Source: Sedimentibacter sp. MB31-C6
Lineage (GTDB): Bacteria > Bacillota > Clostridia > Tissierellales > Sedimentibacteraceae
Direction: 5' to 3'
NCBI RefSeq assembly: GCF_035934735.1
Contig: NZ_CP142396.1
Coordinates: 992,001-1,056,000, forward strand
Length of the DNA stretch: 64,000 bases
The number at the start of each line of letters is the position of its first letter. The first letter of the stretch is position 1. Shown one piece after another: positions 1 through 64,000 of the stretch. The position numbers were made by a program, and so were the translations under genes. Under the pieces are notes generated by a model that did no database searches, was not told the origin of the DNA, and was given only the letters and a program-made list of their open reading frames with translations.

Positions 1-881
1 TTTTCTTTTGTTTTCTTATTGGTTTTTTTGGCCCGCACCTCCTTAATGTTATCGTCTATCTCTTTCATAGTCTTTCTATCTTTTTTTACTTCTACTTTAT
101 TATTAACCTCATTTTTATTTAATTCTATGTTATTAATTTTTTCTTTTAACTTTTCTAATTCTACATCACCATAAACATATTCAGGACTAGAAAATGTCTT
201 ACCAACATCATTAACTCGTTTTTGAATTTCTTCCATATTAAAATCATTTTTATTTAAAATTTCTTGATTACCGTTAATATTAATCTCAACTTCTAAAGTA
301 TCTTTTTTTGTATTTTCTATTATTTTAATACAATCATCTAAATTGTCTTTATCTACTATATATGTTTTTAATATTTCTTTATTTTCATTATTGATTTGTA
401 TGTAATCATTTGGGCTCTCTTTATCAAGAATATACAATCCTCTATCTTTGCCAATAATATATTCACTCAGCATGCTGATATCAGCCTCTTTATCAATACC
501 ATTGACTTTTTCATCGGTCATTTTTTCTAATATCTTATTTACTATCTCTGCTTCACTTTTTTTATATACATAACTTACTTTATTGTCACTTTTACTCACA
601 TCAAATATTGCATAAGTTAGACCTGTTGTTTTAGCTTTAGCAGCAAATATAGCTGCATCTTTATCATTTAAATCAAGAGTAACTAACTCCTCACCACTTG
701 TTATGAGTCTTTTTATATTAACCTCCCCAGTATTTAATTTCCTATCAAGTTTATTTAATAAAGAAAGGAACAAATATTTTAACATTTCTCCACCTAATTT
801 AGAAATGTCTTTAAACCCCTCTTTGCTTAAATCTGCTGCAAATCCCATTAAGATTGCTGAAGTATCTCCACCTGTATTCAT
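1..881 (-). CDS. PcfB/DUF3801-family conjugation protein, 3' end beyond window
   Basis: An uninterrupted minus-strand frame runs from ATG at 881 past the left edge (about 293 codons visible). The N-terminus (MNTGGDTSAILMGFAADL, then a segment like LKYLFLSLLNKLDRKLNTGE and LITSGEELVTLDLNDKDAAI) resembles the DUF3801/PcfB family, which in Gram-positive conjugative elements is encoded next to the relaxase and coupling protein and helps deliver the relaxosome. After about residue 110 the protein becomes Lys/Glu/Asn-rich and probably coiled coil. Its ATG overlaps the stop of the upstream gene (TAATG) after a GGAGAGA ribosome site, so it is translationally coupled. Family call is by pattern recognition; the C-terminus is unseen. 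Confidence 0.7.
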   Translation of the reverse strand, partial: MNTGGDTSAILMGFAADLSKEGFKDISKLGGEMLKYLFLSLLNKLDRKLNTGEVNIKRLITSGEELVTLDLNDKDAAIFAAKAKTTGLTYAIFDVSKSDNKVSYVYKKSEAEIVNKILEKMTDEKVNGIDKEADISMLSEYIIGKDRGLYILDKESPNDYIQINNENKEILKTYIVDKDNLDDCIKIIENTKKDTLEVEININGNQEILNKNDFNMEEIQKRVNDVGKTFSSPEYVYGDVELEKLKEKINNIELNKNEVNNKVEVKKDRKTMKEIDDNIKEVRAKKTNKKTKE

Positions 882-1939
882 TATCTCTCTCCTTTATCAT
901 TATTTTTTTCTTTACTTTTATTTTCCGATGCTTGTTTAGATTTCTTATATTCATCTTTGGCGATGCTCACATCTTTCATAGTTTTCTTGTTTAGTTTTTC
1001 AAACTTGGCTTTTTGCTTAATTATATCTCCTTGAATAATTAATGGACAACTTGGCTCTACATATACAGAGTACTTACCATCTTTCTCAAATGCAATATAT
1101 TTAAACTTATCACAATTATCATTTTGAAATTCTTTTAATGTTTCTTCTCTAACATTATTAAATCCTTTGACACCTTTAATTTGTTTAATTTTATTCCAAT
1201 CAATATTTCCTTCAACTTCCTGCAATATTTTAATATCATTTACTAATATCAAGTTTTTGAGTTCTTTTATTTTATCAATTGGAACAGTTATGTTCATTCC
1301 AAACTTAACTCCACTTTCTTTTGATATAAAAGGTATGTCCAACTCTTCTATTTGCTTCTTTATATTCAAATAGTCTTCATTAGATATCCTTATATATCCT
1401 CGCGTACTTTGTTCATCCATTAGTTTTAGTAACTCAGACTTTTTATTATTAACCATATTTGATTTTTCTAGCGGTTCTGTTTTTCCCGAGGCTTTTTTAT
1501 ATTCAGCTTGTAGTCTTTCAAGTTCTTCCTTTGAATAAACAATTACCGGGTTCTTGAATTGAACTATAGTTTCAATAATTTTTTCAATTTGCTCTCGTCT
1601 TGAAAGATAGTTTACCGGTCCTTCAGTTACACCTTTATGAGCTGCATCATCTATGTATAGTTCTTGTACACCTTTTACATTTACAAAAGTCATGAATCTT
1701 TCAATTTTTTTATCATCTTTTATCAGATCAGATATAACTTTTTTTATATTCACATCAAGTTCACTTAATTGTTCAAATGTTGATGACATTTCTTTTGTAA
1801 TTTCAATACTATGTTCATCAAATGTCTTTATAAATATAGAGTTACCATCATCTTTATTATAGATGCCTATAAAATTTGTTGGATCTTCTTTAATATTTTC
1901 ATCAAACTCATTATATAAATTATTATCCTCATAATCCAT
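881..1939 (-). CDS. hypothetical protein in the mobilization operon
   Basis: A 352-residue acidic and lysine-rich protein without signal peptide or membrane segment. I do not recognise the family. The start at 1939 (MDYEDN) is preferred over an upstream ATG at 1966 because AGGAGAG lies 8 bases before it and because it then begins just after the relaxase stop. The last 45 residues are a charged, probably helical tail. It sits between the relaxase and a PcfB-like gene, overlapping the latter by one base, so a role in relaxosome assembly or transfer is likely by context only. Confidence 0.75.
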   Translation of the reverse strand: MDYEDNNLYNEFDENIKEDPTNFIGIYNKDDGNSIFIKTFDEHSIEITKEMSSTFEQLSELDVNIKKVISDLIKDDKKIERFMTFVNVKGVQELYIDDAAHKGVTEGPVNYLSRREQIEKIIETIVQFKNPVIVYSKEELERLQAEYKKASGKTEPLEKSNMVNNKKSELLKLMDEQSTRGYIRISNEDYLNIKKQIEELDIPFISKESGVKFGMNITVPIDKIKELKNLILVNDIKILQEVEGNIDWNKIKQIKGVKGFNNVREETLKEFQNDNCDKFKYIAFEKDGKYSVYVEPSCPLIIQGDIIKQKAKFEKLNKKTMKDVSIAKDEYKKSKQASENKSKEKNNDKGER

Positions 1940-1943
1940 ATTA

Positions 1944-3431
1944 TTATCTCTCCTTTTCGTTTTCATCTTTCATTTTAGTTTCCAGCTGTATATCTTTTAT
2001 AAATTTATCTCTTTCATATTTATTAAGATAATTTTGCAAACCTAGTATTTTATCTAGTTCTTTAAATGTATTATTTATTTCATTATCAACCCCTTTCGTT
2101 TTTTCGATTACTTCATTTCTTTGGTTAATGAAATTTTCGTATTGAAGTTCATCTTTTAAACTAAATTTCTCTAACCTATTTTTACAACTTTCAAACTTTT
2201 CTATTTCATAAGCATTTTTCTTTTTATAAACCCCCTTCAAAATTACCCGTTCATACTCATCATGATATTTCTTATATTTATAATATAATTCGATTTCAGT
2301 ACAAACGGCTTCCATTTTAATTTCTAATGTCTTTAATTTTTCCTTTTTTGTTTCTACTTGTTTGATTTTACCATTTAATATATCAATTTGTTTTTGTACA
2401 TCACCCCTAGTATGTAGATTGTATTTATGTAAAAGATTTAATTTACTTGATAAATCTTTTATACCATTTATAGCTTTTTTCTGTGCATATGTATATTTTA
2501 TTGGCCTCTTATCTTTTTCAAATGAATTTTGATTATTATTAAAAATTATTTTAAATAATAAAATTATAAGCTTTATATTAGTTTCTAATGATGATTGCCT
2601 ATATGATAATTTTCTTATCTGGTATTCAAAACTCTTTTTATCAATTTTATAATATTTTTTATTTTTTGATCTAAAGCTTCTAATATTATGTTCCTTAAAT
2701 TTTATTCTTTGTTTTATACTATGTTCGTCATAATCTATACCGAGCGTTTTACCTCTAACAGCTCTATTCATTCCTTGCTTTTTGAAAGTCATATATTTTA
2801 CATTTCCATGTTTAATATAGTAACCTTCTGATTTCATCTTTCTAATAAAATCTTCAAAGCTTTCTGAAGAAGAAATAACATAGTCAATATCTTCTCTAAC
2901 AATATCTTTCCATGAAGTTTTATTCTTACTTTCTTGCCATTCCTTGTATGATTTATTTTTGTTTCTTCTATTAGGTTCTATAACACTTAATCCATGTTCA
3001 AGACAAACTAGATCAGAATACTTTCTTATATCTTCTAATTCATTTTTACAGCTATTATATTTTTTACCATTTAGCCCTACTGAATTTATTATAATGTGAT
3101 TATGAATATGTCCCTTATCAACATGAGTTGTAAGTACATATTGATATTTACCATCAAGAAATTTTTCTGCCCACTCTCTTCCAACTTGATGTGCTTTTTC
3201 TTTGTTTGCTTCTCCTGGTTTAAAAGATTGTATAAAATGAAACCCTTGTATGCCATCTTCTTTTTCATATTGTTTTTTTAAAGTTTTCATTTCCTCTATT
3301 GCTAAATTTTCATTTATACTACATTTATTCGAACTGACTAAAAGTTTGTCATCTGTCTTTTCTATATTTTCAATATACTTTAAGGCATTCTTTAAAGTTT
3401 TATGTATTGGATGTCTCTTCACATATGCCAT
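1944..3431 (-). CDS. relaxase / mobilization nuclease (MOBP-like)
   Basis: This 495-residue protein nicks the transfer origin and stays bound to the DNA 5' end during conjugation. The relaxase domain occupies about residues 1-170. The metal-binding triad is visible as HVDKGHIHNH (His103, His108, His110/112), followed by IIINSV, the usual pattern of PF03432 relaxases. The remaining two thirds are a long Lys/Glu-rich helical region with basic stretches. The gene is four bases downstream of mobC and directly upstream of the two transfer-associated genes, forming one operon. The length is normal for a mobilization relaxase without helicase. Sure of the family; the MOB subclass is inferred from the motif. 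Confidence 0.9.
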   Translation of the reverse strand: MAYVKRHPIHKTLKNALKYIENIEKTDDKLLVSSNKCSINENLAIEEMKTLKKQYEKEDGIQGFHFIQSFKPGEANKEKAHQVGREWAEKFLDGKYQYVLTTHVDKGHIHNHIIINSVGLNGKKYNSCKNELEDIRKYSDLVCLEHGLSVIEPNRRNKNKSYKEWQESKNKTSWKDIVREDIDYVISSSESFEDFIRKMKSEGYYIKHGNVKYMTFKKQGMNRAVRGKTLGIDYDEHSIKQRIKFKEHNIRSFRSKNKKYYKIDKKSFEYQIRKLSYRQSSLETNIKLIILLFKIIFNNNQNSFEKDKRPIKYTYAQKKAINGIKDLSSKLNLLHKYNLHTRGDVQKQIDILNGKIKQVETKKEKLKTLEIKMEAVCTEIELYYKYKKYHDEYERVILKGVYKKKNAYEIEKFESCKNRLEKFSLKDELQYENFINQRNEVIEKTKGVDNEINNTFKELDKILGLQNYLNKYERDKFIKDIQLETKMKDENEKER

Positions 3432-3434
3432 AAC

Positions 3435-3782
3435 TTAACCCTTATCCTGTGTTGCCTGAATATCCTGATAAACTTCTATTAAAACTTCATTAATATTTTC
3501 CATAGTATTTTTTAAATATTTAATTTCTGATTTATTAATCAAACCTCCTTGATTTAACTTTTTTGCAATTTGATTTATGTTATTTCCAATTCTACTTATT
3601 TGTGCTGAAAGCTCAAATATACTAGTAAGGTCATAAATAATTATTTCTCTTTTCAGTGCAGCATTAATAAAAAACCTATTTATACTCATTTTAGATACTG
3701 CGACTTTTTCCATAATCTTTTTATGCTCTTCATCTGTAGTTCTGATAAATATTACATTTTTTCTTTTTCTGTTCACTGTCAA
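3435..3782 (-). CDS. mobC: MobC-family relaxosome accessory protein
   Basis: A 115-residue protein with an N-terminal ribbon-helix-helix-like segment (FIRTTDEEHKKIMEKVAVS) and the MobC hallmark IGNNINQIAKKLNQGG at residues 66-81. MobC proteins bind oriT and help the relaxase to open it. It starts at TTG 3782, or possibly at GTG 3776, after a GGTGGTGA ribosome site. It is followed after three bases by the relaxase gene, and the hairpin cluster proposed as oriT lies just upstream. Confidence 0.88.
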   Translation of the reverse strand: MTVNRKRKNVIFIRTTDEEHKKIMEKVAVSKMSINRFFINAALKREIIIYDLTSIFELSAQISRIGNNINQIAKKLNQGGLINKSEIKYLKNTMENINEVLIEVYQDIQATQDKG

Positions 3783-3832
3783 TTTATCACCACCAATTTA
3801 TATTAAAAATTAATTCTGCTTCCGCAGGGGTA

Positions 3833-3910
3833 TTAGGGGTATCCCCTAAAATTTCGGAAATGGCTATCCATTTCCACTGCTTGCTATTCTTAAAACAGCG
3901 TTTTAAGAAT
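3833..3910. other. candidate origin of transfer: three perfect hairpins in a row
   Basis: Three perfect inverted repeats stand side by side. The first is TTAGGGG-TAT-CCCCTAA (3833-3849), the second GGAAATGG-CTAT-CCATTTCC (3856-3875), and the third has 11-base arms ATTCTTAAAAC and its complement around AGC (3886-3910). They occupy the gap 50 bases upstream of mobC and the relaxase, the usual place of oriT. None is followed by a T-run, so a simple terminator cluster is less likely. The nic site was not identified. Confidence 0.55.
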
Positions 3911-3936
3911 GATGGCTTTCTGAAAGAAAAAGGCAT

Positions 3937-4182
3937 TTATGTACTTACCATTTGTTTTTGAAACTCAGCAGCCTTAATCAAATTATTATTTAAATAATAA
4001 TCAACCTTTGATATGCATATTTTATTGACTGAAACTTTTGTATCTATTATTTTAAATAGATAAATAAAATCAGTTTGGAATTCTAGCGTACATACATATC
4101 TTCTGCATCTAATATTATCTATAACTAAGTATTTCATATTTGAATCCAAACTGTGCCCTCTTATGTCATCAATGTATAGCAT
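3937..4182 (-). CDS. hypothetical protein
   Basis: An 81-residue protein (MLYIDDIRGHSLDSN at the start) with no family I recognise. It has a well placed ribosome site (AGAGGAGAGG, then GCGTAA before ATG), which supports expression. The middle has alternating hydrophobic residues suggesting beta strands and there is no membrane segment. It lies between the prepilin-peptidase remnant and the candidate oriT. Confidence 0.6.
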   Translation of the reverse strand: MLYIDDIRGHSLDSNMKYLVIDNIRCRRYVCTLEFQTDFIYLFKIIDTKVSVNKICISKVDYYLNNNLIKAAEFQKQMVST

Positions 4183-4205
4183 TTACGCCCTCTCCTCTCT
4201 TGTAA

Positions 4206-4607
4206 TTATAAAAATGAATCTATCAAACTAACAAATACTCCTATACATATATACGGACCTAATGCTATGCTTGAATTGTATTTTTGTTTTCTAACAATTA
4301 TTAAATAGATTGAAATAATACTTGCAATTAATAATGCAAATATAATAATTTCCAACATGCTTATACCAAATATCAAACTAAGTGCAGTTAATAACTTTAT
4401 ATCGCCTCCTCCTATACCACCATCAGTAACTATGGCAATAAATAAAAAAACTGTAAAGATTATTGCTGCTAATGCAATGTATACTTTACAGTTTTTGAAA
4501 TCTATCATTGTATTAATAATTCCTAACAATACTATTATTATATTTAATTTGTCAGGAATTATTTTTTGTTTGTAGTCAATGTATGCGATTAACTTAAATT
4601 TACGATA
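4206..4607 (-). pseudogene. 5'-truncated prepilin peptidase (A24, TadV/CpaA type)
   Basis: The frame encodes YIDYKQKIIPDKLN, then several membrane helices and TDGGIGGGDIKLLTALSLIF, the two aspartate motifs of A24 prepilin peptidases, ending with a segment close to NSSIALGPY. It closely matches the intact prepilin peptidase at 20499-20930 but lacks the first membrane segment. In frame, a TAA stands at 4608-4610 and no ATG or GTG lies before the first aspartate motif. An ATG at 4529 would give only 107 residues without the first catalytic aspartate. This is most simply a duplicated, decapitated copy. Confidence 0.75.
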
Positions 4608-4623
4608 TTAAAAATTTATAAAA

Positions 4624-4848
4624 TTAAAGCCGACTCTTTGGATTTAAGTAATCAAAACATATTAGTCCACATTGTTTGCATATGTATCCACTAAAATCGT
4701 TAGATGAAAAAGCTTTCCGTGCAACCATAACATCTTCAGGGTCTTTAGGATTTAATGATATTTTATGTCTCTGCTTATTAAATGCTATCAAATTTCCAGT
4801 TTGTAGATAACCTAATTGCATCTCGACTTCACATTTAGGGCATTTCAT
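4624..4848 (-). CDS. small zinc-ribbon protein (DUF6487-like)
   Basis: A 74-residue protein with two CxxC pairs, CPKC at residues 3-6 and CKQC near residue 57, which would bind one zinc ion. The text between them (MQLGYLQTGNLIAF) fits the small zinc-ribbon family listed as DUF6487. The start is fixed by GAGGAGG seven bases upstream of ATG. Function is unknown. It is apparently a lone gene between the remnant peptidase and the giant secreted protein. Confidence 0.75.
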   Translation of the reverse strand: MKCPKCEVEMQLGYLQTGNLIAFNKQRHKISLNPKDPEDVMVARKAFSSNDFSGYICKQCGLICFDYLNPKSRL

Positions 4849-5021
4849 TTATAAGCCTCCTCGTATAATATAATTAACCTTTTCAGTAGATTATATAATT
4901 AATCTCTAGTTCTGGTCAATCTACAATTTCGAATTAAATATATTTCTAATATTATTTTTTGATGGCAAAGCCCTAGAATCAATTTTATTTTATTAAAAGT
5001 TGAAAATCAAGCAAAGTTATA

Positions 5022-5049
5022 GAGTGCAAATGATTGTAATTTTGCACTC
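5022..5049. terminator. hairpin downstream of the giant-protein gene
   Basis: Perfect inverted repeat with 9-base arms (GAGTGCAAA and TTTGCACTC) and a 10-base loop, 57 bases after the stop of the 2200-residue protein. No long T-run follows on the minus strand, so termination is possible but unproven. The surrounding sequence (GCAAAGTTATAG) recurs near 40757. Confidence 0.4.
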
Positions 5050-5105
5050 GAAATTTTATTACTTGCATCTTTGGAGTAAACTTTTTAAATAATATACTCG
5101 TCTTT

Positions 5106-8100
5106 CTATCTTATCAAATTAACCCTTCCGTCTTGCAACGCAGAGCCAGACACTCTCAACGATTTACCGTCCCAACCCTCTTTTGCATTGTAGTCATAAA
5201 TCGTAGCACCTTTGTTGCAATCTACCCTGATACTTATTTCTGTTCCTTCTGGCAACCTTGCAGATGTGAAAAATTTTCCTTCCCAAGTTTCACTACTACC
5301 ACTTGATGAAACCTTTACTAAATCTATTTGTTGTTTCAACGTACTATTTTCAAAAATATCAGCATCTACGTTATCAGGGTTACCTTTACTGTCTATTCTG
5401 AATGTAACATAATATCCAGTCTTATAATCGATTAAATCATCAACTAACATATCCTTTGTATATGGGAATGTAACAGTATCATGGTTTACTATATCAGTTA
5501 TTCTAAAGTTCAACAATCTTAATGCTACTATATCAATAGGTATAGTGTTCGTCATTTCCTTTGTTGTAACACCTGTTTCACTACCATAATTAGTTCTTGC
5601 TACATATTGAAGGTCATATGTTCCCGTATCTGTTATCGTTTCAGGAATTACCATACTTCCCTCCCAATAAGTTGTTTCTCCAACAGTATTTACTTTAGTC
5701 ATATTAACTGTAGCTGAACTTAAATTAGCAGTAACTCCTGTAACTTCTTTATTTGTAGTTGCTGTAAGACTTATTGTATCACCTACAATTATCTCAGGAT
5801 TACTACTTGAAAAATTTCCAACTACACTTATATCCGGCACAACATAATATGTTTTAGTTACATAAGTTGATAATGCTGAATTAGGCTCATAAGGAGGAAT
5901 TTTAGGCATATCCGTTACTTTCAAAGTAATTTTATACGCTCCCCAACTTAAGCCTGCATTCTTAAAGCTATTTGTAAATGGTGTTGCTGTACTATATACC
6001 TTAACTGATGAAGGCGTACCACCTATGCCACTTACTTTAGGTACTTTGTAATTTTCTAAGGACCATTCGTAAGTAAACCCTAAGTTATCTGCTCCATTCG
6101 GATCAGATACCGATACATTATATCTAGCTAATTCTTCAAAAAATAATGATGTCGCACTCGGCCTGTTTTTAAATGTTTTATAACTTGATGAAGACAAAGT
6201 TACATTTTTAGGGAATGTCCATGCTGGACTTTCATTTGAAACTAAATTAAAATTAGCAACTGGAGCATGGTTTATAGGCACTACCCTAAAAGTTTGTGTA
6301 TAAATTTCAGATGTTGCCAACGGATCACCCCAAGGACCTGAAGAATCACTAACTTGTAATGTGATGCTAAAATCACCTATCCCTGAAGTCTTTATCTTGT
6401 TATTGATGGCTGTTTGTGAATTAGCAGCAGTATATGTTCCAAGTAATGTACCTTCTTTATATAACTTCCATTCCCATTGGTTGATTGTATCTCCGTTAGG
6501 ATCATATGAAGTATCTGTAATTCCCAAAGTTGCACCTTGAGCTATTACATTGCTAGATAATACAAACTGAGAAATAGGTGGCATTGCTTGACTTGTGATA
6601 AGTATAACAGTATCGTCAGACCAAACTCCTAAACCATTTTCCCCATCCATATCTCTAACTCTCAATTTTACTAGATATTCTTCTGTATTATTTCCTGATG
6701 TCAACTTTCCTGAATGCCAGGTACTTTCACCAACTTTTTTCCATGACCACTCTCTTGCAACAAGACCTTTATCAGCTCTATTAGTATGATCTAAGTCATA
6801 AGATGTATCAGTTAAAGTTAAACTAAACGTACTTGCACTCTTTGTCATATCCATCGTAAACTGTGCAATTGGTTTTCTATGAACATAAATATTTAATGGA
6901 CCATTTTTCATTTCAGAATCTTTTCTATACTCTTCAAAATTATCATCACTGCCTACTGGATTATCCTTTGTTTTATAATCAGTTACAAATCTTCCCACTT
7001 TATCAAATGAATTTTTAGATTCTGATAGCCATAAACCATCATAAGCTACCTTGCCTAAGTCATTTTGGAAACATCTGTAATCATGCTCGTATCTCCAATT
7101 CTCTACATTCATTTGAGGATCTTCCTCATAATCTTCATAAAATACCTTATAATTAATTTCTTCATTTAATAATATATATTGAGTTTTAGATTTTGCCTGA
7201 CTTCTTACTGTATTAAGTATCCATTCAGCTAAATTCTGTAAAGCTGTATCCATGTTTGTATTGTAAATAAATGTTCCTTTTCCGTCATTACCAGCTATAA
7301 AGTTAAGTATTTGCGACCTGTTTATACTTGTTCCTAATTCCGCAAAATATAACTCGTCATTCAGCATTCTTGATAAAACTACAGGATATTTAACAGATGC
7401 TGTCTCTAATTCTGATAACTTTATATCTGAAATATTTATTACAAATTTTGTTGCATCATCTCTCCAAGTAGGTTCTTTAAGTACTTCGTCTAAAGTTTTA
7501 ACTGAACCCGAAGTAACAGTTAGATTTTTGAATCTTCCTTCAGGTTGCGAATTAGTAAAAAATCCAAAACTACCCTTTATATCGCTTGAATGTGTATAAT
7601 CAACAACCTGTACGTCATCCCACCATATTTTAATATTCTTATCTTTTACTATAGCCTTCATCTTATGCCACTTCTTTCTAGTAAAAGATACAGAACTCGT
7701 TGGGCTATAAAGACCTTTAATTGTAGCTCCATTATATTGATATAGTCCAGATGGATGACCATGTTTATTTGTGTTAGTGTTACTCCCAGCAGAAAGTAAC
7801 CCATGCTGTGAAATTAAAAACGCTAAATGTCCAGTTGGTGTACCATCAATGCCAAATGATACTCCTATATCATCATTATCACTTCCATTAGTTCCAAGCT
7901 CCACTTCAAAAGTATAACTACTACTATTAAATGATGGATCATAAAAACCTGACCAATATGAATTATCATCCCTTTTAATTATTCCAGTACTAGAACTGAA
8001 ACTCCAAGTATCAGGTTCTGTTCCATAACGTTCCCAATTATTAAATACAGCCGCAGCATCGGCATCATTAGAAGATATTGTACTTGTTTCTATAGTCTCA

Positions 8101-11100
8101 ATCCTTGTATCTAAAAAATCTGCATTATTAGCCTCTAAATACATCTTTACATAGTTATTAATCTTTGTGTCCAATTCAAGTGTCTTGCTTGAATCAGCTT
8201 GTCCCACTGTGAAAACTACATCAACTTTGTTACTTGGTGTTACAGTAAAATCAACTGTAGGTGGCATGTTATCAACTTTAATAACTTTTGTAATAGTATT
8301 ACTTCTTCTATCTGAAGTTGTTACAAATTGATTAATAGTATCCTGCCCAAAAGTATCCTTAACATAAAACTCAAACTGATAATCACCTACATGAGATACT
8401 TTAACCGTTGCCCTATTATTAGTAAAATCTATATCTAATGGACTTTTCCAAGTCTCATCAATATAACTACCATCATTGTCAGAGTCAAAACGGTATCTTA
8501 CTCTATGCAAATCATTTATTAATATATCGCCATCATCTGAACTGGATTGAAGGTTATATATTACTAATTCAGCTCTTTTACTATCGTCTACATCTCTATA
8601 AGTAGTCTCAACAATATCAAAATCAATAATAGGTTTTGTATCTTCATCAACTGTTATAATTTCCTCAGAAAAAGGTGATTTCTTTCCATGAACATTAGTT
8701 ACTTGATACCTTATTTTATATCTTCCCTTTTCTTTAAATAATAAATCTTCTTCTAAAGCATCGTTTAACTGTAAATAAGTTGTTGAACTAACAATATCAT
8801 TTTTTAATTCACCTGTTCCACTTGCTACCTTTATAACATTAGAATTCTGTCCATCAAGGGTAGTAATTTCCCAATAATCTTTTGAGTGGTCTATTTCATG
8901 AAGCTCAGCTCCATAATAATCATTTCCAAAACTACTATTACCATCTAATTGATATTTTCTATTTTCCTTTGTTGTAAAAGGTGTTTCGCCAAAAGTCATA
9001 TTATCTTTAATAACTGCTGTTGGAAGTGGATAAATTCTAATTTCATCTCCAAAACTATAGGATTGTCCTACTTCATCAGTTACAGTTCCAATCAACTCAT
9101 AATAACCACTATCTTTAAATCTTATAGCTCCACCGTTATTATTTAATGAATATTCTGCTCTTGTATCTATATCATCATCTACTAAAACGCTTGTATCATC
9201 TTCACTCGCTCGTTTAATGCTCCAATCTACTTTTAAAGTTCCTATTTCCTCATCTTTAAGCTTTGTAGTTAAACTTAAAACATCATCAGTATAAGCCCAT
9301 TCAGGAATATCAAAAGTTATATCAGGTATCCAGTTTACTGTAAACTCTTTACTTGATAAAGCTTTTCTTCTATCTGCAGCAGTTACAAATTTATCTATTG
9401 TAGGCTGTCCAAATTCTTCGGTTACTTCTAAATCAACTTTAAATTTACCGCTTACACTTTGTTCAAAATTAACTAAAATATCAGTATTTCCAACATCATA
9501 TGTACCGTAAACACTTTCATCGTCAAAACTTCCATCCTCATCCATATCCCTATAAACAACATATTTATACTTATCAATAATATCTTCATCTATCGAATAA
9601 GCTGATTGTTCAATTTCAACAGTTGTACTTACAGGATTGTCATAAAAGTTAGGAGTTGCTCCACCTACTGTAAAATCAGATATAGGGTTTTCATCAGGTA
9701 ATATCTCAATAATTTTAGTTATTTCACTTGCTGGACTATTAGGATGTGTCGGATTAGCATCACCAAAATTATTATGTACTTTTAAATAAACTTCATATCT
9801 ACCTGTTTCTTTGAATAAAATATTTTTCTCTTCATTGTTAGAAGTATCAGGATCTATCTTTATACTACTTACACTTTGTCCATCTAAAGGAGTTATTTCC
9901 CATATATTCCTTGCTGTCTGTATTGGATCAGTTCTAGGACTCAAACTATCTCTCATATGTAATTTAACATGCCTGTTTTCCTTTAAAGTTCCTTCCTCAG
10001 TAATTCTTGCTACAGCTATTGGAGGAATTACCTTGACTTCTTTCGTTATACTATCTTCAAGCCCTGTATAATCTCTTACTTTAAGAGAAATATCATATGT
10101 ACCTTCTTCTCTAAATGTCAAGCTACCGCCATTTTTTCCATTTAAATTACCTGATAATGATGCTGGCATTCCATCATCTTTATTTATAGTTGGCTTTGTC
10201 CATGTCCATTGAACTATATCATCGTTAGGATCAGTAGACATATCCTTTATAGGTATACTTTCATTAGGATAACCAAACTCATAAACTGAAAAATCTGCAA
10301 CCGGTGGTTGTGGCTCTGTATTTACATAAACTGTTCTTCTATATGTATCATCTTCTTTTCCATATCCACCGCCATCATCTCTAACGTATATTTCGACTTC
10401 ATAATTATCACTCTCTGTAAAGATTAACTTACCACCATCTTCATCAAAGTTAACCGATTCAAAATATTCAGGCGTATAATCTTGTTCCATTTCTCCTGTT
10501 TCTAAATTAGTATCTGAATAGAATATCAAATTTCCCTTACTATCTTTAATGGTCCAACTTACATATTCTAAATCATCTTCTGGATCACTTGAGCCATTAG
10601 ATAAAGTAACAGGAAGAGAAACATAATTGTTTGAACTTCTATCAAAATAAGCATTCGGAGGTTCATTTACAATCTCTACATCTACCATGCCTACATCTGT
10701 GGCAGTATCGCTTAACCCTGTTTCATCAGTTACAGTTACAGAACCTTTAACAACAATATCACCACTCATAGCATTCACATCATCAGGATACACATTTATA
10801 GCCTTGTAATAAGTATCTGACGTTCCGCTCTTTGAGTCTGCATTCCTTGTACCTATATCTACTTCAAAATCGTAACTATCTACTGAAAGATTTGAAGTTG
10901 AATCCGATGCATCTAGTCCAACCTCAACATAAGCTCTCATATTTTCATCGTATTGTTTATAATTCCAGGTAACTAAGTCAGGTATATCCATTTCCAAATT
11001 CGCATGCACTTCAGGCTCAGGAGGATCAATTAAGCCATGTTCTATCATCCATTCTTCAGGATTTTCCTCATATGTCTCATCTATATATTTAATAACTACT

Positions 11101-11708
11101 GCAACATAACAACGCCATACATTTTCCCTTCTCCATTCTGAATACTTACCATCAGGAGAAGTAAAACCCATATTATCAGGATCTAAAGGATAAAAATTTG
11201 CTTCAAATTCTAAATCTCCACTATCATCACCAGTTCTACCTATTATTATTTCTTCATTAAAAATATTTGCTGAAGACATATAATGGTCGTCTACCTGTTT
11301 TTTCTTCAAAGCACTATAATTCAAATCATCCCAATCACCATCATACTCATTGTAATTCATTATATCTACTACTTTCCAAGGTCCAGAAATTAACGCAACT
11401 GGAAAAGTATATTCTTTAATTAATTTTGAATTAGGACGACTGCCTATACTTTGCTGTTCCCCATTATATTCTGCCCAATACTCACCTGTTTCTTCATCAT
11501 ACCAATATCCGAAATATGCAACAACCATTCTATATGAAAATGGAGAATTATCAGAAGGAAAATCTTCCTCATCCCACTCTTCAAATGCTTGAGCTTCCTT
11601 AATTAAACTTAAATTGTTAAGAATAGGTAAATTAACATTAGAAAGTATAGTAAAAATTAATAATACCAAACTTACAATCTTTGTAAATGTTTTATTTGAA
11701 AACTTCAT
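5106..11708 (-). CDS. giant secreted PKD-repeat surface protein
   Basis: A 2200-residue exported protein. Residues 1-42 form a signal peptide (basic start, hydrophobic core LVLLIFTILSNV, cleavage near EAQA). The rest is mainly a chain of PKD/Ig-like beta domains of about 90-110 residues, each with a core like WTWTKPT, WEWKLY or YDISLKVRD and linker text like VIPPIAVA. Around residues 1235-1400 is a concanavalin/LamG-like domain (YTFEVELG, WHKMKAIVKDKNIKIWWDD). I see no LPxTG or membrane anchor. It follows the SLH protein in the same direction and next to the Tad pilus genes, so it is probably a surface adhesin attached through a partner. Domain counts are estimated by eye. Confidence 0.85.
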   Translation of the reverse strand: MKFSNKTFTKIVSLVLLIFTILSNVNLPILNNLSLIKEAQAFEEWDEEDFPSDNSPFSYRMVVAYFGYWYDEETGEYWAEYNGEQQSIGSRPNSKLIKEYTFPVALISGPWKVVDIMNYNEYDGDWDDLNYSALKKKQVDDHYMSSANIFNEEIIIGRTGDDSGDLEFEANFYPLDPDNMGFTSPDGKYSEWRRENVWRCYVAVVIKYIDETYEENPEEWMIEHGLIDPPEPEVHANLEMDIPDLVTWNYKQYDENMRAYVEVGLDASDSTSNLSVDSYDFEVDIGTRNADSKSGTSDTYYKAINVYPDDVNAMSGDIVVKGSVTVTDETGLSDTATDVGMVDVEIVNEPPNAYFDRSSNNYVSLPVTLSNGSSDPEDDLEYVSWTIKDSKGNLIFYSDTNLETGEMEQDYTPEYFESVNFDEDGGKLIFTESDNYEVEIYVRDDGGGYGKEDDTYRRTVYVNTEPQPPVADFSVYEFGYPNESIPIKDMSTDPNDDIVQWTWTKPTINKDDGMPASLSGNLNGKNGGSLTFREEGTYDISLKVRDYTGLEDSITKEVKVIPPIAVARITEEGTLKENRHVKLHMRDSLSPRTDPIQTARNIWEITPLDGQSVSSIKIDPDTSNNEEKNILFKETGRYEVYLKVHNNFGDANPTHPNSPASEITKIIEILPDENPISDFTVGGATPNFYDNPVSTTVEIEQSAYSIDEDIIDKYKYVVYRDMDEDGSFDDESVYGTYDVGNTDILVNFEQSVSGKFKVDLEVTEEFGQPTIDKFVTAADRRKALSSKEFTVNWIPDITFDIPEWAYTDDVLSLTTKLKDEEIGTLKVDWSIKRASEDDTSVLVDDDIDTRAEYSLNNNGGAIRFKDSGYYELIGTVTDEVGQSYSFGDEIRIYPLPTAVIKDNMTFGETPFTTKENRKYQLDGNSSFGNDYYGAELHEIDHSKDYWEITTLDGQNSNVIKVASGTGELKNDIVSSTTYLQLNDALEEDLLFKEKGRYKIRYQVTNVHGKKSPFSEEIITVDEDTKPIIDFDIVETTYRDVDDSKRAELVIYNLQSSSDDGDILINDLHRVRYRFDSDNDGSYIDETWKSPLDIDFTNNRATVKVSHVGDYQFEFYVKDTFGQDTINQFVTTSDRRSNTITKVIKVDNMPPTVDFTVTPSNKVDVVFTVGQADSSKTLELDTKINNYVKMYLEANNADFLDTRIETIETSTISSNDADAAAVFNNWERYGTEPDTWSFSSSTGIIKRDDNSYWSGFYDPSFNSSSYTFEVELGTNGSDNDDIGVSFGIDGTPTGHLAFLISQHGLLSAGSNTNTNKHGHPSGLYQYNGATIKGLYSPTSSVSFTRKKWHKMKAIVKDKNIKIWWDDVQVVDYTHSSDIKGSFGFFTNSQPEGRFKNLTVTSGSVKTLDEVLKEPTWRDDATKFVINISDIKLSELETASVKYPVVLSRMLNDELYFAELGTSINRSQILNFIAGNDGKGTFIYNTNMDTALQNLAEWILNTVRSQAKSKTQYILLNEEINYKVFYEDYEEDPQMNVENWRYEHDYRCFQNDLGKVAYDGLWLSESKNSFDKVGRFVTDYKTKDNPVGSDDNFEEYRKDSEMKNGPLNIYVHRKPIAQFTMDMTKSASTFSLTLTDTSYDLDHTNRADKGLVAREWSWKKVGESTWHSGKLTSGNNTEEYLVKLRVRDMDGENGLGVWSDDTVILITSQAMPPISQFVLSSNVIAQGATLGITDTSYDPNGDTINQWEWKLYKEGTLLGTYTAANSQTAINNKIKTSGIGDFSITLQVSDSSGPWGDPLATSEIYTQTFRVVPINHAPVANFNLVSNESPAWTFPKNVTLSSSSYKTFKNRPSATSLFFEELARYNVSVSDPNGADNLGFTYEWSLENYKVPKVSGIGGTPSSVKVYSTATPFTNSFKNAGLSWGAYKITLKVTDMPKIPPYEPNSALSTYVTKTYYVVPDISVVGNFSSSNPEIIVGDTISLTATTNKEVTGVTANLSSATVNMTKVNTVGETTYWEGSMVIPETITDTGTYDLQYVARTNYGSETGVTTKEMTNTIPIDIVALRLLNFRITDIVNHDTVTFPYTKDMLVDDLIDYKTGYYVTFRIDSKGNPDNVDADIFENSTLKQQIDLVKVSSSGSSETWEGKFFTSARLPEGTEISIRVDCNKGATIYDYNAKEGWDGKSLRVSGSALQDGRVNLIR

Positions 11709-11755
11709 AAAATCTCCCTTCCTATCTTAAAAAATTGATTAAAGGCACAATACCT

Positions 11756-13003
11756 TTAATCAATTTCATCAATATTAAATTTAAGACCTTCTCTTATAGA
11801 ATCATAAGTATCAAGTAAAATTATGTTGTCTAAATCTTCATAATTAAAACTCTCTTTTGAGATAAACATAACTGTGAAGTTTTTATTTAATTCCATTTTA
11901 GGATACTCACCAACAGCATAATCATCATAAAGTTCAACCGTTTCTTCATATATAGTATCAGCATTTTCAGCAACCTTCATAATTGGCTTATTAAACGTTT
12001 CTCCACTGTTATTAACAAAAACAATCTCCAAACCTTCAACCCAAAAATAATCTCTTGAACTATCATCATTACCATTTACTGCATAAGCATGAATGGCAAC
12101 AGCATCTTTATTATCTGAATTTCTCCATCCTATTGATGTATCACCATAATAAGGAGCGTCTTCAGCTTTAACTTTATCTATGCCTGTTATTACTACATTT
12201 CCAAATTTAATAGGAAACATAGATTTATCTGCTTCTACTATACCATCTACCTCATAAGTAATATTTCCTCTTAAATCAGTATCCTTATAATCTTTCAAAT
12301 AATCATAGTCAGTATCTTCAATAGGAATTAAATCTAATTTCCCAGCATCAATTATGTCATCTTCATCAACAGGTACTTCAACCTCTATACCTTCGATAAC
12401 ATTTAACATATTAACTAACATCTGACATGCCTCTGCTCTTGTAGCTTTACCATTAGGCTGAAATGTATTGTTTGTATAACCGTTCACAATACCATTCTCA
12501 CTGGCGATTACAACATAACCTTTATCGACATCCATAATTGCGAAATTGTCTACAAATTTAGTTTCCTCACCTACTTTACCTATAGCGTCTTCATCAAATC
12601 CTAAAGCTCTAACAACCATCTTTGCCATTTCTACCCTGGTTATCTTTTCATCAGGTGCATAGCTATAACCATACTCTGTTCTGTTTATAATATGATTTTC
12701 TATTGCAGTATTAATTACATCTTGCGCCCAATGTCCTTCGGTATCTACAAATGCATCTCCTTCAATAATGTCCAATTCTAAAGCTGTTACAATAACCTTT
12801 GTAAATTCTGCTCTTGTAATGTTATCTTGAGGTTTAAATGTTCCATCAGGGTAGCCATCTATAATACCTCTTTCAACAACATTATTTAAAACTTCATAAA
12901 ACCAATCTGTTTCCTGTACATCAGTAAAACCTTTATCTGCACCATAAACCATAGAAGTTAATAAAAGTGCAAATACCATCACTAAAATAACTATTTTTTT
13001 CAT
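11756..13003 (-). CDS. S-layer-homology (SLH) domain surface protein
   Basis: A 415-residue protein with signal peptide MKKIVILVMVFALLLTSMVY and three SLH repeats at about residues 24-200. Diagnostic texts are FTDVQETDWFYE, GYPDGTFKPQDNITRAEF, and NGYTNNTFQPNGKATRAEA. SLH triplets bind secondary cell-wall polymers and anchor proteins to the envelope. Residues 215-415 are an acidic domain I do not recognise, perhaps the part that docks the large PKD protein encoded 47 bases downstream. It has its own promoter at 13039-13067. Confidence 0.9.
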   Translation of the reverse strand: MKKIVILVMVFALLLTSMVYGADKGFTDVQETDWFYEVLNNVVERGIIDGYPDGTFKPQDNITRAEFTKVIVTALELDIIEGDAFVDTEGHWAQDVINTAIENHIINRTEYGYSYAPDEKITRVEMAKMVVRALGFDEDAIGKVGEETKFVDNFAIMDVDKGYVVIASENGIVNGYTNNTFQPNGKATRAEACQMLVNMLNVIEGIEVEVPVDEDDIIDAGKLDLIPIEDTDYDYLKDYKDTDLRGNITYEVDGIVEADKSMFPIKFGNVVITGIDKVKAEDAPYYGDTSIGWRNSDNKDAVAIHAYAVNGNDDSSRDYFWVEGLEIVFVNNSGETFNKPIMKVAENADTIYEETVELYDDYAVGEYPKMELNKNFTVMFISKESFNYEDLDNIILLDTYDSIREGLKFNIDEID

Positions 13004-13038
13004 TCAAAATCCCTCGCTTTCAATTTTTTTATAATTAC

Positions 13039-13067
13039 ATTATACCTTGTTAGAAACTTATAGACAA
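13039..13067 (-). promoter_or_regulatory. sigma-A-type promoter of the SLH and PKD genes
   Basis: On the minus strand TTGTCT (13067-13062) is followed after exactly 17 bases by TATAAT (13044-13039). The SLH start codon lies about 35 bases further. It falls downstream of the Tad-operon terminator, so these two surface genes form a separate unit. Confidence 0.75.
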
Positions 13068-13247
13068 TATAGGCTAAATTAAAACAATTTTAGACTATAA
13101 TATAAAGTTAGAAGGCATGTAAGCAAGAGATAATAGATTGATTTTATTTTCTATTTAATCCCCTGCCTTTCATATAAATTAAGAGTTTTTGCCAAAGTAA
13201 TAACCTCCTCAATAGCAAAATGTTGTTATAAATAACTACACTCCTTT

Positions 13248-13268
13248 TGCAACACACTTTTGTTGCAA
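13248..13268. repeat. short inverted repeat in the SLH upstream region
   Basis: TGCAACA and TGTTGCA arms flank a 7-base loop, within the 440-base gap between the pseudopilin gene and the SLH gene. Apart from this, the terminator at 13291-13335 and the promoter at 13039-13067, I see nothing else in that gap. It could be a regulator site; no family is suggested. Confidence 0.3.
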
Positions 13269-13290
13269 TTCATATACTTACTCCTTCTAA

Positions 13291-13335
13291 GCAAAAAAAT
13301 AGCTTTGCCTACGTGTCAAAACACGAAACAAAGCT
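13291..13335 (-). terminator. rho-independent terminator of the Tad operon
   Basis: On the minus strand ATAGCTTTG pairs with CAAAGCTAT (9 bp), with a nested CGTG/CACG stem inside, and is followed directly by a run of Ts. It lies 111 bases after the last pseudopilin gene, ending the pilus transcription unit before the SLH promoter. Confidence 0.75.
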
Positions 13336-13445
13336 ATGTTAATTGCTTTCTAACATTTAAAAAATAAGTTATCATGGCAATATTATACAGCTAAATTACA
13401 TATTTTGTCAACTTAATTATTTATAACATCTCTAATTTATATAAA

Positions 13446-13961
13446 TTAATCATATACGCTCGTTAACTGACTACCTGAAAGTTTACTTACTTGTATATCG
13501 GTAACCAAAAATGTACTTTTAATCTGAAATTCTAATGTAGCAATTACACCTGGATTCTCAATATTGTAAACTTGATTTATTATAGGTGAAGTATAACTTG
13601 TAGAAGTATCATTTATTACTTCAAATTCCTTAATTATTGGCGTTGCATATAAAAGACTATTAGATTTAGGCTCTAATGTTGTTTCACTAAGACCTAAATC
13701 ACCAGCAAGTACTTCTTTAAACGCCTCATCAGCCTTCACTTCATCTATTTCAAATACTCCATTCGCTAATTCTTCCCCATCTTCCTTAATTTGAAGAGAC
13801 GCTGCTTTAACAGCTCTATTCATGGTATATTTAATTTTCTTAGTTTTAACATATAGATTTCCATAGTCTATTACCAAAGTAGAAATACCTATAAAAATAA
13901 ATATAAATATAATCATCCATATAAAAGCATTGCCTCTTCTATTCCTCAGAAACTTTACCAT
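13446..13961 (-). CDS. TadE/TadG-like pseudopilin
   Basis: A 171-residue protein with a short basic leader (MVKFLRNRRGNAFIW) followed by a long hydrophobic helix (IIFIFIFIGISTLVIDYGN), the typical N-terminus of TadE/F/G-type minor pilins (cleavage would be after the RG/GN region). The remainder is a beta-rich extracytoplasmic domain. It overlaps the upstream TadE-like gene by 7 bases and is the last gene of the Tad operon. Assignment to TadE versus TadG cannot be settled by reading. Confidence 0.75.
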   Translation of the reverse strand: MVKFLRNRRGNAFIWMIIFIFIFIGISTLVIDYGNLYVKTKKIKYTMNRAVKAASLQIKEDGEELANGVFEIDEVKADEAFKEVLAGDLGLSETTLEPKSNSLLYATPIIKEFEVINDTSTSYTSPIINQVYNIENPGVIATLEFQIKSTFLVTDIQVSKLSGSQLTSVYD

Positions 13962-14392
13962 TTCTCACTCATTCCTTGTATTTGCACACCGATATAATAC
14001 TTACTCTCATCACCAGCTTTAAAATTAATATTATAAAACGGATGCGGTTTCTTGTTCAAAACTATCACCTCTATCATTTCGCCTCTTTCTACGTATGTAG
14101 CATTATTGCCATCGCCGGCAATACTTGGATTGATTGTTATTTCTAAATTAGAAATATCACAACCTGAAGCTACTAGTTCATCTTCTAAAGTTTGTCGAAG
14201 ATTAGTAGTGTACTGACCTTCGACTAAAGCAATATCAAGAGTTTTATTTACAACGGTGTTCATCTGACTAATCTCTAATAAAAATGCTCCACCAAAAATT
14301 ATATATACGAAAAACCATAACAATATGGGAGCAACTATTATAAAGCCTAATATACTGCCATCACCATTTTCGTTTTTAAAGTATTTAAACAT
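13955..14392 (-). CDS. TadE-like pseudopilin
   Basis: A 145-residue protein with leader MFKYFKNENGDGSILGF and a membrane helix IIVAPILLWFFVYIIFGGAF, the TadE-like arrangement of a short charged leader before a hydrophobic segment. The C-terminal about 100 residues are soluble. Such minor pilins prime or cap Tad pilus assembly. AAAGGT precedes the start closely. It is placed between the Flp-like gene and the last pseudopilin, with a 7-base overlap to the latter. Confidence 0.75.
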   Translation of the reverse strand: MFKYFKNENGDGSILGFIIVAPILLWFFVYIIFGGAFLLEISQMNTVVNKTLDIALVEGQYTTNLRQTLEDELVASGCDISNLEITINPSIAGDGNNATYVERGEMIEVIVLNKKPHPFYNINFKAGDESKYYIGVQIQGMSEKW

Positions 14393-14409
14393 ACCTTTCA
14401 GTCCTTTTC

Positions 14410-14613
14410 TTATTCTTCTCCATCTGTAATTAATCCATCTAAATCACTAATTCTATCAACTGCATTTCCTCCCTGATCTACTATTTTATCACTCATATCA
14501 GGCATTACAACCAAAGCTATTGCTACAACAGCAGCAATTACAAGAATAAATTGAATGATATCTCCTCTTTGATTTTCTAAGCATTTTTTCATGTTATTTA
14601 ACATTTTTTTCAT
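14410..14613 (-). CDS. Flp-type pilin-like protein (second copy)
   Basis: A 67-residue protein starting at 14613 (MKKMLNNMKK), selected because AAGGAG sits 6 bases upstream; an ATG at 14646 lacks such a site. After the basic leader and ENQRGD comes a hydrophobic segment IIQFILVIAAVVAIALVVMP, as in Flp pilins and prepilin peptidase substrates. The C-terminus is short and acidic. It is now separated from its paralogue at 16390 by the insertion sequence. Confidence 0.75.
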   Translation of the reverse strand: MKKMLNNMKKCLENQRGDIIQFILVIAAVVAIALVVMPDMSDKIVDQGGNAVDRISDLDGLITDGEE

Positions 14614-14717
14614 CTTCTTCTCCTTTTTATTATATAATTTAGGCATTTGTTAAATGCCCAAACCCATTGATTTAGATGGGTTTAGTGTTAATCTTATATA
14701 TAAATTTCTCTCCTGTT

Positions 14718-14727
14718 ATGGTATAAT
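14718..14727 (+). promoter_or_regulatory. extended -10 promoter of the transposase gene
   Basis: TGGTATAAT matches the extended -10 pattern TGnTATAAT, about 40 bases before the transposase start; no good -35 is present. CAGGAGG at 14755-14761 is the ribosome site. Confidence 0.5.
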
Positions 14728-14767
14728 GTAAGTACCAACAAACAAAAACTACAACAGGAGGAAACTT

Positions 14768-16198
14768 ATGTCTATTAAATACTCTCAGCTAACACTTGCT
14801 GAAAATTTCAGTGAATGTCAAGATTTACTAACATCTGACACATCTACATTCTTCTCACTATTAGAAGAACATATTAATTTATGTGATTTCATACCAGTGG
14901 AATTTTACTGTGCTTTCCACTTATCAATAGGCAGAAAAAGGGATTATCCTTTAAAAGGATTTTTATCTGCTTTAATATTGCAGAAGATATTAACCATTCC
15001 TACTGATGCTTTACTTATCAATTTACTTTCTTTATGTCGCGAATTGCGTGATTTCTGTGGTTTTACAAAAGTGCCTGACGCCCCTATGTTTACACGTTTT
15101 AAACAGACCTTTATACCTCAATTAGAGCTTATGTTCTCTAAAATGGTTGACTATACTGAACCTATCTGTCAAGCTATCGATTCTACCCTTGCTTCAATTA
15201 TTACACTTGATACTTCCGGAATTGAATTATATGTTAAAGAAAACAATCCTAAGTATTTGAATACTCTCATTAGACAGCTTAAAACTTACTATAAGAATAA
15301 TCTTAACGTTGATCCATACAAAATGGCTTATGGTCTAATGCCTTCTCAAGCTACATCTTCTCCTGATGCTAAACAGATGTACATTAATGGTCATTTCTGT
15401 TATGCCGACAAATTTGCTATTATCACCAATGGTTTAGGACTTGTGCGTAATATTGCTTTCTTGGATGATGACTTCAAACAAAAGCATCAAGATATTGAAA
15501 TTGACAAGAAATCCGATTCCCCTGACGAGGATAAATCAATCGGTGATTCTTCTGCATTAAAACCGGTTTTACAAGACTTCTTTGAACTTCATCCTGATTT
15601 TCACCCATCGACTTTTCTTGGAGATTCCGCCTTTGATACTATTGAAACCTATACTTTTTTAAAAGATGAATTTAATTTTAAAAAAGCAATTATCCCTTAC
15701 AATACAAGGAATGAAAGTACTCTTAAAAAAGTTGGTTACAATGAATATGGTTATCCATTATGTCCAAATGACTCCTCTTTGGTTATGAAATATTGTGGGC
15801 CTTGCCGTGAAAAGGGTCGTGCCGACCGTATAAAATGGATATGCCCTAAAGTTCATATGGAAAGAGGTCAATTTGTTTGTAATTGTGACAATCCGTGCAG
15901 CACTGCCAAAAAAGGTAGAACTACTTACACTTATGAAAATATGAGTTTTCGTATGTTTCCAGGCTTACAACGTGATTCTGATGAATGGAATGAGTTGTAT
16001 AAAATACGTACTGTTGTAGAAAGAGCCATTAACCATTTTAAAATGAACATGTGCATAGCCGGAAGAAAATCTCGTGACCATCTTACTACTAAAGCTGATG
16101 TGCTTATTGCAGGAATTGCTAGTCAATTCACAGCAATTATCGCACACAGATTAAGTTGTCCACAGTATCTTAGAAGTCTTAAACCACTAATTGCATAA
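14768..16198 (+). CDS. DDE transposase, IS4-type
   Basis: A 476-residue transposase, uninterrupted and therefore possibly active. Likely catalytic aspartates are in DTSGIE (near residue 156) and FLGDSAFD (near residue 283). The C-terminal YKIRTVVERAINHFK fits the IS4 signature Y-2-R-3-E-6-K exactly and supplies the glutamate. A four-cysteine cluster (CGPCREKGRADRIKWICP) lies before it. The ribosome site CAGGAGG stands 6 bases before ATG. The 11-bp target duplication agrees with the IS4 family; IS1182-type elements are the alternative. Confidence 0.9.
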   Translation: MSIKYSQLTLAENFSECQDLLTSDTSTFFSLLEEHINLCDFIPVEFYCAFHLSIGRKRDYPLKGFLSALILQKILTIPTDALLINLLSLCRELRDFCGFTKVPDAPMFTRFKQTFIPQLELMFSKMVDYTEPICQAIDSTLASIITLDTSGIELYVKENNPKYLNTLIRQLKTYYKNNLNVDPYKMAYGLMPSQATSSPDAKQMYINGHFCYADKFAIITNGLGLVRNIAFLDDDFKQKHQDIEIDKKSDSPDEDKSIGDSSALKPVLQDFFELHPDFHPSTFLGDSAFDTIETYTFLKDEFNFKKAIIPYNTRNESTLKKVGYNEYGYPLCPNDSSLVMKYCGPCREKGRADRIKWICPKVHMERGQFVCNCDNPCSTAKKGRTTYTYENMSFRMFPGLQRDSDEWNELYKIRTVVERAINHFKMNMCIAGRKSRDHLTTKADVLIAGIASQFTAIIAHRLSCPQYLRSLKPLIA

Positions 16199-16389
16199 TT
16201 TCTTAATGCTTAAAGTTATTGATATTTCAATGTTCGTAGGTGTATTAAGGTTGCCCTTAAATCCAATTATTTCACTTGCTTTAACTTGTTTTTCTTTTTT
16301 TTTGCTATTTTTTATTAGATTCTATCAACAGTTATCAAAAAATCATTTTACAATTTCCTAATTATATAATTTTTAATTTTTATATTAAA

Positions 16390-16578
16390 TCAATCAACAC
16401 TTGTTACAGTATCTGTTGAATTGAAAACACTAATAATCTTTTCACTTCTGCTCTCAATTGTACTGTTAAAATACGGAATAATTTCTAGTGCAATTGTTAC
16501 AGTAACCGCTACTATAATAATGTAACTTAGTATATTTGTACCTCTATTGTTACTTAAGTATTTTTTAATCTTATTCAT
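16390..16578 (-). CDS. Flp-type pilin-like protein (first copy)
   Basis: A 62-residue protein with basic leader MNKIKKYLSNNRGTN and hydrophobic segment ILSYIIIVAVTVTIALEIIP, followed by a short polar tail, the size and layout of Flp/Fap pilins. GAGGTGAGTA precedes the ATG. It is 17 bases after tadC. Together with the paralogue at 14410 it would be a prepilin-peptidase substrate. Which of the two is the major pilin is not evident. Confidence 0.75.
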   Translation of the reverse strand: MNKIKKYLSNNRGTNILSYIIIVAVTVTIALEIIPYFNSTIESRSEKIISVFNSTDTVTSVD

Positions 16579-16594
16579 TACTCACCTCTAAATC

Positions 16595-17494
16595 TTAAAT
16601 TGGAGCATTGTCAAGTACCTTCAACGAATAAACCCAAAACGGATAACCAGCTATAAAAGCGAATGTCAATAAAGGTATTATTAATAAAAATGTACTGATT
16701 ATTGACTTCATAGAATTCTTTCTTACCCTTTCTAAAGCTTTTAATTCCTTAGTCATTTGCCTATGGTTTTTTAAAAATATTAGACTTACATCTCTGTCAT
16801 GATTTAATGCTTGTTCTAATGCTCTAATTATTTTATCAAAACCCTTATTTGAAACATTTTCTCTTGCAATTTGCAAAGCTTTAGAAGGATCTTCCGAAAA
16901 ACTATTCACTGCTTTTCTTAACACTCCTTTAAATAACTTAGACCTATCCATTAAACTTATCAGTATGAGTTTTACAGGTTTTCCTGCTTTAATCATCATC
17001 ATTGCATAAGTCTGTAACATTAAAACTTCATTTTCTTCCATTAATACCCTAACAGCAACTGCAATCTTAAGTAATTGACGAGGTAATATAAGCATTAATA
17101 TTACTGTAAACAGTATAGAATTAATATCTATACTAAAATCTATCTGTGCTATTTCAGGATTTCCTATTGCTTCAGCTGCAATCTTTAATTCATCAATATT
17201 TATAAACATATTAATTTTGTATAAGTAATTAAATAAAACAACTACTATAATTGAAAAAAAGGTAATTACAACACTAAGAGCCTTGAAATATTCTGGTGTA
17301 CCTAATCCTAATTGCAATAAATCTTGCTGTAACCTTTTATATCTTCTACCTTTATTCTTAGTTTCAAAAGCTTTTGTTTTTGATAAAGATACAACCATTT
17401 GATGAAACGAACCTTTTTTCCTTGTATTCAAGCTCCCATCAATGATTACAATAGTCATAATAATTAATATCAATACAACGTATCTAATTTGCAA
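16595..17494 (-). CDS. tadC: Tad pilus assembly membrane protein TadC (type II secretion F family)
   Basis: A 299-residue inner-membrane platform protein. The N-terminal helix (VLILIIMTIVIIDG), a second membrane pair near residues 68-90 and 125-145, a cytoplasmic four-helix domain (residues 150-255, with ALEQALNHDRDVSLIFLKNH), and a final membrane helix (TFLLIIPLLTFAFIAGYPF) match T2SF-type TadB/TadC proteins. The start is TTG 17494 after AAGGAAGGTGG. It follows tadB after 13 bases, as is usual for this pair. Confidence 0.82.
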   Translation of the reverse strand: MQIRYVVLILIIMTIVIIDGSLNTRKKGSFHQMVVSLSKTKAFETKNKGRRYKRLQQDLLQLGLGTPEYFKALSVVITFFSIIVVVLFNYLYKINMFINIDELKIAAEAIGNPEIAQIDFSIDINSILFTVILMLILPRQLLKIAVAVRVLMEENEVLMLQTYAMMMIKAGKPVKLILISLMDRSKLFKGVLRKAVNSFSEDPSKALQIARENVSNKGFDKIIRALEQALNHDRDVSLIFLKNHRQMTKELKALERVRKNSMKSIISTFLLIIPLLTFAFIAGYPFWVYSLKVLDNAPI

Positions 17495-17507
17495 ATTACC
17501 ACCTTCC

Positions 17508-18437
17508 TTACAAGTATTTCATTACTGTTAATGACATTAAACCAACTATAAAACCGCCAATCCATAATACTATTCCTAAATTACCTGTTGGAGTATATAA
17601 ATACAAATACTTCGCTATCGGTACCAATTTTAGACTAAGTATTAACCCTTCAACTGTAGCAAGATTTAATATTATAAATACCATTTTATTACCTAATAAA
17701 GCTGTCTCTGTTTCTGCACCAGCTTTTATTTCTTCATTGGACAATTCATTAAGATATATTAAATCTTCACTTATATCTCCAGCACCTTCATAACTTAACA
17801 ATAACAGTTCAGCAAATGCGTATCCCCAAACAAAATCAAGTCCATCAGCAAAATCATCAATCACCTCTTTATAATTACTTTCACTTGCGAAACGTCTTGC
17901 TAAACCCTCAAACACCACCGATATTTTATCAGGCATTTTATGATATGACTCATTCAAAGCATTCTTTATATTCTTACAAGATACATATTCATCTGTAAAT
18001 AACTGAAGAGCTATTGGAAATAATGAATATATTCTATTTAATTTGAAACTTACATATAAAGTACCAACATATGTAATAAAGAATATTGAAACAAAAAATA
18101 CAATAAAGAATACATACCACATCGTGAAAAGTTTTATCGTCATAAGACCAATCATCAAAGAAACAAGAATATCAAATAATATAAACCTATCAACAAAAAC
18201 CGCATTCTGTATCTTATTTTGGTGATTGATAAGGCTTAATTTATTAGCATATCGCATTTTAAAATTGTTTAAAAAATTATGACTACTAATAAAATGTCCT
18301 ACTAGTTTAGTAAGAAAGTTACTCTCCACTCCTTGCCTTTGCCTAAACCTTGAATTCTTTTTCTTATTATTTAATGCAATATCTATTAAAATTAAAGCTA
18401 TTACAATTAATAACAATACTATATATACAATCCTCAC
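17508..18437 (-). CDS. tadB: Tad pilus assembly membrane protein TadB
   Basis: A 309-residue membrane protein with an N-terminal anchor (IVYIVLLLIVIALILIDIAL), two helices near residues 85-135, a cytoplasmic T2SF-like segment and C-terminal helices (NKMVFIILNLATVEGLILSL and LGIVLWIGGFIVGLMSL). It acts with TadC as the platform on which the TadA ATPase works. The start is GTG 18437 after GGAGGTGAG. It lies 20 bases downstream of tadA in the conserved tadABC order. Confidence 0.8.
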   Translation of the reverse strand: MRIVYIVLLLIVIALILIDIALNNKKKNSRFRQRQGVESNFLTKLVGHFISSHNFLNNFKMRYANKLSLINHQNKIQNAVFVDRFILFDILVSLMIGLMTIKLFTMWYVFFIVFFVSIFFITYVGTLYVSFKLNRIYSLFPIALQLFTDEYVSCKNIKNALNESYHKMPDKISVVFEGLARRFASESNYKEVIDDFADGLDFVWGYAFAELLLLSYEGAGDISEDLIYLNELSNEEIKAGAETETALLGNKMVFIILNLATVEGLILSLKLVPIAKYLYLYTPTGNLGIVLWIGGFIVGLMSLTVMKYL

Positions 18438-18457
18438 AACTTTAAACTCACCTCCAA

Positions 18458-19720
18458 CTAATCAAAAACTTTATTTACTTCATTCATAGAAACACCATAA
18501 GAATTTAACTTTTGTTTTAACTTATCTGTAATCGTACCTTTCCTAACATGACGTCCATCATCTCTAGGATCCTCTTCGTCTAATTCAAATTCAAACAAAG
18601 GAACAGAACTGTAATTTATTGAAGTTTCATCAGCTACTATTTCATATAAGCCTGCCATTACTCTTTTTCTATTAGGTAATTTTCTAAACTTTACAACTAT
18701 ATCAACAGCTCTTGCTATCCTATACTTTAAAGCACCTAAATCTACAGATTTTCCTGATTCAAGAACCATATCAGCAAAGTCATCAATTACTTCCATTGGT
18801 CCCATACTATGAGCAGAACCTAAACTACCAGAATGTCCTCTTGACATTGCTTTGATCAACTCATTAACTTCATAACTTCTACATTCACCAACTAATATTA
18901 CATCAACATTTTGTCTTAGCATTGTTGCAAACTCAACTGCTATAGGATAATCAGGTAATCTTTCTTCTAGTTGTATAAAATATTTCTCAGGATAAAGGTT
19001 GTCTAAATTTAATTCAAAAGTAGTTTCTAATGAACCTATAATTAAATCATCATTAAAAAATTGGATTAACCATTTTAAAAATGTAGTCTTGCCTGAACCC
19101 ATCTCTCCAATAACAACTATATTTGCTCTACCTTTAACTAAAGTACTTAAAACATTTATTTCTTCTTGTGTAAGAGTACCTTCCTTTAACATATTTTCTG
19201 TTGTAGGCATAAAACTCTCAAATTTTCTTATGTTTAAATAAGGCATTTTACCAACTGGAGGAATAACAGCTTGAATTCTTGATCCATCTTTTCGTCTTGC
19301 AGAAATCATTGCATTCTTGATATTTAAGTCTTTTGTCCTATCAAATTCTAACACTCTTCTCGTTACTGCAATAACTTCATCATAACTATTAAACTTCTCT
19401 TCAACTTCAATAGGCTCACCTTTAATCTGAAGTAATATTCTCGTACCATGTACCATTATTTCATCAACATCAGGCCTATCATATTTCTCTAATATTCCTA
19501 ACCCCCATTTTTCTGCAAATATTTCTTTTGCCAACTCATCATCTTCTATATCATCATCAGAAAGATATTGCTTGATAAGGCCTCTAACATATTCTTTTGC
19601 CTCTAAATCACCTTTAGAACAGTTTATTAACCGTTCTGTATGCTCTCTACTATTTGTTCCAAAATCATCCTTATTCACTATTTTATTATAAATTTTTTCC
19701 TTAATTTGTTTTCTGTCCAT
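18458..19720 (-). CDS. tadA: Tad/CpaF-type secretion ATPase TadA
   Basis: A roughly 420-residue hexameric ATPase that powers Flp pilus extrusion. Seen are the Walker A motif GEMGSGKTT (about residues 206-214), an Asp-box region VDVILVGECRS, and the His-box GHSGSLGSAHS, all typical of CpaF/TadA. The N-terminal all-alpha region (1-110) is also typical. The ATG at 19720 is preferred to the in-frame GTG at 19729 because of AGGTGA just upstream. It overlaps the end of cpaB by about 20 bases. Confidence 0.92.
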   Translation of the reverse strand: MDRKQIKEKIYNKIVNKDDFGTNSREHTERLINCSKGDLEAKEYVRGLIKQYLSDDDIEDDELAKEIFAEKWGLGILEKYDRPDVDEIMVHGTRILLQIKGEPIEVEEKFNSYDEVIAVTRRVLEFDRTKDLNIKNAMISARRKDGSRIQAVIPPVGKMPYLNIRKFESFMPTTENMLKEGTLTQEEINVLSTLVKGRANIVVIGEMGSGKTTFLKWLIQFFNDDLIIGSLETTFELNLDNLYPEKYFIQLEERLPDYPIAVEFATMLRQNVDVILVGECRSYEVNELIKAMSRGHSGSLGSAHSMGPMEVIDDFADMVLESGKSVDLGALKYRIARAVDIVVKFRKLPNRKRVMAGLYEIVADETSINYSSVPLFEFELDEEDPRDDGRHVRKGTITDKLKQKLNSYGVSMNEVNKVFD

Positions 19721-20480
19721 TATCTTCACCTGCTTCTTTCTGAAGTTCTTCGTTCGCTTGATTTTCTTCTATTTGCTCGCTTACAATAGAATACAATTCA
19801 TTCTCTTTATATTTTGAAAATTTAATAGTTGAAACAGCCTTATCAACATCTTGTAATTCAATTATTTCTTCATCAGTCAACTGAATAATTGCATATAAAG
19901 CAATTGCACTTTCAAAATCTTTATAATCTTCATTCTTATCAATTACTTGTTTGTCATTATTAATTACTTCAATTATCTGAACTTTTTCAAATAATTTATA
20001 TGTCTCTGTATAATTAACTGTATCTACTTCAGGAACAATAGGACATACCCAAACATCTATAAAATCACCTTTCATTAAACCAAGTGCGCGGTCTATTTCA
20101 TTAATTTGTAAAGATATTTTTGTCTTCCCTACCTCATTAGCTGAATCATCATTAACTAATAATCTTTTATTACTAATCAGTTCGCCCTCATATAAAGGTA
20201 CTCTCGTTCTTTTGCCAAGAACATCATCAATAGTTTTTACGATATCAGCCTTTTTTACAAACTCATCTTCAATTCTTGTCTCTTTAGACAACATAGCTTC
20301 AGTTATTACTGTGTTTTCAGGAATGTCATTTTTTAAGACAATCACTTGCTGAGTCGGTATTACAACTTCCTCCTCCCTTACTTCTTCGTAATAATACATC
20401 ATCACCGCAATCAGCAGAACGCAAATTGCAACAATCTTATAATTACTTATTCTGTTAAATTTTTTAAGCCTTTCTTTCAT
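19701..20480 (-). CDS. cpaB: Flp pilus assembly protein CpaB/RcpC with SAF domain
   Basis: A 259-residue protein with one N-terminal membrane helix (IVAICVLLIAVMMYYYEEV) and a SAF/antifreeze-like domain from about residue 45 (VIVLKNDIPENTVITEAML, then LGKRTRVPLYEGELISNKRL). This is the CpaB/RcpC architecture, a periplasm- or envelope-facing Tad component. Start at 20480 (MKERLKK) is chosen over ATG 20486 because the AGGA site is better spaced. It sits between the prepilin peptidase and the ATPase gene. Confidence 0.85.
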   Translation of the reverse strand: MKERLKKFNRISNYKIVAICVLLIAVMMYYYEEVREEEVVIPTQQVIVLKNDIPENTVITEAMLSKETRIEDEFVKKADIVKTIDDVLGKRTRVPLYEGELISNKRLLVNDDSANEVGKTKISLQINEIDRALGLMKGDFIDVWVCPIVPEVDTVNYTETYKLFEKVQIIEVINNDKQVIDKNEDYKDFESAIALYAIIQLTDEEIIELQDVDKAVSTIKFSKYKENELYSIVSEQIEENQANEELQKEAGEDNGQKTN

Positions 20481-20498
20481 CACCATTTTCCTTTCTTC

Positions 20499-20930
20499 TT
20501 ATAATAAAATTATAACTTTTACCAATACACCAAATGCTACAAATGGTCCTAATGCTATACTTGAATTAAACTTTAACTTCTTAAAAAACAAGCCCGGTAT
20601 CAATACAATAATTGAAGTTGTATAGGTAAAAAGTAATACTAAAAGAATATCTTTACCAAATATCAAAGCTAAAGCTGTAAGCAACTTAATATCTCCGCCA
20701 CCTATACCTCCATCAGTAACCATTGCTAAGAATAAAAAGAATGCAAATACTGAAACTGAAGATATTAAATAAGATTTTATATTCCCAAAATCATAAATAA
20801 CATTAATAATGCCTAATATAGAAATTAGAATATTCAGCTTATCAGGAATTATCTTTTGTTTAAAATCAATAAATCCTATGTAAATAAGAATTATTATCGT
20901 AATCAAATATATTAATTTATTTAATTCCAT
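20499..20930 (-). CDS. tadV: prepilin peptidase, TadV/CpaA type (A24)
   Basis: A 143-residue integral membrane aspartic protease that removes pilin leaders. Both catalytic motifs are present: FIDFKQKIIPDKLN near residue 21 and TDGGIGGGDIKLL near residue 71, each between membrane helices. The short length, without an N-methylation domain, is typical of Tad-dedicated peptidases. AAGGAG precedes the ATG. It is the first gene of the Tad core and a truncated paralogue lies at 4206-4607. Confidence 0.9.
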   Translation of the reverse strand: MELNKLIYLITIIILIYIGFIDFKQKIIPDKLNILISILGIINVIYDFGNIKSYLISSVSVFAFFLFLAMVTDGGIGGGDIKLLTALALIFGKDILLVLLFTYTTSIIVLIPGLFFKKLKFNSSIALGPFVAFGVLVKVIILL

Positions 20931-20978
20931 CTCTGTACTCCTTACTCTTTAACGTGGAACTCTAATCATTTCTAAAGA

Positions 20979-21018
20979 CAAAAAACTCTATTCCGCCCAA
21001 GGGGGCAAAAATAGAGTT
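20979..21018 (-). terminator. terminator after the HD-GYP gene
   Basis: On the minus strand AACTCTATT and AATAGAGTT form a 9-bp stem with an inner GCCC/GGGC pair, followed by six Ts. It lies between the HD-GYP gene and the prepilin peptidase gene and could separate the two units or attenuate read-through into the Tad operon. I find no riboswitch core here. Confidence 0.65.
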
Positions 21019-21073
21019 GTTCTAACTTAGCATATATGATAAGTAGAAGTAATTTTAAAAAATATTTCATTTA

Positions 21074-21631
21074 CTAATTCTCATCTGAATATTCTTTACA
21101 TCGAAATATAATCCTACTATTAAAACACTTTACCAACTTAATCAAAGTTCTGAGTACATTTAAATCATAACTTTCAATATCTTTAAGCATAATCTTTAAA
21201 GCTTCTCTACTTCTATATTTACTTCTGTATATACGGTTAGAAGTAAGTGAGTCATATACATCGGCAACTTTTACTATTCTAGAGCCTATGTATATTTCAT
21301 CCTGTTTCAATTCATAAGGATAGCCCGTACCATTCATATTCTCATGATGTTGTAGTACCATTGTACAAATGTTACTTGGTACATGAAATTTTTTAAGCAA
21401 TCTCCAACCTAATATCACATGATTTTTTATATGTTCAAACTCAGTAATACTAAGTTTTTCTTTTTTATATAATATTTTTTGATTTAAGCTAAACTTACCT
21501 ATGTCATGTAGTAAGCCAGAAATTATAATTTGAACTATATTTATAAAAGGTAAATTCATTCGTAAAGATATTAAAAATGATAAATATGAAACTTTTATGC
21601 TATGCAATACTAGCTCTAAATTATTTCTCAT
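21074..21631 (-). CDS. HD-GYP domain protein (putative c-di-GMP phosphodiesterase)
   Basis: A 185-residue protein nearly equal to a single HD-GYP domain. The HD pair is at residues 42-43 (LLHDIGK), then HIKNH, the HH pair at 95-96 (LQHHE) and the GYP motif at 103-105 (GTGYP), followed by KVADVYDSLTSNRIYR. HD-GYP enzymes degrade cyclic di-GMP. There is no receiver or sensor domain, so its activity may be set by partners. It lies between the TadZ-like gene (13 bases away) and the Tad core, suggesting second-messenger control of the pilus. Confidence 0.88.
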   Translation of the reverse strand: MRNNLELVLHSIKVSYLSFLISLRMNLPFINIVQIIISGLLHDIGKFSLNQKILYKKEKLSITEFEHIKNHVILGWRLLKKFHVPSNICTMVLQHHENMNGTGYPYELKQDEIYIGSRIVKVADVYDSLTSNRIYRSKYRSREALKIMLKDIESYDLNVLRTLIKLVKCFNSRIIFRCKEYSDEN

Positions 21632-21643
21632 TCAAATTTTCCT

Positions 21644-23284
21644 CTATTTCCTCCATTTAAATAATTTAAATTTCTTTATTTTGTTTTGATTTTCATATTC
21701 TAATATATTTGCTTGATTAAGAATTCTGGATAAACTCTCTTGAAATATTTCATCTTTTTTAAAGTGATATACTGATTGATTAGAATAATTAGCTGCATAC
21801 ATTGTTTCAGGTTCAATGAATGGTATTAATGATGAAATCTTAATATTTAAATATTTTTCAATATCCTTTTTATTTAAATCCTTTATATACTTATTTAAAG
21901 CATAAACTACATTAATATTTCTCTCTTCCAATTTATTGATTAAATTTATTCTTTCCTCTGACTGTAATAACTTATATGGCATTGGGTCTATTATTACAAT
22001 TACAACATCAATAATGTTTAGTAAAAAGCTTATATTTTCATCTATTTCTCGACTTCCAATATCATATATATTTATTGTACTATCCTTACTAATAATGTTT
22101 ATAAATTCCATGTTATTGTCCATATTCCAATTATCAATTCTTCCATTGTTAATATAAAACTTTATATTATTCTTCATAAACGAATTATTTTTGCTAGTAT
22201 TAAGAGTATTAGAATTTATCATCTCTGCTACTGAAATATAATTATCATCACCATCGCTAATAATATTATATATATCTGCTTTCATATCTTTATGTGGTAT
22301 TTCTATTACAGCAACATCTACATTTTTATCTTTTAGCATATACGCAATATTTAATGTTATAAAAGTTGAACCTGCTCCTTCACTTAAATTCATTATTGCA
22401 ATATTGTTTTTTGCCTTAATAACTTTATACTCTTTAATTACTTTTATTTCAGGTTTATTAATTTCATTAGTTTCTAGTTGCTGATCATTGTAATTCTTCT
22501 GCTTCTTTATTTCATATGTAATATTAAGATTTTCTAAATTAATAAGTCTATGGATTTCTTTACATATTTCATTTAATTCAATAATAATGTTAGATTTTTT
22601 CTTATATTCACTATTAATAAAGTTATATATATTTTGCATATTTACTGCTTGGCCTATTTTATCACTTTGACATAAAGGGTATACCTGCATAGGCATCAAC
22701 ATTTGTAGTTTGCTAATATTTAATTCGCTTTTATAATTGTGTAATGAACTTAAACAAATTACTTTTTTATCCTTAAAAATACTTAAGTCTAAACTTTCAT
22801 ATACAAATTTATCTTGCTGCATACATATAACTATTAAGTCTGATATTTTTAATATTTCAGTAGTTGTAATATCATTATCTGTACATGAATCAATTAAAAT
22901 ATAGTTATATGACATATTAAGTAATTCCAATATCTTTTTATATTCTTTATCTATCTTTTTTTTATTTTTTCCAGTACCTAAAACATCAAGATTTTCTGAT
23001 ACTTTATGTGTATAAACTAATACATCTTCCTTAGAATTAATATTATTCATTTCATTTAAAAATAATAAATCATTCATTCCATTTCTAATGGAATTAGAAG
23101 TTAAATAATCTAAAGCATCTATACCTTCATTTATACTAAATATTACAGCCTTTTCAGTTTCATCCATTACATGAGATAAATATGAAGCATATAAAGCTAT
23201 GTTTGTACTACAACCTTGACGTTTTACAGGGGACCAGAAAGTAATTAGTTTTGAATTGATAAAATCACCTACTTTTACTTTCAT
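21644..23284 (-). CDS. TadZ/CpaE-like tandem P-loop (ParA/MinD superfamily) protein
   Basis: A 546-residue protein with two ParA/MinD-like halves. The first (about 1-200) has a degenerate P-loop FWSPVKRQGCSTNIALY; the second (about 290-520) has LSEGAGSTFITLNIAY. Both lack the canonical GKGGxGKT, as in many TadZ proteins, which mark the pole where the Tad machine assembles. The text YNYILIDSCTDND and INIYDIGSREI fit the Walker B/switch positions. It overlaps the primase gene by 20 bases. It may instead be a plasmid-specific partition-like protein. Confidence 0.65.
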   Translation of the reverse strand: MKVKVGDFINSKLITFWSPVKRQGCSTNIALYASYLSHVMDETEKAVIFSINEGIDALDYLTSNSIRNGMNDLLFLNEMNNINSKEDVLVYTHKVSENLDVLGTGKNKKKIDKEYKKILELLNMSYNYILIDSCTDNDITTTEILKISDLIVICMQQDKFVYESLDLSIFKDKKVICLSSLHNYKSELNISKLQMLMPMQVYPLCQSDKIGQAVNMQNIYNFINSEYKKKSNIIIELNEICKEIHRLINLENLNITYEIKKQKNYNDQQLETNEINKPEIKVIKEYKVIKAKNNIAIMNLSEGAGSTFITLNIAYMLKDKNVDVAVIEIPHKDMKADIYNIISDGDDNYISVAEMINSNTLNTSKNNSFMKNNIKFYINNGRIDNWNMDNNMEFINIISKDSTINIYDIGSREIDENISFLLNIIDVVIVIIDPMPYKLLQSEERINLINKLEERNINVVYALNKYIKDLNKKDIEKYLNIKISSLIPFIEPETMYAANYSNQSVYHFKKDEIFQESLSRILNQANILEYENQNKIKKFKLFKWRK

Positions 23285-24263
23285 ATAAATTATTTTTTCT
23301 TTCAGTTAGCATATTTTCATTTTTTGATTTATAACTACAAATATCAGACTTTAAATCTTTTAGCGATTTTCTGCTATTAAGTTCAACTAGATCATCATTA
23401 AAATCTTTTTTTATCGGAAGTATCCTTTTAACAATGTACCCCTTTTCTGAATATTTCTCATTTATTTTTTTTGTCATCATTATGCCTGCCTTATCATTAT
23501 CTAAGCATGAAACAATTATTTTTACCTTTGGATTATCTTCTAAAAACTGTTCAAGCTTTACATAGCCGACACATCCTAAAGATATTCTGCTATGCTCTTT
23601 GTAATTACCTCCTTGATTTTTTATTATTGTTGCATGGCTCATGGCATCAATAATAGATTCATAAATATATACCTTATTGCTTTCTGAAAAAGAACATAAT
23701 TCAACTCCATAAGCTTTATTTGACCCTTCTATTTCGCCTTTATATTTTTTATATGAATTAGTTCCTATTTTCAGACAGTATTTAACCTCTCCATCATTAT
23801 TTTTACCTAAAAATACACAATTATTGTATTTCTTTTCTTGATACAATTTACCGTCATTTATCATATCTTGAATAATAGATACATCTATTTTTCTAGTCTT
23901 ATTAAGATATGCAAACAATCTTCTATAATTTTCAGCCTTTTCTGGCAATTCTGATATGTTTTTAACTTTTTCACTTACAGCATTACTATCATATTCTTTT
24001 ACCTTTTCCTGCCCTTTCTCTTCGAGTAGTATTTCCATTGCTTCCTTAAAGCCTTTGCCTTCATATTTAGTCACAAAGTCCAGAATATCACCACCAATAT
24101 CCTGTGAAAACCACATCCACTTATTATTTGATATTACCAGGCTATCATGCTCCTTAAGTCTATATTCACTTGCAGAAGACTGAATAAGAGAATAACCTCT
24201 TTGCCTTATATAGTCCAATAGATCCATACTCTTTGCTTTGTTTATTTGATATTGTGTATACAT
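23265..24263 (-). CDS. TOPRIM-domain (DUF3991-like) primase-type protein
   Basis: A 332-residue protein. Residues 1-90 resemble the zinc-finger-like CHC2 region without its cysteines (NKWMWFSQDIGGDILDFVTKYEG), a DUF3991 segment follows, and a TOPRIM-type core lies near residues 195-280 (VYIYESIIDAMSHA, then VSCLDNDKAGIMMTKKI). Such proteins accompany relaxase or replication genes in plasmids and ICEs. Start at 24263 (MYTQYQ) is chosen because AAAGGAGGAG precedes it; the ATG at 24290 lacks a site. It overlaps the TadZ-like gene. Confidence 0.78.
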   Translation of the reverse strand: MYTQYQINKAKSMDLLDYIRQRGYSLIQSSASEYRLKEHDSLVISNNKWMWFSQDIGGDILDFVTKYEGKGFKEAMEILLEEKGQEKVKEYDSNAVSEKVKNISELPEKAENYRRLFAYLNKTRKIDVSIIQDMINDGKLYQEKKYNNCVFLGKNNDGEVKYCLKIGTNSYKKYKGEIEGSNKAYGVELCSFSESNKVYIYESIIDAMSHATIIKNQGGNYKEHSRISLGCVGYVKLEQFLEDNPKVKIIVSCLDNDKAGIMMTKKINEKYSEKGYIVKRILPIKKDFNDDLVELNSRKSLKDLKSDICSYKSKNENMLTERKNNLYESKSR

Positions 24264-24290
24264 TAAGCTCCTCCTTTCGTTTTTAAGCAA

Positions 24291-24320
24291 TAAAAAACAG
24301 CCGTAACTATTACAGCTGTT
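24291..24320 (-). terminator. terminator after the Fic gene
   Basis: On the minus strand AACAGCTGTAA pairs with TTACGGCTGTT (11 bp, one G-T pair) around a three-base loop, then a T-run follows. It lies just after the Fic stop codon and the palindrome at 24325-24349. Confidence 0.7.
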
Positions 24321-24324
24321 ATAT

Positions 24325-24349
24325 ACTTCTGTCCCATTGGAACAGAAGT
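24325..24349. repeat. palindromic site A (candidate parS family)
   Basis: A 25-base near-perfect palindrome: ACTTCTGTCCCA, T, TGGAACAGAAGT, with a single mismatch between arms. The same 25 bases recur exactly at 25363. It lies between the Fic stop codon and the terminator. Confidence 0.7.
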
Positions 24350-25110
24350 TATCTTTCTTTAGACTTTTCTATTTTTATATTTTTATTATTACCATTAGCA
24401 ATTCTATATGTATTTATATCTTGTTTAATGTTTTTTAAAGTATTTCTATTTTTTGTAAAAAATAATTTTAAACCAATAGATTCAATAAAATTCATTTGCT
24501 CTTGATTAGAAATTGGCCTTGTTATTTTTTTAAACATGTTTATATATTCTTCATGGCCATTATTAAAGGCAAGTGAACTTAGTTCAATCATCTTTTTCTG
24601 TGTTATTTCTTCAAAATGCAATTCATACCCTGCTACTCTTGCCAAATAAGACATGAACATCCTCTGAGAACGTCCATTTCCCTCTCTAAATGGATGCAGT
24701 GCATTAATCTCACTCATATAAAAAGAAAATCTATCATGAATAGCATCTTTACCTTCATTAAAGAGATAGTTTTCTTCTTTAAGCCTATTAAAAATATAAT
24801 CCGCATAACTATCTATATTTTCATTGTAGCAAAACATACTACCCTTAGATATGTTAACAGTTCTGATTTGTCCAGCCCACTCATAAATATCCTTAAAGAT
24901 ATTATAATGTATTTCTTTTAAATGTTTAAAATCAAGTTTTCCTTTTAATGGTTCATTCTCTATTTCCATTATTCTTAATGAACTTATTTCTCTTTCAGCT
25001 ACGCTCAAATCTTGTTCATTTGTAATATTTAATTTATTTTTTAATACAGAAGAATTGGGATAACAATATTTCATATCATTATCAAAACTGTATGAATAAT
25101 CAATATTCAT
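24349..25110 (-). CDS. Fic-domain protein (AMP-transferase-type toxin)
   Basis: A 253-residue protein with the full Fic motif HPFREGNGRSQR at residues 139-150, preceded by the usual flap region (EWAGQIRTVNISKG). Fic enzymes AMPylate target proteins, often gyrase or topoisomerase IV in toxin-antitoxin pairs. A small VbhA-like gene ends 5 bases before its start, so this is a VbhT/VbhA-type module. I see no separate inhibitory helix at its own N-terminus. It sits in the stability region of the mobile element with ParAB and ArdC. Confidence 0.88.
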   Translation of the reverse strand: MNIDYSYSFDNDMKYCYPNSSVLKNKLNITNEQDLSVAEREISSLRIMEIENEPLKGKLDFKHLKEIHYNIFKDIYEWAGQIRTVNISKGSMFCYNENIDSYADYIFNRLKEENYLFNEGKDAIHDRFSFYMSEINALHPFREGNGRSQRMFMSYLARVAGYELHFEEITQKKMIELSSLAFNNGHEEYINMFKKITRPISNQEQMNFIESIGLKLFFTKNRNTLKNIKQDINTYRIANGNNKNIKIEKSKER

Positions 25111-25114
25111 AGGG

Positions 25115-25291
25115 TTACACTCTTTTCACAGTATGTTTTTCCACAAGTTTTTTAACAGTATCATTAACTGTAGTATTCCCAGTTAAACAATCCCTCATCC
25201 TAATTTTATCGTTATTGGTTAACGGCATTCCTTCAATTGATAGATTTGCATTAACATTACGTATAATTTTTTCTATTCTTTTATCATCCAT
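25115..25291 (-). CDS. VbhA-type antitoxin of the Fic toxin
   Basis: A 58-residue protein (MDDKRIEKIIRNVNANLSIE) with the helix text ANLSIEGMPLT followed by RMRDCLTGNTTVND, as in VbhA-family antitoxins, which insert a glutamate into the Fic active site. The S/T position of the canonical S/TxxxE motif appears to be Asn here, with Glu-Gly conserved. Start 25291 is chosen because GGAGGT lies 6 bases before it. Directly upstream of the Fic gene. Confidence 0.78.
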   Translation of the reverse strand: MDDKRIEKIIRNVNANLSIEGMPLTNNDKIRMRDCLTGNTTVNDTVKKLVEKHTVKRV

Positions 25292-25319
25292 AATAATACC
25301 TCCAACCATTTATATTTTA

Positions 25320-25562
25320 TCATATTTGAGCAAATTTATCTATAAAATCCTTAACTTCTTTTACTTCTGTCCCATTGGAACAGAAGTTATCTTCTTTATA
25401 CTTATCAACCGTTAGCTTTATAATGTCTTCCGTGGATATTTCACCGTTAATTTCTTTTTTAATAAGTTTTTTAAATTCTTCATCTGGTTCAAAATTGTTT
25501 GTTTTATGTATTCCCAAAACAACATCCCAATCGTTCCTTTTCTTGTTTTTTAAACCGCTCAT
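25320..25562 (-). CDS. small protein with antitoxin-like helix, carrying palindromic site B
   Basis: An 80-residue protein (MSGLKNKKRNDWDVVLGIHK) with a helical segment IKKEINGEISTEDIIKLTVDKY that resembles the C-terminal half of VbhA-type antitoxins. I do not recognise the family with certainty. Start 25562 follows GGAGGCGTTT. The palindrome at 25363-25387 lies inside its coding sequence, encoding the CSNGT stretch. It is 28 bases upstream of the VbhA-like gene, so it may be a third component of the Fic module. Confidence 0.65.
   Translation of the reverse strand: MSGLKNKKRNDWDVVLGIHKTNNFEPDEEFKKLIKKEINGEISTEDIIKLTVDKYKEDNFCSNGTEVKEVKDFIDKFAQI
25363..25387. repeat. palindromic site B (candidate parS family)
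   Basis: Identical over 25 bases to site A at 24325-24349, and the following bases (TATCTT) also agree. It is inside the coding region of the 80-residue protein. Confidence 0.7.
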
Positions 25563-25632
25563 AAACGCCTCCATTTAATTATATTTTACCATATTTCATT
25601 AACTTTATCTATAAAATAATGAATTTATTTAA

Positions 25633-25655
25633 CTTATGTTCCATTGGAACATAAG
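25633..25655. repeat. palindromic site C (candidate parS family), perfect
   Basis: A perfect 23-base palindrome: CTTATGTTCCA, T, TGGAACATAAG. It lies in the non-coding gap between ArdC and the 80-residue protein gene. It shares the core GTcCCA/TTCCA-T-TGGAAC with the other sites. Confidence 0.75.
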
Positions 25656-25667
25656 CATAGAATTATC

Positions 25668-26672
25668 TTATCTCTCATTACATATTCTTTGAGTTAATGA
25701 TTGTTTATCTTGTTTCATAGCAGTATTTTGTTTGTAATCTTTAATTTGATTTTCTATATCCTTTAATGATTTTCTGTCTTTTTTAACTTCAATAACATCT
25801 TTAGATTTAACTAATTCTTTTACTTTTTCATTTATTTGATTAATAAGAGAATTTGATGTTTTTTGAATGACTGATAATGAATTCTTTAATTCCTTAATAT
25901 CTTTATTTTCACTCCAACCAGCCACATAACCAAAACTATAGTCCTTTGTATCTATACCATAATAATTACATACAACAAAAGCTACACTTTCAGCTTGTAC
26001 TTCTGCAGTTTTTCTATCTATATCACTATTTTCTTTACCATGAAGTATTGAATGTGCTATTTCATGTATAGCTGTTTTTACAATTTGCTTTTCATCCATA
26101 CCAGTTTTTATTGCAATTATTCTATCCTTAAAATCACAATACCCTTTGCATTCACCATCTATATTTTCAAACTTAACTGGAAAGATTGATATCGCTTTTA
26201 GACTTTCAATAAAGTTTTTATAATCTTTTATGTTTCCTTTTAATTCTTCAACTAAATTAGGAATTGGTTCTCCCTTTGTTTGATTTATGTCAAAAACATG
26301 TACGGTCCTAAATCTGTTAGGCATTGCCGGTACTTTTATTTTTTCAATTTCTCCTGTATTAGCATTAATAATTGGATTGTTAGTATCAGGATCTAATTTA
26401 TCTTTTTCGATATAAGCTTTAAAATTACATGGTGCTAGAATAGCTATTCCTTTTTCACCTTTATTTACAATTCTCTTTAATTTCTTCCATGTATTAAAAC
26501 CTGCAACTAATGAAGCATTTGGATTTTGCATACATATCAATAATGTATTATTGAAACTGTAATTATGAAAATTAGACATAGTTTTTAGATAATTTTTATA
26601 TTTTTCAGAATCAAATACTTCCTTTACTCCATCCTCTAACTGAGTTAATAATTTTTTAACCTTATCTTCCAT
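25668..26672 (-). CDS. ArdC-like antirestriction protein with zinc-metalloprotease motif
   Basis: A 334-residue protein. The N-terminal 150 residues (FHNYSFNNTLLICMQNPNA, then VAGFNTWKKLKRIVNKGEKG) match the ArdC ssDNA-binding domain. The C-terminal half has HEIAHSILHG at residues 203-212 and a downstream glutamate (AEVQAE), a gluzincin motif of the IrrE/DUF955 type. ArdC proteins protect incoming plasmid ssDNA from host restriction, which fits its place in a transfer-competent element. AGGAGGGAG precedes the start. The last 60 residues are Lys-rich. Confidence 0.88.
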   Translation of the reverse strand: MEDKVKKLLTQLEDGVKEVFDSEKYKNYLKTMSNFHNYSFNNTLLICMQNPNASLVAGFNTWKKLKRIVNKGEKGIAILAPCNFKAYIEKDKLDPDTNNPIINANTGEIEKIKVPAMPNRFRTVHVFDINQTKGEPIPNLVEELKGNIKDYKNFIESLKAISIFPVKFENIDGECKGYCDFKDRIIAIKTGMDEKQIVKTAIHEIAHSILHGKENSDIDRKTAEVQAESVAFVVCNYYGIDTKDYSFGYVAGWSENKDIKELKNSLSVIQKTSNSLINQINEKVKELVKSKDVIEVKKDRKSLKDIENQIKDYKQNTAMKQDKQSLTQRICNER

Positions 26673-26692
26673 AACTGTACTCCCTCCTAATT

Positions 26693-26719
26693 AAAAAACA
26701 GAAGACTACTAATCTTCTG
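26693..26719 (-). terminator. terminator after the TTRAP-like gene
   Basis: Minus-strand CAGAAGA, seven-base loop, TCTTCTG, then six Ts. The stem overlaps the last codons of the 78-residue gene. The following ArdC gene would need its own promoter or read-through. Confidence 0.65.
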
Positions 26720-26945
26720 CATCCATTGTTAATATAAAATTAATTTCATTGAATTCTTCATCTGATATTTGCTCCAACTTTTCAACTGTATCTGACATCC
26801 AATCCTTTAATAAATCATCTTCTGAGTATTTAATACTGTTTTTTAATATTTCTATTAATTCTTCTCTGCCAATTTTAGAATTAATGTTCTTATGGCTTTT
26901 AATAAGTGTTAACTCTTCAACTGTAAAATATATTTTTGTTTTCAT
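26709..26945 (-). CDS. transposon-transfer assisting (TTRAP-like) protein
   Basis: A 78-residue protein beginning MKTKIYFTVEELTLIKSHKN and containing SDTVEKLEQISDEEFNEINF near the end. This matches the small TTRAP family (putative transposon-transfer assisting proteins) found in clostridial conjugative transposons. Its start overlaps the ParB stop by four bases. Function of the family is not known beyond its association with mobile elements. Confidence 0.7.
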   Translation of the reverse strand: MKTKIYFTVEELTLIKSHKNINSKIGREELIEILKNSIKYSEDDLLKDWMSDTVEKLEQISDEEFNEINFILTMDAED

Positions 26946-27862
26946 ATTTCCTCCTGAAAATTATTATCTAATAACTTTAATATTATATTAATCATCTCTT
27001 TATCTGAAATATCTCCATCAAAATAATTTTTTACTTTTTCAAAAGGTATTTCAATTTTTCTTTTTACATTTTTCTTTTTTGAAAGAACTTCAAGTATAGA
27101 ATTCAAATTAAGTTTTTCTACTTTTTCTTTTTCTTTCAATATACTAGCCTGTTTTAGTGATATTTTCATACCCTGGTTTTTTATAAGTGATTCAATTATT
27201 TTTTGGCTTTCTGAAGATAGATATGAAATCTCAACTGCTGGCCTAAATGATAACTTATTATTATCTACCAGCTCTAATAATTCATCTGTTAAATATGTAA
27301 GTCTTATATATCTTCTTATTTGTGCTGCAGATGTGTCATTGTTTTTAGCTACCTCCTCTCTACTTTTAAAAACATGTGTTCCATTGGAACATAAGTTAAT
27401 ATCATTTCTTTTCCCCTGCCTTTTTAATGCTGTTAATTGCATTTTATATGCTTTAGCTTTTTCAGATGGTAAAAAGCTTTGCCTTTGCCTGAAGTTTGCT
27501 TCAGCAACAATTATTTGTGCAGTATCATCATCTACATTTTTAATTATAGTTGGTACAGTTTCAAGACCTATTATCTTTGCTGCATTTACTCTATTATGTC
27601 CACTTAGCAACTCTAATTCATCTCTATCTTCAATCTCTCTTGCTATTACAGGAGATAGTATTCCATATTCTTTTATACTTTCTACTAGATCACTTAACTT
27701 ATCACCTTCATATAATTTAAACGGATGATTTTTAAATGGTATGAGCAAATATGTTCTTATATGTTTTATGTCTTCCTTATTATCGTTTATATCTGGCTTG
27801 CCTATTATATCGCTTATTAAATCTTGACCTTTTAATTTTTTACTTAGATTTAATTTGCTCAT
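26942..27862 (-). CDS. parB: ParB-type centromere-binding partition protein
   Basis: A 306-residue ParB/Noc-type protein. The N-terminal CTPase-type core has KLYEGDKLSDLVESIKEYGI, VIAREIEDRDELELLSGHNR and IVAEANFRQRQSFLPSEKA; the helix-turn-helix follows (AKNNDTSAAQIRRYIRLTYL), then a short C-terminal dimer region. It overlaps parA by 23 bases. It should load at parS-like palindromes; one of the four repeated palindromes lies within this gene and three more within 3 kb downstream. Confidence 0.9.
   Translation of the reverse strand: MSKLNLSKKLKGQDLISDIIGKPDINDNKEDIKHIRTYLLIPFKNHPFKLYEGDKLSDLVESIKEYGILSPVIAREIEDRDELELLSGHNRVNAAKIIGLETVPTIIKNVDDDTAQIIVAEANFRQRQSFLPSEKAKAYKMQLTALKRQGKRNDINLCSNGTHVFKSREEVAKNNDTSAAQIRRYIRLTYLTDELLELVDNNKLSFRPAVEISYLSSESQKIIESLIKNQGMKISLKQASILKEKEKVEKLNLNSILEVLSKKKNVKRKIEIPFEKVKNYFDGDISDKEMINIILKLLDNNFQEEI
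27377..27391. repeat. palindromic site D (candidate parS family), inside parB
   Basis: Perfect 15-base core TGTTCCA, T, TGGAACA within the parB coding sequence, encoding LCSNGT. The right flank (TAAG) matches site C while the left flank does not. Confidence 0.6.
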
Positions 27863-28637
27863 TATCTAATACCTCCCTTGCTAGTGATTCATATGATTTT
27901 GCAACTTCACTATTAGGCGAATATGAAAAAATACTTAACCCTTGTGATGGTGCTTCTGCTATTTTAGTAGATATTTTAATTGTACTATTAAATACTTTTA
28001 TATAATCTCCATACGTTTCATTTATAACTTCTAAAACCTCTTTACTTAAATTTGTACGTTTATCATACATTGTTATAAGAATTCCTTCTATTTCTAAATT
28101 CGGATTAATCTGAGCCTTAACTCCTTTTACAGTGCCTAATAGCTGCTCCATACCGCGCATTGATAAATATTGAGATTGAACAGGTATAATTACACTATCA
28201 GATGCAACTAACGCATTGATCGTTAGATTACCTAATGATGGTAAACAGTCAATTAATATAAAATCAAACATATCTTTGAAATCTCTAACAATATTCATTA
28301 ATATATTTTCTCTATTCAATGTATTTAACATTTTTACTTCAATACTTGATAATCCAATATCAGCTGGTAACAAACATATTCCCTCTGTTTCTATTAGATA
28401 TTTGCTTTTATCAATTTTATAATTGTAGTCAATTATCCTATTCTCTATTAAGTTAGTAATTGTATCATCGAGTTCATCAGGTTCATAACCTAATGACATT
28501 GTTAAATTTGCTTGTCCATCTAAATCAATTAATAAAACTTTTTTATTAAGCTTTGACAAGCTTATTCCTAAACTTATAGTAGTAGTTGTTTTACCTACTC
28601 CACCCTTTTGATTTGCTATAGCAATTACTTTACACAT
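27840..28637 (-). CDS. parA: ParA-family partition ATPase
   Basis: A 265-residue P-loop ATPase with the deviant Walker A ANQKGGVGKTTTT at residues 8-20, Walker A' VLLIDLDGQANLT, and FDFILIDCLPSLG at the Walker B position. This is the plasmid/chromosome segregation class (type Ia without HTH domain). The start follows AAGGAGATACTT. With parB it forms the partition operon of the element. Confidence 0.93.
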   Translation of the reverse strand: MCKVIAIANQKGGVGKTTTTISLGISLSKLNKKVLLIDLDGQANLTMSLGYEPDELDDTITNLIENRIIDYNYKIDKSKYLIETEGICLLPADIGLSSIEVKMLNTLNRENILMNIVRDFKDMFDFILIDCLPSLGNLTINALVASDSVIIPVQSQYLSMRGMEQLLGTVKGVKAQINPNLEIEGILITMYDKRTNLSKEVLEVINETYGDYIKVFNSTIKISTKIAEAPSQGLSIFSYSPNSEVAKSYESLAREVLDNEQIKSK

Positions 28638-28659
28638 AAGTATCTCCTTCTATTTTTTT

Positions 28660-28705
28660 GAAATAAAAAAACGCATGTTATTAGATAATAATTACATGTG
28701 TTTTT
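28660..28705 (-). terminator. terminator after the SIR2-like gene
   Basis: On the minus strand AAAAACACATGT pairs with ACATGCGTTTTT (one mismatch) around a 15-base loop, ending in seven Ts. It stands 155 bases after the SIR2-like gene and just before parA. Confidence 0.6.
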
Positions 28706-28860
28706 AATTTTTAGTTCATTTTATTAATTATCAATTTAAATATTACTACCCAGCAATTAATTTATAGACTTAATCAAGTGAAAAAAATTTGTCTACCATA
28801 ATCATTTATCTATCAAGCCATATTTCTTTTAGCAAATATAATTATAGTTATTTATTCTTA

Positions 28861-30153
28861 TTAAAAATAATTATCTAAAATATCTTGTGATTTTATATAG
28901 TAAATAGGTATTTGACTTACTCGTTCTGCAACATCTCTATTTTTAAAAGTAATGACCTCTTTTTGATACTCTTTTTCAAAAATTTCCCTATCTGATTCCT
29001 TATGATAACAATATATAATTCCTACCCCCTGATTAATCCTATCCTCTAAAGATAACATAATATTCATAATTATATGTTGATCATTATCTATATTCATCCC
29101 AAATATCACTATATGTGTTACATTATTCATCCTAATATTTTTTTCAATAGATTGCGAAAATTTAACCGTTTGTTTTATGTCCCCTATTCCATCCATATTA
29201 CTATTCATAACACTTGCAAAAATTTTATTGACAAAATAATCTCCAACTAAAATATCAGAGAAACTTATGTAATGTCCTTGATCTTCAATACCTAAACTAC
29301 AGTACCACACATATTGTTTTTTACCAACAATATATTCACCATGTATATGTGTCACATCTCTTCCTGTTAAGTATTCTAAAATATGATCATAATTTAATGT
29401 CATTAGTATTTTAAATGAATCTAAAAAAGGTATTAGCGTTTTCTTATTAATAATATTTAAATTTGTCAGCTTACTGCAGTAAACTGATTTTCCATCACAA
29501 AGTATTGCTGTAGAAAATAAAGTTCTATAATATAAGTTAAATCCATTTGTCATAATAAATTGATTTAAATTCTTACCGCTATCACCTAAAATTGGATTAC
29601 TATTTTTACTTCCTACTCTTATTAAATAAATAAATTTGTTCTCTGATGGAAATTGATATTTTTCCGAGTTAACTCTTTTTATAACATAATAAAAGTAAAT
29701 TAAAATAGTCCAATATTCAATATTTACATACTTATATCCATATCTACGTCCTTTGGTAACTATATTCTTAGCTAAGCTCAGTTGAGAAATATCAAAATTC
29801 AAATCGTTCAAAAGACCATTTTTATACAATTCTTTTACAATTTCTTCATTTTCTAATATACTTTCAGCAAATCGTATACCATCATTAAAAATTTTATCAA
29901 AATCAAATTGATTGTAATTATACATCTCCTGCTTTATACTATTAAAGTTATCCGTAAGAACTTTTGTACTGATTTTGTTAGGATATGGTTCTAATTTTGC
30001 ATTATGAATTATTTTCTTATGTGCCTTTAACAAGCTATCATAAATATATTTATAGTCATTATCAAAATTAATGCTAAATCCATTTCCACATAAAAAAGCA
30101 CATTTTTTATTATTAATAATATTTTGAAAATCATGTAAATTCAATTCAACCAC
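28861..30153 (-). CDS. SIR2-like / DUF4917-type protein
   Basis: A 430-residue soluble protein. It opens with FLCGNGFSINFD, the GxGxS nucleotide-binding turn of SIR2-like folds, and later has MTLNYDHILEYLTG, then HIHGEYIVG and VIFGMNIDNDQHI, the NYD, HG and G..D positions of SIR2-like NADases. This agrees with the DUF4917/SIR2_2 group. Several such proteins deplete NAD during phage infection, but no such role is shown here. It is the last gene before the truncated feoB, at the right side of the element, and may be cargo for defence. Confidence 0.68.
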   Translation of the reverse strand: MVELNLHDFQNIINNKKCAFLCGNGFSINFDNDYKYIYDSLLKAHKKIIHNAKLEPYPNKISTKVLTDNFNSIKQEMYNYNQFDFDKIFNDGIRFAESILENEEIVKELYKNGLLNDLNFDISQLSLAKNIVTKGRRYGYKYVNIEYWTILIYFYYVIKRVNSEKYQFPSENKFIYLIRVGSKNSNPILGDSGKNLNQFIMTNGFNLYYRTLFSTAILCDGKSVYCSKLTNLNIINKKTLIPFLDSFKILMTLNYDHILEYLTGRDVTHIHGEYIVGKKQYVWYCSLGIEDQGHYISFSDILVGDYFVNKIFASVMNSNMDGIGDIKQTVKFSQSIEKNIRMNNVTHIVIFGMNIDNDQHIIMNIMLSLEDRINQGVGIIYCYHKESDREIFEKEYQKEVITFKNRDVAERVSQIPIYYIKSQDILDNYF

Positions 30154-30367
30154 ACGATACCCCCATTTAAAATAATACTACAACTTAACATAATTCTACA
30201 ATTCTGAATTAAATATTTCTAATATTATATCATAACTTGTAAAAATTTCCTAACTATTAAAATTTATGCTTATTTTTTTGCTATTTTACCAAAGCCCATT
30301 ACTAATTGCAGTTATATTTTTATTAATTCTTTTAAAATTATAACTTAATAGATTTCATAGAAATTAA
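30154..30367. other. element-chromosome boundary region, no gene
   Basis: AT-rich gap between the SIR2-like gene and the feoB remnant. A segment at 30190-30226 (CTACAATTCTGAATTAAATA and following) resembles 4920-4956 at about 33 of 36 positions. Otherwise I see nothing recognisable. The right junction of the element should lie in this stretch or within the first bases of the feoB frame. Confidence 0.4.
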
Positions 30368-31255
30368 GTTGCTATAGGTTTATATGTTATAGCATATTTT
30401 AACCTATCCATGTGTATGGGATTCGGGTGTAATGCAGCAGGTGTAATAGGTTGCCGTATAATTGATTCACCAAGAGAAAAGATAATTGCAATTATAACAA
30501 ATAATTTCGTTCCTTGTAATGGTAGATTTCCAACTTTAATAATACTAGCGTCAGCATTTTTTGCAATATCATCTAATTCCTTTACAAATAACATAATCCC
30601 TGCTTTAACTATTACCTTGATGGTTATAATTGGTATCTGTGTAACACTATTAGTATCATATATTTTGTCCAAAACAATATTAAAAGGTGTTCCATCTACT
30701 TTTACATTAGAATTACCACCTTACAGGGCACCTCAAATAGGAAGGATTATGTATACATCAATTATTGACAGAACTATATTTGTCCTTTCAAGAGCAGTAG
30801 TTGTAGCTGCGCCTGCAGGAGTAGCTACATGGCTTATGGCTAATATATTTATAGGTGATACAAGTATTCTTGTTCATATAGCACAATTTTTCGATCCATT
30901 AGCTAAAACTATTGGGCTTGACGGTATTATACTAATGGCTTTCATCGTAGGTATGCCTGCTAATGAAATAGTACTTCCAGTTTTATTAATGGCTTATCTG
31001 TCAACAGGAACACTAACTGATTTTGAAAGTATAGGATTTTTAAGAACTGTATTAGTCAATAATGGTTGGACAGAATTAACAGCTCTTAACGTTATGTTAT
31101 TTAGTCTGCTGCATTGGCCTTGTTCAACAACACTTTGGACTATAAAAAAAGAAACCGGAAGTTTGAAATGGACTATTGCTGCATTCTTAATACCTACAAC
31201 TGTAGCATTTTGTATATGTTTTATAACCACAAGTTTATATAGATTAATAATGTAG
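30368..31255 (+). pseudogene. feoB: feoB C-terminal remnant (ferrous iron transporter)
   Basis: The frame contains the C-terminal membrane half of FeoB only: MCMGFGCNAAGVIGC, then ITNNFVPCNGRFPTL, the Gate domains and IIDRTIFVLSRAVVVAAPAG. The G-protein domain and first membrane part, roughly 350-400 residues in a normal FeoB, are absent; an in-frame TAA at 30365 precedes it. An ATG at 30410 could start a 281-residue product but without a GTPase it should not transport. Similarity breaks just before CMGFGCN, which suggests the mobile element or a deletion removed the 5' part. The stop codon lies in a dispersed repeat. Confidence 0.88.
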
Positions 31256-31304
31256 GGTGCGCATTGTATTCGCACCGCGGGACGCATGCAATGCGTCCCC
31301 TACA
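31251..31304. repeat. dispersed double-hairpin repeat, copy 1
   Basis: TGTAGGG and CCCTACA enclose two hairpins, GGTGCG...CGCACC and GGGACGCAT...ATGCGTCCC. Related copies are at 49750-49783 (right half only) and 63538-63591. It forms a short mobile-like palindromic unit without coding capacity, overlapping the feoB remnant stop. Confidence 0.8.
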
Positions 31305-31312
31305 TTTTAGAA

Positions 31313-31786
31313 ACTTGAACACCTGCTTTTTGGCACGGAAATATTCCTAGATACGCCAACGGGAAAAATATAATCTTGCGATTTTAACAACATCTTCTTT
31401 AGACTTAAAAATCTTCACCTCGTTTCATAGCTTCAATATCTTCAAACTTATGACCATATGGTTTAACAACATCACTGTCATCGATATGAACCACAGGATC
31501 ATCCGGTATCCATTTACGGACATTACGAAGATATGAAATTAAAGCTTTTTTAGGAATACCATCATCAAGATGCCTAGTAAGTCTTTCGACAATATTGACC
31601 TTTTTAGAATCTTCATGAAGCTGATCTGAAATATCAGTTAAAAGGCAGCTGTTAGAGGCTAACATACCATAAGTAATATCGGCAATAAACTTTCTATCGG
31701 GCTTAGTAAGCTCTTTAGAAAGTTTATTTGAAAATTTAAAATTTCTCTTTTCAAAGTGTAAGTATTTGTAGTAAGATTAGACATAA
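31313..31786 (-). pseudogene. decayed IS4-type transposase
   Basis: Three pieces in different frames or separated by a stop: an upstream part LTKPDRKFIADITYG, the 86-residue open piece (31405-31665) with HIDDSDVVKPYGHKFE holding a DDE-type aspartate, and after its stop VVKIARLYFSRWRI and EYFRAKKQVFKF, the YxxRWxIExxF..K C-terminus of IS4-type transposases. The catalytic middle is deleted. It is a remnant and unrelated to the intact IS at 14640. Confidence 0.75.
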
Positions 31787-32485
31787 GGAATCCTTTCTTT
31801 TTTGTTTAGTGTGTTATTTTGTGTTAATCTAATTATACTACAAAATTGATTGGGATTCCTTATATTTTTAACGTTTTTTTTAATCTTGTGATAAGTGAAA
31901 CTGTGTTTTGCGGTCTTGTGGATTGTTTTACGGAAACTCAAGGAAATTATATATTTACATAAATTTACCAATATGATATACTGTATTAATGTTATTTGCT
32001 TTGAATAGCATTCGGAATATAACAAAGCATTAAAAATGATTATACTTCCTACTATTATTATAAATATAATTAGAGTAATGCGTACAAAAAAGTAAAAAAA
32101 CGGTCAGAACATAAAAACTCAAGTTTTTCTGATATTAATTATATTATTCTATTCTTTATTATAAAACTAATATATCATATACTTGTTTTAGTTTTGTATT
32201 ATATATTTATGAATTAATATAAATTGTAAATTGACAATACTTTCATATGAGGTGATGCAATGTCTATAAAGAGAAATAAGCGCTGTTCAAGAGGTCATAG
32301 GTTCAAGAAAAGAATTACAATCATTAATTAAAAGCACATCTCTATCAACTAATATAAAATCAAATAAATTTATAAATTTTATAAAAGAACCTAATAATTT
32401 ATTTGCAAAATCTACATTTCATGACATAACAAAGCATTGATAAATTAATATATTAAGTTGATTAAATATAAAAAAACAGGGAGTT
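31787..32485. other. gap without intact gene; possible small frameshifted gene at 32260-32440
   Basis: About 700 AT-rich bases. An ATG at 32260 has a good ribosome site (GAGGTGATGCA), but its frame stops after 23 codons. The next frame from 32276 to 32440 gives a plausible 54-residue tail (ISAVQEVIGSRKELQSLIKS and onward), so a small frameshifted gene is possible. Nothing else is recognised. Confidence 0.3.
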
Positions 32486-32890
32486 ATGTTAATGAATAAT
32501 ATTAATAAAAAAATTTTTTATATTGTAGTTATATATTCAATACATTTGATTTTTTATACTATTATATCTTGCTTAATGATAAATGAAATGTTAACTTTAG
32601 AAATAGCTTTACAAAAATTCGATGTAAATCGTCCAATAATTGAGTATAACCATATTTATATAAGTATTTATTATATTGTTTTATCCACATACTTTATGGT
32701 TAAAACCTTAAACTGTAACATTTATAAGGTAACTAAGATTATAATTTATGGCTTTTCTCTTATTATTTTCTTTATAGCTTTATATAAATATTATAAGGTA
32801 TATAACTTTGTACAAATGACACTCGTTTTTAATGGATTATTAATAAGCCTTAATTGTATATATACGTATAAGAAGTTTTCAAATAATTAG
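32486..32890 (+). CDS. four-helix membrane protein, unknown
   Basis: A 134-residue protein with four predicted membrane helices (FYIVVIYSIHLIFYTIISCL; YISIYYIVLSTYFMV; IIIYGFSLIIFFIALY; FVQMTLVFNGLLISL). The start ATG at 32492 may be preferred, since CAGGGAGTTATGTTA lies just before. I do not recognise a family. It converges on the 124-residue gene across a shared perfect hairpin and could be an immunity-type protein for it, which is speculation. Confidence 0.6.
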   Translation: MLMNNINKKIFYIVVIYSIHLIFYTIISCLMINEMLTLEIALQKFDVNRPIIEYNHIYISIYYIVLSTYFMVKTLNCNIYKVTKIIIYGFSLIIFFIALYKYYKVYNFVQMTLVFNGLLISLNCIYTYKKFSNN

Positions 32891-32925
32891 AACCAGCTAA
32901 GATTAAAATCTTAGCTGGTTCTAAT
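32886..32925. terminator. bidirectional terminator-like perfect hairpin
   Basis: A perfect palindrome with 19-base arms (ATTAGAACCAGCTAAGATT and its complement) around AA. It starts in the stop codon of the membrane protein and sits between two convergent genes. No strong T-run, so termination would rely on the stem. Confidence 0.7.
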
Positions 32926-32959
32926 ATCTGTAGATACTTAATAGATAACTGATTTAAAA

Positions 32960-33334
32960 TTAAACTATTGAATAAGTTACTTTAGTTGTGTAAGTGTATG
33001 AATTTCCACTTCCTGATGACCATTCATAAAATTTAGTTGTAACTTTTAATTTATCATCATCATCCATTTTTTTAATAGTACTAGATAAATCAGAATCATC
33101 GAAACCTGCTATAATTGCATTAACCACTGTACTTGCACCTATAGCCAACCCTAAAGCTGTTGCAATTACTCCAGACATTTTTTTCCCACACGCAGCGGAA
33201 ACAATACTTATACCTGCTCCTATAATTGCAGCTGATAATACCTCATATTCTGTTCCTCTTGCATCATTTACATAATTTGTAAGTTCTATTCCTGAAAATG
33301 TTTTTGTAGTTGTTTTTAAAAGTTTACTTGGCAT
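32960..33334 (-). CDS. small Gly/Ala-rich protein, unknown (bacteriocin-like core?)
   Basis: A 124-residue protein with a polar start (MPSKLLKTTTKTFSGIELTN), a Gly/Ala-rich hydrophobic middle (SAAIIGAGISIVSAACGKKM, then VIATALGLAIGASTVVNAII), and a Ser/Thr/Tyr-rich tail. AAAAGGAG precedes the ATG. No recognised family. The hydrophobic Gly/Ala core recalls membrane-active peptides, and a four-helix membrane protein is encoded next to it, but no leader, maturation or export gene is present. A simple membrane protein is equally possible. Confidence 0.55.
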   Translation of the reverse strand: MPSKLLKTTTKTFSGIELTNYVNDARGTEYEVLSAAIIGAGISIVSAACGKKMSGVIATALGLAIGASTVVNAIIAGFDDSDLSSTIKKMDDDDKLKVTTKFYEWSSGSGNSYTYTTKVTYSIV

Positions 33335-33586
33335 TTTAAATTCTCCTTTTAATTTTTATTTTATAAAACTCAATTCCCTAGGTTAATTTTGTCTTATATA
33401 TATATAAAGCAAATTTTTTTTGAAGAATGTAAACCCATTTTCAAAAATAATTTATTTTTTTAAAGAATTTTTTATTTCACCAATATCATTTTTAATATCT
33501 TCAACAATATTCAATTTTTAACTTAGACCAGAAATTATAGTTTGGTAGCTACTTTCTCTTTCCTCTTGCCTTACATCTCTTTTTTC

Positions 33587-33866
33587 TTATATTTTAAGTA
33601 TATAAAATATTAAAGCAATAGATAATAAAGCCCATGCCCCTTGTGTTGTTGCTAATTCATCTTTTCTACTTTTGAACTTTTCTAAATTTACCTTGTTAAT
33701 AAATTCTAGTAAAAATATTGTAAGATCTGTTTCTGCTTCTTCATAAAATAATTTCCTTCCAAATTTCTTTATACATGGTAAAAATTTTTTATATAATTCT
33801 AGCTTTGCTTTTTCATTCCCCTCTTACCCCATCTTAAAAAGCTCATATAAAAATATCCGAACATTT
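33587..33866 (-). pseudogene. sigma-70-like (conjugative transposon type) N-terminal remnant
   Basis: The minus frame reads YELFKMG, a TAA stop at 33826-33824, then EGNEKAKLELYKKFLPCIKK, FGRKLFYEEAETDLTIFLL and EFINKVNLEKF. This matches the N-terminal helix-turn-helix region of small sigma-like regulators of Tn916-type elements. After KSRKDELATT the similarity ends and a hydrophobic tail follows. The nonsense codon and missing C-terminal half show decay. Between 33335 and 33586 I see only short fragments. Confidence 0.5.
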
Positions 33867-34069
33867 GTTCTTTATTCTAATATTTTACTCCAAAATATCA
33901 AGGAAAAAAAGAAAAAGTTTTTATTAGATTAATTTATAATGTACTCATAATTATCATTTTTCATAATCTGATAATATTTTCCTATTTTTTTCTTCCGCCA
34001 ACCCATTATATGTAATACCCGTTATTTCTTTAAGAAGATATTCTGTCATTAGAAATTCTTTCCTTATAA

Positions 34070-34455
34070 ATTACTTGTAGTCCTAATGGAGAATATTTTA
34101 TCATTATCGAAAATCCAGAAAAATATATAGAATTAAAGGATATGGATTTAAAAAACATTAGAAATCTAAAAATATTGGATAGACAAGATAAAAGAGTTTA
34201 TAATGAAATTATAAACTCAGATTTACAGACTGAGTTAGAACCTATAGGTTGGAATGTGATATTGACACCTACAATGAATTTAAACAAAGTAATAAAGAAG
34301 TTAACTTATTCTTATACAATATATTTAAAAACATACAAATTGAAACACCTATTGCTAAAGCATTCTCTCCTAAATGGATTGATAATTATACTTTCGAATA
34401 TAACGATCCAAGTAACAATCAAAAGGTATTATATAAATTGAATTCGAGTAATTAA
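34070..34455 (+). pseudogene. frameshifted hypothetical gene
   Basis: The first frame runs from 34070 (TCSPNGEYFIIIENPEKYIE, then NIRNLKILDRQDKRVYNEII) to about 34246. Continuity is then better in the next frame from 34249 (ECDIDTYNEFKQSN ... IAKAFSPKWIDNYTFEYNDP) to the stop at 34455. Amino-acid use in both parts looks protein-like, so one gene with a single frameshift is the simplest reading. No start codon at the 5' end, so it is also truncated. Family not recognised. Confidence 0.5.
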
Positions 34456-34482
34456 ATACTTTATTGTTTTGGTACAGTAATT

Positions 34483-35013
34483 CTAATATTTTCCATAATG
34501 TACCTTTGAAGCATCAATATCATTTTCATTGTAAGGATTTTTGATTTCATTTTTATAGCCAACAGCTATTATACATAGAACACCGTAATTTTCAGGTATA
34601 TTTAATACCTTTCGCACTTCGGATTCAGAGTTGTTATCTTGGTTACTAATTCTTTTTCTCATTTGAATCCAAACAGTTCCCAAGCCTAACTCTTCTGCCT
34701 CCAATTGTATGTATGAAGCTGCAATTGAAGCATCTTCTATCCAAACATCGCTTTTTTCACTGTCACCAATTACTACAATCGCATATGGTGCAGTATCAAG
34801 TCCAATATTGCCTTTATTTTTACAATCCTTTAGTTTAAGTATTGTTTCTTTATCATCTATTACTATAAATTCAACCGGTTTCTTATTTTTAGATGAAGGT
34901 GCTAACAATCCAGCTTTGATTATATTTTGTATTAATTCATTATCTGGCTTTTCATTCTTAAAAATTCTAACAGATCTTCTTTTCATTAATAGATTCAATA
35001 AATTTTGTTCCAA
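34483..35013 (-). CDS. nitroreductase family protein
   Basis: A 176-residue FMN-dependent oxidoreductase. The N-terminus LMKRRSVRIFKNEKPDNEL and the following GLLAPSSKNKKPVEFIV are the FMN-binding region; later DASIAASYIQLEAEELGLGTVWIQMR is the conserved helix and strand. It would reduce nitro compounds, quinones or flavins with NAD(P)H. Two other members lie at 47892 and 48621. It precedes no obvious partner; the GyrI-like gene ends 28 bases upstream of its start. Confidence 0.88.
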   Translation of the reverse strand: MEQNLLNLLMKRRSVRIFKNEKPDNELIQNIIKAGLLAPSSKNKKPVEFIVIDDKETILKLKDCKNKGNIGLDTAPYAIVVIGDSEKSDVWIEDASIAASYIQLEAEELGLGTVWIQMRKRISNQDNNSESEVRKVLNIPENYGVLCIIAVGYKNEIKNPYNENDIDASKVHYGKY

Positions 35014-35040
35014 TTTTTCCCTCCAGTTTTTATCTAAACG

Positions 35041-35562
35041 CTATTTGACATAATGACATATATCAAGAATTATTTTTCCTTCTTCATCAGGTTCGGTAAA
35101 ACGCGGACATGCATATCGTTCAAAAAACCACCATGCCCCTTTTTCATCTGCTACTACTTCATACCCATCATCAGAAAGTTTATCTGCACATACTTCTTCA
35201 TTGCAAATTATTTCCTCCATACTACCATGTAACCAACATACCCCCAAATAGGAATCAGGAAAATCCACATACTCATAACCTTCAGGCACTTTAGTTCCTT
35301 CTGGAGTAAACATTCCTATCCAATATTCAAACTCCTCACCATCTTTCCAACGCATTAATCCTACATACGCATTATTATCTTCATAAGCGCTCTTAAATTC
35401 ATTCGTTAGTAATGACTCAAGTATGTTAAAATAATCAGTTGCAAACCACTCATGCCATTTCGCACTAAAACTTCCATCAATACGATCCTCATCACCGTAT
35501 TTTATTCCAATAAAGCGTGTCGCAGCTATTGATTGTCTATAAGTTTTTACTATTTTATACAT
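35041..35562 (-). CDS. GyrI-like / effector-binding-domain protein
   Basis: A 173-residue protein (MYKIVKTYRQSIAATRFIGI) with the GyrI-like beta/alpha pattern: YVGLMRWKDGEEFEYWIGMF, then a WWFFERYACPRF region near the C-terminus. The family binds small molecules, alone or fused to AraC/MerR regulators; no DNA-binding domain is present here. Start 35562 is chosen because GGAGGT lies 7 bases upstream. It may be the partner of the nitroreductase gene downstream. Confidence 0.75.
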   Translation of the reverse strand: MYKIVKTYRQSIAATRFIGIKYGDEDRIDGSFSAKWHEWFATDYFNILESLLTNEFKSAYEDNNAYVGLMRWKDGEEFEYWIGMFTPEGTKVPEGYEYVDFPDSYLGVCWLHGSMEEIICNEEVCADKLSDDGYEVVADEKGAWWFFERYACPRFTEPDEEGKIILDICHYVK

Positions 35563-35880
35563 TTTCAATACCTCCATTTATATTACAATTACAGGATTTT
35601 CATCTCTGTATAATAATTATAATAAACCTATAAAGCTTTGTAAACAAGTTTTACATTTATGGCGAGTATTCTATGCATCATTTATTTTCAATTATATTAT
35701 TTTATTCTTTATCCAAGTTTTAATTATTGAAATTCTGGATATATATATAATACAGAAAAAAATACATTAAATTTTCAAGGCATGAAGTTATCATTATTAA
35801 TAATTGTTAATTAATAATATTTTTGAATATATTTATATTATTATAGCATAATATCAAGTAATTAATATGGGAGGTATAAT
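35563..35880. other. non-coding gap between divergent genes
   Basis: About 318 AT-rich bases between the GyrI-like gene and the epimerase-like gene. No ORF, repeat or terminator is evident beyond AT-rich TTAATAATT-type stretches near 35797-35822. Promoters for both genes should lie here but none stands out. Confidence 0.35.
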
Positions 35881-36837
35881 GTGAGAAAAATATTAATCAC
35901 GGGTGCATTAGGACAAATAGGTTCTGAATTAACAGTAAAAATGCGTAAGATTTATGGTTCTGACAATGTGGTGGCGAGTAACAGAAGAGTGAAAAAAGGT
36001 CATGAACAACTAATTGAATCTGGTCCATTTGAAATCATTGATGTCAATGACCCAGTATCATTGTCATTTGCAGTGGATAAACACAAAATAAACACCATTG
36101 TAAACCTTGCTGCATTACTATCAGCCACAGGAGAAAAAAATCCTCAACAATGTTGGAATATAAATATGAATGGGTTGTATAACGTGTTAGAGACAGCCAG
36201 AGAGAAAAATTGCATGGTATTTACACCTTCATCAATTGCCGCCTTCGGTCCTTCAACACCAAAGGACGAAACTCCCCAAGAAACAATTCAAAGACCCACA
36301 ACTATGTATGGAGTAACAAAGGTAGCAGGTGAATTATTGAGTGACTATTACTTTAGACGATTCGGTGTTGACACAAGAGGTGTCCGTTTCCCAGGTCTTA
36401 TTTCATACAAGACATTGCCTGGAGGAGGAACAACAGATTATGCGGTTCATATATATTATGAAGCCTTAAAAAACCAAAAATATACTAGCTTTATTCGTAA
36501 AGGCACTTACATGGATATGATGTACATGTCGGACGCATTAAGTGCAATTATGGAGTTAATTGAGGCAAATCCAGATAGACTTAAGCATCGAAATGCTTTT
36601 AACGTTACTGCTATGAGCTTCGATCCAGAAATGCTAGCTACATCCATAAGAAAGTTTATACCTGAATTTGAGCTAGACTATGATGTTGATCCAATAAGGC
36701 AAAAAATAGCTGATTCATGGCCAAATTCATTAGATGACTCCGCTGCTAGAGAGGAATGGGACTGGAACCCGAAATATGACCTAGGTTCCATGACAAAGGA
36801 CATGCTTGAGAAATTAAGAAGCAAATTAGATATTTAG
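35881..36837 (+). CDS. L-threonine 3-dehydrogenase-like SDR (NAD-dependent epimerase family)
   Basis: A 318-residue extended SDR enzyme. The Rossmann motif TGALGQIGSEL is at residues 7-17, NLAALLSATGE near 80, TPSSIAAFG near 120 and the catalytic YGVTK near 147. The sequence with AALLSATGEKNPQQCWNIN, RFPGLISY and TDYAVHIYYEAL is characteristic of the epimerase-type L-threonine 3-dehydrogenase (TDH) group, which makes 2-amino-3-ketobutyrate. The usual partner kbl is not adjacent. It starts at GTG after GGGAGGTATAAT and has a terminator just downstream. Confidence 0.85.
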   Translation: MRKILITGALGQIGSELTVKMRKIYGSDNVVASNRRVKKGHEQLIESGPFEIIDVNDPVSLSFAVDKHKINTIVNLAALLSATGEKNPQQCWNINMNGLYNVLETAREKNCMVFTPSSIAAFGPSTPKDETPQETIQRPTTMYGVTKVAGELLSDYYFRRFGVDTRGVRFPGLISYKTLPGGGTTDYAVHIYYEALKNQKYTSFIRKGTYMDMMYMSDALSAIMELIEANPDRLKHRNAFNVTAMSFDPEMLATSIRKFIPEFELDYDVDPIRQKIADSWPNSLDDSAAREEWDWNPKYDLGSMTKDMLEKLRSKLDI

Positions 36838-36848
36838 GATAACTTAAA

Positions 36849-36875
36849 AGTCAAGGGACAATTCCCTTGACTTTA
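36849..36875 (+). terminator. terminator of the threonine-dehydrogenase-like gene
   Basis: AGTCAAGGGA, four-base loop CAAT, TCCCTTGACT, then TTTAC, 12 bases after the stop codon. Confidence 0.75.
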
Positions 36876-36979
36876 CTAGTAATTATATTTGTTCATATCT
36901 GAGAATGGATTTTACCTAGAACCTTCGAATCATTCAAATTTGCATAACGAATTAACCTACTCATAACAATCCCCTCTTA

Positions 36980-37273
36980 TTATTCAAAAAAACTATAAAT
37001 GGATAAAGAATTTAGAATATCAGCCCTTACATATGGGTCATCTATATCTATTTGAAATAATTCTTTTATTTTTGAAATACGATAAATGCATGTATTTCTA
37101 TGAATATATAATTGTGCAGAAGCTTTGTTAATATTGCCATTACATTGTACATATGCTTCCATTGTTTTAATAAAGGAAGTTTGATTCTTTTCTTCATAAT
37201 CGATTATTCTGTTGTCACTTGCACTTAAAGCCATAGCCTTTAAGAAAACTTCATCAATAACAAAATGGAAAAT
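36980..37273 (-). pseudogene. PucR/CdaR-type regulator, C-terminal helix-turn-helix remnant
   Basis: The open frame has only the C-terminal domain: FIKTMEAYVQCNGNINKASA, QLYIHRNTCIYRISKIKELF, then DIDDPYVRADILNSL. This is the HTH_30 domain of PucR/CdaR-like regulators, normally 300 or more residues with an N-terminal sensing region. The frame continues upstream of the ATG at 37234 (VIDEVFLKA) to a stop near 37280, so the 5' part was lost. A separately expressed HTH from 37234 cannot be excluded. Confidence 0.65.
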
Positions 37274-37312
37274 AAAAATTTACCCAAAACTACTAATCAA
37301 AATAATCATTGA
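37274..37312. repeat. dispersed 39-base repeat, copy 1
   Basis: The stretch starting AAAAATTTACCCAAAACTAC and ending ATAATCATTGAT is very like 40781-40819 (about six differences in 38). Both lie downstream of minus-strand genes. No coding capacity. Confidence 0.5.
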
Positions 37313-37317
37313 TAATT

Positions 37318-37356
37318 AAAACCGACCTCAACAACATACTAATTATTAAGATCGGT
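37318..37356 (-). terminator. probable terminator after the RelE-like toxin gene
   Basis: On the minus strand ACCGATCT and AGGTCGGT pair (one mismatch) across a 20-base loop and are followed by TTTTAATT, 15 bases after the toxin stop codon. Confidence 0.5.
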
Positions 37357-37370
37357 ATCATATTCTTCTC

Positions 37371-37688
37371 TTATATAGACAATTTATATTCTATATCACG
37401 TCCACCATACATAATGCGGACAACTGCAACTGTGTATTCAGATTCAAGTATGAAAAAGAAAATTAGATAATTATCTACCGGTATGAATCGCATGCCTTTA
37501 CTGTGCCATGGTTCTTTTTCATAACGTTGATGACGAAATGGCATTTCATCAAGAGTCGCAATTGCATCCATAATGCGTTTGGATTGATTTTTTGCTGCAT
37601 CAGGCGCAAGTAAACAATAAGCTATATATTCGAAAATGTTTCTTAAATCAAGTTCTGCTTGCTCTGTATAGATAACATTACGACTCAT
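37371..37688 (-). CDS. RelE/ParE-family toxin
   Basis: A 105-residue protein with the RelE/ParE layout: N-terminal helix (SRNVIYTEQAELDLRNIFEY), central MPFRHQRYEKEPW, and C-terminal strands FIPVDNYLIFFFILES, VAVVRIMYGGRDIE. RelE members cut mRNA on the ribosome and ParE members poison gyrase; which applies is not clear by reading. It overlaps the antitoxin gene by four bases (ATGA), so both are translated together. Confidence 0.88.
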   Translation of the reverse strand: MSRNVIYTEQAELDLRNIFEYIAYCLLAPDAAKNQSKRIMDAIATLDEMPFRHQRYEKEPWHSKGMRFIPVDNYLIFFFILESEYTVAVVRIMYGGRDIEYKLSI

Positions 37689-37990
37689 ACATCATAATCC
37701 TGATGCATCTTTTCCGCAACGCTCTGAGCTGATATAACCTTACCAGAGCTTAAGTCAGACAGTCCTTTCTCAATTTCTGCATTAAATTGCTCTTCTGTTA
37801 ATGAACCGTAAGCGACAATCTTACTTTCAGGCAATTTCATTTCAAATGGAATTCCTTTTTGCAATACTATTTGACGAAGAAAAATGTTTATAGCATTAGA
37901 CATTGGAATTCCCAACTGTTCTAATACTTTTTCTGCTTGTTTTTTAACTTCTGGCTCTACACGTGCAAATATACTTGATGATCTCGCCAT
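37685..37990 (-). CDS. RelB/DinJ-family antitoxin
   Basis: A 101-residue protein starting at 37990 (MARSSSIFARVEPEVKKQAE), with the ribbon-helix-helix of RelB/DinJ antitoxins (LEQLGIPMSNAINIFLRQIV) and a C-terminal toxin-binding tail. The start is fixed by GGAGGTGATTTAT. An imperfect dyad, ATACAA and TTGTAT, near 38010-38030 just upstream is a likely auto-operator. Confidence 0.9.
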   Translation of the reverse strand: MARSSSIFARVEPEVKKQAEKVLEQLGIPMSNAINIFLRQIVLQKGIPFEMKLPESKIVAYGSLTEEQFNAEIEKGLSDLSSGKVISAQSVAEKMHQDYDV

Positions 37991-38008
37991 ATAAATCACC
38001 TCCATGAA

Positions 38009-38032
38009 TACAATATATCATTTTGTATTGCT
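38009..38032 (-). promoter_or_regulatory. probable auto-operator/promoter of the toxin-antitoxin pair
   Basis: Inverted arms ATACAA and TTGTAT stand 9 bases apart in an AT-rich stretch directly before the ribosome site, where RelB-type repressors usually bind. The -35/-10 assignment is unclear. Confidence 0.4.
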
Positions 38033-38111
38033 ATATGCAAGACATTAACTGATTTATTTATTGATTTTATTATGCACTTCTTCTCGAAACTAAACAAAAT
38101 ATATCAAGTTT

Positions 38112-40280
38112 TTATCTTGCTTCTATTTCAAAGATATAATTCTTAAAATACAATCCTATTTCAACCATACGTTCATCACTTAATTCGGTCATTTTTTCAC
38201 TATATTTAATGGAGTCAGGGTTAATATATTCAGGATAAAGTTCAGCTGCTTCCGCATAATTCGGTGCTGTTGTAAACTCTTTTTCAACAATTTCATTAGT
38301 ATCAAGATTCATTTTAAAACGCACCTCTGGACCTGGAATATCTGTTCCACCACTAATATAAGAACCTGTATAATATATTATATAAAATTCTAAAACATTT
38401 TCAGAATTTATATTGACGCTACCCTCATTAATGTATCCGAATTCCTCTGTGCCGAATTCATTAAAAATTTCCAATCCGACAATATACATTGACCTGTTCT
38501 CAAAATTATAGGTAATAAAATCTGCAATATCATTCTCTATTAGTACATTACTGGTTTTATTAAGATTGCCACTTGTTTCTGAAACTTCTTCCGTTTTTTT
38601 AATAATGTAATCGGACATCCTCGTTTCTATCCATTCATCATTTTCTATTGCAAGATTTTTAGAATATAGAGTTATCTCATTATTTTCATCAATAACAGCT
38701 TTAAAATAAAAATTCATATTTTGAGGCTGTAAATATTCATTATAATAAGTTTGATAATACTTGTCGCCCCGTTCTTTAGCTTCTTTTATGTATTGTACAG
38801 TATCTGGATCTCTATCATAATTTTTGTGAACAATTGTATAAGAAAATATAGCTTCTACATTTCCATCCACAACTTCTTCATGATAATCAGATATTATAAA
38901 ATCTATTAATTCATAATAAGGTGAGAAAACATTTATGAATTCTTCTTTTAAATATGCACTTATTTTATCATAGTTTGTAGGTTCATTAGATACAAGTTGT
39001 TGATTATTAAAGGATTCTACGAGTTTTTCATAAAGTTCCTCATTTATGAAGGTGTAATACCCGTTCTCACCTCGCTGCAATACTGATCTACCATTATAAA
39101 TGAATGTGTAATTGTCTATTACTGTATCATCATTATAAGTTGCACGTAAAAGATAACAATCCTCTATCTCCCTAATGTCAGTACCTTTATATATACTTGA
39201 TTTTATCAAACTGTCCATAATAATTTTTTCTACAAGTTTTGCACTGTCACCTGATAATGGTGATATTAAATACTGTTCATCACCGTAAGAAAGATGGACT
39301 ATTTCATAAGAAGTAGTATTTTCCGCATGTAGAATACTTTCTTGTTTCTTAGGATTTGTAAGTAATCCAATACTTATTACTACTATGATGATTATAGCCA
39401 GTAAGATAACCCAGAAAGAAGGTTTCTTATAGTTTAATACATTTTTTATCCGCCCACTTACATTTCCCTCACCAAAAGCAAGAGGACTCCCGTTTAAAAC
39501 ATGCTTTCCTGTAGCAAGAGACAATAATGAATTAGCATAAGGCCTTTTAACATCATCATTCATCTCGTTCAGTACTCTTTCATCACAGGATAGCTCCATA
39601 TCCGCACTCATTAACATAAATGCAATCCACACAAGAGGATTAAACCAGTGGATGGACAATATTAGAAAAGCTAACACCTTAATAATGTGGTCTTTACGCT
39701 GTATATGAGTCTGTTCATGCAACAAAATATATCCTCTTTCTTCAACGCTAAGTCCAACTGGTAAATATATTTCTGGTCTAACTAATCCAAGAACAAATGG
39801 TGTTTTCAAATTATTAGCTTCGTATATATTCTTCTCTATTAATTCTGCAGTTATAAGTTGCCTTTTTAAAACTAAAATAGATACAATACTGTAAACAAGC
39901 AGTGCTATTATGCCTAAAACCCAAATATATGACACTATTCCCGCATAAATCTGTAATGGATTTGCGCTTGCACCAATAATCGGTACTGGAAGCGATTGAC
40001 TTACAAATGAATCTACGACTTCTATTCCACTATTAAACTGCGGATTTTGCTGATAAATTATATCATGGGAAATTGGAACAGTATTTGTATTCCGTGGCAT
40101 AAGGCTAAATATGCTTTCAAAGGAGAATGGAAATATAAGTCTAAAAGCAACCACACTCCATAAGGCATAGGAGATAATTTTTGGAGTTTTTTTAAGCAGC
40201 AACCTGATAAGCATTACAAAAATAATTACATAACTTGCCGTAAGACTCATATTCAAAACAGTAAGAAATAGTTCACTCAT
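38112..40280 (-). CDS. BlaR1/MecR1-type M56 membrane metallopeptidase sensor
   Basis: A 722-residue protein. Residues 1-320 are the M56 part: four membrane helices (YVIIFVMLIRLLL; LWSVVAFRLIFPF; SYIWVLGIIALLVY; LAFLILSIHWFNPLVWIAF) and the zinc motif LLHEQTH at residues 187-192, later MELSCDERVL. A further helix FWVILLAIIIIVVISIGLL closes it. Residues 330-722 are an extracellular sensor without the SxxK, SxN and KTG motifs of penicillin-binding domains, so it probably senses something other than a beta-lactam. It is two bases after the BlaI-like gene; binding of ligand should lead to cleavage of that repressor. Confidence 0.85.
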   Translation of the reverse strand: MSELFLTVLNMSLTASYVIIFVMLIRLLLKKTPKIISYALWSVVAFRLIFPFSFESIFSLMPRNTNTVPISHDIIYQQNPQFNSGIEVVDSFVSQSLPVPIIGASANPLQIYAGIVSYIWVLGIIALLVYSIVSILVLKRQLITAELIEKNIYEANNLKTPFVLGLVRPEIYLPVGLSVEERGYILLHEQTHIQRKDHIIKVLAFLILSIHWFNPLVWIAFMLMSADMELSCDERVLNEMNDDVKRPYANSLLSLATGKHVLNGSPLAFGEGNVSGRIKNVLNYKKPSFWVILLAIIIIVVISIGLLTNPKKQESILHAENTTSYEIVHLSYGDEQYLISPLSGDSAKLVEKIIMDSLIKSSIYKGTDIREIEDCYLLRATYNDDTVIDNYTFIYNGRSVLQRGENGYYTFINEELYEKLVESFNNQQLVSNEPTNYDKISAYLKEEFINVFSPYYELIDFIISDYHEEVVDGNVEAIFSYTIVHKNYDRDPDTVQYIKEAKERGDKYYQTYYNEYLQPQNMNFYFKAVIDENNEITLYSKNLAIENDEWIETRMSDYIIKKTEEVSETSGNLNKTSNVLIENDIADFITYNFENRSMYIVGLEIFNEFGTEEFGYINEGSVNINSENVLEFYIIYYTGSYISGGTDIPGPEVRFKMNLDTNEIVEKEFTTAPNYAEAAELYPEYINPDSIKYSEKMTELSDERMVEIGLYFKNYIFEIEAR

Positions 40281-40282
40281 TG

Positions 40283-40645
40283 CTACACCTCTCTGTGATC
40301 ATCAATCAGCTTTTTCAACTCTTCAACTTGATGTTTATTTAATTTCTTACCTCCAATAAAAGCAGTCAAAAATTTAGGCAATGACCCTCCAAAAGTTTCC
40401 TCAACGAATCGTATACTTTGATTTGCATAATATTCTTTCTTGGTTTTTATAGATGTAACAACAGCATTTTCATTTTTAAAAATACCTTTTTCGCATAACT
40501 TTTTAAGTACTGTATATGTTGTGGACTTTTTCCAGTTCATTTCTTTTTCACATAGCTTAACAAGGTCGCCAGAACCAATCGGCTCGTTCTGCCAAATGAT
40601 ATCTGCAAACTTTTCTTCACTTTCAGTTAGTTTATACTCTTTCAT
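40283..40645 (-). CDS. BlaI/MecI/CopY-family transcriptional repressor
   Basis: A 120-residue winged-helix repressor: LTESEEKFADIIWQNEPIGS, then CEKEMNWKKSTTYTVLKKLC, the recognition helix, and GIFKNENAVVTSIKTKKEYY as wing. The C-terminal part is the dimer and cleavage region. GGGAGGC lies 8 bases upstream of ATG. With the M56 sensor gene it makes a two-gene sensor-repressor operon behind the operator at 40688-40706. Confidence 0.9.
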   Translation of the reverse strand: MKEYKLTESEEKFADIIWQNEPIGSGDLVKLCEKEMNWKKSTTYTVLKKLCEKGIFKNENAVVTSIKTKKEYYANQSIRFVEETFGGSLPKFLTAFIGGKKLNKHQVEELKKLIDDHREV

Positions 40646-40687
40646 GATAAGCCTCCCTTGGTCTATGAAATATCGATTTATACAATA

Positions 40688-40716
40688 AGTCTATAACTTG
40701 TAGACTAAAATGTCAA
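40688..40716 (-). promoter_or_regulatory. promoter with BlaI-type operator
   Basis: On the minus strand a consensus TTGACA (40716-40711) is followed after 17 bases by TAGACT (40693-40688). A 19-base palindrome AGTCTA...TAGACT (40688-40706, one mismatched pair) covers the spacer and -10. This is the expected place for autorepression by the BlaI-like protein. Confidence 0.75.
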
Positions 40717-41323
40717 TACTATATTTAATATATATAATTAATAATGCAAAAAACGGGCAAAGTTATAGAAAGTAAATGCTAAAAATTTGCCCAAGATTAT
40801 TAATCAATATAATCATTGAAATCAACGCATATAATGAAACCTTTCCGTATAAATATAAAAAAGTATTTATAACAAAAAGTCAGAAAAATGGGTAGTTTCC
40901 AATGTTAAAAAATATTTATTGCCCCAGATTGCTCAGAGCCCATACCCTAAATTCTACACCCGTTGTAACTTCAAGTTATCAGAAGCACAGTTTCCACATG
41001 CGGCGTATTAGGTTCGTGAATAGTGTTTTGATTACTCTTAATTAATTTTACGATATTTTCAACGAATTTTGTGTATGATATTTGTGTTTTAATTAATCTT
41101 AATTAATCTAAAATCACAAAAATTTGCCCGGGGCAAGTTGAATAACACAAAAAGCCATAATTATTATACAAAAAATATTTTCATAAGCTCTCAAGCCCTA
41201 AATGTTGATAATAAACTTTCACTCGTAATATTTAAACGCTACGAACTAAGCTTAATCCTATATCTTTGGAAAACTTCGATTTATATATATTTTCAGAATA
41301 ATTAACTTTATATATTATAATTC
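40717..41323. other. 600-base non-coding region with repeats
   Basis: No gene is visible. It holds GGGCAAA...TTTGCCC arms at 40756-40793, the second copy of a 39-base repeat at 40781-40819, and a 13-base perfect palindrome TTGCCC-G-GGGCAA near 41129. GCAAAGTTATAG is shared with 5013-5024. The middle (40920-41050) is less AT-rich and reads like eroded sequence, but I cannot name it. Confidence 0.4.
40781..40819. repeat. dispersed 39-base repeat, copy 2
   Basis: Starts AAAAATTTGCCCAAGATTAT and ends ATAATCATTGA; matches 37274-37312 with about six differences. The sequence before it (GGGCAAAGTTATAG) forms a stem with its TTTGCCC. Confidence 0.5.
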
Positions 41324-41782
41324 TTAGTCAATAATCCATTCATATCTGCACTTTTGTGGTTCTGTTTTTGAATATGCATCAGAAGAAGTAGGAATATCTA
41401 TAATTTCTATAAGTTTTGCCCCAATACTTTCGCATATACTTCTTGATGCAAAATTATCAGGATTGCAAGTAATTATAACTTTATTCAATGAATTATCTTT
41501 TATTACATTCTTAATAATGTTACACGCTTTTGCTGCATATTTTTTTCCTCTGTATTCTTCATTTATACCATACCCAACGTGGCCAATGTAATTTTCAACT
41601 TTTTCTGAATTTCCCAATCTTAAATTTATATGTCCAATTTCAATTTCAACATCAGTATTATGTAGCAATATTTTAAACTTGTATTCAGGTACTCTTCCTT
41701 TTTCAGAATCACCATTTTTTAGTTCTTTTATAATAACATCTATTTCTTCATCACTCATAATACCATAATTTTTTAGTTCCAT
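41324..41782 (-). CDS. GNAT-family N-acetyltransferase
   Basis: A 152-residue protein with GNAT motifs: IGHINLRLGNSEKVENYIG, HVGYGINEEYRGKKYAAKAC (acetyl-CoA pyrophosphate loop, RGKKYA), and ITCNPDNFASRSICESIGAK. It resembles small clostridial acetyltransferases that modify amino groups of unknown substrates. GGGGGAC precedes the start. Complete, in contrast to its decayed neighbours. Confidence 0.83.
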   Translation of the reverse strand: MELKNYGIMSDEEIDVIIKELKNGDSEKGRVPEYKFKILLHNTDVEIEIGHINLRLGNSEKVENYIGHVGYGINEEYRGKKYAAKACNIIKNVIKDNSLNKVIITCNPDNFASRSICESIGAKLIEIIDIPTSSDAYSKTEPQKCRYEWIID

Positions 41783-41941
41783 AATAGTCCCCCTAGTATA
41801 AATATAATATTAATTTGCGTAAACCATTAACTCGTATATTGTTTAATTCTTAGTCTTAACCAGACACGCCTGTTTCCTGTTTCCAATTCCATGCTTTTGA
41901 ATCTGTCATATTAAAACTCTTAGAAATTATATAATTTTTGT

Positions 41942-42169
41942 TCATTTACATGCATACTTTGGATGAGCAATTATCTTCAGCAACAAATACATGTTTTTAT
42001 CCTTGGTTGAATTAATTATTATATTTTTCATTGCTTGTTCTTTTTTTTCATAATTTAAATTGTTAAGATATTCATCAGCTATTATACCTTTATCTGTATT
42101 TCTCCAAGAATCAATATTTACCTTAGCTATACTAAATGCATCGGTTAATTCAGCTTCTCTTACTTTCAT
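41942..42169 (-). pseudogene. GNAT acetyltransferase, N-terminal fragment
   Basis: Seventy-five residues starting MKVREAELTDAFSIAKVNID and SWRNTDKGIIADEYLNNL, the standard N-terminus of GNAT acetyltransferases. The acetyl-CoA motif A and the C-terminal half are missing; after IAHPKYACK a stop follows and no continuation is seen. It is a truncated remnant. Confidence 0.65.
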
Positions 42170-42275
42170 TTAGCCACCCCAATCCTAAATAAACTGATAT
42201 ACTGCCATAAAATCCGAAAGAATCATAAATGGCCTTTTTGTTATATTTTTCATATTGTTGACTCCGATATTAGAT

Positions 42276-43039
42276 TTATTGTTGGCACCATTCAGGTAGT
42301 TTTCCCTTAACTGCCCACCATGACTTAAATAATCCGCCTGAAAATCCTAATTGGCTGTAAATACTTGCTGCTTCAGGGTTATGAGTATGCAAATATATAA
42401 GTGAATTTTTATAATATGAAATAATAGTATTTATAATAGCCATACCATAACCTTGGCACCTTTTTGAAGGTGTTGTATTAACGTTTGATATATAAACAAC
42501 ATTGTTAAATTTTTCAGCTAATGCTATACTGACAGGATTATTAAGTTCATCGTAAGCAAAAAACATATTGTGACCTGCGGAGATTTGTCTATTTAATAGT
42601 TTAACGCCATAAGTTTCGCCATTATCCTGTTCAATTGCAAGATTATATTCTTTTCCGTCTAATGTATGTCCAATAGTATTAATCATACAATTTTTAATTT
42701 TATTATCTCTATTACTATCTTTATTAAGTATCATTAGTTCTATATCAAATTCTCTTATCGAATAATTATATTTCTCAAAATATGGTCTTAAAATATTTAA
42801 TTCTATTGAGCCATGACGATAAAAATTTTAGGAGTAATATCTTTTGAATTATAATATTCTTCAATTTCTTTAATAATTTCGCTGAAATTTTCATTTTTAT
42901 ATATAACAGCATAATTTGAAGTATAACTTTCTTTATTACTTATATCACTAAACATTCTTCCCCATGAAGTTAACTGATAATTTAAATACGTCATAGGAAT
43001 ATACTTTTCTGATTCAACTATTTGTTCTAAAGTTTTCAT
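42276..43039 (-). pseudogene. frameshifted GNAT acetyltransferase
   Basis: The 5' part (43039 to about 42806, MKTLEQIVESEKYIPMTYLN to TPKIFIVM) ends in TAG. In the shifted frame the text goes on as RHGSIELNILRPYFEKYNYS and on to TTPSKRCQGYGMAIINTIIS, the GNAT acetyl-CoA loop, and NPEAASIYSQLGF. One base gained or lost near 42815 therefore breaks a single gene of about 250 codons. The 152-residue 3' frame from 42734 has the complete motif A but no ribosome site. Confidence 0.72.
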
Positions 43040-43314
43040 ATAACCACCCCACTTAGTACATGTTTTATTATAATAATTGATTCCTCTTGATCGCCAATCA
43101 TTTCAACTGATATTTTTTTGACCACAGTGCTAAATTTATCTATATAGTTTTTTACATCATCAAATGCGTTATCAAGCAACTCCATAGAAGATATTCTTCC
43201 AACTGTCATATGTGGCAATCTAAATCTGCCAATGGGTCATATTTCTTTCGGATATCATTAATAACATTAATTATTTTCAAATTCAGGAAAAATCATAATA
43301 GTTCTTAAACTCAT
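43036..43314 (-). pseudogene. 2'-5' RNA ligase-like (2H phosphodiesterase) remnant
   Basis: A start at 43314 (MSLRTIMIFPEFEN) after AAAGGAG soon meets a stop. Further on, in shifted frames, come INDIRKKYDPLADL and PHMTVGRISSMELLDNAFDD, where PHMTVG is the HxT motif of LigT-type 2H phosphoesterases. At least two frameshifts are needed and the second HxT half is missing. It overlaps the frameshifted GNAT gene by four bases, so the two decayed as one operon. Confidence 0.6.
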
Positions 43315-43340
43315 AACCACATCTCCTTTATAAATTGGAA

Positions 43341-43373
43341 TTTATGTGGCAGGCATTATGCCTGCCACATAAA
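43341..43373. terminator. perfect 15-bp hairpin
   Basis: TTTATGTGGCAGGCA, loop TTA, and its complement. It lies between the methyltransferase remnant and the 2H phosphoesterase remnant and probably ended the methyltransferase transcript on the minus strand; no T-run is present. Confidence 0.6.
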
Positions 43374-43381
43374 ACTAAAAC

Positions 43382-43970
43382 TTATTTCTTTGCAATAATC
43401 AAGTAACGATGTATTGTCCCCTCGATTTTACCAGTTTTATTAATCATTTTCTGCATTTTTAATAACTGTGAAAAACACTTTTCTACTGAAAAATTCGGAA
43501 ACTCCCATTCTATAATGTGTGCAAACCATACAAATGCACCAACATCATAAAACAGAATAGGTCTATATGCTTCTTCGGAACGAATGATTTGAAATCCTGC
43601 TTCTTTGAATACTTTACGCTGTTCTTTAAGATTCGAATGTGGAAACGGTTTTTCAGTTCCAGGCAAAACCATTTCTACTAAATCTCTATCGTTATCCCCA
43701 CCGACTTGCTGCGTAATAAATACGCCATCATTTTTTAGAAGCCTATATAATTCTGTAGCGTTGAAATCACCATGACGATTTATAACCATATCAAGCATTT
43801 CATTATCATATGGTATTTCAGATGGTTTATTACACACCTTAAAGTTTATTCCAAGGGGTAATAATTTTTCTCTGCACAAGTCTACATTTGGTTTATAACC
43901 TTCTGTTGCACCTCGATACAATCTGTTGTCAGTTTAAAACTGCACCGAGTATTTAATTCGCTTCATCATC
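43382..43970 (-). pseudogene. SAM-dependent methyltransferase, internally deleted
   Basis: A good start (GGAGG, then ATGATGAAGCGAATT at 43970) runs only 11 codons to a stop. The methyltransferase text resumes at 43915 with RGATEGYKPNVDLCREKLLP, NEMLDMVINRHGDFN, FITQQVGGDNDRDLVE and the C-terminus. The glycine-rich SAM-binding motif I that should precede ATEGY is missing. The large frame could start only at TTG 43921 and would lack the cofactor site, so the gene is almost surely inactive. Confidence 0.7.
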
Positions 43971-44100
43971 TCAAACCTCCAAATTCCCATTTATCTCTCA
44001 CTTTTATATAAATAATCTCCTCATATAAATAATATTAGATAGTTTTAAAAAGTCTATATTACTAAATATCTTACATCTTTTTTTAATTAAGATTATATTG

Positions 44101-45117
44101 TTAACTTTTATTTTCTAACCAGCTAAGTATAGTTGGTACAATATTAGCATAATTATTTAATTCTTCTATAGTTGCAATTACATGTTCTGATCCCATCTGC
44201 TGTTCTTTTGTATCTGTGCAGTCAATCCATAAGGATCTCTTTAAGCTATATTCAAGCCACCACAGTTTGCCTTGAAATCCTTTATCTAACACTATGTTCC
44301 AATCTATAGTAAAACATTTTCCTTCTTTCTTATACCCTTCTAAAAAAGATAAGAACCTATCTTTATTTAAATTGCCTGTTTTGTTCATAGACCAATACCT
44401 AGCTGTTTCTAGCAAATCAAATTGCGGATTTATATATCCTGCTGCTTCCCAATCAATTATTATTGGATCATTCATGTGCCAAATAACATTTTTAGGTTCT
44501 AAATCTCCATGACTAATAACAGCACTCAAATCAATAATTTTAGAAGCTTTTATTACCTTTTCATGCCAAGTATAGAGTAAATCAATATTATTAGTTAGTT
44601 CCTTAATCCATGTAGCTTTACTTTCCTTACCTCTTGTTAAATAGTAATTCCAATCTATTAAAGTATCATCACCAGTAAAATCATTTACCAATCCTAAGTT
44701 TGAAAAATCTATATTGTGTATTTTAGCAAGAATTGAGCCCATAATCTTACAATGCTCAATGCTTGTTTCATAGTTTTTCATTGTAATTCCATCAATCCAA
44801 TCAAATACTAGGTAATATTGTTTATCCAAATAAATTAGAGAATTGCCATTAAACATCTTCGCAGGAAGTGCAGGCACATATTCATGCATAACGTTTGCTA
44901 TACGTTCAGAAAAAATATAATTTTTTACAGCTTCAGGTCTTGCCATTACTGAAGGATTTAATGCTTTAACTGCAAATTTTCCCTTTGTTGTTTCAATAGA
45001 ATACATCCTATTCATTAACCCGCCAGTTATGGTTTTAGGTTCTCTTTTTATTTCCCCAAGGCTAAGCATGTCACAAAGTTGCACAAATTGTACGTTATAT
45101 TTTATATTATTTTCCAT
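44101..45117 (-). CDS. aminoglycoside-phosphotransferase-like (APH) kinase
   Basis: A 338-residue small-molecule kinase. The nucleotide lobe has ETTKGKFAVKALNP; the catalytic loop is VISHGDLEPKNVIW (HGD..N) and the metal site IIDWEAAGYINPQFD, as in APH/choline-kinase folds. The substrate is unknown; resistance is possible but cannot be deduced. Start at 45117 (MENNIK) is chosen because GGAGAG lies upstream; ATG 45144 is the alternative. Confidence 0.8.
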   Translation of the reverse strand: MENNIKYNVQFVQLCDMLSLGEIKREPKTITGGLMNRMYSIETTKGKFAVKALNPSVMARPEAVKNYIFSERIANVMHEYVPALPAKMFNGNSLIYLDKQYYLVFDWIDGITMKNYETSIEHCKIMGSILAKIHNIDFSNLGLVNDFTGDDTLIDWNYYLTRGKESKATWIKELTNNIDLLYTWHEKVIKASKIIDLSAVISHGDLEPKNVIWHMNDPIIIDWEAAGYINPQFDLLETARYWSMNKTGNLNKDRFLSFLEGYKKEGKCFTIDWNIVLDKGFQGKLWWLEYSLKRSLWIDCTDTKEQQMGSEHVIATIEELNNYANIVPTILSWLENKS

Positions 45118-45178
45118 AATAAACTTTTCTCTCCAACCTGTCATTTACAAGGCTTTTAGTGACAACTAATTTTCTTAT

Positions 45179-45655
45179 TTATCGATTTTGTATTTCAACT
45201 ATGTTTTTCATACTTACCGGTAAATTTAAAAGTTCAGTAGTGAAAAACCTTGGAAAAACTGTATATTTATCAAGACTATCTATTGGTAACCAAATAAGTT
45301 CTTCCTCAATTCCATTCTCTGTTAACGAATTACATATAATATCTTTAATCTTTTCTGTCACCTTCATCAAATAATAAATAGAAATTTCATGAAAGTGCTC
45401 TTCTGTGTCTCTTTCATCAAAAAACTGTTCATGAAAAAATACTGCTCTATCAATCTCCATATCTATACCCAGTTCTTCTTTAACTTCTCTTTTAACCGCC
45501 TCTTCACATGTCTCATTAAAATGCACTCTACCGCCAACGCTATAAAAATACGTTGATTTATGATTTTTAGCAACTAAAATATTTCCATTGTTTATAATAA
45601 TTGCTCCAACCCTATAATTAAATCTTCCTTCTTTGGTTTGAAATGTTAAATCCAC
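45179..45655 (-). CDS. Nudix hydrolase
   Basis: A 158-residue protein with a full Nudix box: Gly42, Glu48, then Arg56-Glu57 and Glu60-Glu61-Leu-Gly63 (GRVHFNETCEEAVKREVKEE). It should hydrolyse a nucleoside diphosphate linked to another group; the substrate is not known. GTG start after GGAGGTACTTAGT. It lies upstream of the APH-like gene in the same direction with a 34-base gap. Confidence 0.9.
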   Translation of the reverse strand: MDLTFQTKEGRFNYRVGAIIINNGNILVAKNHKSTYFYSVGGRVHFNETCEEAVKREVKEELGIDMEIDRAVFFHEQFFDERDTEEHFHEISIYYLMKVTEKIKDIICNSLTENGIEEELIWLPIDSLDKYTVFPRFFTTELLNLPVSMKNIVEIQNR

Positions 45656-45762
45656 ACTAAGTACCTCCGTAAATTCCTATATACTGGTTTTAATATATCG
45701 TATCTTTTAACGATGTGACGTAATATTCGAATATTGCGTATTAAGTTTATTTTAGTTTATGC

Positions 45763-46326
45763 TTATTTTGCGGTGTTATATTCCTTTGCTAAAATAGAAT
45801 ACATAGCACTGTCACATATCCCTTGATTATTCCAGTCTGCTTCCCTAAGTGTCCCCTCGTACTTTAAACCACATTTCACCATTACTTTTCCAGAATTAGG
45901 GTTTCTTGGATCATGGCGTGATTCAATGCGATTTACGCCTACTTCTTCAAAAAGAAATCTAACCAATGCGGCTAAAGCTTCAGAAGTAATTCCTTGGTTC
46001 CACCATCTTTTTCCTATGCAGTACCCAATATGCACCATTTTTACATCATCATCTTTGTGAACAACGGCAATACTGCCAATTGGTTCATCGCCGTTTTCTT
46101 TTGATATAATAGCCCATTGGTAATAGTCATCTTTAGCATATTGATTGGTCCAATCAGACAACACATTACGGCTGATTTCAACCGATTTATGAAATGGCCA
46201 CATTAAGTATTTTGTAACTTCTGAGTCGTTTGCCCAGTTATTAAACATTGCATCAGCATCTTCTATGACAAACCTACGAAGTACCAATCTATCCGTCTCA
46301 AGCTTTTTTGTACCTAAATGTTTCAT
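45763..46326 (-). CDS. RimJ/RimL-type GNAT acetyltransferase
   Basis: A 187-residue protein with the RimJ/L signature: LETDRLVLRRFVIEDADAMF, VHIGYCIGKRWWNQGITSEA, and VNRIESRHDPRNPNSGKVMV followed by KCGLKYEGTLREAD. It would acetylate N-termini of proteins or a small molecule. The ATG at 46326 is preferred to GTG 46332 because of GGAGGTGTGCAG. Confidence 0.87.
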   Translation of the reverse strand: MKHLGTKKLETDRLVLRRFVIEDADAMFNNWANDSEVTKYLMWPFHKSVEISRNVLSDWTNQYAKDDYYQWAIISKENGDEPIGSIAVVHKDDDVKMVHIGYCIGKRWWNQGITSEALAALVRFLFEEVGVNRIESRHDPRNPNSGKVMVKCGLKYEGTLREADWNNQGICDSAMYSILAKEYNTAK

Positions 46327-46795
46327 CTGCACACCTCCACTAATATAAATAATCTGTACTTCAACTTTTCTTACACGAATTCAGCAAGCAGAAACCGTTT
46401 TTAGTACGTCCTTTTCTACAAATGTGCAACAAAATTATATTCAACTCAATAAAACAATCATAACTTATTATTACAAAAATTTCCATATATTTTTATTATT
46501 TATATTATAAATGTTGATTTATAAAAATATATTTCTAGGTAAATCATATGTCTTGGTCAAACAAGTTATTGAAAAGTCGTTATATAAGGATTTATCATTA
46601 CTATTAACAAACATATTAGTAGTTACAATTCTTCTTTTAAAAAAGCAATATTAATATGTCAATAGAATATACCTCATTGGCACAATTGAAATTACAATTA
46701 AATCAACCCATATAAAACCAATATGCAATTGTGAAACGATTACAGCACCTATTGATTCCAATGGAACACAATGCTAGTATTTTAGTAAACAAACA
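46327..46795. other. non-coding gap
   Basis: AT-rich gap of about 470 bases before the recombinase remnant. It holds a partial copy of the element palindrome (TTCCA-A-TGGAA at 46756-46766). No gene, promoter or terminator stands out. Confidence 0.35.
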
Positions 46796-46922
46796 GTGAC
46801 AAAAAAATATTTGGTTACATATGGGGCAACAGAAAAGAACAAAATTCTGATAGGCAAAATCAAGCATTTTTAGAATATGGCATTGATGAAAGAGATATTA
46901 CCGAAGATAGGTTAGTGAAAAG
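46796..46922 (+). pseudogene. serine recombinase (resolvase) N-terminal remnant
   Basis: From about 46805 the frame reads KIFGYIWGNRKEQNSDRQNQ and AFLEYGIDERDITEDR, matching the resolvase/invertase N-terminus (usually KIFGYIRVSS.EQN.DRQ) with the catalytic serine region changed to WGN. It then turns into unrelated sequence. It is a scar of a past mobile element. It is oriented against the gene at 46974. Confidence 0.6.
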
Positions 46923-46973
46923 GATAAAATACCATGCAGCAGTGCATGGCATCTTGATATTAAAGACATTTAT

Positions 46974-47741
46974 TTACCATACAATACACTCAGGGTACTC
47001 CATGTCTCTAAGTCGAATCTCGCTTCTGTGACAATTATATGACTTTGCTGCTTCATCTATTGATTTTTTTATATAGGTATATTCATCATCATTATCAAAT
47101 TCTGCGATTCTTTTGGATATCTTAGTAAAACCTTTAAGCCTTTTTTCCTTTGTCATATTAATATATTCTATACTTAATATATCAAGATACTGGTGGTACA
47201 TTGTAAAAATATAATTCTCATGATTCATATATTTTAGCCACATGTTATATGATCTTTCTGTAAGAAATTCTTTTACACATTTAGCAAATTCAGCTTGAAA
47301 GTTTCTTATAGAAGCAATAGTATCATCCCATATAACATTTTTATCATAAGGAATTTCGTATAAATATTTCTTTTTGCTAAGTTCTTTCATTCTCAACTTT
47401 ATCAACTCGTTTAAAGCAATTGTAGTATATAACATTTCGGTATAAAGAATGTTGCATTTATAATATACGTTTTTAGTAGTAGTTATGACTGAATGGTATT
47501 TCATTTTTTCATCATCCATATTATTATCTAATAAAATAACCTCCCTATCACCTTGATAAGCATGCCTTATATCATAACATACACCTAAAACTCTGAGTGA
47601 CATCTCAGCATATTGACTATTCTTTTCAGAATACTCATCAACTGTTATCTTATGAAACGCATCCGCTAAATTATCAAAGTCATAATAATCTCCTGTGATA
47701 CTTACCCCTGTAAGGTTTTCAGTGTTTTCAAATTTAATCAT
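46974..47741 (-). CDS. DUF6904-like hypothetical protein
   Basis: A 255-residue soluble protein. The opening (ENTENLTGVSITGDYYDFDN) and the stretch LRVLGVCYDIRHAYQGDREV match a family of unknown function that I recall as DUF6904. The rest is mostly helical with many aromatic residues. It has a start with GGAAAGT upstream. No function can be given; it is next to the nitroreductase at 47892, which is divergent. Confidence 0.65.
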   Translation of the reverse strand: MIKFENTENLTGVSITGDYYDFDNLADAFHKITVDEYSEKNSQYAEMSLRVLGVCYDIRHAYQGDREVILLDNNMDDEKMKYHSVITTTKNVYYKCNILYTEMLYTTIALNELIKLRMKELSKKKYLYEIPYDKNVIWDDTIASIRNFQAEFAKCVKEFLTERSYNMWLKYMNHENYIFTMYHQYLDILSIEYINMTKEKRLKGFTKISKRIAEFDNDDEYTYIKKSIDEAAKSYNCHRSEIRLRDMEYPECIVW

Positions 47742-47891
47742 ATTACTTTCCTTTATTTTAATATTTTTTAGTTCCCTGTCATTCTATTGAATGCACCAAT
47801 ATACATTAAAGTTTTTTAACAAACTTATTAGTGTATTTTTATTTATTATTAATTTTGGTTAAAATATAAAATAAAATCAAATGAGGTATTT

Positions 47892-48503
47892 ATGGAATTA
47901 ATTGAAGCAATAAAATCAAGAAGAAGTATAAGAAAATTTAAGAGTGATGCTATTCCGAATAATTATATTTATGAATTAATTAAAGCAGCAAGACTGGCTC
48001 CTTCTGGCACTAATCTTCAACCTACGAGATATGTAATAATTAAAAGTATTGAGGCAAAATCAAAATTAAAAGAATGTACTCCTCTTCCATTTGTATCAGA
48101 AGCGCCTTTAATAATTGCATGTTGTATTGACACTAATTCTGTTTCACAAACTAATGATAGAATGACAGAACTCCGTGAAGCGCAAGCATTTATAGACACT
48201 CCGTTGGATAAAGAATATCCAAAGAGGGAGAGTAACAGTAAAAGCTCAGTATATACTGAAGCTGTAAAGTCATATTTGAATTTAAATGCAGCTATTGCTA
48301 TTGATCATATAACTCTAAGAGCTGTTGATTTAGGACTTGGAAGCTGTTGGGTGATGATGTTCGACAAAGAGAAAGTTAAAAAGCTTTTGGAATTAGATGA
48401 AAATTATGATGTAGTTGCTTTGTTACCTATCGGCTACCCAGCTCAGTCACCTGCTCAGAGGCCAAGATTTAGCCTGGATAAAGTATTGCTAAAAGAAATA
48501 TAA
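47892..48503 (+). CDS. nitroreductase family protein
   Basis: A 203-residue FMN-dependent oxidoreductase: IKSRRSIRKFKSDAIPNNYI, AARLAPSGTNLQPTRYVII (FMN phosphate site), later AAIAIDHITLRAVDLGLGSC and VVALLPIGYPAQSP. Length and layout are typical of clostridial nitroreductases. GAGGTATTT precedes ATG. Single gene with terminator downstream. Confidence 0.9.
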   Translation: MELIEAIKSRRSIRKFKSDAIPNNYIYELIKAARLAPSGTNLQPTRYVIIKSIEAKSKLKECTPLPFVSEAPLIIACCIDTNSVSQTNDRMTELREAQAFIDTPLDKEYPKRESNSKSSVYTEAVKSYLNLNAAIAIDHITLRAVDLGLGSCWVMMFDKEKVKKLLELDENYDVVALLPIGYPAQSPAQRPRFSLDKVLLKEI

Positions 48504-48506
48504 CGA

Positions 48507-48540
48507 AGGCAATGGGATCTTTGTTCCATTGCCTCGTTTC
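48507..48540 (+). terminator. terminator of the nitroreductase gene
   Basis: AGGCAATGG and CCATTGCCT arms with a 10-base loop, followed by CGTTTCTT. It begins 3 bases after the stop codon. Confidence 0.7.
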
Positions 48541-48620
48541 TTCGACTCTATTTACAAAATTATATCATCAGGAATGTTAATACTTTTTCTTATGTATGTA
48601 AGATTTTCCTTGTTTTCAAA

Positions 48621-49475
48621 CTATTTAGCTATCCAAGTCGTTATATATTCCCAATCATTCGGTGTATAAACGTCTTTTAACTCATTCCAGCTTCCTTCTA
48701 AACTCAGAGCATCAGCAGTTAATTCAAAATGACACATTGCAATACCTATATCATTTTTTTGTATGTCATAATTTTCAACTCCATAACCCTTAGTCCTGAA
48801 AAGATAAAAGTGGTATAAGTTTTTATCTCTTATAATTCTCCAAGGTTGTTTATTAGATGCGGAAGGAGCAAGCCGTACCATTTCTAATGGAGTGGCATAA
48901 AAGCTTGCTTCTTCTTGTTCCAAATTCTCAGAAATACTACCATCGAAAAATAACTCATTCCATGGCTTTCTATTGTTAGCACCAACAATCTTTCTCATTG
49001 CTAATTCCAATATTCTTGACTTATCTTTTCTATAACCTACAGGTGACACAATAGGTATATATTCATTATATTTTAAATTTATATATTTTGAGAAATTTCC
49101 TCTATTAAATGTACCACCCAACCAGCATGTTTGAAGGCCTAAGTCAGTTGCAAATAATATAATTTTTTCAAACAAGTAGCCAAAACTAATCGCATCATAC
49201 TTTTCACCGTTAATAATTCCCACAATAAATGAGCTAGCTCCGGAAATAACACCGTAAGTTCCTAACTTTTCGGTCTTTTCAGTTGGTTTTTTTTGTGTTA
49301 TTAAAAATCGTTCATTATTTTTAACTGCTTGATTTATTTCTTCTACAAAATTATTAAGTTTTTCAAGAACACCTTCATCAATCTTCTGTAAATCATCATA
49401 TGTTCTACAAGATGATCTTATTTTTATAACTTCTGTAATATGTTTCTGAAAATTCATTTTTCCCAAAATATTCAC
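48621..49475 (-). CDS. nitroreductase family protein, duplicated-lobe (TM_nitroreductase) type
   Basis: A 284-residue protein of the longer nitroreductase type. RSSCRTYDDLQKIDEGVLEK at the N-terminus, GVISGASSFIVGIINGEKYD and FEKIILFATDLGLQTCWLGG in the middle, and MVRLAPSASNKQPWRIIRDK near residue 200 are the flavin contacts. The start may be GTG 49475 or ATG 49457 (MNFQKH); neither has a strong ribosome site. It lies next to a small membrane-protein gene. Confidence 0.82.
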   Translation of the reverse strand: MNILGKMNFQKHITEVIKIRSSCRTYDDLQKIDEGVLEKLNNFVEEINQAVKNNERFLITQKKPTEKTEKLGTYGVISGASSFIVGIINGEKYDAISFGYLFEKIILFATDLGLQTCWLGGTFNRGNFSKYINLKYNEYIPIVSPVGYRKDKSRILELAMRKIVGANNRKPWNELFFDGSISENLEQEEASFYATPLEMVRLAPSASNKQPWRIIRDKNLYHFYLFRTKGYGVENYDIQKNDIGIAMCHFELTADALSLEGSWNELKDVYTPNDWEYITTWIAK

Positions 49476-49497
49476 CTTCTTAGTACGTGTTTATTTA

Positions 49498-49695
49498 TTA
49501 AAAGAATGAGGAAGTGATTCCTGCCAAAATTATCAAAAGTGAAATCGAAGCCCATATAATAGATTTAGGTGATGTATCGTCTCCTTTAACAGAAGAAGAA
49601 ATCGCATATACAAACGAACCTACAAAAACAAAGGGCCATATAAACCAAGTCCAAAAATAAAATATTCCAATATTTCTCATCAAGCCAATCAACAT
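49498..49695 (-). CDS. small membrane protein, two helices
   Basis: A 65-residue protein (MLIGLMRNIGIFYFWTWFIW) with one membrane segment IWPFVFVGSFVYAIS and a second SIIWASISLLIILAGITSSF. GAGGAGGAG stands just before ATG 49695. Family unknown. Confidence 0.55.
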   Translation of the reverse strand: MLIGLMRNIGIFYFWTWFIWPFVFVGSFVYAISSSVKGDDTSPKSIIWASISLLIILAGITSSFF

Positions 49696-49749
49696 GAAAT
49701 TCTCCTCCTCTATATATCCCATTATTTATTTTTTGAATATATTTTGTTT

Positions 49750-49783
49750 CGGGTCTTCGGTACGCATGCAATGCGTCCCCTAC
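49750..49783. repeat. dispersed double-hairpin repeat, partial copy
   Basis: The right half (TACGCATGCAATGCGTCCCC, then TAC) agrees with copies at 31251 and 63538; the left half is degenerate (GGGTCTTCGG). It lies between gltX and the small membrane-protein gene. Confidence 0.7.
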
Positions 49784-49803
49784 GTTGTTGATGAATGTGT
49801 GAC

Positions 49804-51447
49804 CTACATAATAGCCTTTTTAAGTCTTTCTCTGACTTTGTCTTCGCCTAAAATTTGTTGTATTTCCCAAACATCCGGGGAAGATTCTCTTCCAACAACT
49901 GCTATTCTAACAACAACACTTACATCACCGACATGCCCTTTATATAATTCTGGATTTTTCTTATAGTCCTTAGGTTTAGCTGCATATCCATTTTCTACTG
50001 ATATTTCTCTAATTTTATCAAACCATTGGCTTTGATCGTCATTATAATCAAATGTGTTCAAATATGCCTTAAGTAATTTCTTAGCCTCTTCTTCATCAAT
50101 ATTTTCAGGGTATTTATCTACTATTTCAAAATACTCATCAAAGTAATAACTGATAAATTCAAATATTTGTTCACAATAAATCAAATCTTTACGTGGCTTT
50201 TTACCATCTCTTCCAATAGCAAAAAGTTTCAATATAGATTCTTTATTAACCTCTAACAGTTTTGTAATTTCTTTTTTATGATTTTTAGACCATTGTAATA
50301 AAAAGTCATATATTTCTTCTACGGGAATTTTGACTAAAACATCCTTGCTAATATTATTTAATTTATCTAAATCAAATAATGCTCCAGAAGTACTCATCTT
50401 TTCTAAGGTAAATTTAAAATCATCTGTTGAACTATCTGAATTTTCAATTCTCCATTCTTCATAATTTGAATTTAAAATTGTCAACAAATATTCTCTAACT
50501 GCTGCTGGATGATATCCTAAATCCATGTAATATCCTAATCCAAGTTCAGGATCTTTCCTTTTTGATAATTTTCTTTTGTTACCATTATCCATTTTCATCA
50601 TATGAGCAGTATGACAATACAATGGAGGATTCCAATTTAAAGTATTAAATATTTCTATATGTATTGGCAATGTTGAAAGCCATTCTTCTCCTCTTACTAC
50701 ATGAGTTACTCTCATTAAATGATCATCTACTACATGGGCGAAATGATACGTTGGTATTCCATTAGTTTTTAAAATTACTATATCTTGAAAGTTTTCATGT
50801 ATAACAAGTTTACCTCTTATAGAATCCTCTACCTCGTTAGTATTTTCTTCTTTTCCTTCTGATTTAAATCTTAATACAAAGCTATCATTATTGTCTAAAT
50901 GAGATTGAATTTCTTCTAAACTTAAATTTCTGTCTCTTGCCCATTCTCCGTAATAACCAGTATTAACTTTTGCTGATTCTTGTTTATTCCTTAATTCTTC
51001 TAATTCTTCTTCAGTACAGAAACAAGGATATGCTCTCCCTATTTCAACCAAGTGTTTTGCGACAGATTGATATATTTCTTTTCTATTACTTTGATAATAA
51101 GGACCATAATTCCCTATTTCGCCATCAACAAACGCTCCTTCATCAAACTTTACGCCAAAGTATTCTAAAGAAGATATAATCGTTTCAACAGCGCCCTCAA
51201 CTTTACGTTTTTCATCTGTATCTTCAATACGAAGCATAAATACACCTTCGCTCTGATGAGCTAATCTCTCATCAACAAAAGCTCCGTAAAGATTTCCAAG
51301 ATGAATAAAACCTGTAGGACTAGGTGCCAGTCGAGTTACTTTTGCTCCTTCTTTTAAATTTCTTTTAGGAAATATCGTTTCTTCATAATCTGAAATTAAT
51401 TTTGTTATATTTGGAAACAGCATATCTGCCAGTTTTTTATAATCCAT
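49804..51447 (-). CDS. gltX: glutamate--tRNA ligase
   Basis: A 547-residue class I aminoacyl-tRNA synthetase that charges tRNA-Glu. The HIGH-type motif is in APSPTGFIHLGN at residues 41-52, RIEDTD near 98, and the KMSKS-type motif KLSKRKDP near residue 292. It is longer than a typical 480-residue GltX and belongs to the clostridial form with an extended anticodon-binding part. A start after GGGAGAAAAATT. Essential housekeeping gene, apparently monocistronic. Confidence 0.93.
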   Translation of the reverse strand: MDYKKLADMLFPNITKLISDYEETIFPKRNLKEGAKVTRLAPSPTGFIHLGNLYGAFVDERLAHQSEGVFMLRIEDTDEKRKVEGAVETIISSLEYFGVKFDEGAFVDGEIGNYGPYYQSNRKEIYQSVAKHLVEIGRAYPCFCTEEELEELRNKQESAKVNTGYYGEWARDRNLSLEEIQSHLDNNDSFVLRFKSEGKEENTNEVEDSIRGKLVIHENFQDIVILKTNGIPTYHFAHVVDDHLMRVTHVVRGEEWLSTLPIHIEIFNTLNWNPPLYCHTAHMMKMDNGNKRKLSKRKDPELGLGYYMDLGYHPAAVREYLLTILNSNYEEWRIENSDSSTDDFKFTLEKMSTSGALFDLDKLNNISKDVLVKIPVEEIYDFLLQWSKNHKKEITKLLEVNKESILKLFAIGRDGKKPRKDLIYCEQIFEFISYYFDEYFEIVDKYPENIDEEEAKKLLKAYLNTFDYNDDQSQWFDKIREISVENGYAAKPKDYKKNPELYKGHVGDVSVVVRIAVVGRESSPDVWEIQQILGEDKVRERLKKAIM

Positions 51448-51567
51448 AATTTTTCTCCCTATTTATATTAAAATATCATCTCTATTATTACTGATGAGTT
51501 ACAATGTTTTAGTATTATATATATATTTTCTCTATTTGTCTAGAAACTATTATTTTTTATAAGTTTT

Positions 51568-51996
51568 TTAACAACAATGCCCTCCCACATCACCTTCTTT
51601 CATCATTAATACTCCTTCATTTTCTTTATTTACTTCAACAAACCCTATTTTTTCGAATATTTTAATATATTCATTTTGTATCATAGCGTATGTTTTATCT
51701 GCACCTATGTTAACTGCCTTTCTTATCAACATTCTTATAATTAAATCACTATAATTATTATCTCTGAACTCTTTCAAAACACAAACTTTATCAATGAAGT
51801 ATTTTCCTTCTTTAAATAACAACCTGCCAGTACCAGCGGGAATTTCATCTTCGTAAATAACTACATTAAATGCAAATTCATCGTAAATATCTGTGATTTT
51901 TTCTTTTATTAATAATTCGCTATTAAATACTTTTTTGCGTATTTCTATATAATTATGACTTTCTTCTTTTCCTTGAAACCACTTTGTAGAAATCAT
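51568..51996 (-). CDS. GNAT-family N-acetyltransferase
   Basis: A 142-residue acetyltransferase of the ElaA/YjcF-like form: EIRKKVFNSELLIKEKITDI, AGTGRLLFKEGKYFIDKVCV, LKEFRDNNYSDLIIRMLIRK and YIKIFEKIGF. The C-terminus ends in GGHCC, an unusual His-Cys-Cys tail which may bind metal. Substrate unknown. Confidence 0.82.
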   Translation of the reverse strand: MISTKWFQGKEESHNYIEIRKKVFNSELLIKEKITDIYDEFAFNVVIYEDEIPAGTGRLLFKEGKYFIDKVCVLKEFRDNNYSDLIIRMLIRKAVNIGADKTYAMIQNEYIKIFEKIGFVEVNKENEGVLMMKEGDVGGHCC

Positions 51997-52192
51997 ATTA
52001 TTTCCCCTATTGTTTTTATTTTAGTATATAATGGATTTTAATAAATTTCAATAGTAAAAAGCTCTTTGTTATCAGTCTAAAGTATATACATACTACAACT
52101 TTTATTAAAAATATCACATTAATATATTTATAAAAAATTATCTATATGTTATAATAATATAAGTTCTATAATTAAATAATAGAGGTGAAAGC

Positions 52193-52390
52193 ATGACATT
52201 AGGTGAAAAATTAAGAGAAGTTAGAAAATCAAAAAATATGACCAAACAAGAATTAGCTATAGCTTTAAACGTTCCAAAAGACAGAATAAAATTATATGAA
52301 ATAGGTGAAGAAAATCCTTCTGAATTTTATTTAACTTCGTTTATCAATTATTTCAATATACCTGAAGAAGACATTATGTCACTTAAATAA
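52193..52390 (+). CDS. XRE-family helix-turn-helix regulator
   Basis: A 65-residue protein consisting of one Cro/C1-type HTH: LGEKLREVRKSKNMTKQELA, IALNVPKDRIKLYEIGEENP. Such single-domain regulators act as dimers. GAGGTGAAAGC precedes ATG and a TATAAT is present near 52151. It is 126 bases upstream of the ABC transporter operon and may regulate it. Confidence 0.88.
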   Translation: MTLGEKLREVRKSKNMTKQELAIALNVPKDRIKLYEIGEENPSEFYLTSFINYFNIPEEDIMSLK

Positions 52391-52516
52391 GTTACTCTAA
52401 AATATATTGCCTTACGCTATATAGTATGTTAATATAATGTCAAATGTAATCTATAAAGTTAAACATTAATATTAATAAATGTTTTATTATACATAGAAAA
52501 TATAGTGGAGGTATTT

Positions 52517-53533
52517 ATGAAAAAATTAAGTCTGTTATTGATTATTATTATGATATTATCAGTAGTTGGATGTAATCAAACGAATGATAATATCAATTCA
52601 GAAAAACCATCTGAAGATGTACAACCTGTAGAAGAGTCTAAAGACCCTGTAAATATTACAATTGCTGGTCTTAAAGGACCTACTTCAATAGGCATGATTA
52701 AAATGATTGATGAAAAAGCATTAAATAGCAGTGAATATAATGTAGAATATATTGCAGAAAGTGCTCCTGATGCATTAAATGGAAAAATAATTAATGGAGA
52801 TATACAAATTTCTTCTCTACCTATTAATGCTGCATCTGTTTTATATAATAAAACAAATGGTGGAATACAAATTATGGCACTTAATACTATAGGTAATTTG
52901 TATATTGTAGGTTCCGATGAAATATCATCAATTAATGATTTAGAAGAAAAAACATTAGGAATGAGTGCAAAAGGTTCAACTCCTGATTTTGCAATGAATT
53001 ACATTTTAAAACAAAACAGTCTTAAAGATAAAGTTGAACTTGATTATTCTCTTGATCATCCTACTCTAGCTCAAACTGTCATAGCAGAAGATACAAAAGT
53101 TGCTCTATTACCACAACCATTTGCAACTCAAGCTGTTATGAAAAATGATAATGTTAAAATACTATTGGATTTAAATGAAGAATGGAAAAATGCTACAAAT
53201 GGCGAAAGTGAGTTGTTCACTGGTTGTATAGTAGTTAATACAGAATTTGCAAAAAATAACAAGGAATTTGTAAATGATTTTTTAAAACAATATGAATCTT
53301 CTGTAAATTGGGTAATAGAAAATCCAGTTGATGCATCAGTTTTAGTTGAAAAACATGAAATTATGCCAAATGCAGCTTTAGTGGAAAAAGCAATACCTTA
53401 TTGTGGTATAACTTATCAACCAGCTATAGGTGTAAAGGAAAATATAAATAATTTTTACAAAATACTATTTGACTCAAACCCAGCTTCCGTAGGAGGAAAT
53501 TTACCTGATGAAGAATTTTATTATTCAGAGTAA
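52517..53533 (+). CDS. ABC transporter substrate-binding lipoprotein (SsuA/TauA/NMT1-like)
   Basis: A 338-residue lipoprotein. The signal MKKLSLLLIIIMILSVVGCN ends in a lipobox (SVVGC, Cys19). The mature part, ITIAGLKGPTSIGMIKMIDE and IQISSLPINAASVLYNK and DEISSINDLEEKTLGMSAKG, is the periplasmic-binding-protein fold of nitrate/sulfonate/thiamine-precursor transporters. ATG 52517 is chosen after GGAGGTATTT. The gene overlaps the permease gene by 26 bases. The ligand is not evident. Confidence 0.87.
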   Translation: MKKLSLLLIIIMILSVVGCNQTNDNINSEKPSEDVQPVEESKDPVNITIAGLKGPTSIGMIKMIDEKALNSSEYNVEYIAESAPDALNGKIINGDIQISSLPINAASVLYNKTNGGIQIMALNTIGNLYIVGSDEISSINDLEEKTLGMSAKGSTPDFAMNYILKQNSLKDKVELDYSLDHPTLAQTVIAEDTKVALLPQPFATQAVMKNDNVKILLDLNEEWKNATNGESELFTGCIVVNTEFAKNNKEFVNDFLKQYESSVNWVIENPVDASVLVEKHEIMPNAALVEKAIPYCGITYQPAIGVKENINNFYKILFDSNPASVGGNLPDEEFYYSE

Positions 53534-54260
53534 ATACAAAAATTTTTTAATAATCTTATTTTGGATAATTATATGGGAGATATTTGCACTGATTATAAAT
53601 CAGGAGATTTATCTCCCTTCTCCTATTTCAACATTTCAGTCACTATATAAACTTTTATTTTCTCAAGATACTTATATAACTATATTATACAGTACATATC
53701 GAACTTTATTTGGATTTTTTATTTCTTGTATTTTAGGAATCATATTTGGATATTTCTGTGGCATTAATAAATATTTATTTGATTTATTTAATCCATTAGT
53801 AAGCGTAATTCGCACTATTCCAGTTATGTCAATTATTATAATTGCAATTATATGGTTTAAAGATACTAATGTTCCAATATTTGTTGCATTCCTAATGTGT
53901 TTTCCTATTATTTGGACAAATACAATATATGGTATTAAAGAAACAGATATAAAACTCTTACAAATGTGTAAGGTATATAATATTAGTAAAATTCATATTG
54001 TTAAATCAGTTTATTTTTACTCAGCTCTACCTTATATTAAGTCTGGAATGTTATCTGCATTAGGTATTAGTTGGAAAGTAACTTCTGCTGCTGAAGTATT
54101 AAGTTTACCTAAATATTCAATAGGCAGTCATCTTTATGATTCCAAGGTTTATTTAGAAATACCAGATTTATTTGCATGGACTCTTATTATTCTATTCTTA
54201 AGTATTTTATTTGAAAAAACTTTGAAATTATTATTCAAAATGGGAGACTCAAATGATTAG
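53508..54260 (+). CDS. ABC transporter permease (SsuC/TauC-like)
   Basis: A 250-residue membrane protein with about six helices and the EAA-type loop LLQMCKVYNISKIHIVKSVY preceding FYSALPYIKSGMLSALGISW, typical of BPD permeases of the nitrate/sulfonate class. It overlaps both neighbours (binding protein by 26 bases, ATPase by 8), so the three proteins are coupled in translation. Confidence 0.88.
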   Translation: MKNFIIQSKYKNFLIILFWIIIWEIFALIINQEIYLPSPISTFQSLYKLLFSQDTYITILYSTYRTLFGFFISCILGIIFGYFCGINKYLFDLFNPLVSVIRTIPVMSIIIIAIIWFKDTNVPIFVAFLMCFPIIWTNTIYGIKETDIKLLQMCKVYNISKIHIVKSVYFYSALPYIKSGMLSALGISWKVTSAAEVLSLPKYSIGSHLYDSKVYLEIPDLFAWTLIILFLSILFEKTLKLLFKMGDSND

Positions 54261-54933
54261 TTTTAAAAATATATCTAAAATATATAACGATTCATATATA
54301 CTTAAAAATTTCAATATAACATTTGATGATAATAAAATTACATGTTTATTTGGACCTTCTGGAGTTGGAAAAACAACCATTGCTAATATATTAGCAGGTT
54401 TGATTCAAGTAGACAGCGGTAATATAACAGGTACTGAAAATTCATTATACTCTTATGTTTTTCAAGAACCAAGACTTCTTAAATGGTATAGTGTTTATGA
54501 TAATATTGATTTTGTATTAAGAGATGTATATGAATTAGATGAACGAAAAAAAATAATAGAAAATTATATTAACATGGTTGAACTTTTTAATTACAAAGAT
54601 TATCTTCCAAAAAACCTAAGTGGAGGAATGGCACAAAGAGTTTCACTTGCCAGGGCCTTTGCATATCCTTCAAATATTTTAATAATGGATGAACCTTTTA
54701 AGGGCTTGGACTTAAAACTAAAAAAAGAAATGATACAATCATTTCTAAAATTGTGGAGCAAAAGTAAAAGAACAGTAATATTCATAACTCATGATATTGA
54801 AGAGGCTTCATCACTATCAGATACCATCTATTATATTAAAAACCATCCAGCTGAAATAATAAAAAAGATAAGCAAAAATAACGATATTAATAATGATGAA
54901 ATAAAAAAACTATTGTTAAATTTAAGTAGTTAA
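54253..54933 (+). CDS. ABC transporter ATP-binding protein (SsuB/TauB-like)
   Basis: A 226-residue ATPase: Walker A GPSGVGKTT near residue 37, Q-loop FQEPRLLKW, signature NLSGGMAQRVSLARAF, Walker B ILIMDEPFKGLD, and the switch His ITHDIEEA. All positions are intact. FQEPRLLPW-type text is usual for the sulfonate/nitrate/taurine group. Its 3' end overlaps convergently the Crp/Fnr gene by 12 bases. Confidence 0.92.
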   Translation: MISFKNISKIYNDSYILKNFNITFDDNKITCLFGPSGVGKTTIANILAGLIQVDSGNITGTENSLYSYVFQEPRLLKWYSVYDNIDFVLRDVYELDERKKIIENYINMVELFNYKDYLPKNLSGGMAQRVSLARAFAYPSNILIMDEPFKGLDLKLKKEMIQSFLKLWSKSKRTVIFITHDIEEASSLSDTIYYIKNHPAEIIKKISKNNDINNDEIKKLLLNLSS

Positions 54934-55596
54934 TTGTAAAAGCTTCTTCTTATCAGTTATTAGAATATTTCCTCTTTCTGTTTTTACATAACCTTCATTT
55001 TGAAAATACTTGAGCATACGACTTACAACCTCTCTGGCACTGCCTATATTCTTTGCTATATCTTCATGAGTAATATATAATGTATTTGATTTTTCTATGT
55101 TTGATTGTTCTAATAAAAATATAGCTAATCTTTTATCGAAACTCATAAATAGTACTTGTTCCATTATCCACATAACATCTGAAAACCTCGATAATGTTAT
55201 TTCATTAGTAAATTTTTGCACATAAATATTATTTTCACTTAATCTCATGTATATTTCTGATGGTATTAACAAAATCTCACTATTTTTTTCTGCTTCAATA
55301 TAAACATCAAAAGTAATATTATTTAAAGCGCATGAGGCAGACATTATACATACATCATCTTCAAACAGTCTGTATAATGTGACTTCCTTCCCGTTTTCTG
55401 AAAGTATAAAAGTTCTCAACTGGCCACTTTTAACTAAAATTAACCCTTTGCAATCATCTAATCCTTCATATACTATTTTGTTTTTTGGAAATGATTTTTT
55501 TTCTATATTGTCAATTAAATTTTTTTGTTCCCTTGAATTTAATTTAGTCCAAAATTCCAACCTATTTAACAAATTCAATTCATTGCCTTCAATCAT
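54922..55596 (-). CDS. Crp/Fnr-family transcriptional regulator
   Basis: A 224-residue regulator with an N-terminal cyclic-nucleotide-like beta barrel (GLILVKSGQLRTFILSENGK, EVTLYRLFEDDVCIMSASC) and a C-terminal winged helix (ITHEDIAKNIGSAREVVSRM, LKYFQNEGYVKTERGNILIT). SAREVVSR is the DNA-reading helix with the E..SR pattern of FNR-type proteins. There is no four-cysteine N-terminal cluster, so it is not an oxygen-sensing FNR of the classical kind. ATG 55596 after GGAGGTAATA. Adjacent to the transporter genes and the selenoprotein pair, each of which it could control. Confidence 0.87.
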   Translation of the reverse strand: MIEGNELNLLNRLEFWTKLNSREQKNLIDNIEKKSFPKNKIVYEGLDDCKGLILVKSGQLRTFILSENGKEVTLYRLFEDDVCIMSASCALNNITFDVYIEAEKNSEILLIPSEIYMRLSENNIYVQKFTNEITLSRFSDVMWIMEQVLFMSFDKRLAIFLLEQSNIEKSNTLYITHEDIAKNIGSAREVVSRMLKYFQNEGYVKTERGNILITDKKKLLQLTT

Positions 55597-55697
55597 TATT
55601 ACCTCCAAAAATTCTTGACTTTTTGTTAATTTATCATATCATATAATAATAGAACAATAAAGCATTACATAATTTTACATAATAATATTTTTACTTT

Positions 55698-55710
55698 GTG
55701 ACTATGTCAC
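55698..55710. promoter_or_regulatory. candidate Crp/Fnr-type operator
   Basis: GTGAC-TAT-GTCAC, a perfect 5-base dyad inside TTTGTGACTATGTCACTG, similar to the TGTGA...TCACA class of Crp/Fnr sites though one base shorter in the spacer. It lies between the divergent Crp/Fnr gene and the selenoprotein genes, 67 bases before the first selenoprotein ATG. Confidence 0.5.
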
Positions 55711-55776
55711 TGAATTATATGAATTAAAATGATATTATATGATTATAATAAAGAACAAAAGGAGGATAAGAATAAT

Positions 55777-56052
55777 ATGAATATTAAGTTAACTAAAGCT
55801 GCAAAAGAAAAATTAGTAGAACTTCAACAAAATAATGAACCAATTAAAATGAAAATAACAGGTTATTCCTGATGCGGTGCCGAATTTGGCATTGTTTCGG
55901 AGAAACAATTAGAAAATGAAAATTCTTATAATGTTGAAGGTATTGATATAATTGTATCTGAAGAATTAGAAGGTGCAGTTAAAGGGGCAGAAATAGATTA
56001 TCAAACAGGTTTCTTTAAAAAGGGTTTCGAAATCAAACCATTGTTTTCTTAG
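55777..56052 (+). CDS. HesB-like selenoprotein 1 (in-frame UGA = Sec32)
   Basis: A 91-residue product if the UGA at 55870-55872 is read as selenocysteine: MNIKLTKAAKEKLVELQQNN, then KITGYS-Sec-CGAEFGIVSEKQ, and EIDYQTGFFKKGFEIKP. Layout and size match the HesB/IscA-like fold, in which a cysteine of the central motif binds iron or an Fe-S cluster; Sec takes a place there, next to Cys33. The ribosome site AAAGGAGGATAAG is strong, the frame is open on both sides of UGA and the amino-acid text is conserved with the next gene through the UGA. A hairpin at the right distance follows. A conventional reading would stop after 31 residues. Function unproven. Confidence 0.88.
55891..55909 (+). promoter_or_regulatory. 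SECIS-like hairpin of selenoprotein 1
   Basis: ATTGTTTC, loop GGA, GAAACAAT: an 8-bp stem whose loop begins 27 bases after the UGA, within the usual distance of bacterial SECIS elements, with a G in the apical loop. The identical stem-loop recurs in the next gene. Confidence 0.75.
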
Positions 56053-56063
56053 GAGGGATATAA

Positions 56064-56366
56064 ATGATAAAATTCTCGATAACTGATAAAGCAAAGAAAA
56101 AAATGTCAGAATTACAAAGAGAAAATATCCCAATTAAATTGACTAAAATAAAAGTAGGTTGAAGTGGTTACTTTTATGGTATTGTTTCGGAGAAACAAAA
56201 AGAAAATGATATAATCTATGAAGTAGATGGATATAATATAATAGTTTCAAGTGATGCTGAAGATACTCTTGCTGAAGCTAAGATTGATTATCTAACTGGA
56301 TTTTTTAGAAAAACTTTTACAGTTAATCCTAAATATAAATCAACTGATAAAATTAATAACATTTAA
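56064..56366 (+). CDS. HesB-like selenoprotein 2 (in-frame UGA = Sec33)
   Basis: A 100-residue paralogue of the preceding gene if UGA at 56160-56162 is selenocysteine: MIKFSITDKAKKKMSELQRE, then KIKVG-Sec-SGYFYGIVSEKQ, and AKIDYLTGFFRKTFTVNP. Eleven bases separate it from the first gene, whose stop overlaps the ribosome site TAGGAGGG. Unlike the first copy there is no cysteine after Sec but SG, closer to the usual HesB-like selenoprotein pattern, so the two may have different roles or work as a heterodimer. The selenocysteine machinery is outside this window. Confidence 0.88.
56181..56198 (+). promoter_or_regulatory. SECIS-like hairpin of selenoprotein 2
   Basis: TTGTTTC, loop GGA, GAAACAA: a 7-bp stem, its loop 27-29 bases after the UGA, the same distance as in the first gene. 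The bases from ATTGTTTC to GAAACAA are identical in both genes. Confidence 0.75.
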
Positions 56367-56502
56367 TAAAAATATGTTGACAATTTTACTCTCTTTTATT
56401 ATTATATAATTTAATTATATAATAATGCGATGAAACTTTTAACTGTATAAATTAACAGAAATCGATAATAGAATAAAAAGCAAATTGGATTAAGGTATTA
56501 TC

Positions 56503-56543
56503 GCAGGTTTCTCATCATTTAGATGGGATTACCTGCTTTTTTT
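56503..56543 (+). terminator. terminator of the selenoprotein pair
   Basis: GCAGGT...ACCTGC with inner CTCATC/GATGGG pairing, followed by eight Ts. It lies 137 bases after the second selenoprotein stop. Confidence 0.75.
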
Positions 56544-56595
56544 AAGATAAATAAATAATGTTACTACTAACCTACAGCATCGAAAAGAGGATAAT

Positions 56596-56877
56596 ATGTA
56601 TAAACTATGGGCAAAGAAAATTAAAAATAACAAAATTATTTCTTCTCTGAATATAAAGAACGATGAAAATTTATCACCTTTAGAAAAAAGAGAAAAATGT
56701 TTTAAAGAAATATGCCAAAAATTTGATATTAGTGTACCTTTGTGGTTATCAAAACATAACTTTGAGTTCAATGAATTCAAATATGTTACTTTTTATCCAA
56801 ATGACTTTATTGATGAAATCGACTTTGATAAACTAGAAATAGAAATGATTGATGACGGTAAAAAAAATAAAAAATAA
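56596..56877 (+). CDS. conserved clostridial hypothetical protein
   Basis: A 93-residue soluble protein (MYKLWAKKIKNNKIISSLNI) with KCFKEICQKFDISVPLWLSK and FYPNDFIDEIDFDKLEIEMI. I recall similar short proteins in many Clostridia, but no function. AAAAGAGGATAAT lies before ATG. It has its own terminator and is in the same direction as the selenoprotein genes. Confidence 0.7.
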   Translation: MYKLWAKKIKNNKIISSLNIKNDENLSPLEKREKCFKEICQKFDISVPLWLSKHNFEFNEFKYVTFYPNDFIDEIDFDKLEIEMIDDGKKNKK

Positions 56878-56896
56878 AATATTCTTACTTAATTCA

Positions 56897-56940
56897 AAAG
56901 CAGATCTGCCTAAAAATTTGACAGAGCTGCTTTATTCTTT
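56897..56940 (+). terminator. terminator of the 93-residue protein gene
   Basis: AAAGCAG-TCTG pairs with CAGA-CTGCTTT (one mismatch) and is followed by a T-rich stretch. Confidence 0.65.
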
Positions 56941-56998
56941 TTACAAGTTTAGACTATATTATCCTAATAAAAATATATAACAATCTTTTCAATAATCT

Positions 56999-57289
56999 CT
57001 AAAGTCCAAATCCATTATCAAAGTTAAATTGATATAATACTACAAGTAATAAGAAAAACCATAAAAGTGTATCTAATTCTATTCCAGTATCACATTGACA
57101 TACAATACAAACTAAAATTAAAAAGAAAAATAAAAGAGAAGAATCTATTCCTCTATCTCCAGCTACTCTATCACGGATTCTTGGAACACATGGTTGATTA
57201 ATTGGTCCCCTTCCATAGTCATGTTGAGCATTTATATCTTCATTTACATCTTTTACTTCAACAATATTTTCATGTTTACAACTATCCAT
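56999..57289 (-). CDS. hypothetical protein with hydrophobic C-terminal half
   Basis: A 96-residue protein. Residues 1-48 are charged with two Cys and one His pair (MDSCKHENIVEVKDVNEDIN; PRIRDRVAGDRG); residues 50-90 are hydrophobic (SLLFFFLILVCIVCQC and LLWFFLLLVVLYQF). This leucine/phenylalanine-rich tail resembles small spore-associated proteins of Clostridia and Bacilli, a guess only. AGGAGGTAATT directly precedes ATG. Confidence 0.6.
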   Translation of the reverse strand: MDSCKHENIVEVKDVNEDINAQHDYGRGPINQPCVPRIRDRVAGDRGIDSSLLFFFLILVCIVCQCDTGIELDTLLWFFLLLVVLYQFNFDNGFGL

Positions 57290-57610
57290 AATTACCTCCT
57301 AAAAATCATAAACTTTTTATTTATTATATTCAGCGTAAATATATATGTTAAATTATATTAATAATAAAAGATAAAATTTCCATATAAATAATTATGAACA
57401 GAAAAATACAAATTTTTATTATTTCCTCGGAAATAATAAAAATTTATTATTTTTTGTCGTTTAATAAGTTTATTAATGCAAATTATAATCAAAAATCCAA
57501 ATAATAGTCTATACATATTTAAGACAATAACTAATAAAAAAATATATGCATATTATTACTAAATTTAGAAATAATACTATTATATTTAAGCTTAAGGAGG
57601 ATAATAATTT
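57290..57610. other. non-coding gap
   Basis: Very AT-rich 320 bases between divergent genes. The only structure is the hairpin at 57411-57444. No further gene or promoter can be named. Confidence 0.4.
57411..57444. repeat. perfect 16-bp hairpin in AT-rich gap
   Basis: AATTTTTATTATTTCC, loop TC, and its exact complement. It lies between divergent genes, far from any stop codon, so it is unlikely to be a normal terminator; a regulator site or fossil transposon end is possible. Confidence 0.5.
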
Positions 57611-57808
57611 ATGGATAAATTCGCTTTAGTAATAGTTATTATAGGAGCAATAAACTGGGGTCTAATAGCATTATTTCAATTTGATCTCGTTGCTGCTATA
57701 TTCGGAGGACAAACTGCAATTTTTAGCCGTTTGGTGTATGGACTAGTAGGATTAGCAGGTTTATACTGCATCACATTATTGTTCAATGAACGAGAAAGAA
57801 TTGACTGA
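57611..57808 (+). CDS. DUF378 family membrane protein
   Basis: A 65-residue protein with two membrane helices: FALVIVIIGAINWGLIALFQ and SRLVYGLVGLAGLYCITLLF, with the INWGL and YxLVGLAGLY motifs of DUF378. The family is widespread in Firmicutes with unknown role. AAGGAGGATAATAATTT precedes ATG. It ends in TGA, showing that TGA is a normal stop in this genome. Confidence 0.92.
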   Translation: MDKFALVIVIIGAINWGLIALFQFDLVAAIFGGQTAIFSRLVYGLVGLAGLYCITLLFNERERID

Positions 57809-57862
57809 TTTATACTCTTTAGTCAGCTAAAGTTACGTAAGTATCTAGAAAATTATATAACT

Positions 57863-57899
57863 AAAAAGATAATCCAGAATAATTCTGGATTATCTTTTT
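57863..57899. terminator. bidirectional terminator between DUF378 and tldE
   Basis: A perfect 17-bp stem (AAAAAGATAATCCAGAA and its complement) with loop TAA. The arms give T-runs on both strands, fitting the two convergent genes. Confidence 0.85.
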
Positions 57900-57903
57900 G
57901 ATA

Positions 57904-59256
57904 TTACTCGCCAGCCACAGCAAGCTTTTTAATTTTCAATGATGGTGAACCAATATACGCTCCTCCAGGAAGGCTAAATTTCAAATCTGTTCCCACTTCT
58001 TCGATATTTTTTAACATTTCAAAGTAATTTCCTGCAACTGTAATTTGCTCTATTGGTCTTTTGATTTTACCTCCTTCTATTTCATATCCTAAAGCTGCTA
58101 ATGAAAAGTCTCCTGAAATAGAGTTAAGTCCAGAATGAAGACCTTGTAATTCCGTTATTAAGATACCTTTATCTATAGAAGATAACAACTCTTCATAAGT
58201 TTTATTTCCTTTTTCTACATAAAAGTTCGTTGGAGATATGTCAATTGACGACTTATAAGAACCTTTACTAGCATTTCCAGTTGTTTCAACTCCATCTTTC
58301 TTTGCTGTTTTTAAATTATGTAGATATGTTTTTAGTACACCTTTATCAATTACCTTTTTATATTTACATGCAACACCTTCTCCATCAAAAGACTGTGATG
58401 CAAGTCCTTCAACCATAAAAGGATCATCAACTAAACTAAACTTATCACTTCCTATTTTTTTATTTATTTTACCTTTTAACAAGGATAAATCTTTTTGTAC
58501 ACTTTCTGCAGAAAAAATCCCAGCAAATGCTTCCAACAAATCTGCAGCAGCATTGTTTCGTAGCAAAATAGTATAGTCTCCGGATTTAATGGAAGATGCT
58601 CCTAACATTGAAATAGCTTCTTTTACTGCTTCTCCTGCAATTTCTTTTGGATTGAATTTAGAAAAATCATTCCCAGTTCTATATGCTAATCCTGTTTTTA
58701 TATCTTCCCCATCTCTAGCTACAACAACAATATAAGTATAGGCGATATTACTTTTATCATGAAGGTATAATCCCTTAGTATTTGAAATTATTGTTTCTCC
58801 ATACCCATCACCATAAACACAATTCTCTACTGATACAATTCGCTTATCTTGATTAAATGCTTCTTCTTCAAGTGCTTTTACAAATTGTATTTTATCAACT
58901 TCAAGAATATTTTGAAGATTTTCATTATAATTATTTACTTTTTTATATTCCTTAGAACCTTGATAAATTACTTCCTCATCATCAGAATCTATAACCTGAG
59001 CATTCTCTATTGCTCCTTTTACTAAAAGATCTATAGATGATTCATCTACCTTCTCAGTATATGAATATCCCATCTTACCATTATAAACTCCCCTTAAGGA
59101 TAATCCTTCACTTTCAGATAAACTATATCCATCAAGCTCTTTTTCAAATACTTTTAACGATAAACTATTTCCACCAGAATAGTATACTTCCATATCTTTC
59201 ATTCCTTGTTCTTTACCTAACAAGAATATTTTTTCTATCAACGAATTCATATTCAT
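57904..59256 (-). CDS. pmbA: TldE/PmbA-type protease partner
   Basis: A 450-residue protein of the TldE/PmbA half of the TldD-TldE metalloprotease: DMEVYYSGGNSLSLKVFEKE and LSLRGVYNGKMGYSYTEKVD near the N-terminus, YKSSIDISPTNFYVEKGNKT and FSLAALGYEIEGGKIKRPIE near the C-terminus. It lacks the HExxxH metal motif, as expected for this subunit. The pair degrades unfolded peptides and in other bacteria matures modified peptides. Start directly abuts the tldD stop. Confidence 0.93.
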   Translation of the reverse strand: MNMNSLIEKIFLLGKEQGMKDMEVYYSGGNSLSLKVFEKELDGYSLSESEGLSLRGVYNGKMGYSYTEKVDESSIDLLVKGAIENAQVIDSDDEEVIYQGSKEYKKVNNYNENLQNILEVDKIQFVKALEEEAFNQDKRIVSVENCVYGDGYGETIISNTKGLYLHDKSNIAYTYIVVVARDGEDIKTGLAYRTGNDFSKFNPKEIAGEAVKEAISMLGASSIKSGDYTILLRNNAAADLLEAFAGIFSAESVQKDLSLLKGKINKKIGSDKFSLVDDPFMVEGLASQSFDGEGVACKYKKVIDKGVLKTYLHNLKTAKKDGVETTGNASKGSYKSSIDISPTNFYVEKGNKTYEELLSSIDKGILITELQGLHSGLNSISGDFSLAALGYEIEGGKIKRPIEQITVAGNYFEMLKNIEEVGTDLKFSLPGGAYIGSPSLKIKKLAVAGE

Positions 59257-60647
59257 TATTTTTCACCTTCCCTTCCACCTACAGTAATTTCAGATACCCT
59301 TATCATAGGCTGGCCTACATTCGTTGGTATACTTCCACTTACAGAACCGCACATCCCCTGCCCATAAGATAAATTATTTCCTACCATATCTATTTTATTT
59401 AATATATCCGTTCCTTTACCTATTAACGTTGCACCTCTTACAGGCTCCTTTATTTTGCCATTTTCAACTAAATAACCCTCCATTACAGCAAAATTAAACT
59501 CTCCTGTACTTGGATTTACAGAACCTCCACCCATATATTTTGCATAAATTCCCTTTTCAGTATTAGATATAATCTCTTCTGGTGAAGATTTCCCTTTATC
59601 TATAAAGGTATTTGACATACGTGAAGTTGGTGGAAACCTATAGGATTGTCTTCTACTTGAACCAGTAATATCCATTTTCATTCTTCTTGAATTCAATTTA
59701 TCTATCATGTACCCTCTAAGAATACCATTTTCAATAAGAACATTCCTCTTAGATTGAGTACCTTCATCATCTATATTAAATGAACCCCATTCATTAGGTA
59801 TAGTTCCATCATCTATTGCAGTTACAAGTGGCGAGGCAATTTGTTGACCTATTTTATCACTAAAAACTGACAATCCTTTAGCAACTGAAGTAGCTTCCAA
59901 TCCATGACCACAAGCTTCATGAAATATAACTCCGCCAAATCCATTATCAATAATAACTGGCATTCTTCCACTTGGGCTGTACTTAGCATTTACCATTGTT
60001 ACAGCTATCCTAGACGCTTCTTTAGCATATTTATCAACATCTAAATTTTCGAAAAATTCATAGCCTTTACTTGCACCTGGTCCTAAAAATCCAGATTGCA
60101 TTTCTTCATTTTTTGATGCTATAGAAGAAATACCCAATCTAGAGCGAACACGAGAATCTTCCTTCCATAATCCTTCTGAATTCGCAATCATAACATTTTG
60201 AACATAATCAGTATAATTTACTGAAACTTGAGTAATCAAATCGTCATAATTATATGCTATATTATAGGCTTGACGCATTAGTTCAACCTTTTTTGTTTTA
60301 GCAACAGAATTAGGATCTTTTTGAATATTATTTACATTGATAATATCTGATTTTTCTAAATTAATGATTATATCACCACTGCTTCCTTCAATAGCTGCAG
60401 CCGCCTTCTTAGCTGTAGATATGAGTGTATCACTGTCGGATTTGTTAGTGTATGCATAAATGCTGTTAAATCCCTTGAATATTCTTATGCCTACACCATA
60501 ATCTCTTCCTGACATTGTACTCTCTACCTTGCCTCCTATCATTAATATTCCGTTGTTGGTTCTATCTTCTACAAATATCTCTGCGAAGTCACCACCAGTT
60601 GATAAAGCAGCAGTAAGTGTATTTTCAATTAATTGTTTATTTAACAT
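59256..60647 (-). CDS. tldD: TldD metalloprotease subunit
   Basis: A 463-residue protein with the catalytic motif GVIFHEACGHGLEATSVAKG (HExxxH near residues 241-246) and the conserved opening GGDFAEIFVEDRTNNGI and DYGVGIRIF. It forms a heterodimeric protease with the TldE-like protein, the active-site groove lying in this subunit. The gene shares its last base with the start of the partner gene, so the two are strictly coupled. Confidence 0.95.
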   Translation of the reverse strand: MLNKQLIENTLTAALSTGGDFAEIFVEDRTNNGILMIGGKVESTMSGRDYGVGIRIFKGFNSIYAYTNKSDSDTLISTAKKAAAAIEGSSGDIIINLEKSDIINVNNIQKDPNSVAKTKKVELMRQAYNIAYNYDDLITQVSVNYTDYVQNVMIANSEGLWKEDSRVRSRLGISSIASKNEEMQSGFLGPGASKGYEFFENLDVDKYAKEASRIAVTMVNAKYSPSGRMPVIIDNGFGGVIFHEACGHGLEATSVAKGLSVFSDKIGQQIASPLVTAIDDGTIPNEWGSFNIDDEGTQSKRNVLIENGILRGYMIDKLNSRRMKMDITGSSRRQSYRFPPTSRMSNTFIDKGKSSPEEIISNTEKGIYAKYMGGGSVNPSTGEFNFAVMEGYLVENGKIKEPVRGATLIGKGTDILNKIDMVGNNLSYGQGMCGSVSGSIPTNVGQPMIRVSEITVGGREGEK

Positions 60648-60724
60648 TTAATCACTCCTTATTATTCATTTATAATATTTTACCATATTTTCCTTAAAGT
60701 ATTAATAATTTTTTTAAATAATAA

Positions 60725-60798
60725 AAGAGGAGATTCTTCCAGCTACTCTCAAAATGATAGTACATTCTGAGCATAAGCGAAGAATCTCCAGACCTCTT
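60725..60798. repeat. nested hairpin repeat unit
   Basis: Outer arms GGAGATTCTT and AAGAATCTCC, inner arms CTCAAAATG and CATTCTGAG (one mismatch). The minus-strand text AGATTCTTCGCTTATGCTCA is a common intergenic repeat type in clostridial genomes, from memory. It lies between tyrS and tldD and might also slow transcription; no long T-run. Confidence 0.5.
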
Positions 60799-60903
60799 GA
60801 TATTCCTTGGTATTTAATATATCACTAATCAATATTTTTAAATTAATTCCATTAATTTTTTAGATATACTAACGAAAATGGAATAATAACAATAACTACT
60901 AAA

Positions 60904-62136
60904 TTAAATCAATTTAATTCTGTGGTATACTTTCTTGCCTTTTTTAATCATTAATTTTCCGTCTTCAAAATCTGATTTTGAAACTGTTGAACCTACATCT
61001 CCTACTATATTATCATTAACTGATACTCCAGATTGTTCGATTAACCTTCTGCCTTCACTCTTTGATTTAATAAGGTTTGCTTTTACCATAAGGTCTATTA
61101 CTGTCATACCATCTCCAAGCTCATCAGCTGTAAGCTCTGTAGATGGAATGTTCTCAGAATCTGCACTTCCCCCAAATAATGCTCTTGCAGCATCCTGTGC
61201 CTTAACAGCATCCTCTTCCGAATGAATAAGCTTAGTAACCTCATATGCAAGAATTTCTTTTGCTTTATTAATTTCAGCTCCTTCTAAGCTTCCAAGTCTT
61301 CTAACTTCATCCATTGGAATGAATGTTAATAATGCAAGACATTTTTCAACATCAGCATCATCGATGTTTCTCCAGTACTGATAAAATTCGTATGGTGTAG
61401 TTTTGTTTCTATCTAACCAAAGGGCTCCCTTTTCAGTCTTGCCCATTTTCTTACCTTCACTGTTTGTCAACAATGAAAATGTCATACCGTATAACTGTTT
61501 TCCTGACTTTCTCCTTGTTAATTCGATACCGCCTATGATGTTAGACCATTGGTCATTACCACCAAACTGCATTTTACAGTCATATTTCTGATTTAAAACA
61601 TAGAAATCATAGGATTGCATCAACATGTAACCAAATTCAAAGAATGTAAGTCCTTGTTCCATTCTATTTTTGTAACATTCTGCAGTTAGCATTCTGTTAA
61701 CTGAAAAGTGAACTCCTACTTCACGCATAAATTCAAGAAAGTTTAAAGGTAAAAGCCATTCTGCATTATTATCCATGATTGCTTTATCATCAGAAAAATC
61801 TAAAAATTTCTCAAATACTTTTTTAAAATTTTCTCCATTTCGAGTAATTATCTCTTGTGTCATTATAGAGCGCATACCTGTTCTGTCGCTGGGATCACCA
61901 ATCATAGTGGTTCCTCCACCAATTAGAGCTATTGGTTTATGACCATATTTTTGCATTATAGACATAACCATTATTTGTATATAATGACCTATATGCAAAC
62001 TATCAGCAGTAGGGTCAAAACCTATATAAAATGTTACAGATTCTTTTCCTAAGAGTTCTCTAATTTCATCTTCATGAGTACATTGCTCTAAATATCCTCT
62101 TTCTTTTAACACATCAAATACATTTTCCTTATTCAT
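60904..62136 (-). CDS. tyrS: tyrosine--tRNA ligase
   Basis: A 410-residue class I synthetase. The HIGH motif is in [10 protein letters not shown] (residues 48-51), the tyrosine pocket in [13 protein letters not shown] and [13 protein letters not shown], and the KMSKS-type motif KKMGKT near residue 231. The C-terminal 65 residues are an S4 RNA-binding domain ([20 protein letters not shown]). It is preceded by a T-box leader specific for tyrosine, so it is induced when tRNA-Tyr is uncharged. Confidence 0.96.
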
Positions 62137-62157
62137 AATTTAACCTCCATTATATAA

Positions 62158-62342
62158 AAAAGGGCTTTTCTCCATAAAGGACGAAAAACCCGTGGTACCA
62201 CCTTAATTTACACATATGTGCCTTATACTGATTTAACGTTCAGATATTCCGCTATGGTTTCCCACAGTAACTCCAGAGCCGTAATTCACATCTTGTACTA
62301 TGAACCTTTCACCACCCAGTTCACTCTCTAATTTTGTAACCA
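62158..62342 (-). promoter_or_regulatory. T-box riboswitch (tRNA-Tyr) with terminator
   Basis: On the minus strand the T-box core AAGGTGGTACCACGGG lies at 62189-62204. The specifier codon TAC is at 62297-62295, in the stem I text CATAGTACAAGATG. The 3' part GGGTTTTTCG...AAAAGCCC followed by a T-run is the terminator that competes with the antiterminator. It directly precedes tyrS. Confidence 0.93.
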
Positions 62343-62741
62343 AAATGTTACTTAAAACTATCATTGTTATTATAATATATATTTATTCATTAATATAATA
62401 TATATTGATGCCATTGTCAAGAATTTATATTATTATTTTCTGCATACGATAGTAATAAATGTAAAATATATTTCATATTTCTTAAGATATGAGCATATCT
62501 CATTTATATTATTAATGAATATTTAATAATTATGTTATATGTTTTTTATTTTTCAATATTGTGTAATTTTCTTGACACATTTGCCAATTTAAGAATTTAT
62601 TGATGATTTATTTAACAAAATGTACATGCTATAATTCATTATGACGTAAAACTCATTAAAAAGTTCAATATTTTATAGAAGATATGTGTATAAAAATATA
62701 CCTGTCTTCCCAAAAAAATCTAAAACTAATAGGAGTGAATT
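62343..62741. other. intergenic region with promoter of the CAP protein gene
   Basis: The first part should hold the tyrS promoter. Near 62628-62633 TATAAT stands about 108 bases before the CAP-protein start. The bases TTGATGATTTATTTA...CATG-TATAAT-CATT are conserved before the second CAP gene (63690-63735), so both genes share one promoter design. No other gene is seen. Confidence 0.5.
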
Positions 62742-63515
62742 ATGAAGCATAAGGTATTAGCACTAACATTATCTACGGTATTAGCATTATCATCTACAAC
62801 AGCATTTGCTGCGGAAGAGACATATTGTACTAAAAAGTATGACATTAATAACTTACTTAGAAATTTTAATCAAAATTATAGTCAAACAAGTAATACAAAA
62901 TATAAACTGACTATAAACGGTAAAAGTGTAGATTTAAATTCAATTAATTGGAAAGAGTTACTTAACAAAAATTTATCTAAATCAAAGGTTACAGAGCCAG
63001 TTGAACAGGAACAAGAGGTTACAGAGCAAGTTGAGAAGAAACAAGAGGTTACAGAGCCAGTTGAAAAGGAACAAGAAACACCTGAAAAAGAGAATACTCA
63101 AAATGAATCAAAGGATTCAACAATTTCTTCTAGCTTAGAATATGAGCAAAAAGTAGTAGAACTTGTTAATGTGGAAAGACAAAAAGCTGGTTTGTCTGCT
63201 CTTACGCTAGATACATCTATTTCTAACGTTGCTAGAACTAAATCAAAAGATATGGCGAATAATAATTACTTTGCACACCAATCTCCAACTTACGGAAGTG
63301 CTGGAGACATGTTAAGACAATTTGGAATTAGCTGGTCTGCATGGGGTGAAAATATTGCATATGGTCAAAAAACTCCTGAAATAGTAGTAGATGCATGGAT
63401 GAATTCTCCAGGTCATAGAGCTAACATCCTTTCATCAAACTTTAACAAAATAGGAGTAGGATACGTTACAAACTCAAACGGAAGACCATACTGGACACAA
63501 ATATTCACAAATTAA
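62742..63515 (+). CDS. secreted CAP-domain (YkwD/SCP) protein
   Basis: A 257-residue exported protein. Signal peptide at residues 1-23 (MKHKVLALTLSTVLALSSTT, AFA-A). Residues 85-110 hold three repeats of VTEPVEKEQE type, an acidic linker. The CAP domain runs from about 135 to 257: KVVELVNVERQKAGLSAL, ARTKSKDMANNNYFAHQSPT, WGENIAYGQKTPEIVVDAWM and NSPGHRANIL, with the two conserved His and Glu. YkwD-like proteins are associated with cell wall and sporulation; the activity is unknown. GGAG lies 8 bases before ATG. Confidence 0.92.
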   Translation: MKHKVLALTLSTVLALSSTTAFAAEETYCTKKYDINNLLRNFNQNYSQTSNTKYKLTINGKSVDLNSINWKELLNKNLSKSKVTEPVEQEQEVTEQVEKKQEVTEPVEKEQETPEKENTQNESKDSTISSSLEYEQKVVELVNVERQKAGLSALTLDTSISNVARTKSKDMANNNYFAHQSPTYGSAGDMLRQFGISWSAWGENIAYGQKTPEIVVDAWMNSPGHRANILSSNFNKIGVGYVTNSNGRPYWTQIFTN

Positions 63516-63537
63516 ACAAATGACAATAATTTTACAT

Positions 63538-63591
63538 TGTAGGGTATGCATTGTATGCATACTGAGGGACGCATACAATGCGTCCCCTACA
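63538..63591. repeat. dispersed double-hairpin repeat, copy 3
   Basis: TGTAGGG and CCCTACA ends around two hairpins, GTATGCATTGTATGCATAC and GGGACGCAT...ATGCGTCCC. Its right half equals those of the copies at 31251 and 49750 except one base. It lies between the two CAP-protein genes. Confidence 0.8.
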
Positions 63592-63808
63592 GCTTAGATT
63601 GCCTTTGGTAGTCTTTTTTTATTATCGAATATTACAATACTATTACAAATATTTGTAATATACTTGTAACATTAGGAACTTGATGTAGTTATTGATGGTT
63701 TATTTATACAAGTTTGCATGTTATAATACATTCATAACGAAAAAGTTGTTAATAATAATTTTAGAGCTTTTCGTTAAAAAATCCAATAAAATATTAAGGA
63801 GAAAATTT

Positions 63809-64000
63809 ATGAAAAATAAGATAATTGCAATGGCATTAACATTAACATTAGCACTATCATCTACAACAGTCTTTGCTGCAGGAATGGAAAGCTATCCAAC
63901 ATATGATTGGTCATTTATAAATAATTTATTTGCATCTGAACCATGGAATACTCAATCAGTAGAACCTTTAGAAGATACTACACAAACTGAAACTCCTTCT
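63809..64000 (+). CDS. second secreted CAP-like paralogue, 5' part
   Basis: ATG at 63809 after AAGGAG opens a frame that continues past the right edge (64 codons visible). Signal peptide MKNKIIAMALTLTLALSSTT, VFA-A, nearly the same as in the preceding gene, followed by a short polar region with TTQTETPS, probably the linker. By similarity of signal, promoter region and spacing it should be a duplicate CAP-domain protein; the domain itself is out of view. Confidence 0.75.
   Translation, partial: MKNKIIAMALTLTLALSSTTVFAAGMESYPTYDWSFINNLFASEPWNTQSVEPLEDTTQTETPS

Follow-up and report, generated by a model that had tools for sequence, protein, structure and literature searches.

Two adjacent genes of Sedimentibacter sp. 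MB31-C6, here called copies A and B, very probably each carry one selenocysteine encoded by UGA. The best explanation of the pair as a whole, which we favour with moderate confidence, is that they are two selenoproteins derived from a duplication, with a selenocysteine-based role in a redox regulon. Both genes lie in the window, that is, the whole stretch of 64,000 nucleotides that was analysed.

Reading of the UGA codons in copies A and B

The two genes follow each other on the forward strand, each with its own ribosome-binding site and a putative SECIS hairpin behind its UGA:

55760..55765, + strand: ribosome-binding site AGGAGG of copy A
55777..56052, + strand: copy A, predicted HesB/IscA-like selenoprotein gene; 91 aa, motif Sec-Cys-Gly-Ala, no further Cys
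55870..55872, + strand: UGA, predicted selenocysteine 32 of copy A; UGA in 16/16 genus A loci (broken A of G010 omitted)
55892..55908, + strand: putative SECIS hairpin of copy A; 7 pairs, loop GGA
56051..56056, + strand: ribosome-binding site AGGAGG of copy B; overlaps the stop codon of A
56064..56366, + strand: copy B, predicted HesB/IscA-like selenoprotein gene; 100 aa, Sec as the sole Cys/Sec residue
56160..56162, + strand: UGA, predicted selenocysteine 33 of copy B
56182..56198, + strand: putative SECIS hairpin of copy B; 17 bases identical to those of A

The preliminary description of this DNA had proposed frames of 91 and 100 codons with one internal UGA apiece, a ribosome site for each gene, the stretches GIVSEKQ and IDYxTGFF common to both, and Sec-Cys in A as against Sec-Ser-Gly in B, all of which was borne out on the sequence. 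The two proteins share 48% identity over 86 aa (E value 9e-27). Their proposed HesB/IscA membership stood at the level of the superfamily: with the UGA taken as Cys, A and B reach 27.7 and 29.7 bits for Pfam PF01521, just above the gathering cut-off of 26.3, and A, the copy that was modelled, has an IscA/SufA fold. It did not extend to the curated subfamily, as A and B score 23.6 and 18.5 bits for TIGR01911 (cut-off 66.35 bits) and 39.5 and 38.7 bits for NF038090 (cut-off 85 bits). These cut-offs are strict, because none of four relatives scanned, two of them with the UxGP motif, reached either one.

The suggested search of the genome for selA, selB, selC and selD found selA, selB, selD and tRNASec, and selD-selA-selB-tRNASec form one cluster. 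SelD itself contains a UGA (AAG-U-AAK), at what we take to be its active-site position; with this UGA taken as a stop, the listed frame of selD (L209:7429-8475) begins late, at TTG. Elsewhere in the genome there is also a third HesB-like gene (L001:1501-1770, C1:1496306), which has no UGA and scores above the TIGR01911 cut-off.

Side-by-side copies of A and B, both with UGA, are present in 12 of 25 genus genomes, and some genomes have A or B alone: G009, G011 and G024 carry A types only (G011 also has a distant HesB gene, L068), and G005, G015 and, as a partial gene, G012 carry only B, with UGA. In G013 a B with Leu and no UGA precedes A, in G016 B has Cys, and in G010 A is broken by a TAA inside the match; G001, G004, G017 and G020 gave no A or B at an E value of 0.001. 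An A orthologue with UGA at the same place is found in 16 genus loci and a full B orthologue with UGA in 14. The counts of codons, residues and elements for A and B that follow exclude the single copy of G025 (L026), which is kept in the hairpin alignment and the tree, the broken copy of G010 (L027) and the order-level loci L031-L034; G009 (C118) and G011 (C323) each have a second copy of A type that also lies outside them, as does the partial B of G012. The B genes of L022 and L030, which have no UGA, enter neither the hairpin alignment nor the count of B codons.

SelB was not found at an E value of 1e-90 in G006, G016, G019, G020 and G022 among the 25 genus genomes. Three of these, G006, G019 and G022, keep UGA pairs and are 74, 87 and 81% complete, so that the missing SelB is likely an assembly gap. 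The fourth, G016, is 97% complete, and its B has Cys (TGC) and a destroyed hairpin. An expectation of the preliminary description, that homologues would carry Cys rather than other sense codons at these positions and be conserved behind the UGA, was thus supported by the B of G016, a case of the Sec/Cys exchange, and by the conserved downstream sequence; the B of G013 is an exception, with Leu although the genome has SelB. Behind the UGA, uncorrected pN/pS has a median of 0.31 for A (range 0.09-0.63; 66 pairs from 12 chosen of the 16 loci) and 0.37 for B (range 0.08-0.61; 55 pairs from 11 chosen of the 14 UGA loci).

The stem-loop described behind each UGA is real and identical in the two copies (TTGTTTC-GGA-GAAACAA), and it is longer than had been claimed: the distance of 27 bases is that to the GGA loop, and the GTTTC arm starts at 22. 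Searching the window for TTGTTTCGGNGAAACAA with up to two mismatches returned four matches, which are both sites on both strands, compared to a mean of 0.07 in shuffles. All 16 A orthologues have TTGTTTCGGAGAAACA followed by A (15) or G (1). The hairpins of B orthologues vary, with GGA, GGT, GGC, GTC or GTT loops and G-U pairs, and one double change from U-A to C-G occurs in each of L019 B and L020 B. In the alignment of 29 distinct sequences with UGA, every one of the 203 pair cells is paired, compared to 41-78% for slid versions of the hairpin, and two pairs are changed on both sides, a number reached by 1 of 500 shuffles. Outside the alignment, one pair is lost in L022 B (Leu) and the hairpin is absent from L030 B (Cys). 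Conserved residues within the stem use a single codon at 5/6 and 3/5 positions in A and B, compared to 2/19 and 0/22 at other positions, and Ser is TCG in 16/16 and 14/14 sequences. These patterns indicate that the hairpin is under selection at the RNA level, and the covariation and nearly frozen synonymous codons back the SECIS reading. In single-sequence folds, the lowest-energy hairpin of A is a different one, closer to the UGA, and that of B is no better than shuffles; Rfam gave no family at gathering score for the hairpins, with only chance-level matches below it.

Taken as an ordinary stop, the UGA would leave the downstream frames as remnants, a reading to which the B hairpin, on its own no more stable than shuffles, and the Leu of G013 lend something. 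It is nevertheless extremely improbable, as both sides of the UGA are conserved in 16 and 14 loci, the pN/pS medians are well below 1, the hairpin covaries and has frozen codons, and a relative without detected SelB has Cys. We are nearly certain, judging from these comparisons, that A and B are genuine selenoprotein genes in which SelB with Sec-tRNASec would decode the UGA, guided by the in-frame 17-nt hairpin.

Residue pattern and origin of the two copies

All 16 A proteins read UCGA and have no other Cys, and the 14 UGA-bearing B proteins have no Cys at all (L019 B as extracted ran past its UGA stop, and the two additional Cys in it come from the following gene). The motif of B is USGY here and USGx, UAGx or UNRY in relatives. 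For comparison, we collected 46 UGA-bearing homologues from other loci at family, order and class level, with L068 coming from a genus genome; dropping HesB matches below 40 bits (for example, L138) and the duplicates L137 and L139 had left 50 proteins in the class set. UxGP is present in 42 of the 46, and 41 of these 42 have a Cys in the last 15 residues. The remaining four, L053 (USGA), L116 (USGV), L119 (UCGA) and L126 (URGA), have no Cys in the last 15 residues, and the A-type motif is not confined to Sedimentibacter, since UCGA also occurs in L119.

Given UCGA in A and no Cys in B, A may form a vicinal selenylsulfide between Sec and Cys, a bridge that B could not make alone, and B may have to work with a partner chain or thiol. 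A lone-Sec B with no Cys to pair with would be an unusual arrangement for a redox selenoprotein. The functional split of the pair raised in the preliminary description fits this residue pattern.

None of the 32 genus proteins counted, 16 of each copy, has the C-terminal Cys pair, and neither chain should therefore be an ordinary A-type Fe-S carrier alone. The ligands of IscA are presumably the first Cys and a C-terminal CxC, of which only the first is kept in the pair, as Sec. The two chains could still act as A-type Fe-S carriers if, in a mixed dimer, Sec and Cys of A and Sec of B replaced the three IscA Cys ligands, but this seems unlikely to us in view of the missing Cys pair, of curated Fe-S carrier cut-offs that are not reached, of genomes with A or B alone and of the co-controlled thioredoxin described below, which points to redox chemistry.

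In a tree of 80 rows and 99 columns, which is weakly resolved, A, B and the single copy of G025 form one clade (100/100). Within it, the B sequences group together (100/99) on a long branch, and their position inside the A sequences is less well supported. This suggests, from few columns, that A and B go back to a duplication within Sedimentibacter or at its base and that B then diverged faster.

Transporter locus and upstream element

The genes around the pair and the candidate control sites before it are:

52505..53533, + strand: substrate-binding lipoprotein, ABC importer of NMT1/SsuA type; the conserved locus starts with this gene
53508..54260, + strand: ABC permease, SsuC/SaoP-like, below those cut-offs
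54253..54933, + strand: ABC ATPase; followed by the HesB genes in most genus loci
54922..55608, - strand: regulator of the Crp/Fnr family; divergent to copy A, an arrangement limited to this genome and G024
55697..55713, + strand: conserved element TGTGACTATGTCACTGA, 17 bp, candidate Crp/Fnr-type activator site
55733..55738, + strand: candidate -10 box TATTAT, 19 bases behind the element
55744-55749, + strand: better-matching TATAAT, 30 bases behind the element
56596..56877, + strand: 93-aa protein with no family assigned; next locus gene in many Sedimentibacter

In most genus loci the order is binding protein, permease, ATPase, A and/or B and often the 93-aa protein, and the locus sits between GltX/GNAT and PmbA/TldD/TyrS; the A-type copies L041 (G011) and L057 (G009) are located elsewhere, without the transporter. 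Both an ABC transporter and a Crp/Fnr regulator had been pointed out as neighbours. The former link held in most genus loci compared, whereas the Crp/Fnr gene is in the locus only in this genome and in S. acidaminivorans. The binding protein has a sole PDB match at an E value of 0.01, 3hn0, labelled nitrate transport protein. The locus continues in S. saalensis with a NifU/IscU-type scaffold and a MoeB/ThiF-like protein, and in S. acidaminivorans A and the 93-aa gene are separated by genes identified by eye as acetolactate synthase. Small conserved genes of 96 and 65 aa (56999-57289 and 57611-57808) come after the locus in most genus loci compared, and the 96-aa protein matched no NCBIfam or Pfam family. 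A hairpin (GCAGGT...ACCTGC, 56503-56543) with a run of T behind it lies between B and the 93-aa gene. The surrounding segment of 141 bases folds better than every one of 200 shuffled versions (z = -2.84). The hairpin is absent from the output of the terminator scan and may be an attenuator or mark the end of the A-B transcript.

Among 49 other loci, L068 is the only one with a permease, a binding protein and an ATPase right next to the HesB gene; L117 shows remote matches to permease and ATPase some 2-4 kb away, and 11 more loci have generic ATPase matches only. The ABC link of HesB genes is thus not general beyond the genus loci. The HesB selenoprotein of L068 (L068:2047-5181, G011) is a distant one, with UVGP and without a C-terminal Cys; its gene directly follows a taurine-type ABC transporter and also lies beside LysR-like (by eye) and CoA-disulfide-reductase-like genes. 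HesB selenoprotein genes further lie beside CcdA and TlpA-like genes in L059, L063, L066 and L067.

A transporter next to selenoproteins recalls the SAO type of heavy-metal or organometal handling, in which importer and Sec proteins would bind mercury-like species. The permease resembles SaoP (94.7 bits) and the ATPase SaoA (140 bits), the binding protein is weakly like SaoX (25.9 bits), Sec is a strong metal ligand, and other HesB genes lie near a CopA-type ATPase in L065, L066, L067 and L140. Set against this, the SaoP, SaoA and SaoX scores are far under their cut-offs (295, 360 and 300), generic families score equally well, and SaoB, SaoC, SaoL and SaoT are not listed for the pair or the eight neighbours that were scanned, ten proteins in all (for the ATPase, among the best 25 of 209 families), so that we regard such a role as very unlikely.

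The link of a Crp/Fnr regulator to the pair rests on a shared upstream element, TGT[GA]AC-NNN-GTCACTGA, which precedes the first HesB gene. With up to three mismatches it is found before 17 of 19 HesB loci (missing in G008 and G016; in L022 it precedes A, the second gene) and before 17 of 17 orthologues of one thioredoxin, and it is present at none of 13 thioredoxin paralogue loci (5-7 mismatches there; 13 of 22 matches had loci and were tested). It also precedes 7 of 7 genes for a NapH-like membrane ferredoxin, which occur in 7 of the 25 genomes, and the background is 31 of 3,150 windows of 200 bp, true sites included. The element travels with A, as it is also found at the non-transporter copies of G009 (L021) and G011 (L016). 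Further copies in the genome under study lie upstream of the thioredoxin (L143:1501-1517, C1:574294) and of a NapH/MauN-like ferredoxin (L145:1501-1517, C1:2468428). An element shared by the HesB pair, thioredoxin and ferredoxin suggests a small redox regulon.

By our own reading, each of the 17 thioredoxin loci has a -10-like box behind the element, at 18 bases in 16 of them and at 19 in the remaining one. Boxes 16 to 19 bases behind the element are weaker in HesB loci, and L010-L013 have an exact TATAAT at 29-30 bases, off class II spacing. In class II promoters, the activator site of a Crp/Fnr protein has its centre near -41.5 and is combined with a -10 box. Should the nearer box be the promoter, the centre of the element would fall near -40, and the element is predicted to be class II-like; the boxes are predicted ones, and the thioredoxin loci agree with this spacing more clearly than the HesB loci do. 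In 11 aligned regulator sequences (this one and 10 of 16 others found), C53, C87, C93 and R192-E193-V-V-S-R197 are invariant, and we assume that the Crp-like R-E-V-V-S-R helix prefers TGTGA. Presence of the regulator and of the thioredoxin is weakly associated over the 25 genomes (14, 3, 3 and 5; p = 0.06).

The element could instead belong to another regulator or an alternative sigma factor, with the Crp/Fnr gene an accidental neighbour, a possibility of some weight that we judge somewhat improbable. Its centre is odd (TGTGA-N5-TCACT), and textbook Crp/Fnr sites have even spacing. Moreover, G001, G015 and G019 have the thioredoxin with the element and no Crp/Fnr orthologue at an E value of 1e-40, and, leaving aside G000 and G024, the 15 other Crp/Fnr loci have no element with up to two mismatches close to the regulator gene. 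A Crp/Fnr protein is favoured over this by its divergent position beside A (G000, G024) and, in G009, beside the element-bearing thioredoxin (whose site has three mismatches), by the invariant Crp-like R-E-x-x-x-R helix and by the -10 box that follows the element at 18 bases at 16 of the 17 thioredoxin loci and would put the centre of the element near -40.

Proposed role and comparison with known systems

We propose that the pair are Sec-based partners in the handling of thiols, sulfur or metal within a thioredoxin-linked redox regulon, a role that we infer. In the mechanism that we tentatively put forward, and to which we give a little less than an even chance, an anaerobic redox signal would lead a Crp/Fnr-type activator to turn on the pair together with a dedicated thioredoxin and the NapH-like ferredoxin. 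The chains would have the IscA/SufA fold, which was modelled for A, with Sec taking the place of the first conserved Cys and no C-terminal Cys pair; their Sec residues would bind or reduce sulfur or metal species, possibly imported by the adjoining ABC importer, and the thioredoxin would recycle them. A more specific version is a two-part device, in which a mixed IscA-fold complex of A and B presents three Se/S atoms from two chains, fed by a dedicated ABC importer, recycled by the dedicated thioredoxin and switched by a thiol-sensing Crp/Fnr protein. This is speculative and quite unlikely in full; if true, HesB-type selenoproteins would gain an assigned pathway. The conserved transporter, the shared element and a natural Sec-to-Cys case provide named partners for an orphan HesB-like family.

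HesB selenoproteins as a class are already known and the pair is not a new kind. What is apparently new is the double-Sec tandem, the lost Cys and UxGP, the transporter locus and the element shared with a thioredoxin. The A fold is modelled as like that of the IscA/SufA A-type Fe-S carriers, from which the pair differs by having no C-terminal Cys. Other tandem HesB genes of the class (L066, L067, L103 and L109) likewise stand side by side, but one copy has UGA and the other does not, whereas both have it in the Sedimentibacter pair; two of these four, L066 and L067, have CcdA, TlpA and CopA nearby.

HesB-like selenoproteins were reported in 2005 (PMC1242214) and 2006 (PMC1794560), and Table 1 of PMC13188914 gives UxGP as their motif. 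A Sedimentibacter or double-Sec tandem HesB pair was not found in searches of one open library of papers, and overlap with the Haft studies is possible. The archaeal HesB-like selenoprotein of Methanococcus maripaludis, likened here by description and not by sequence, was identified by mutagenesis and 75Se labelling, and its function is called not clear in the account of PMC11097638. The selenocysteine-assisted organometal (SAO) operon, as described in PMC13188914, also groups selenoprotein genes with ABC transporter genes, but the locus of the pair reaches no Sao cut-off and its ABC subunits have no UGA. Also close to the pair are the HesB-like selenoproteins of TIGR01911 (HesB_rel_seleno) and NF038090 (IscA_HesB_Se), with which it has in common an IscA/HesB domain of roughly 90-100 aa and a Sec from UGA at the first conserved Cys; unlike these, A and B score below the family cut-offs, have UCGA and USGY in place of UxGP, lack the C-terminal Cys and stand in tandem with Sec in both copies.
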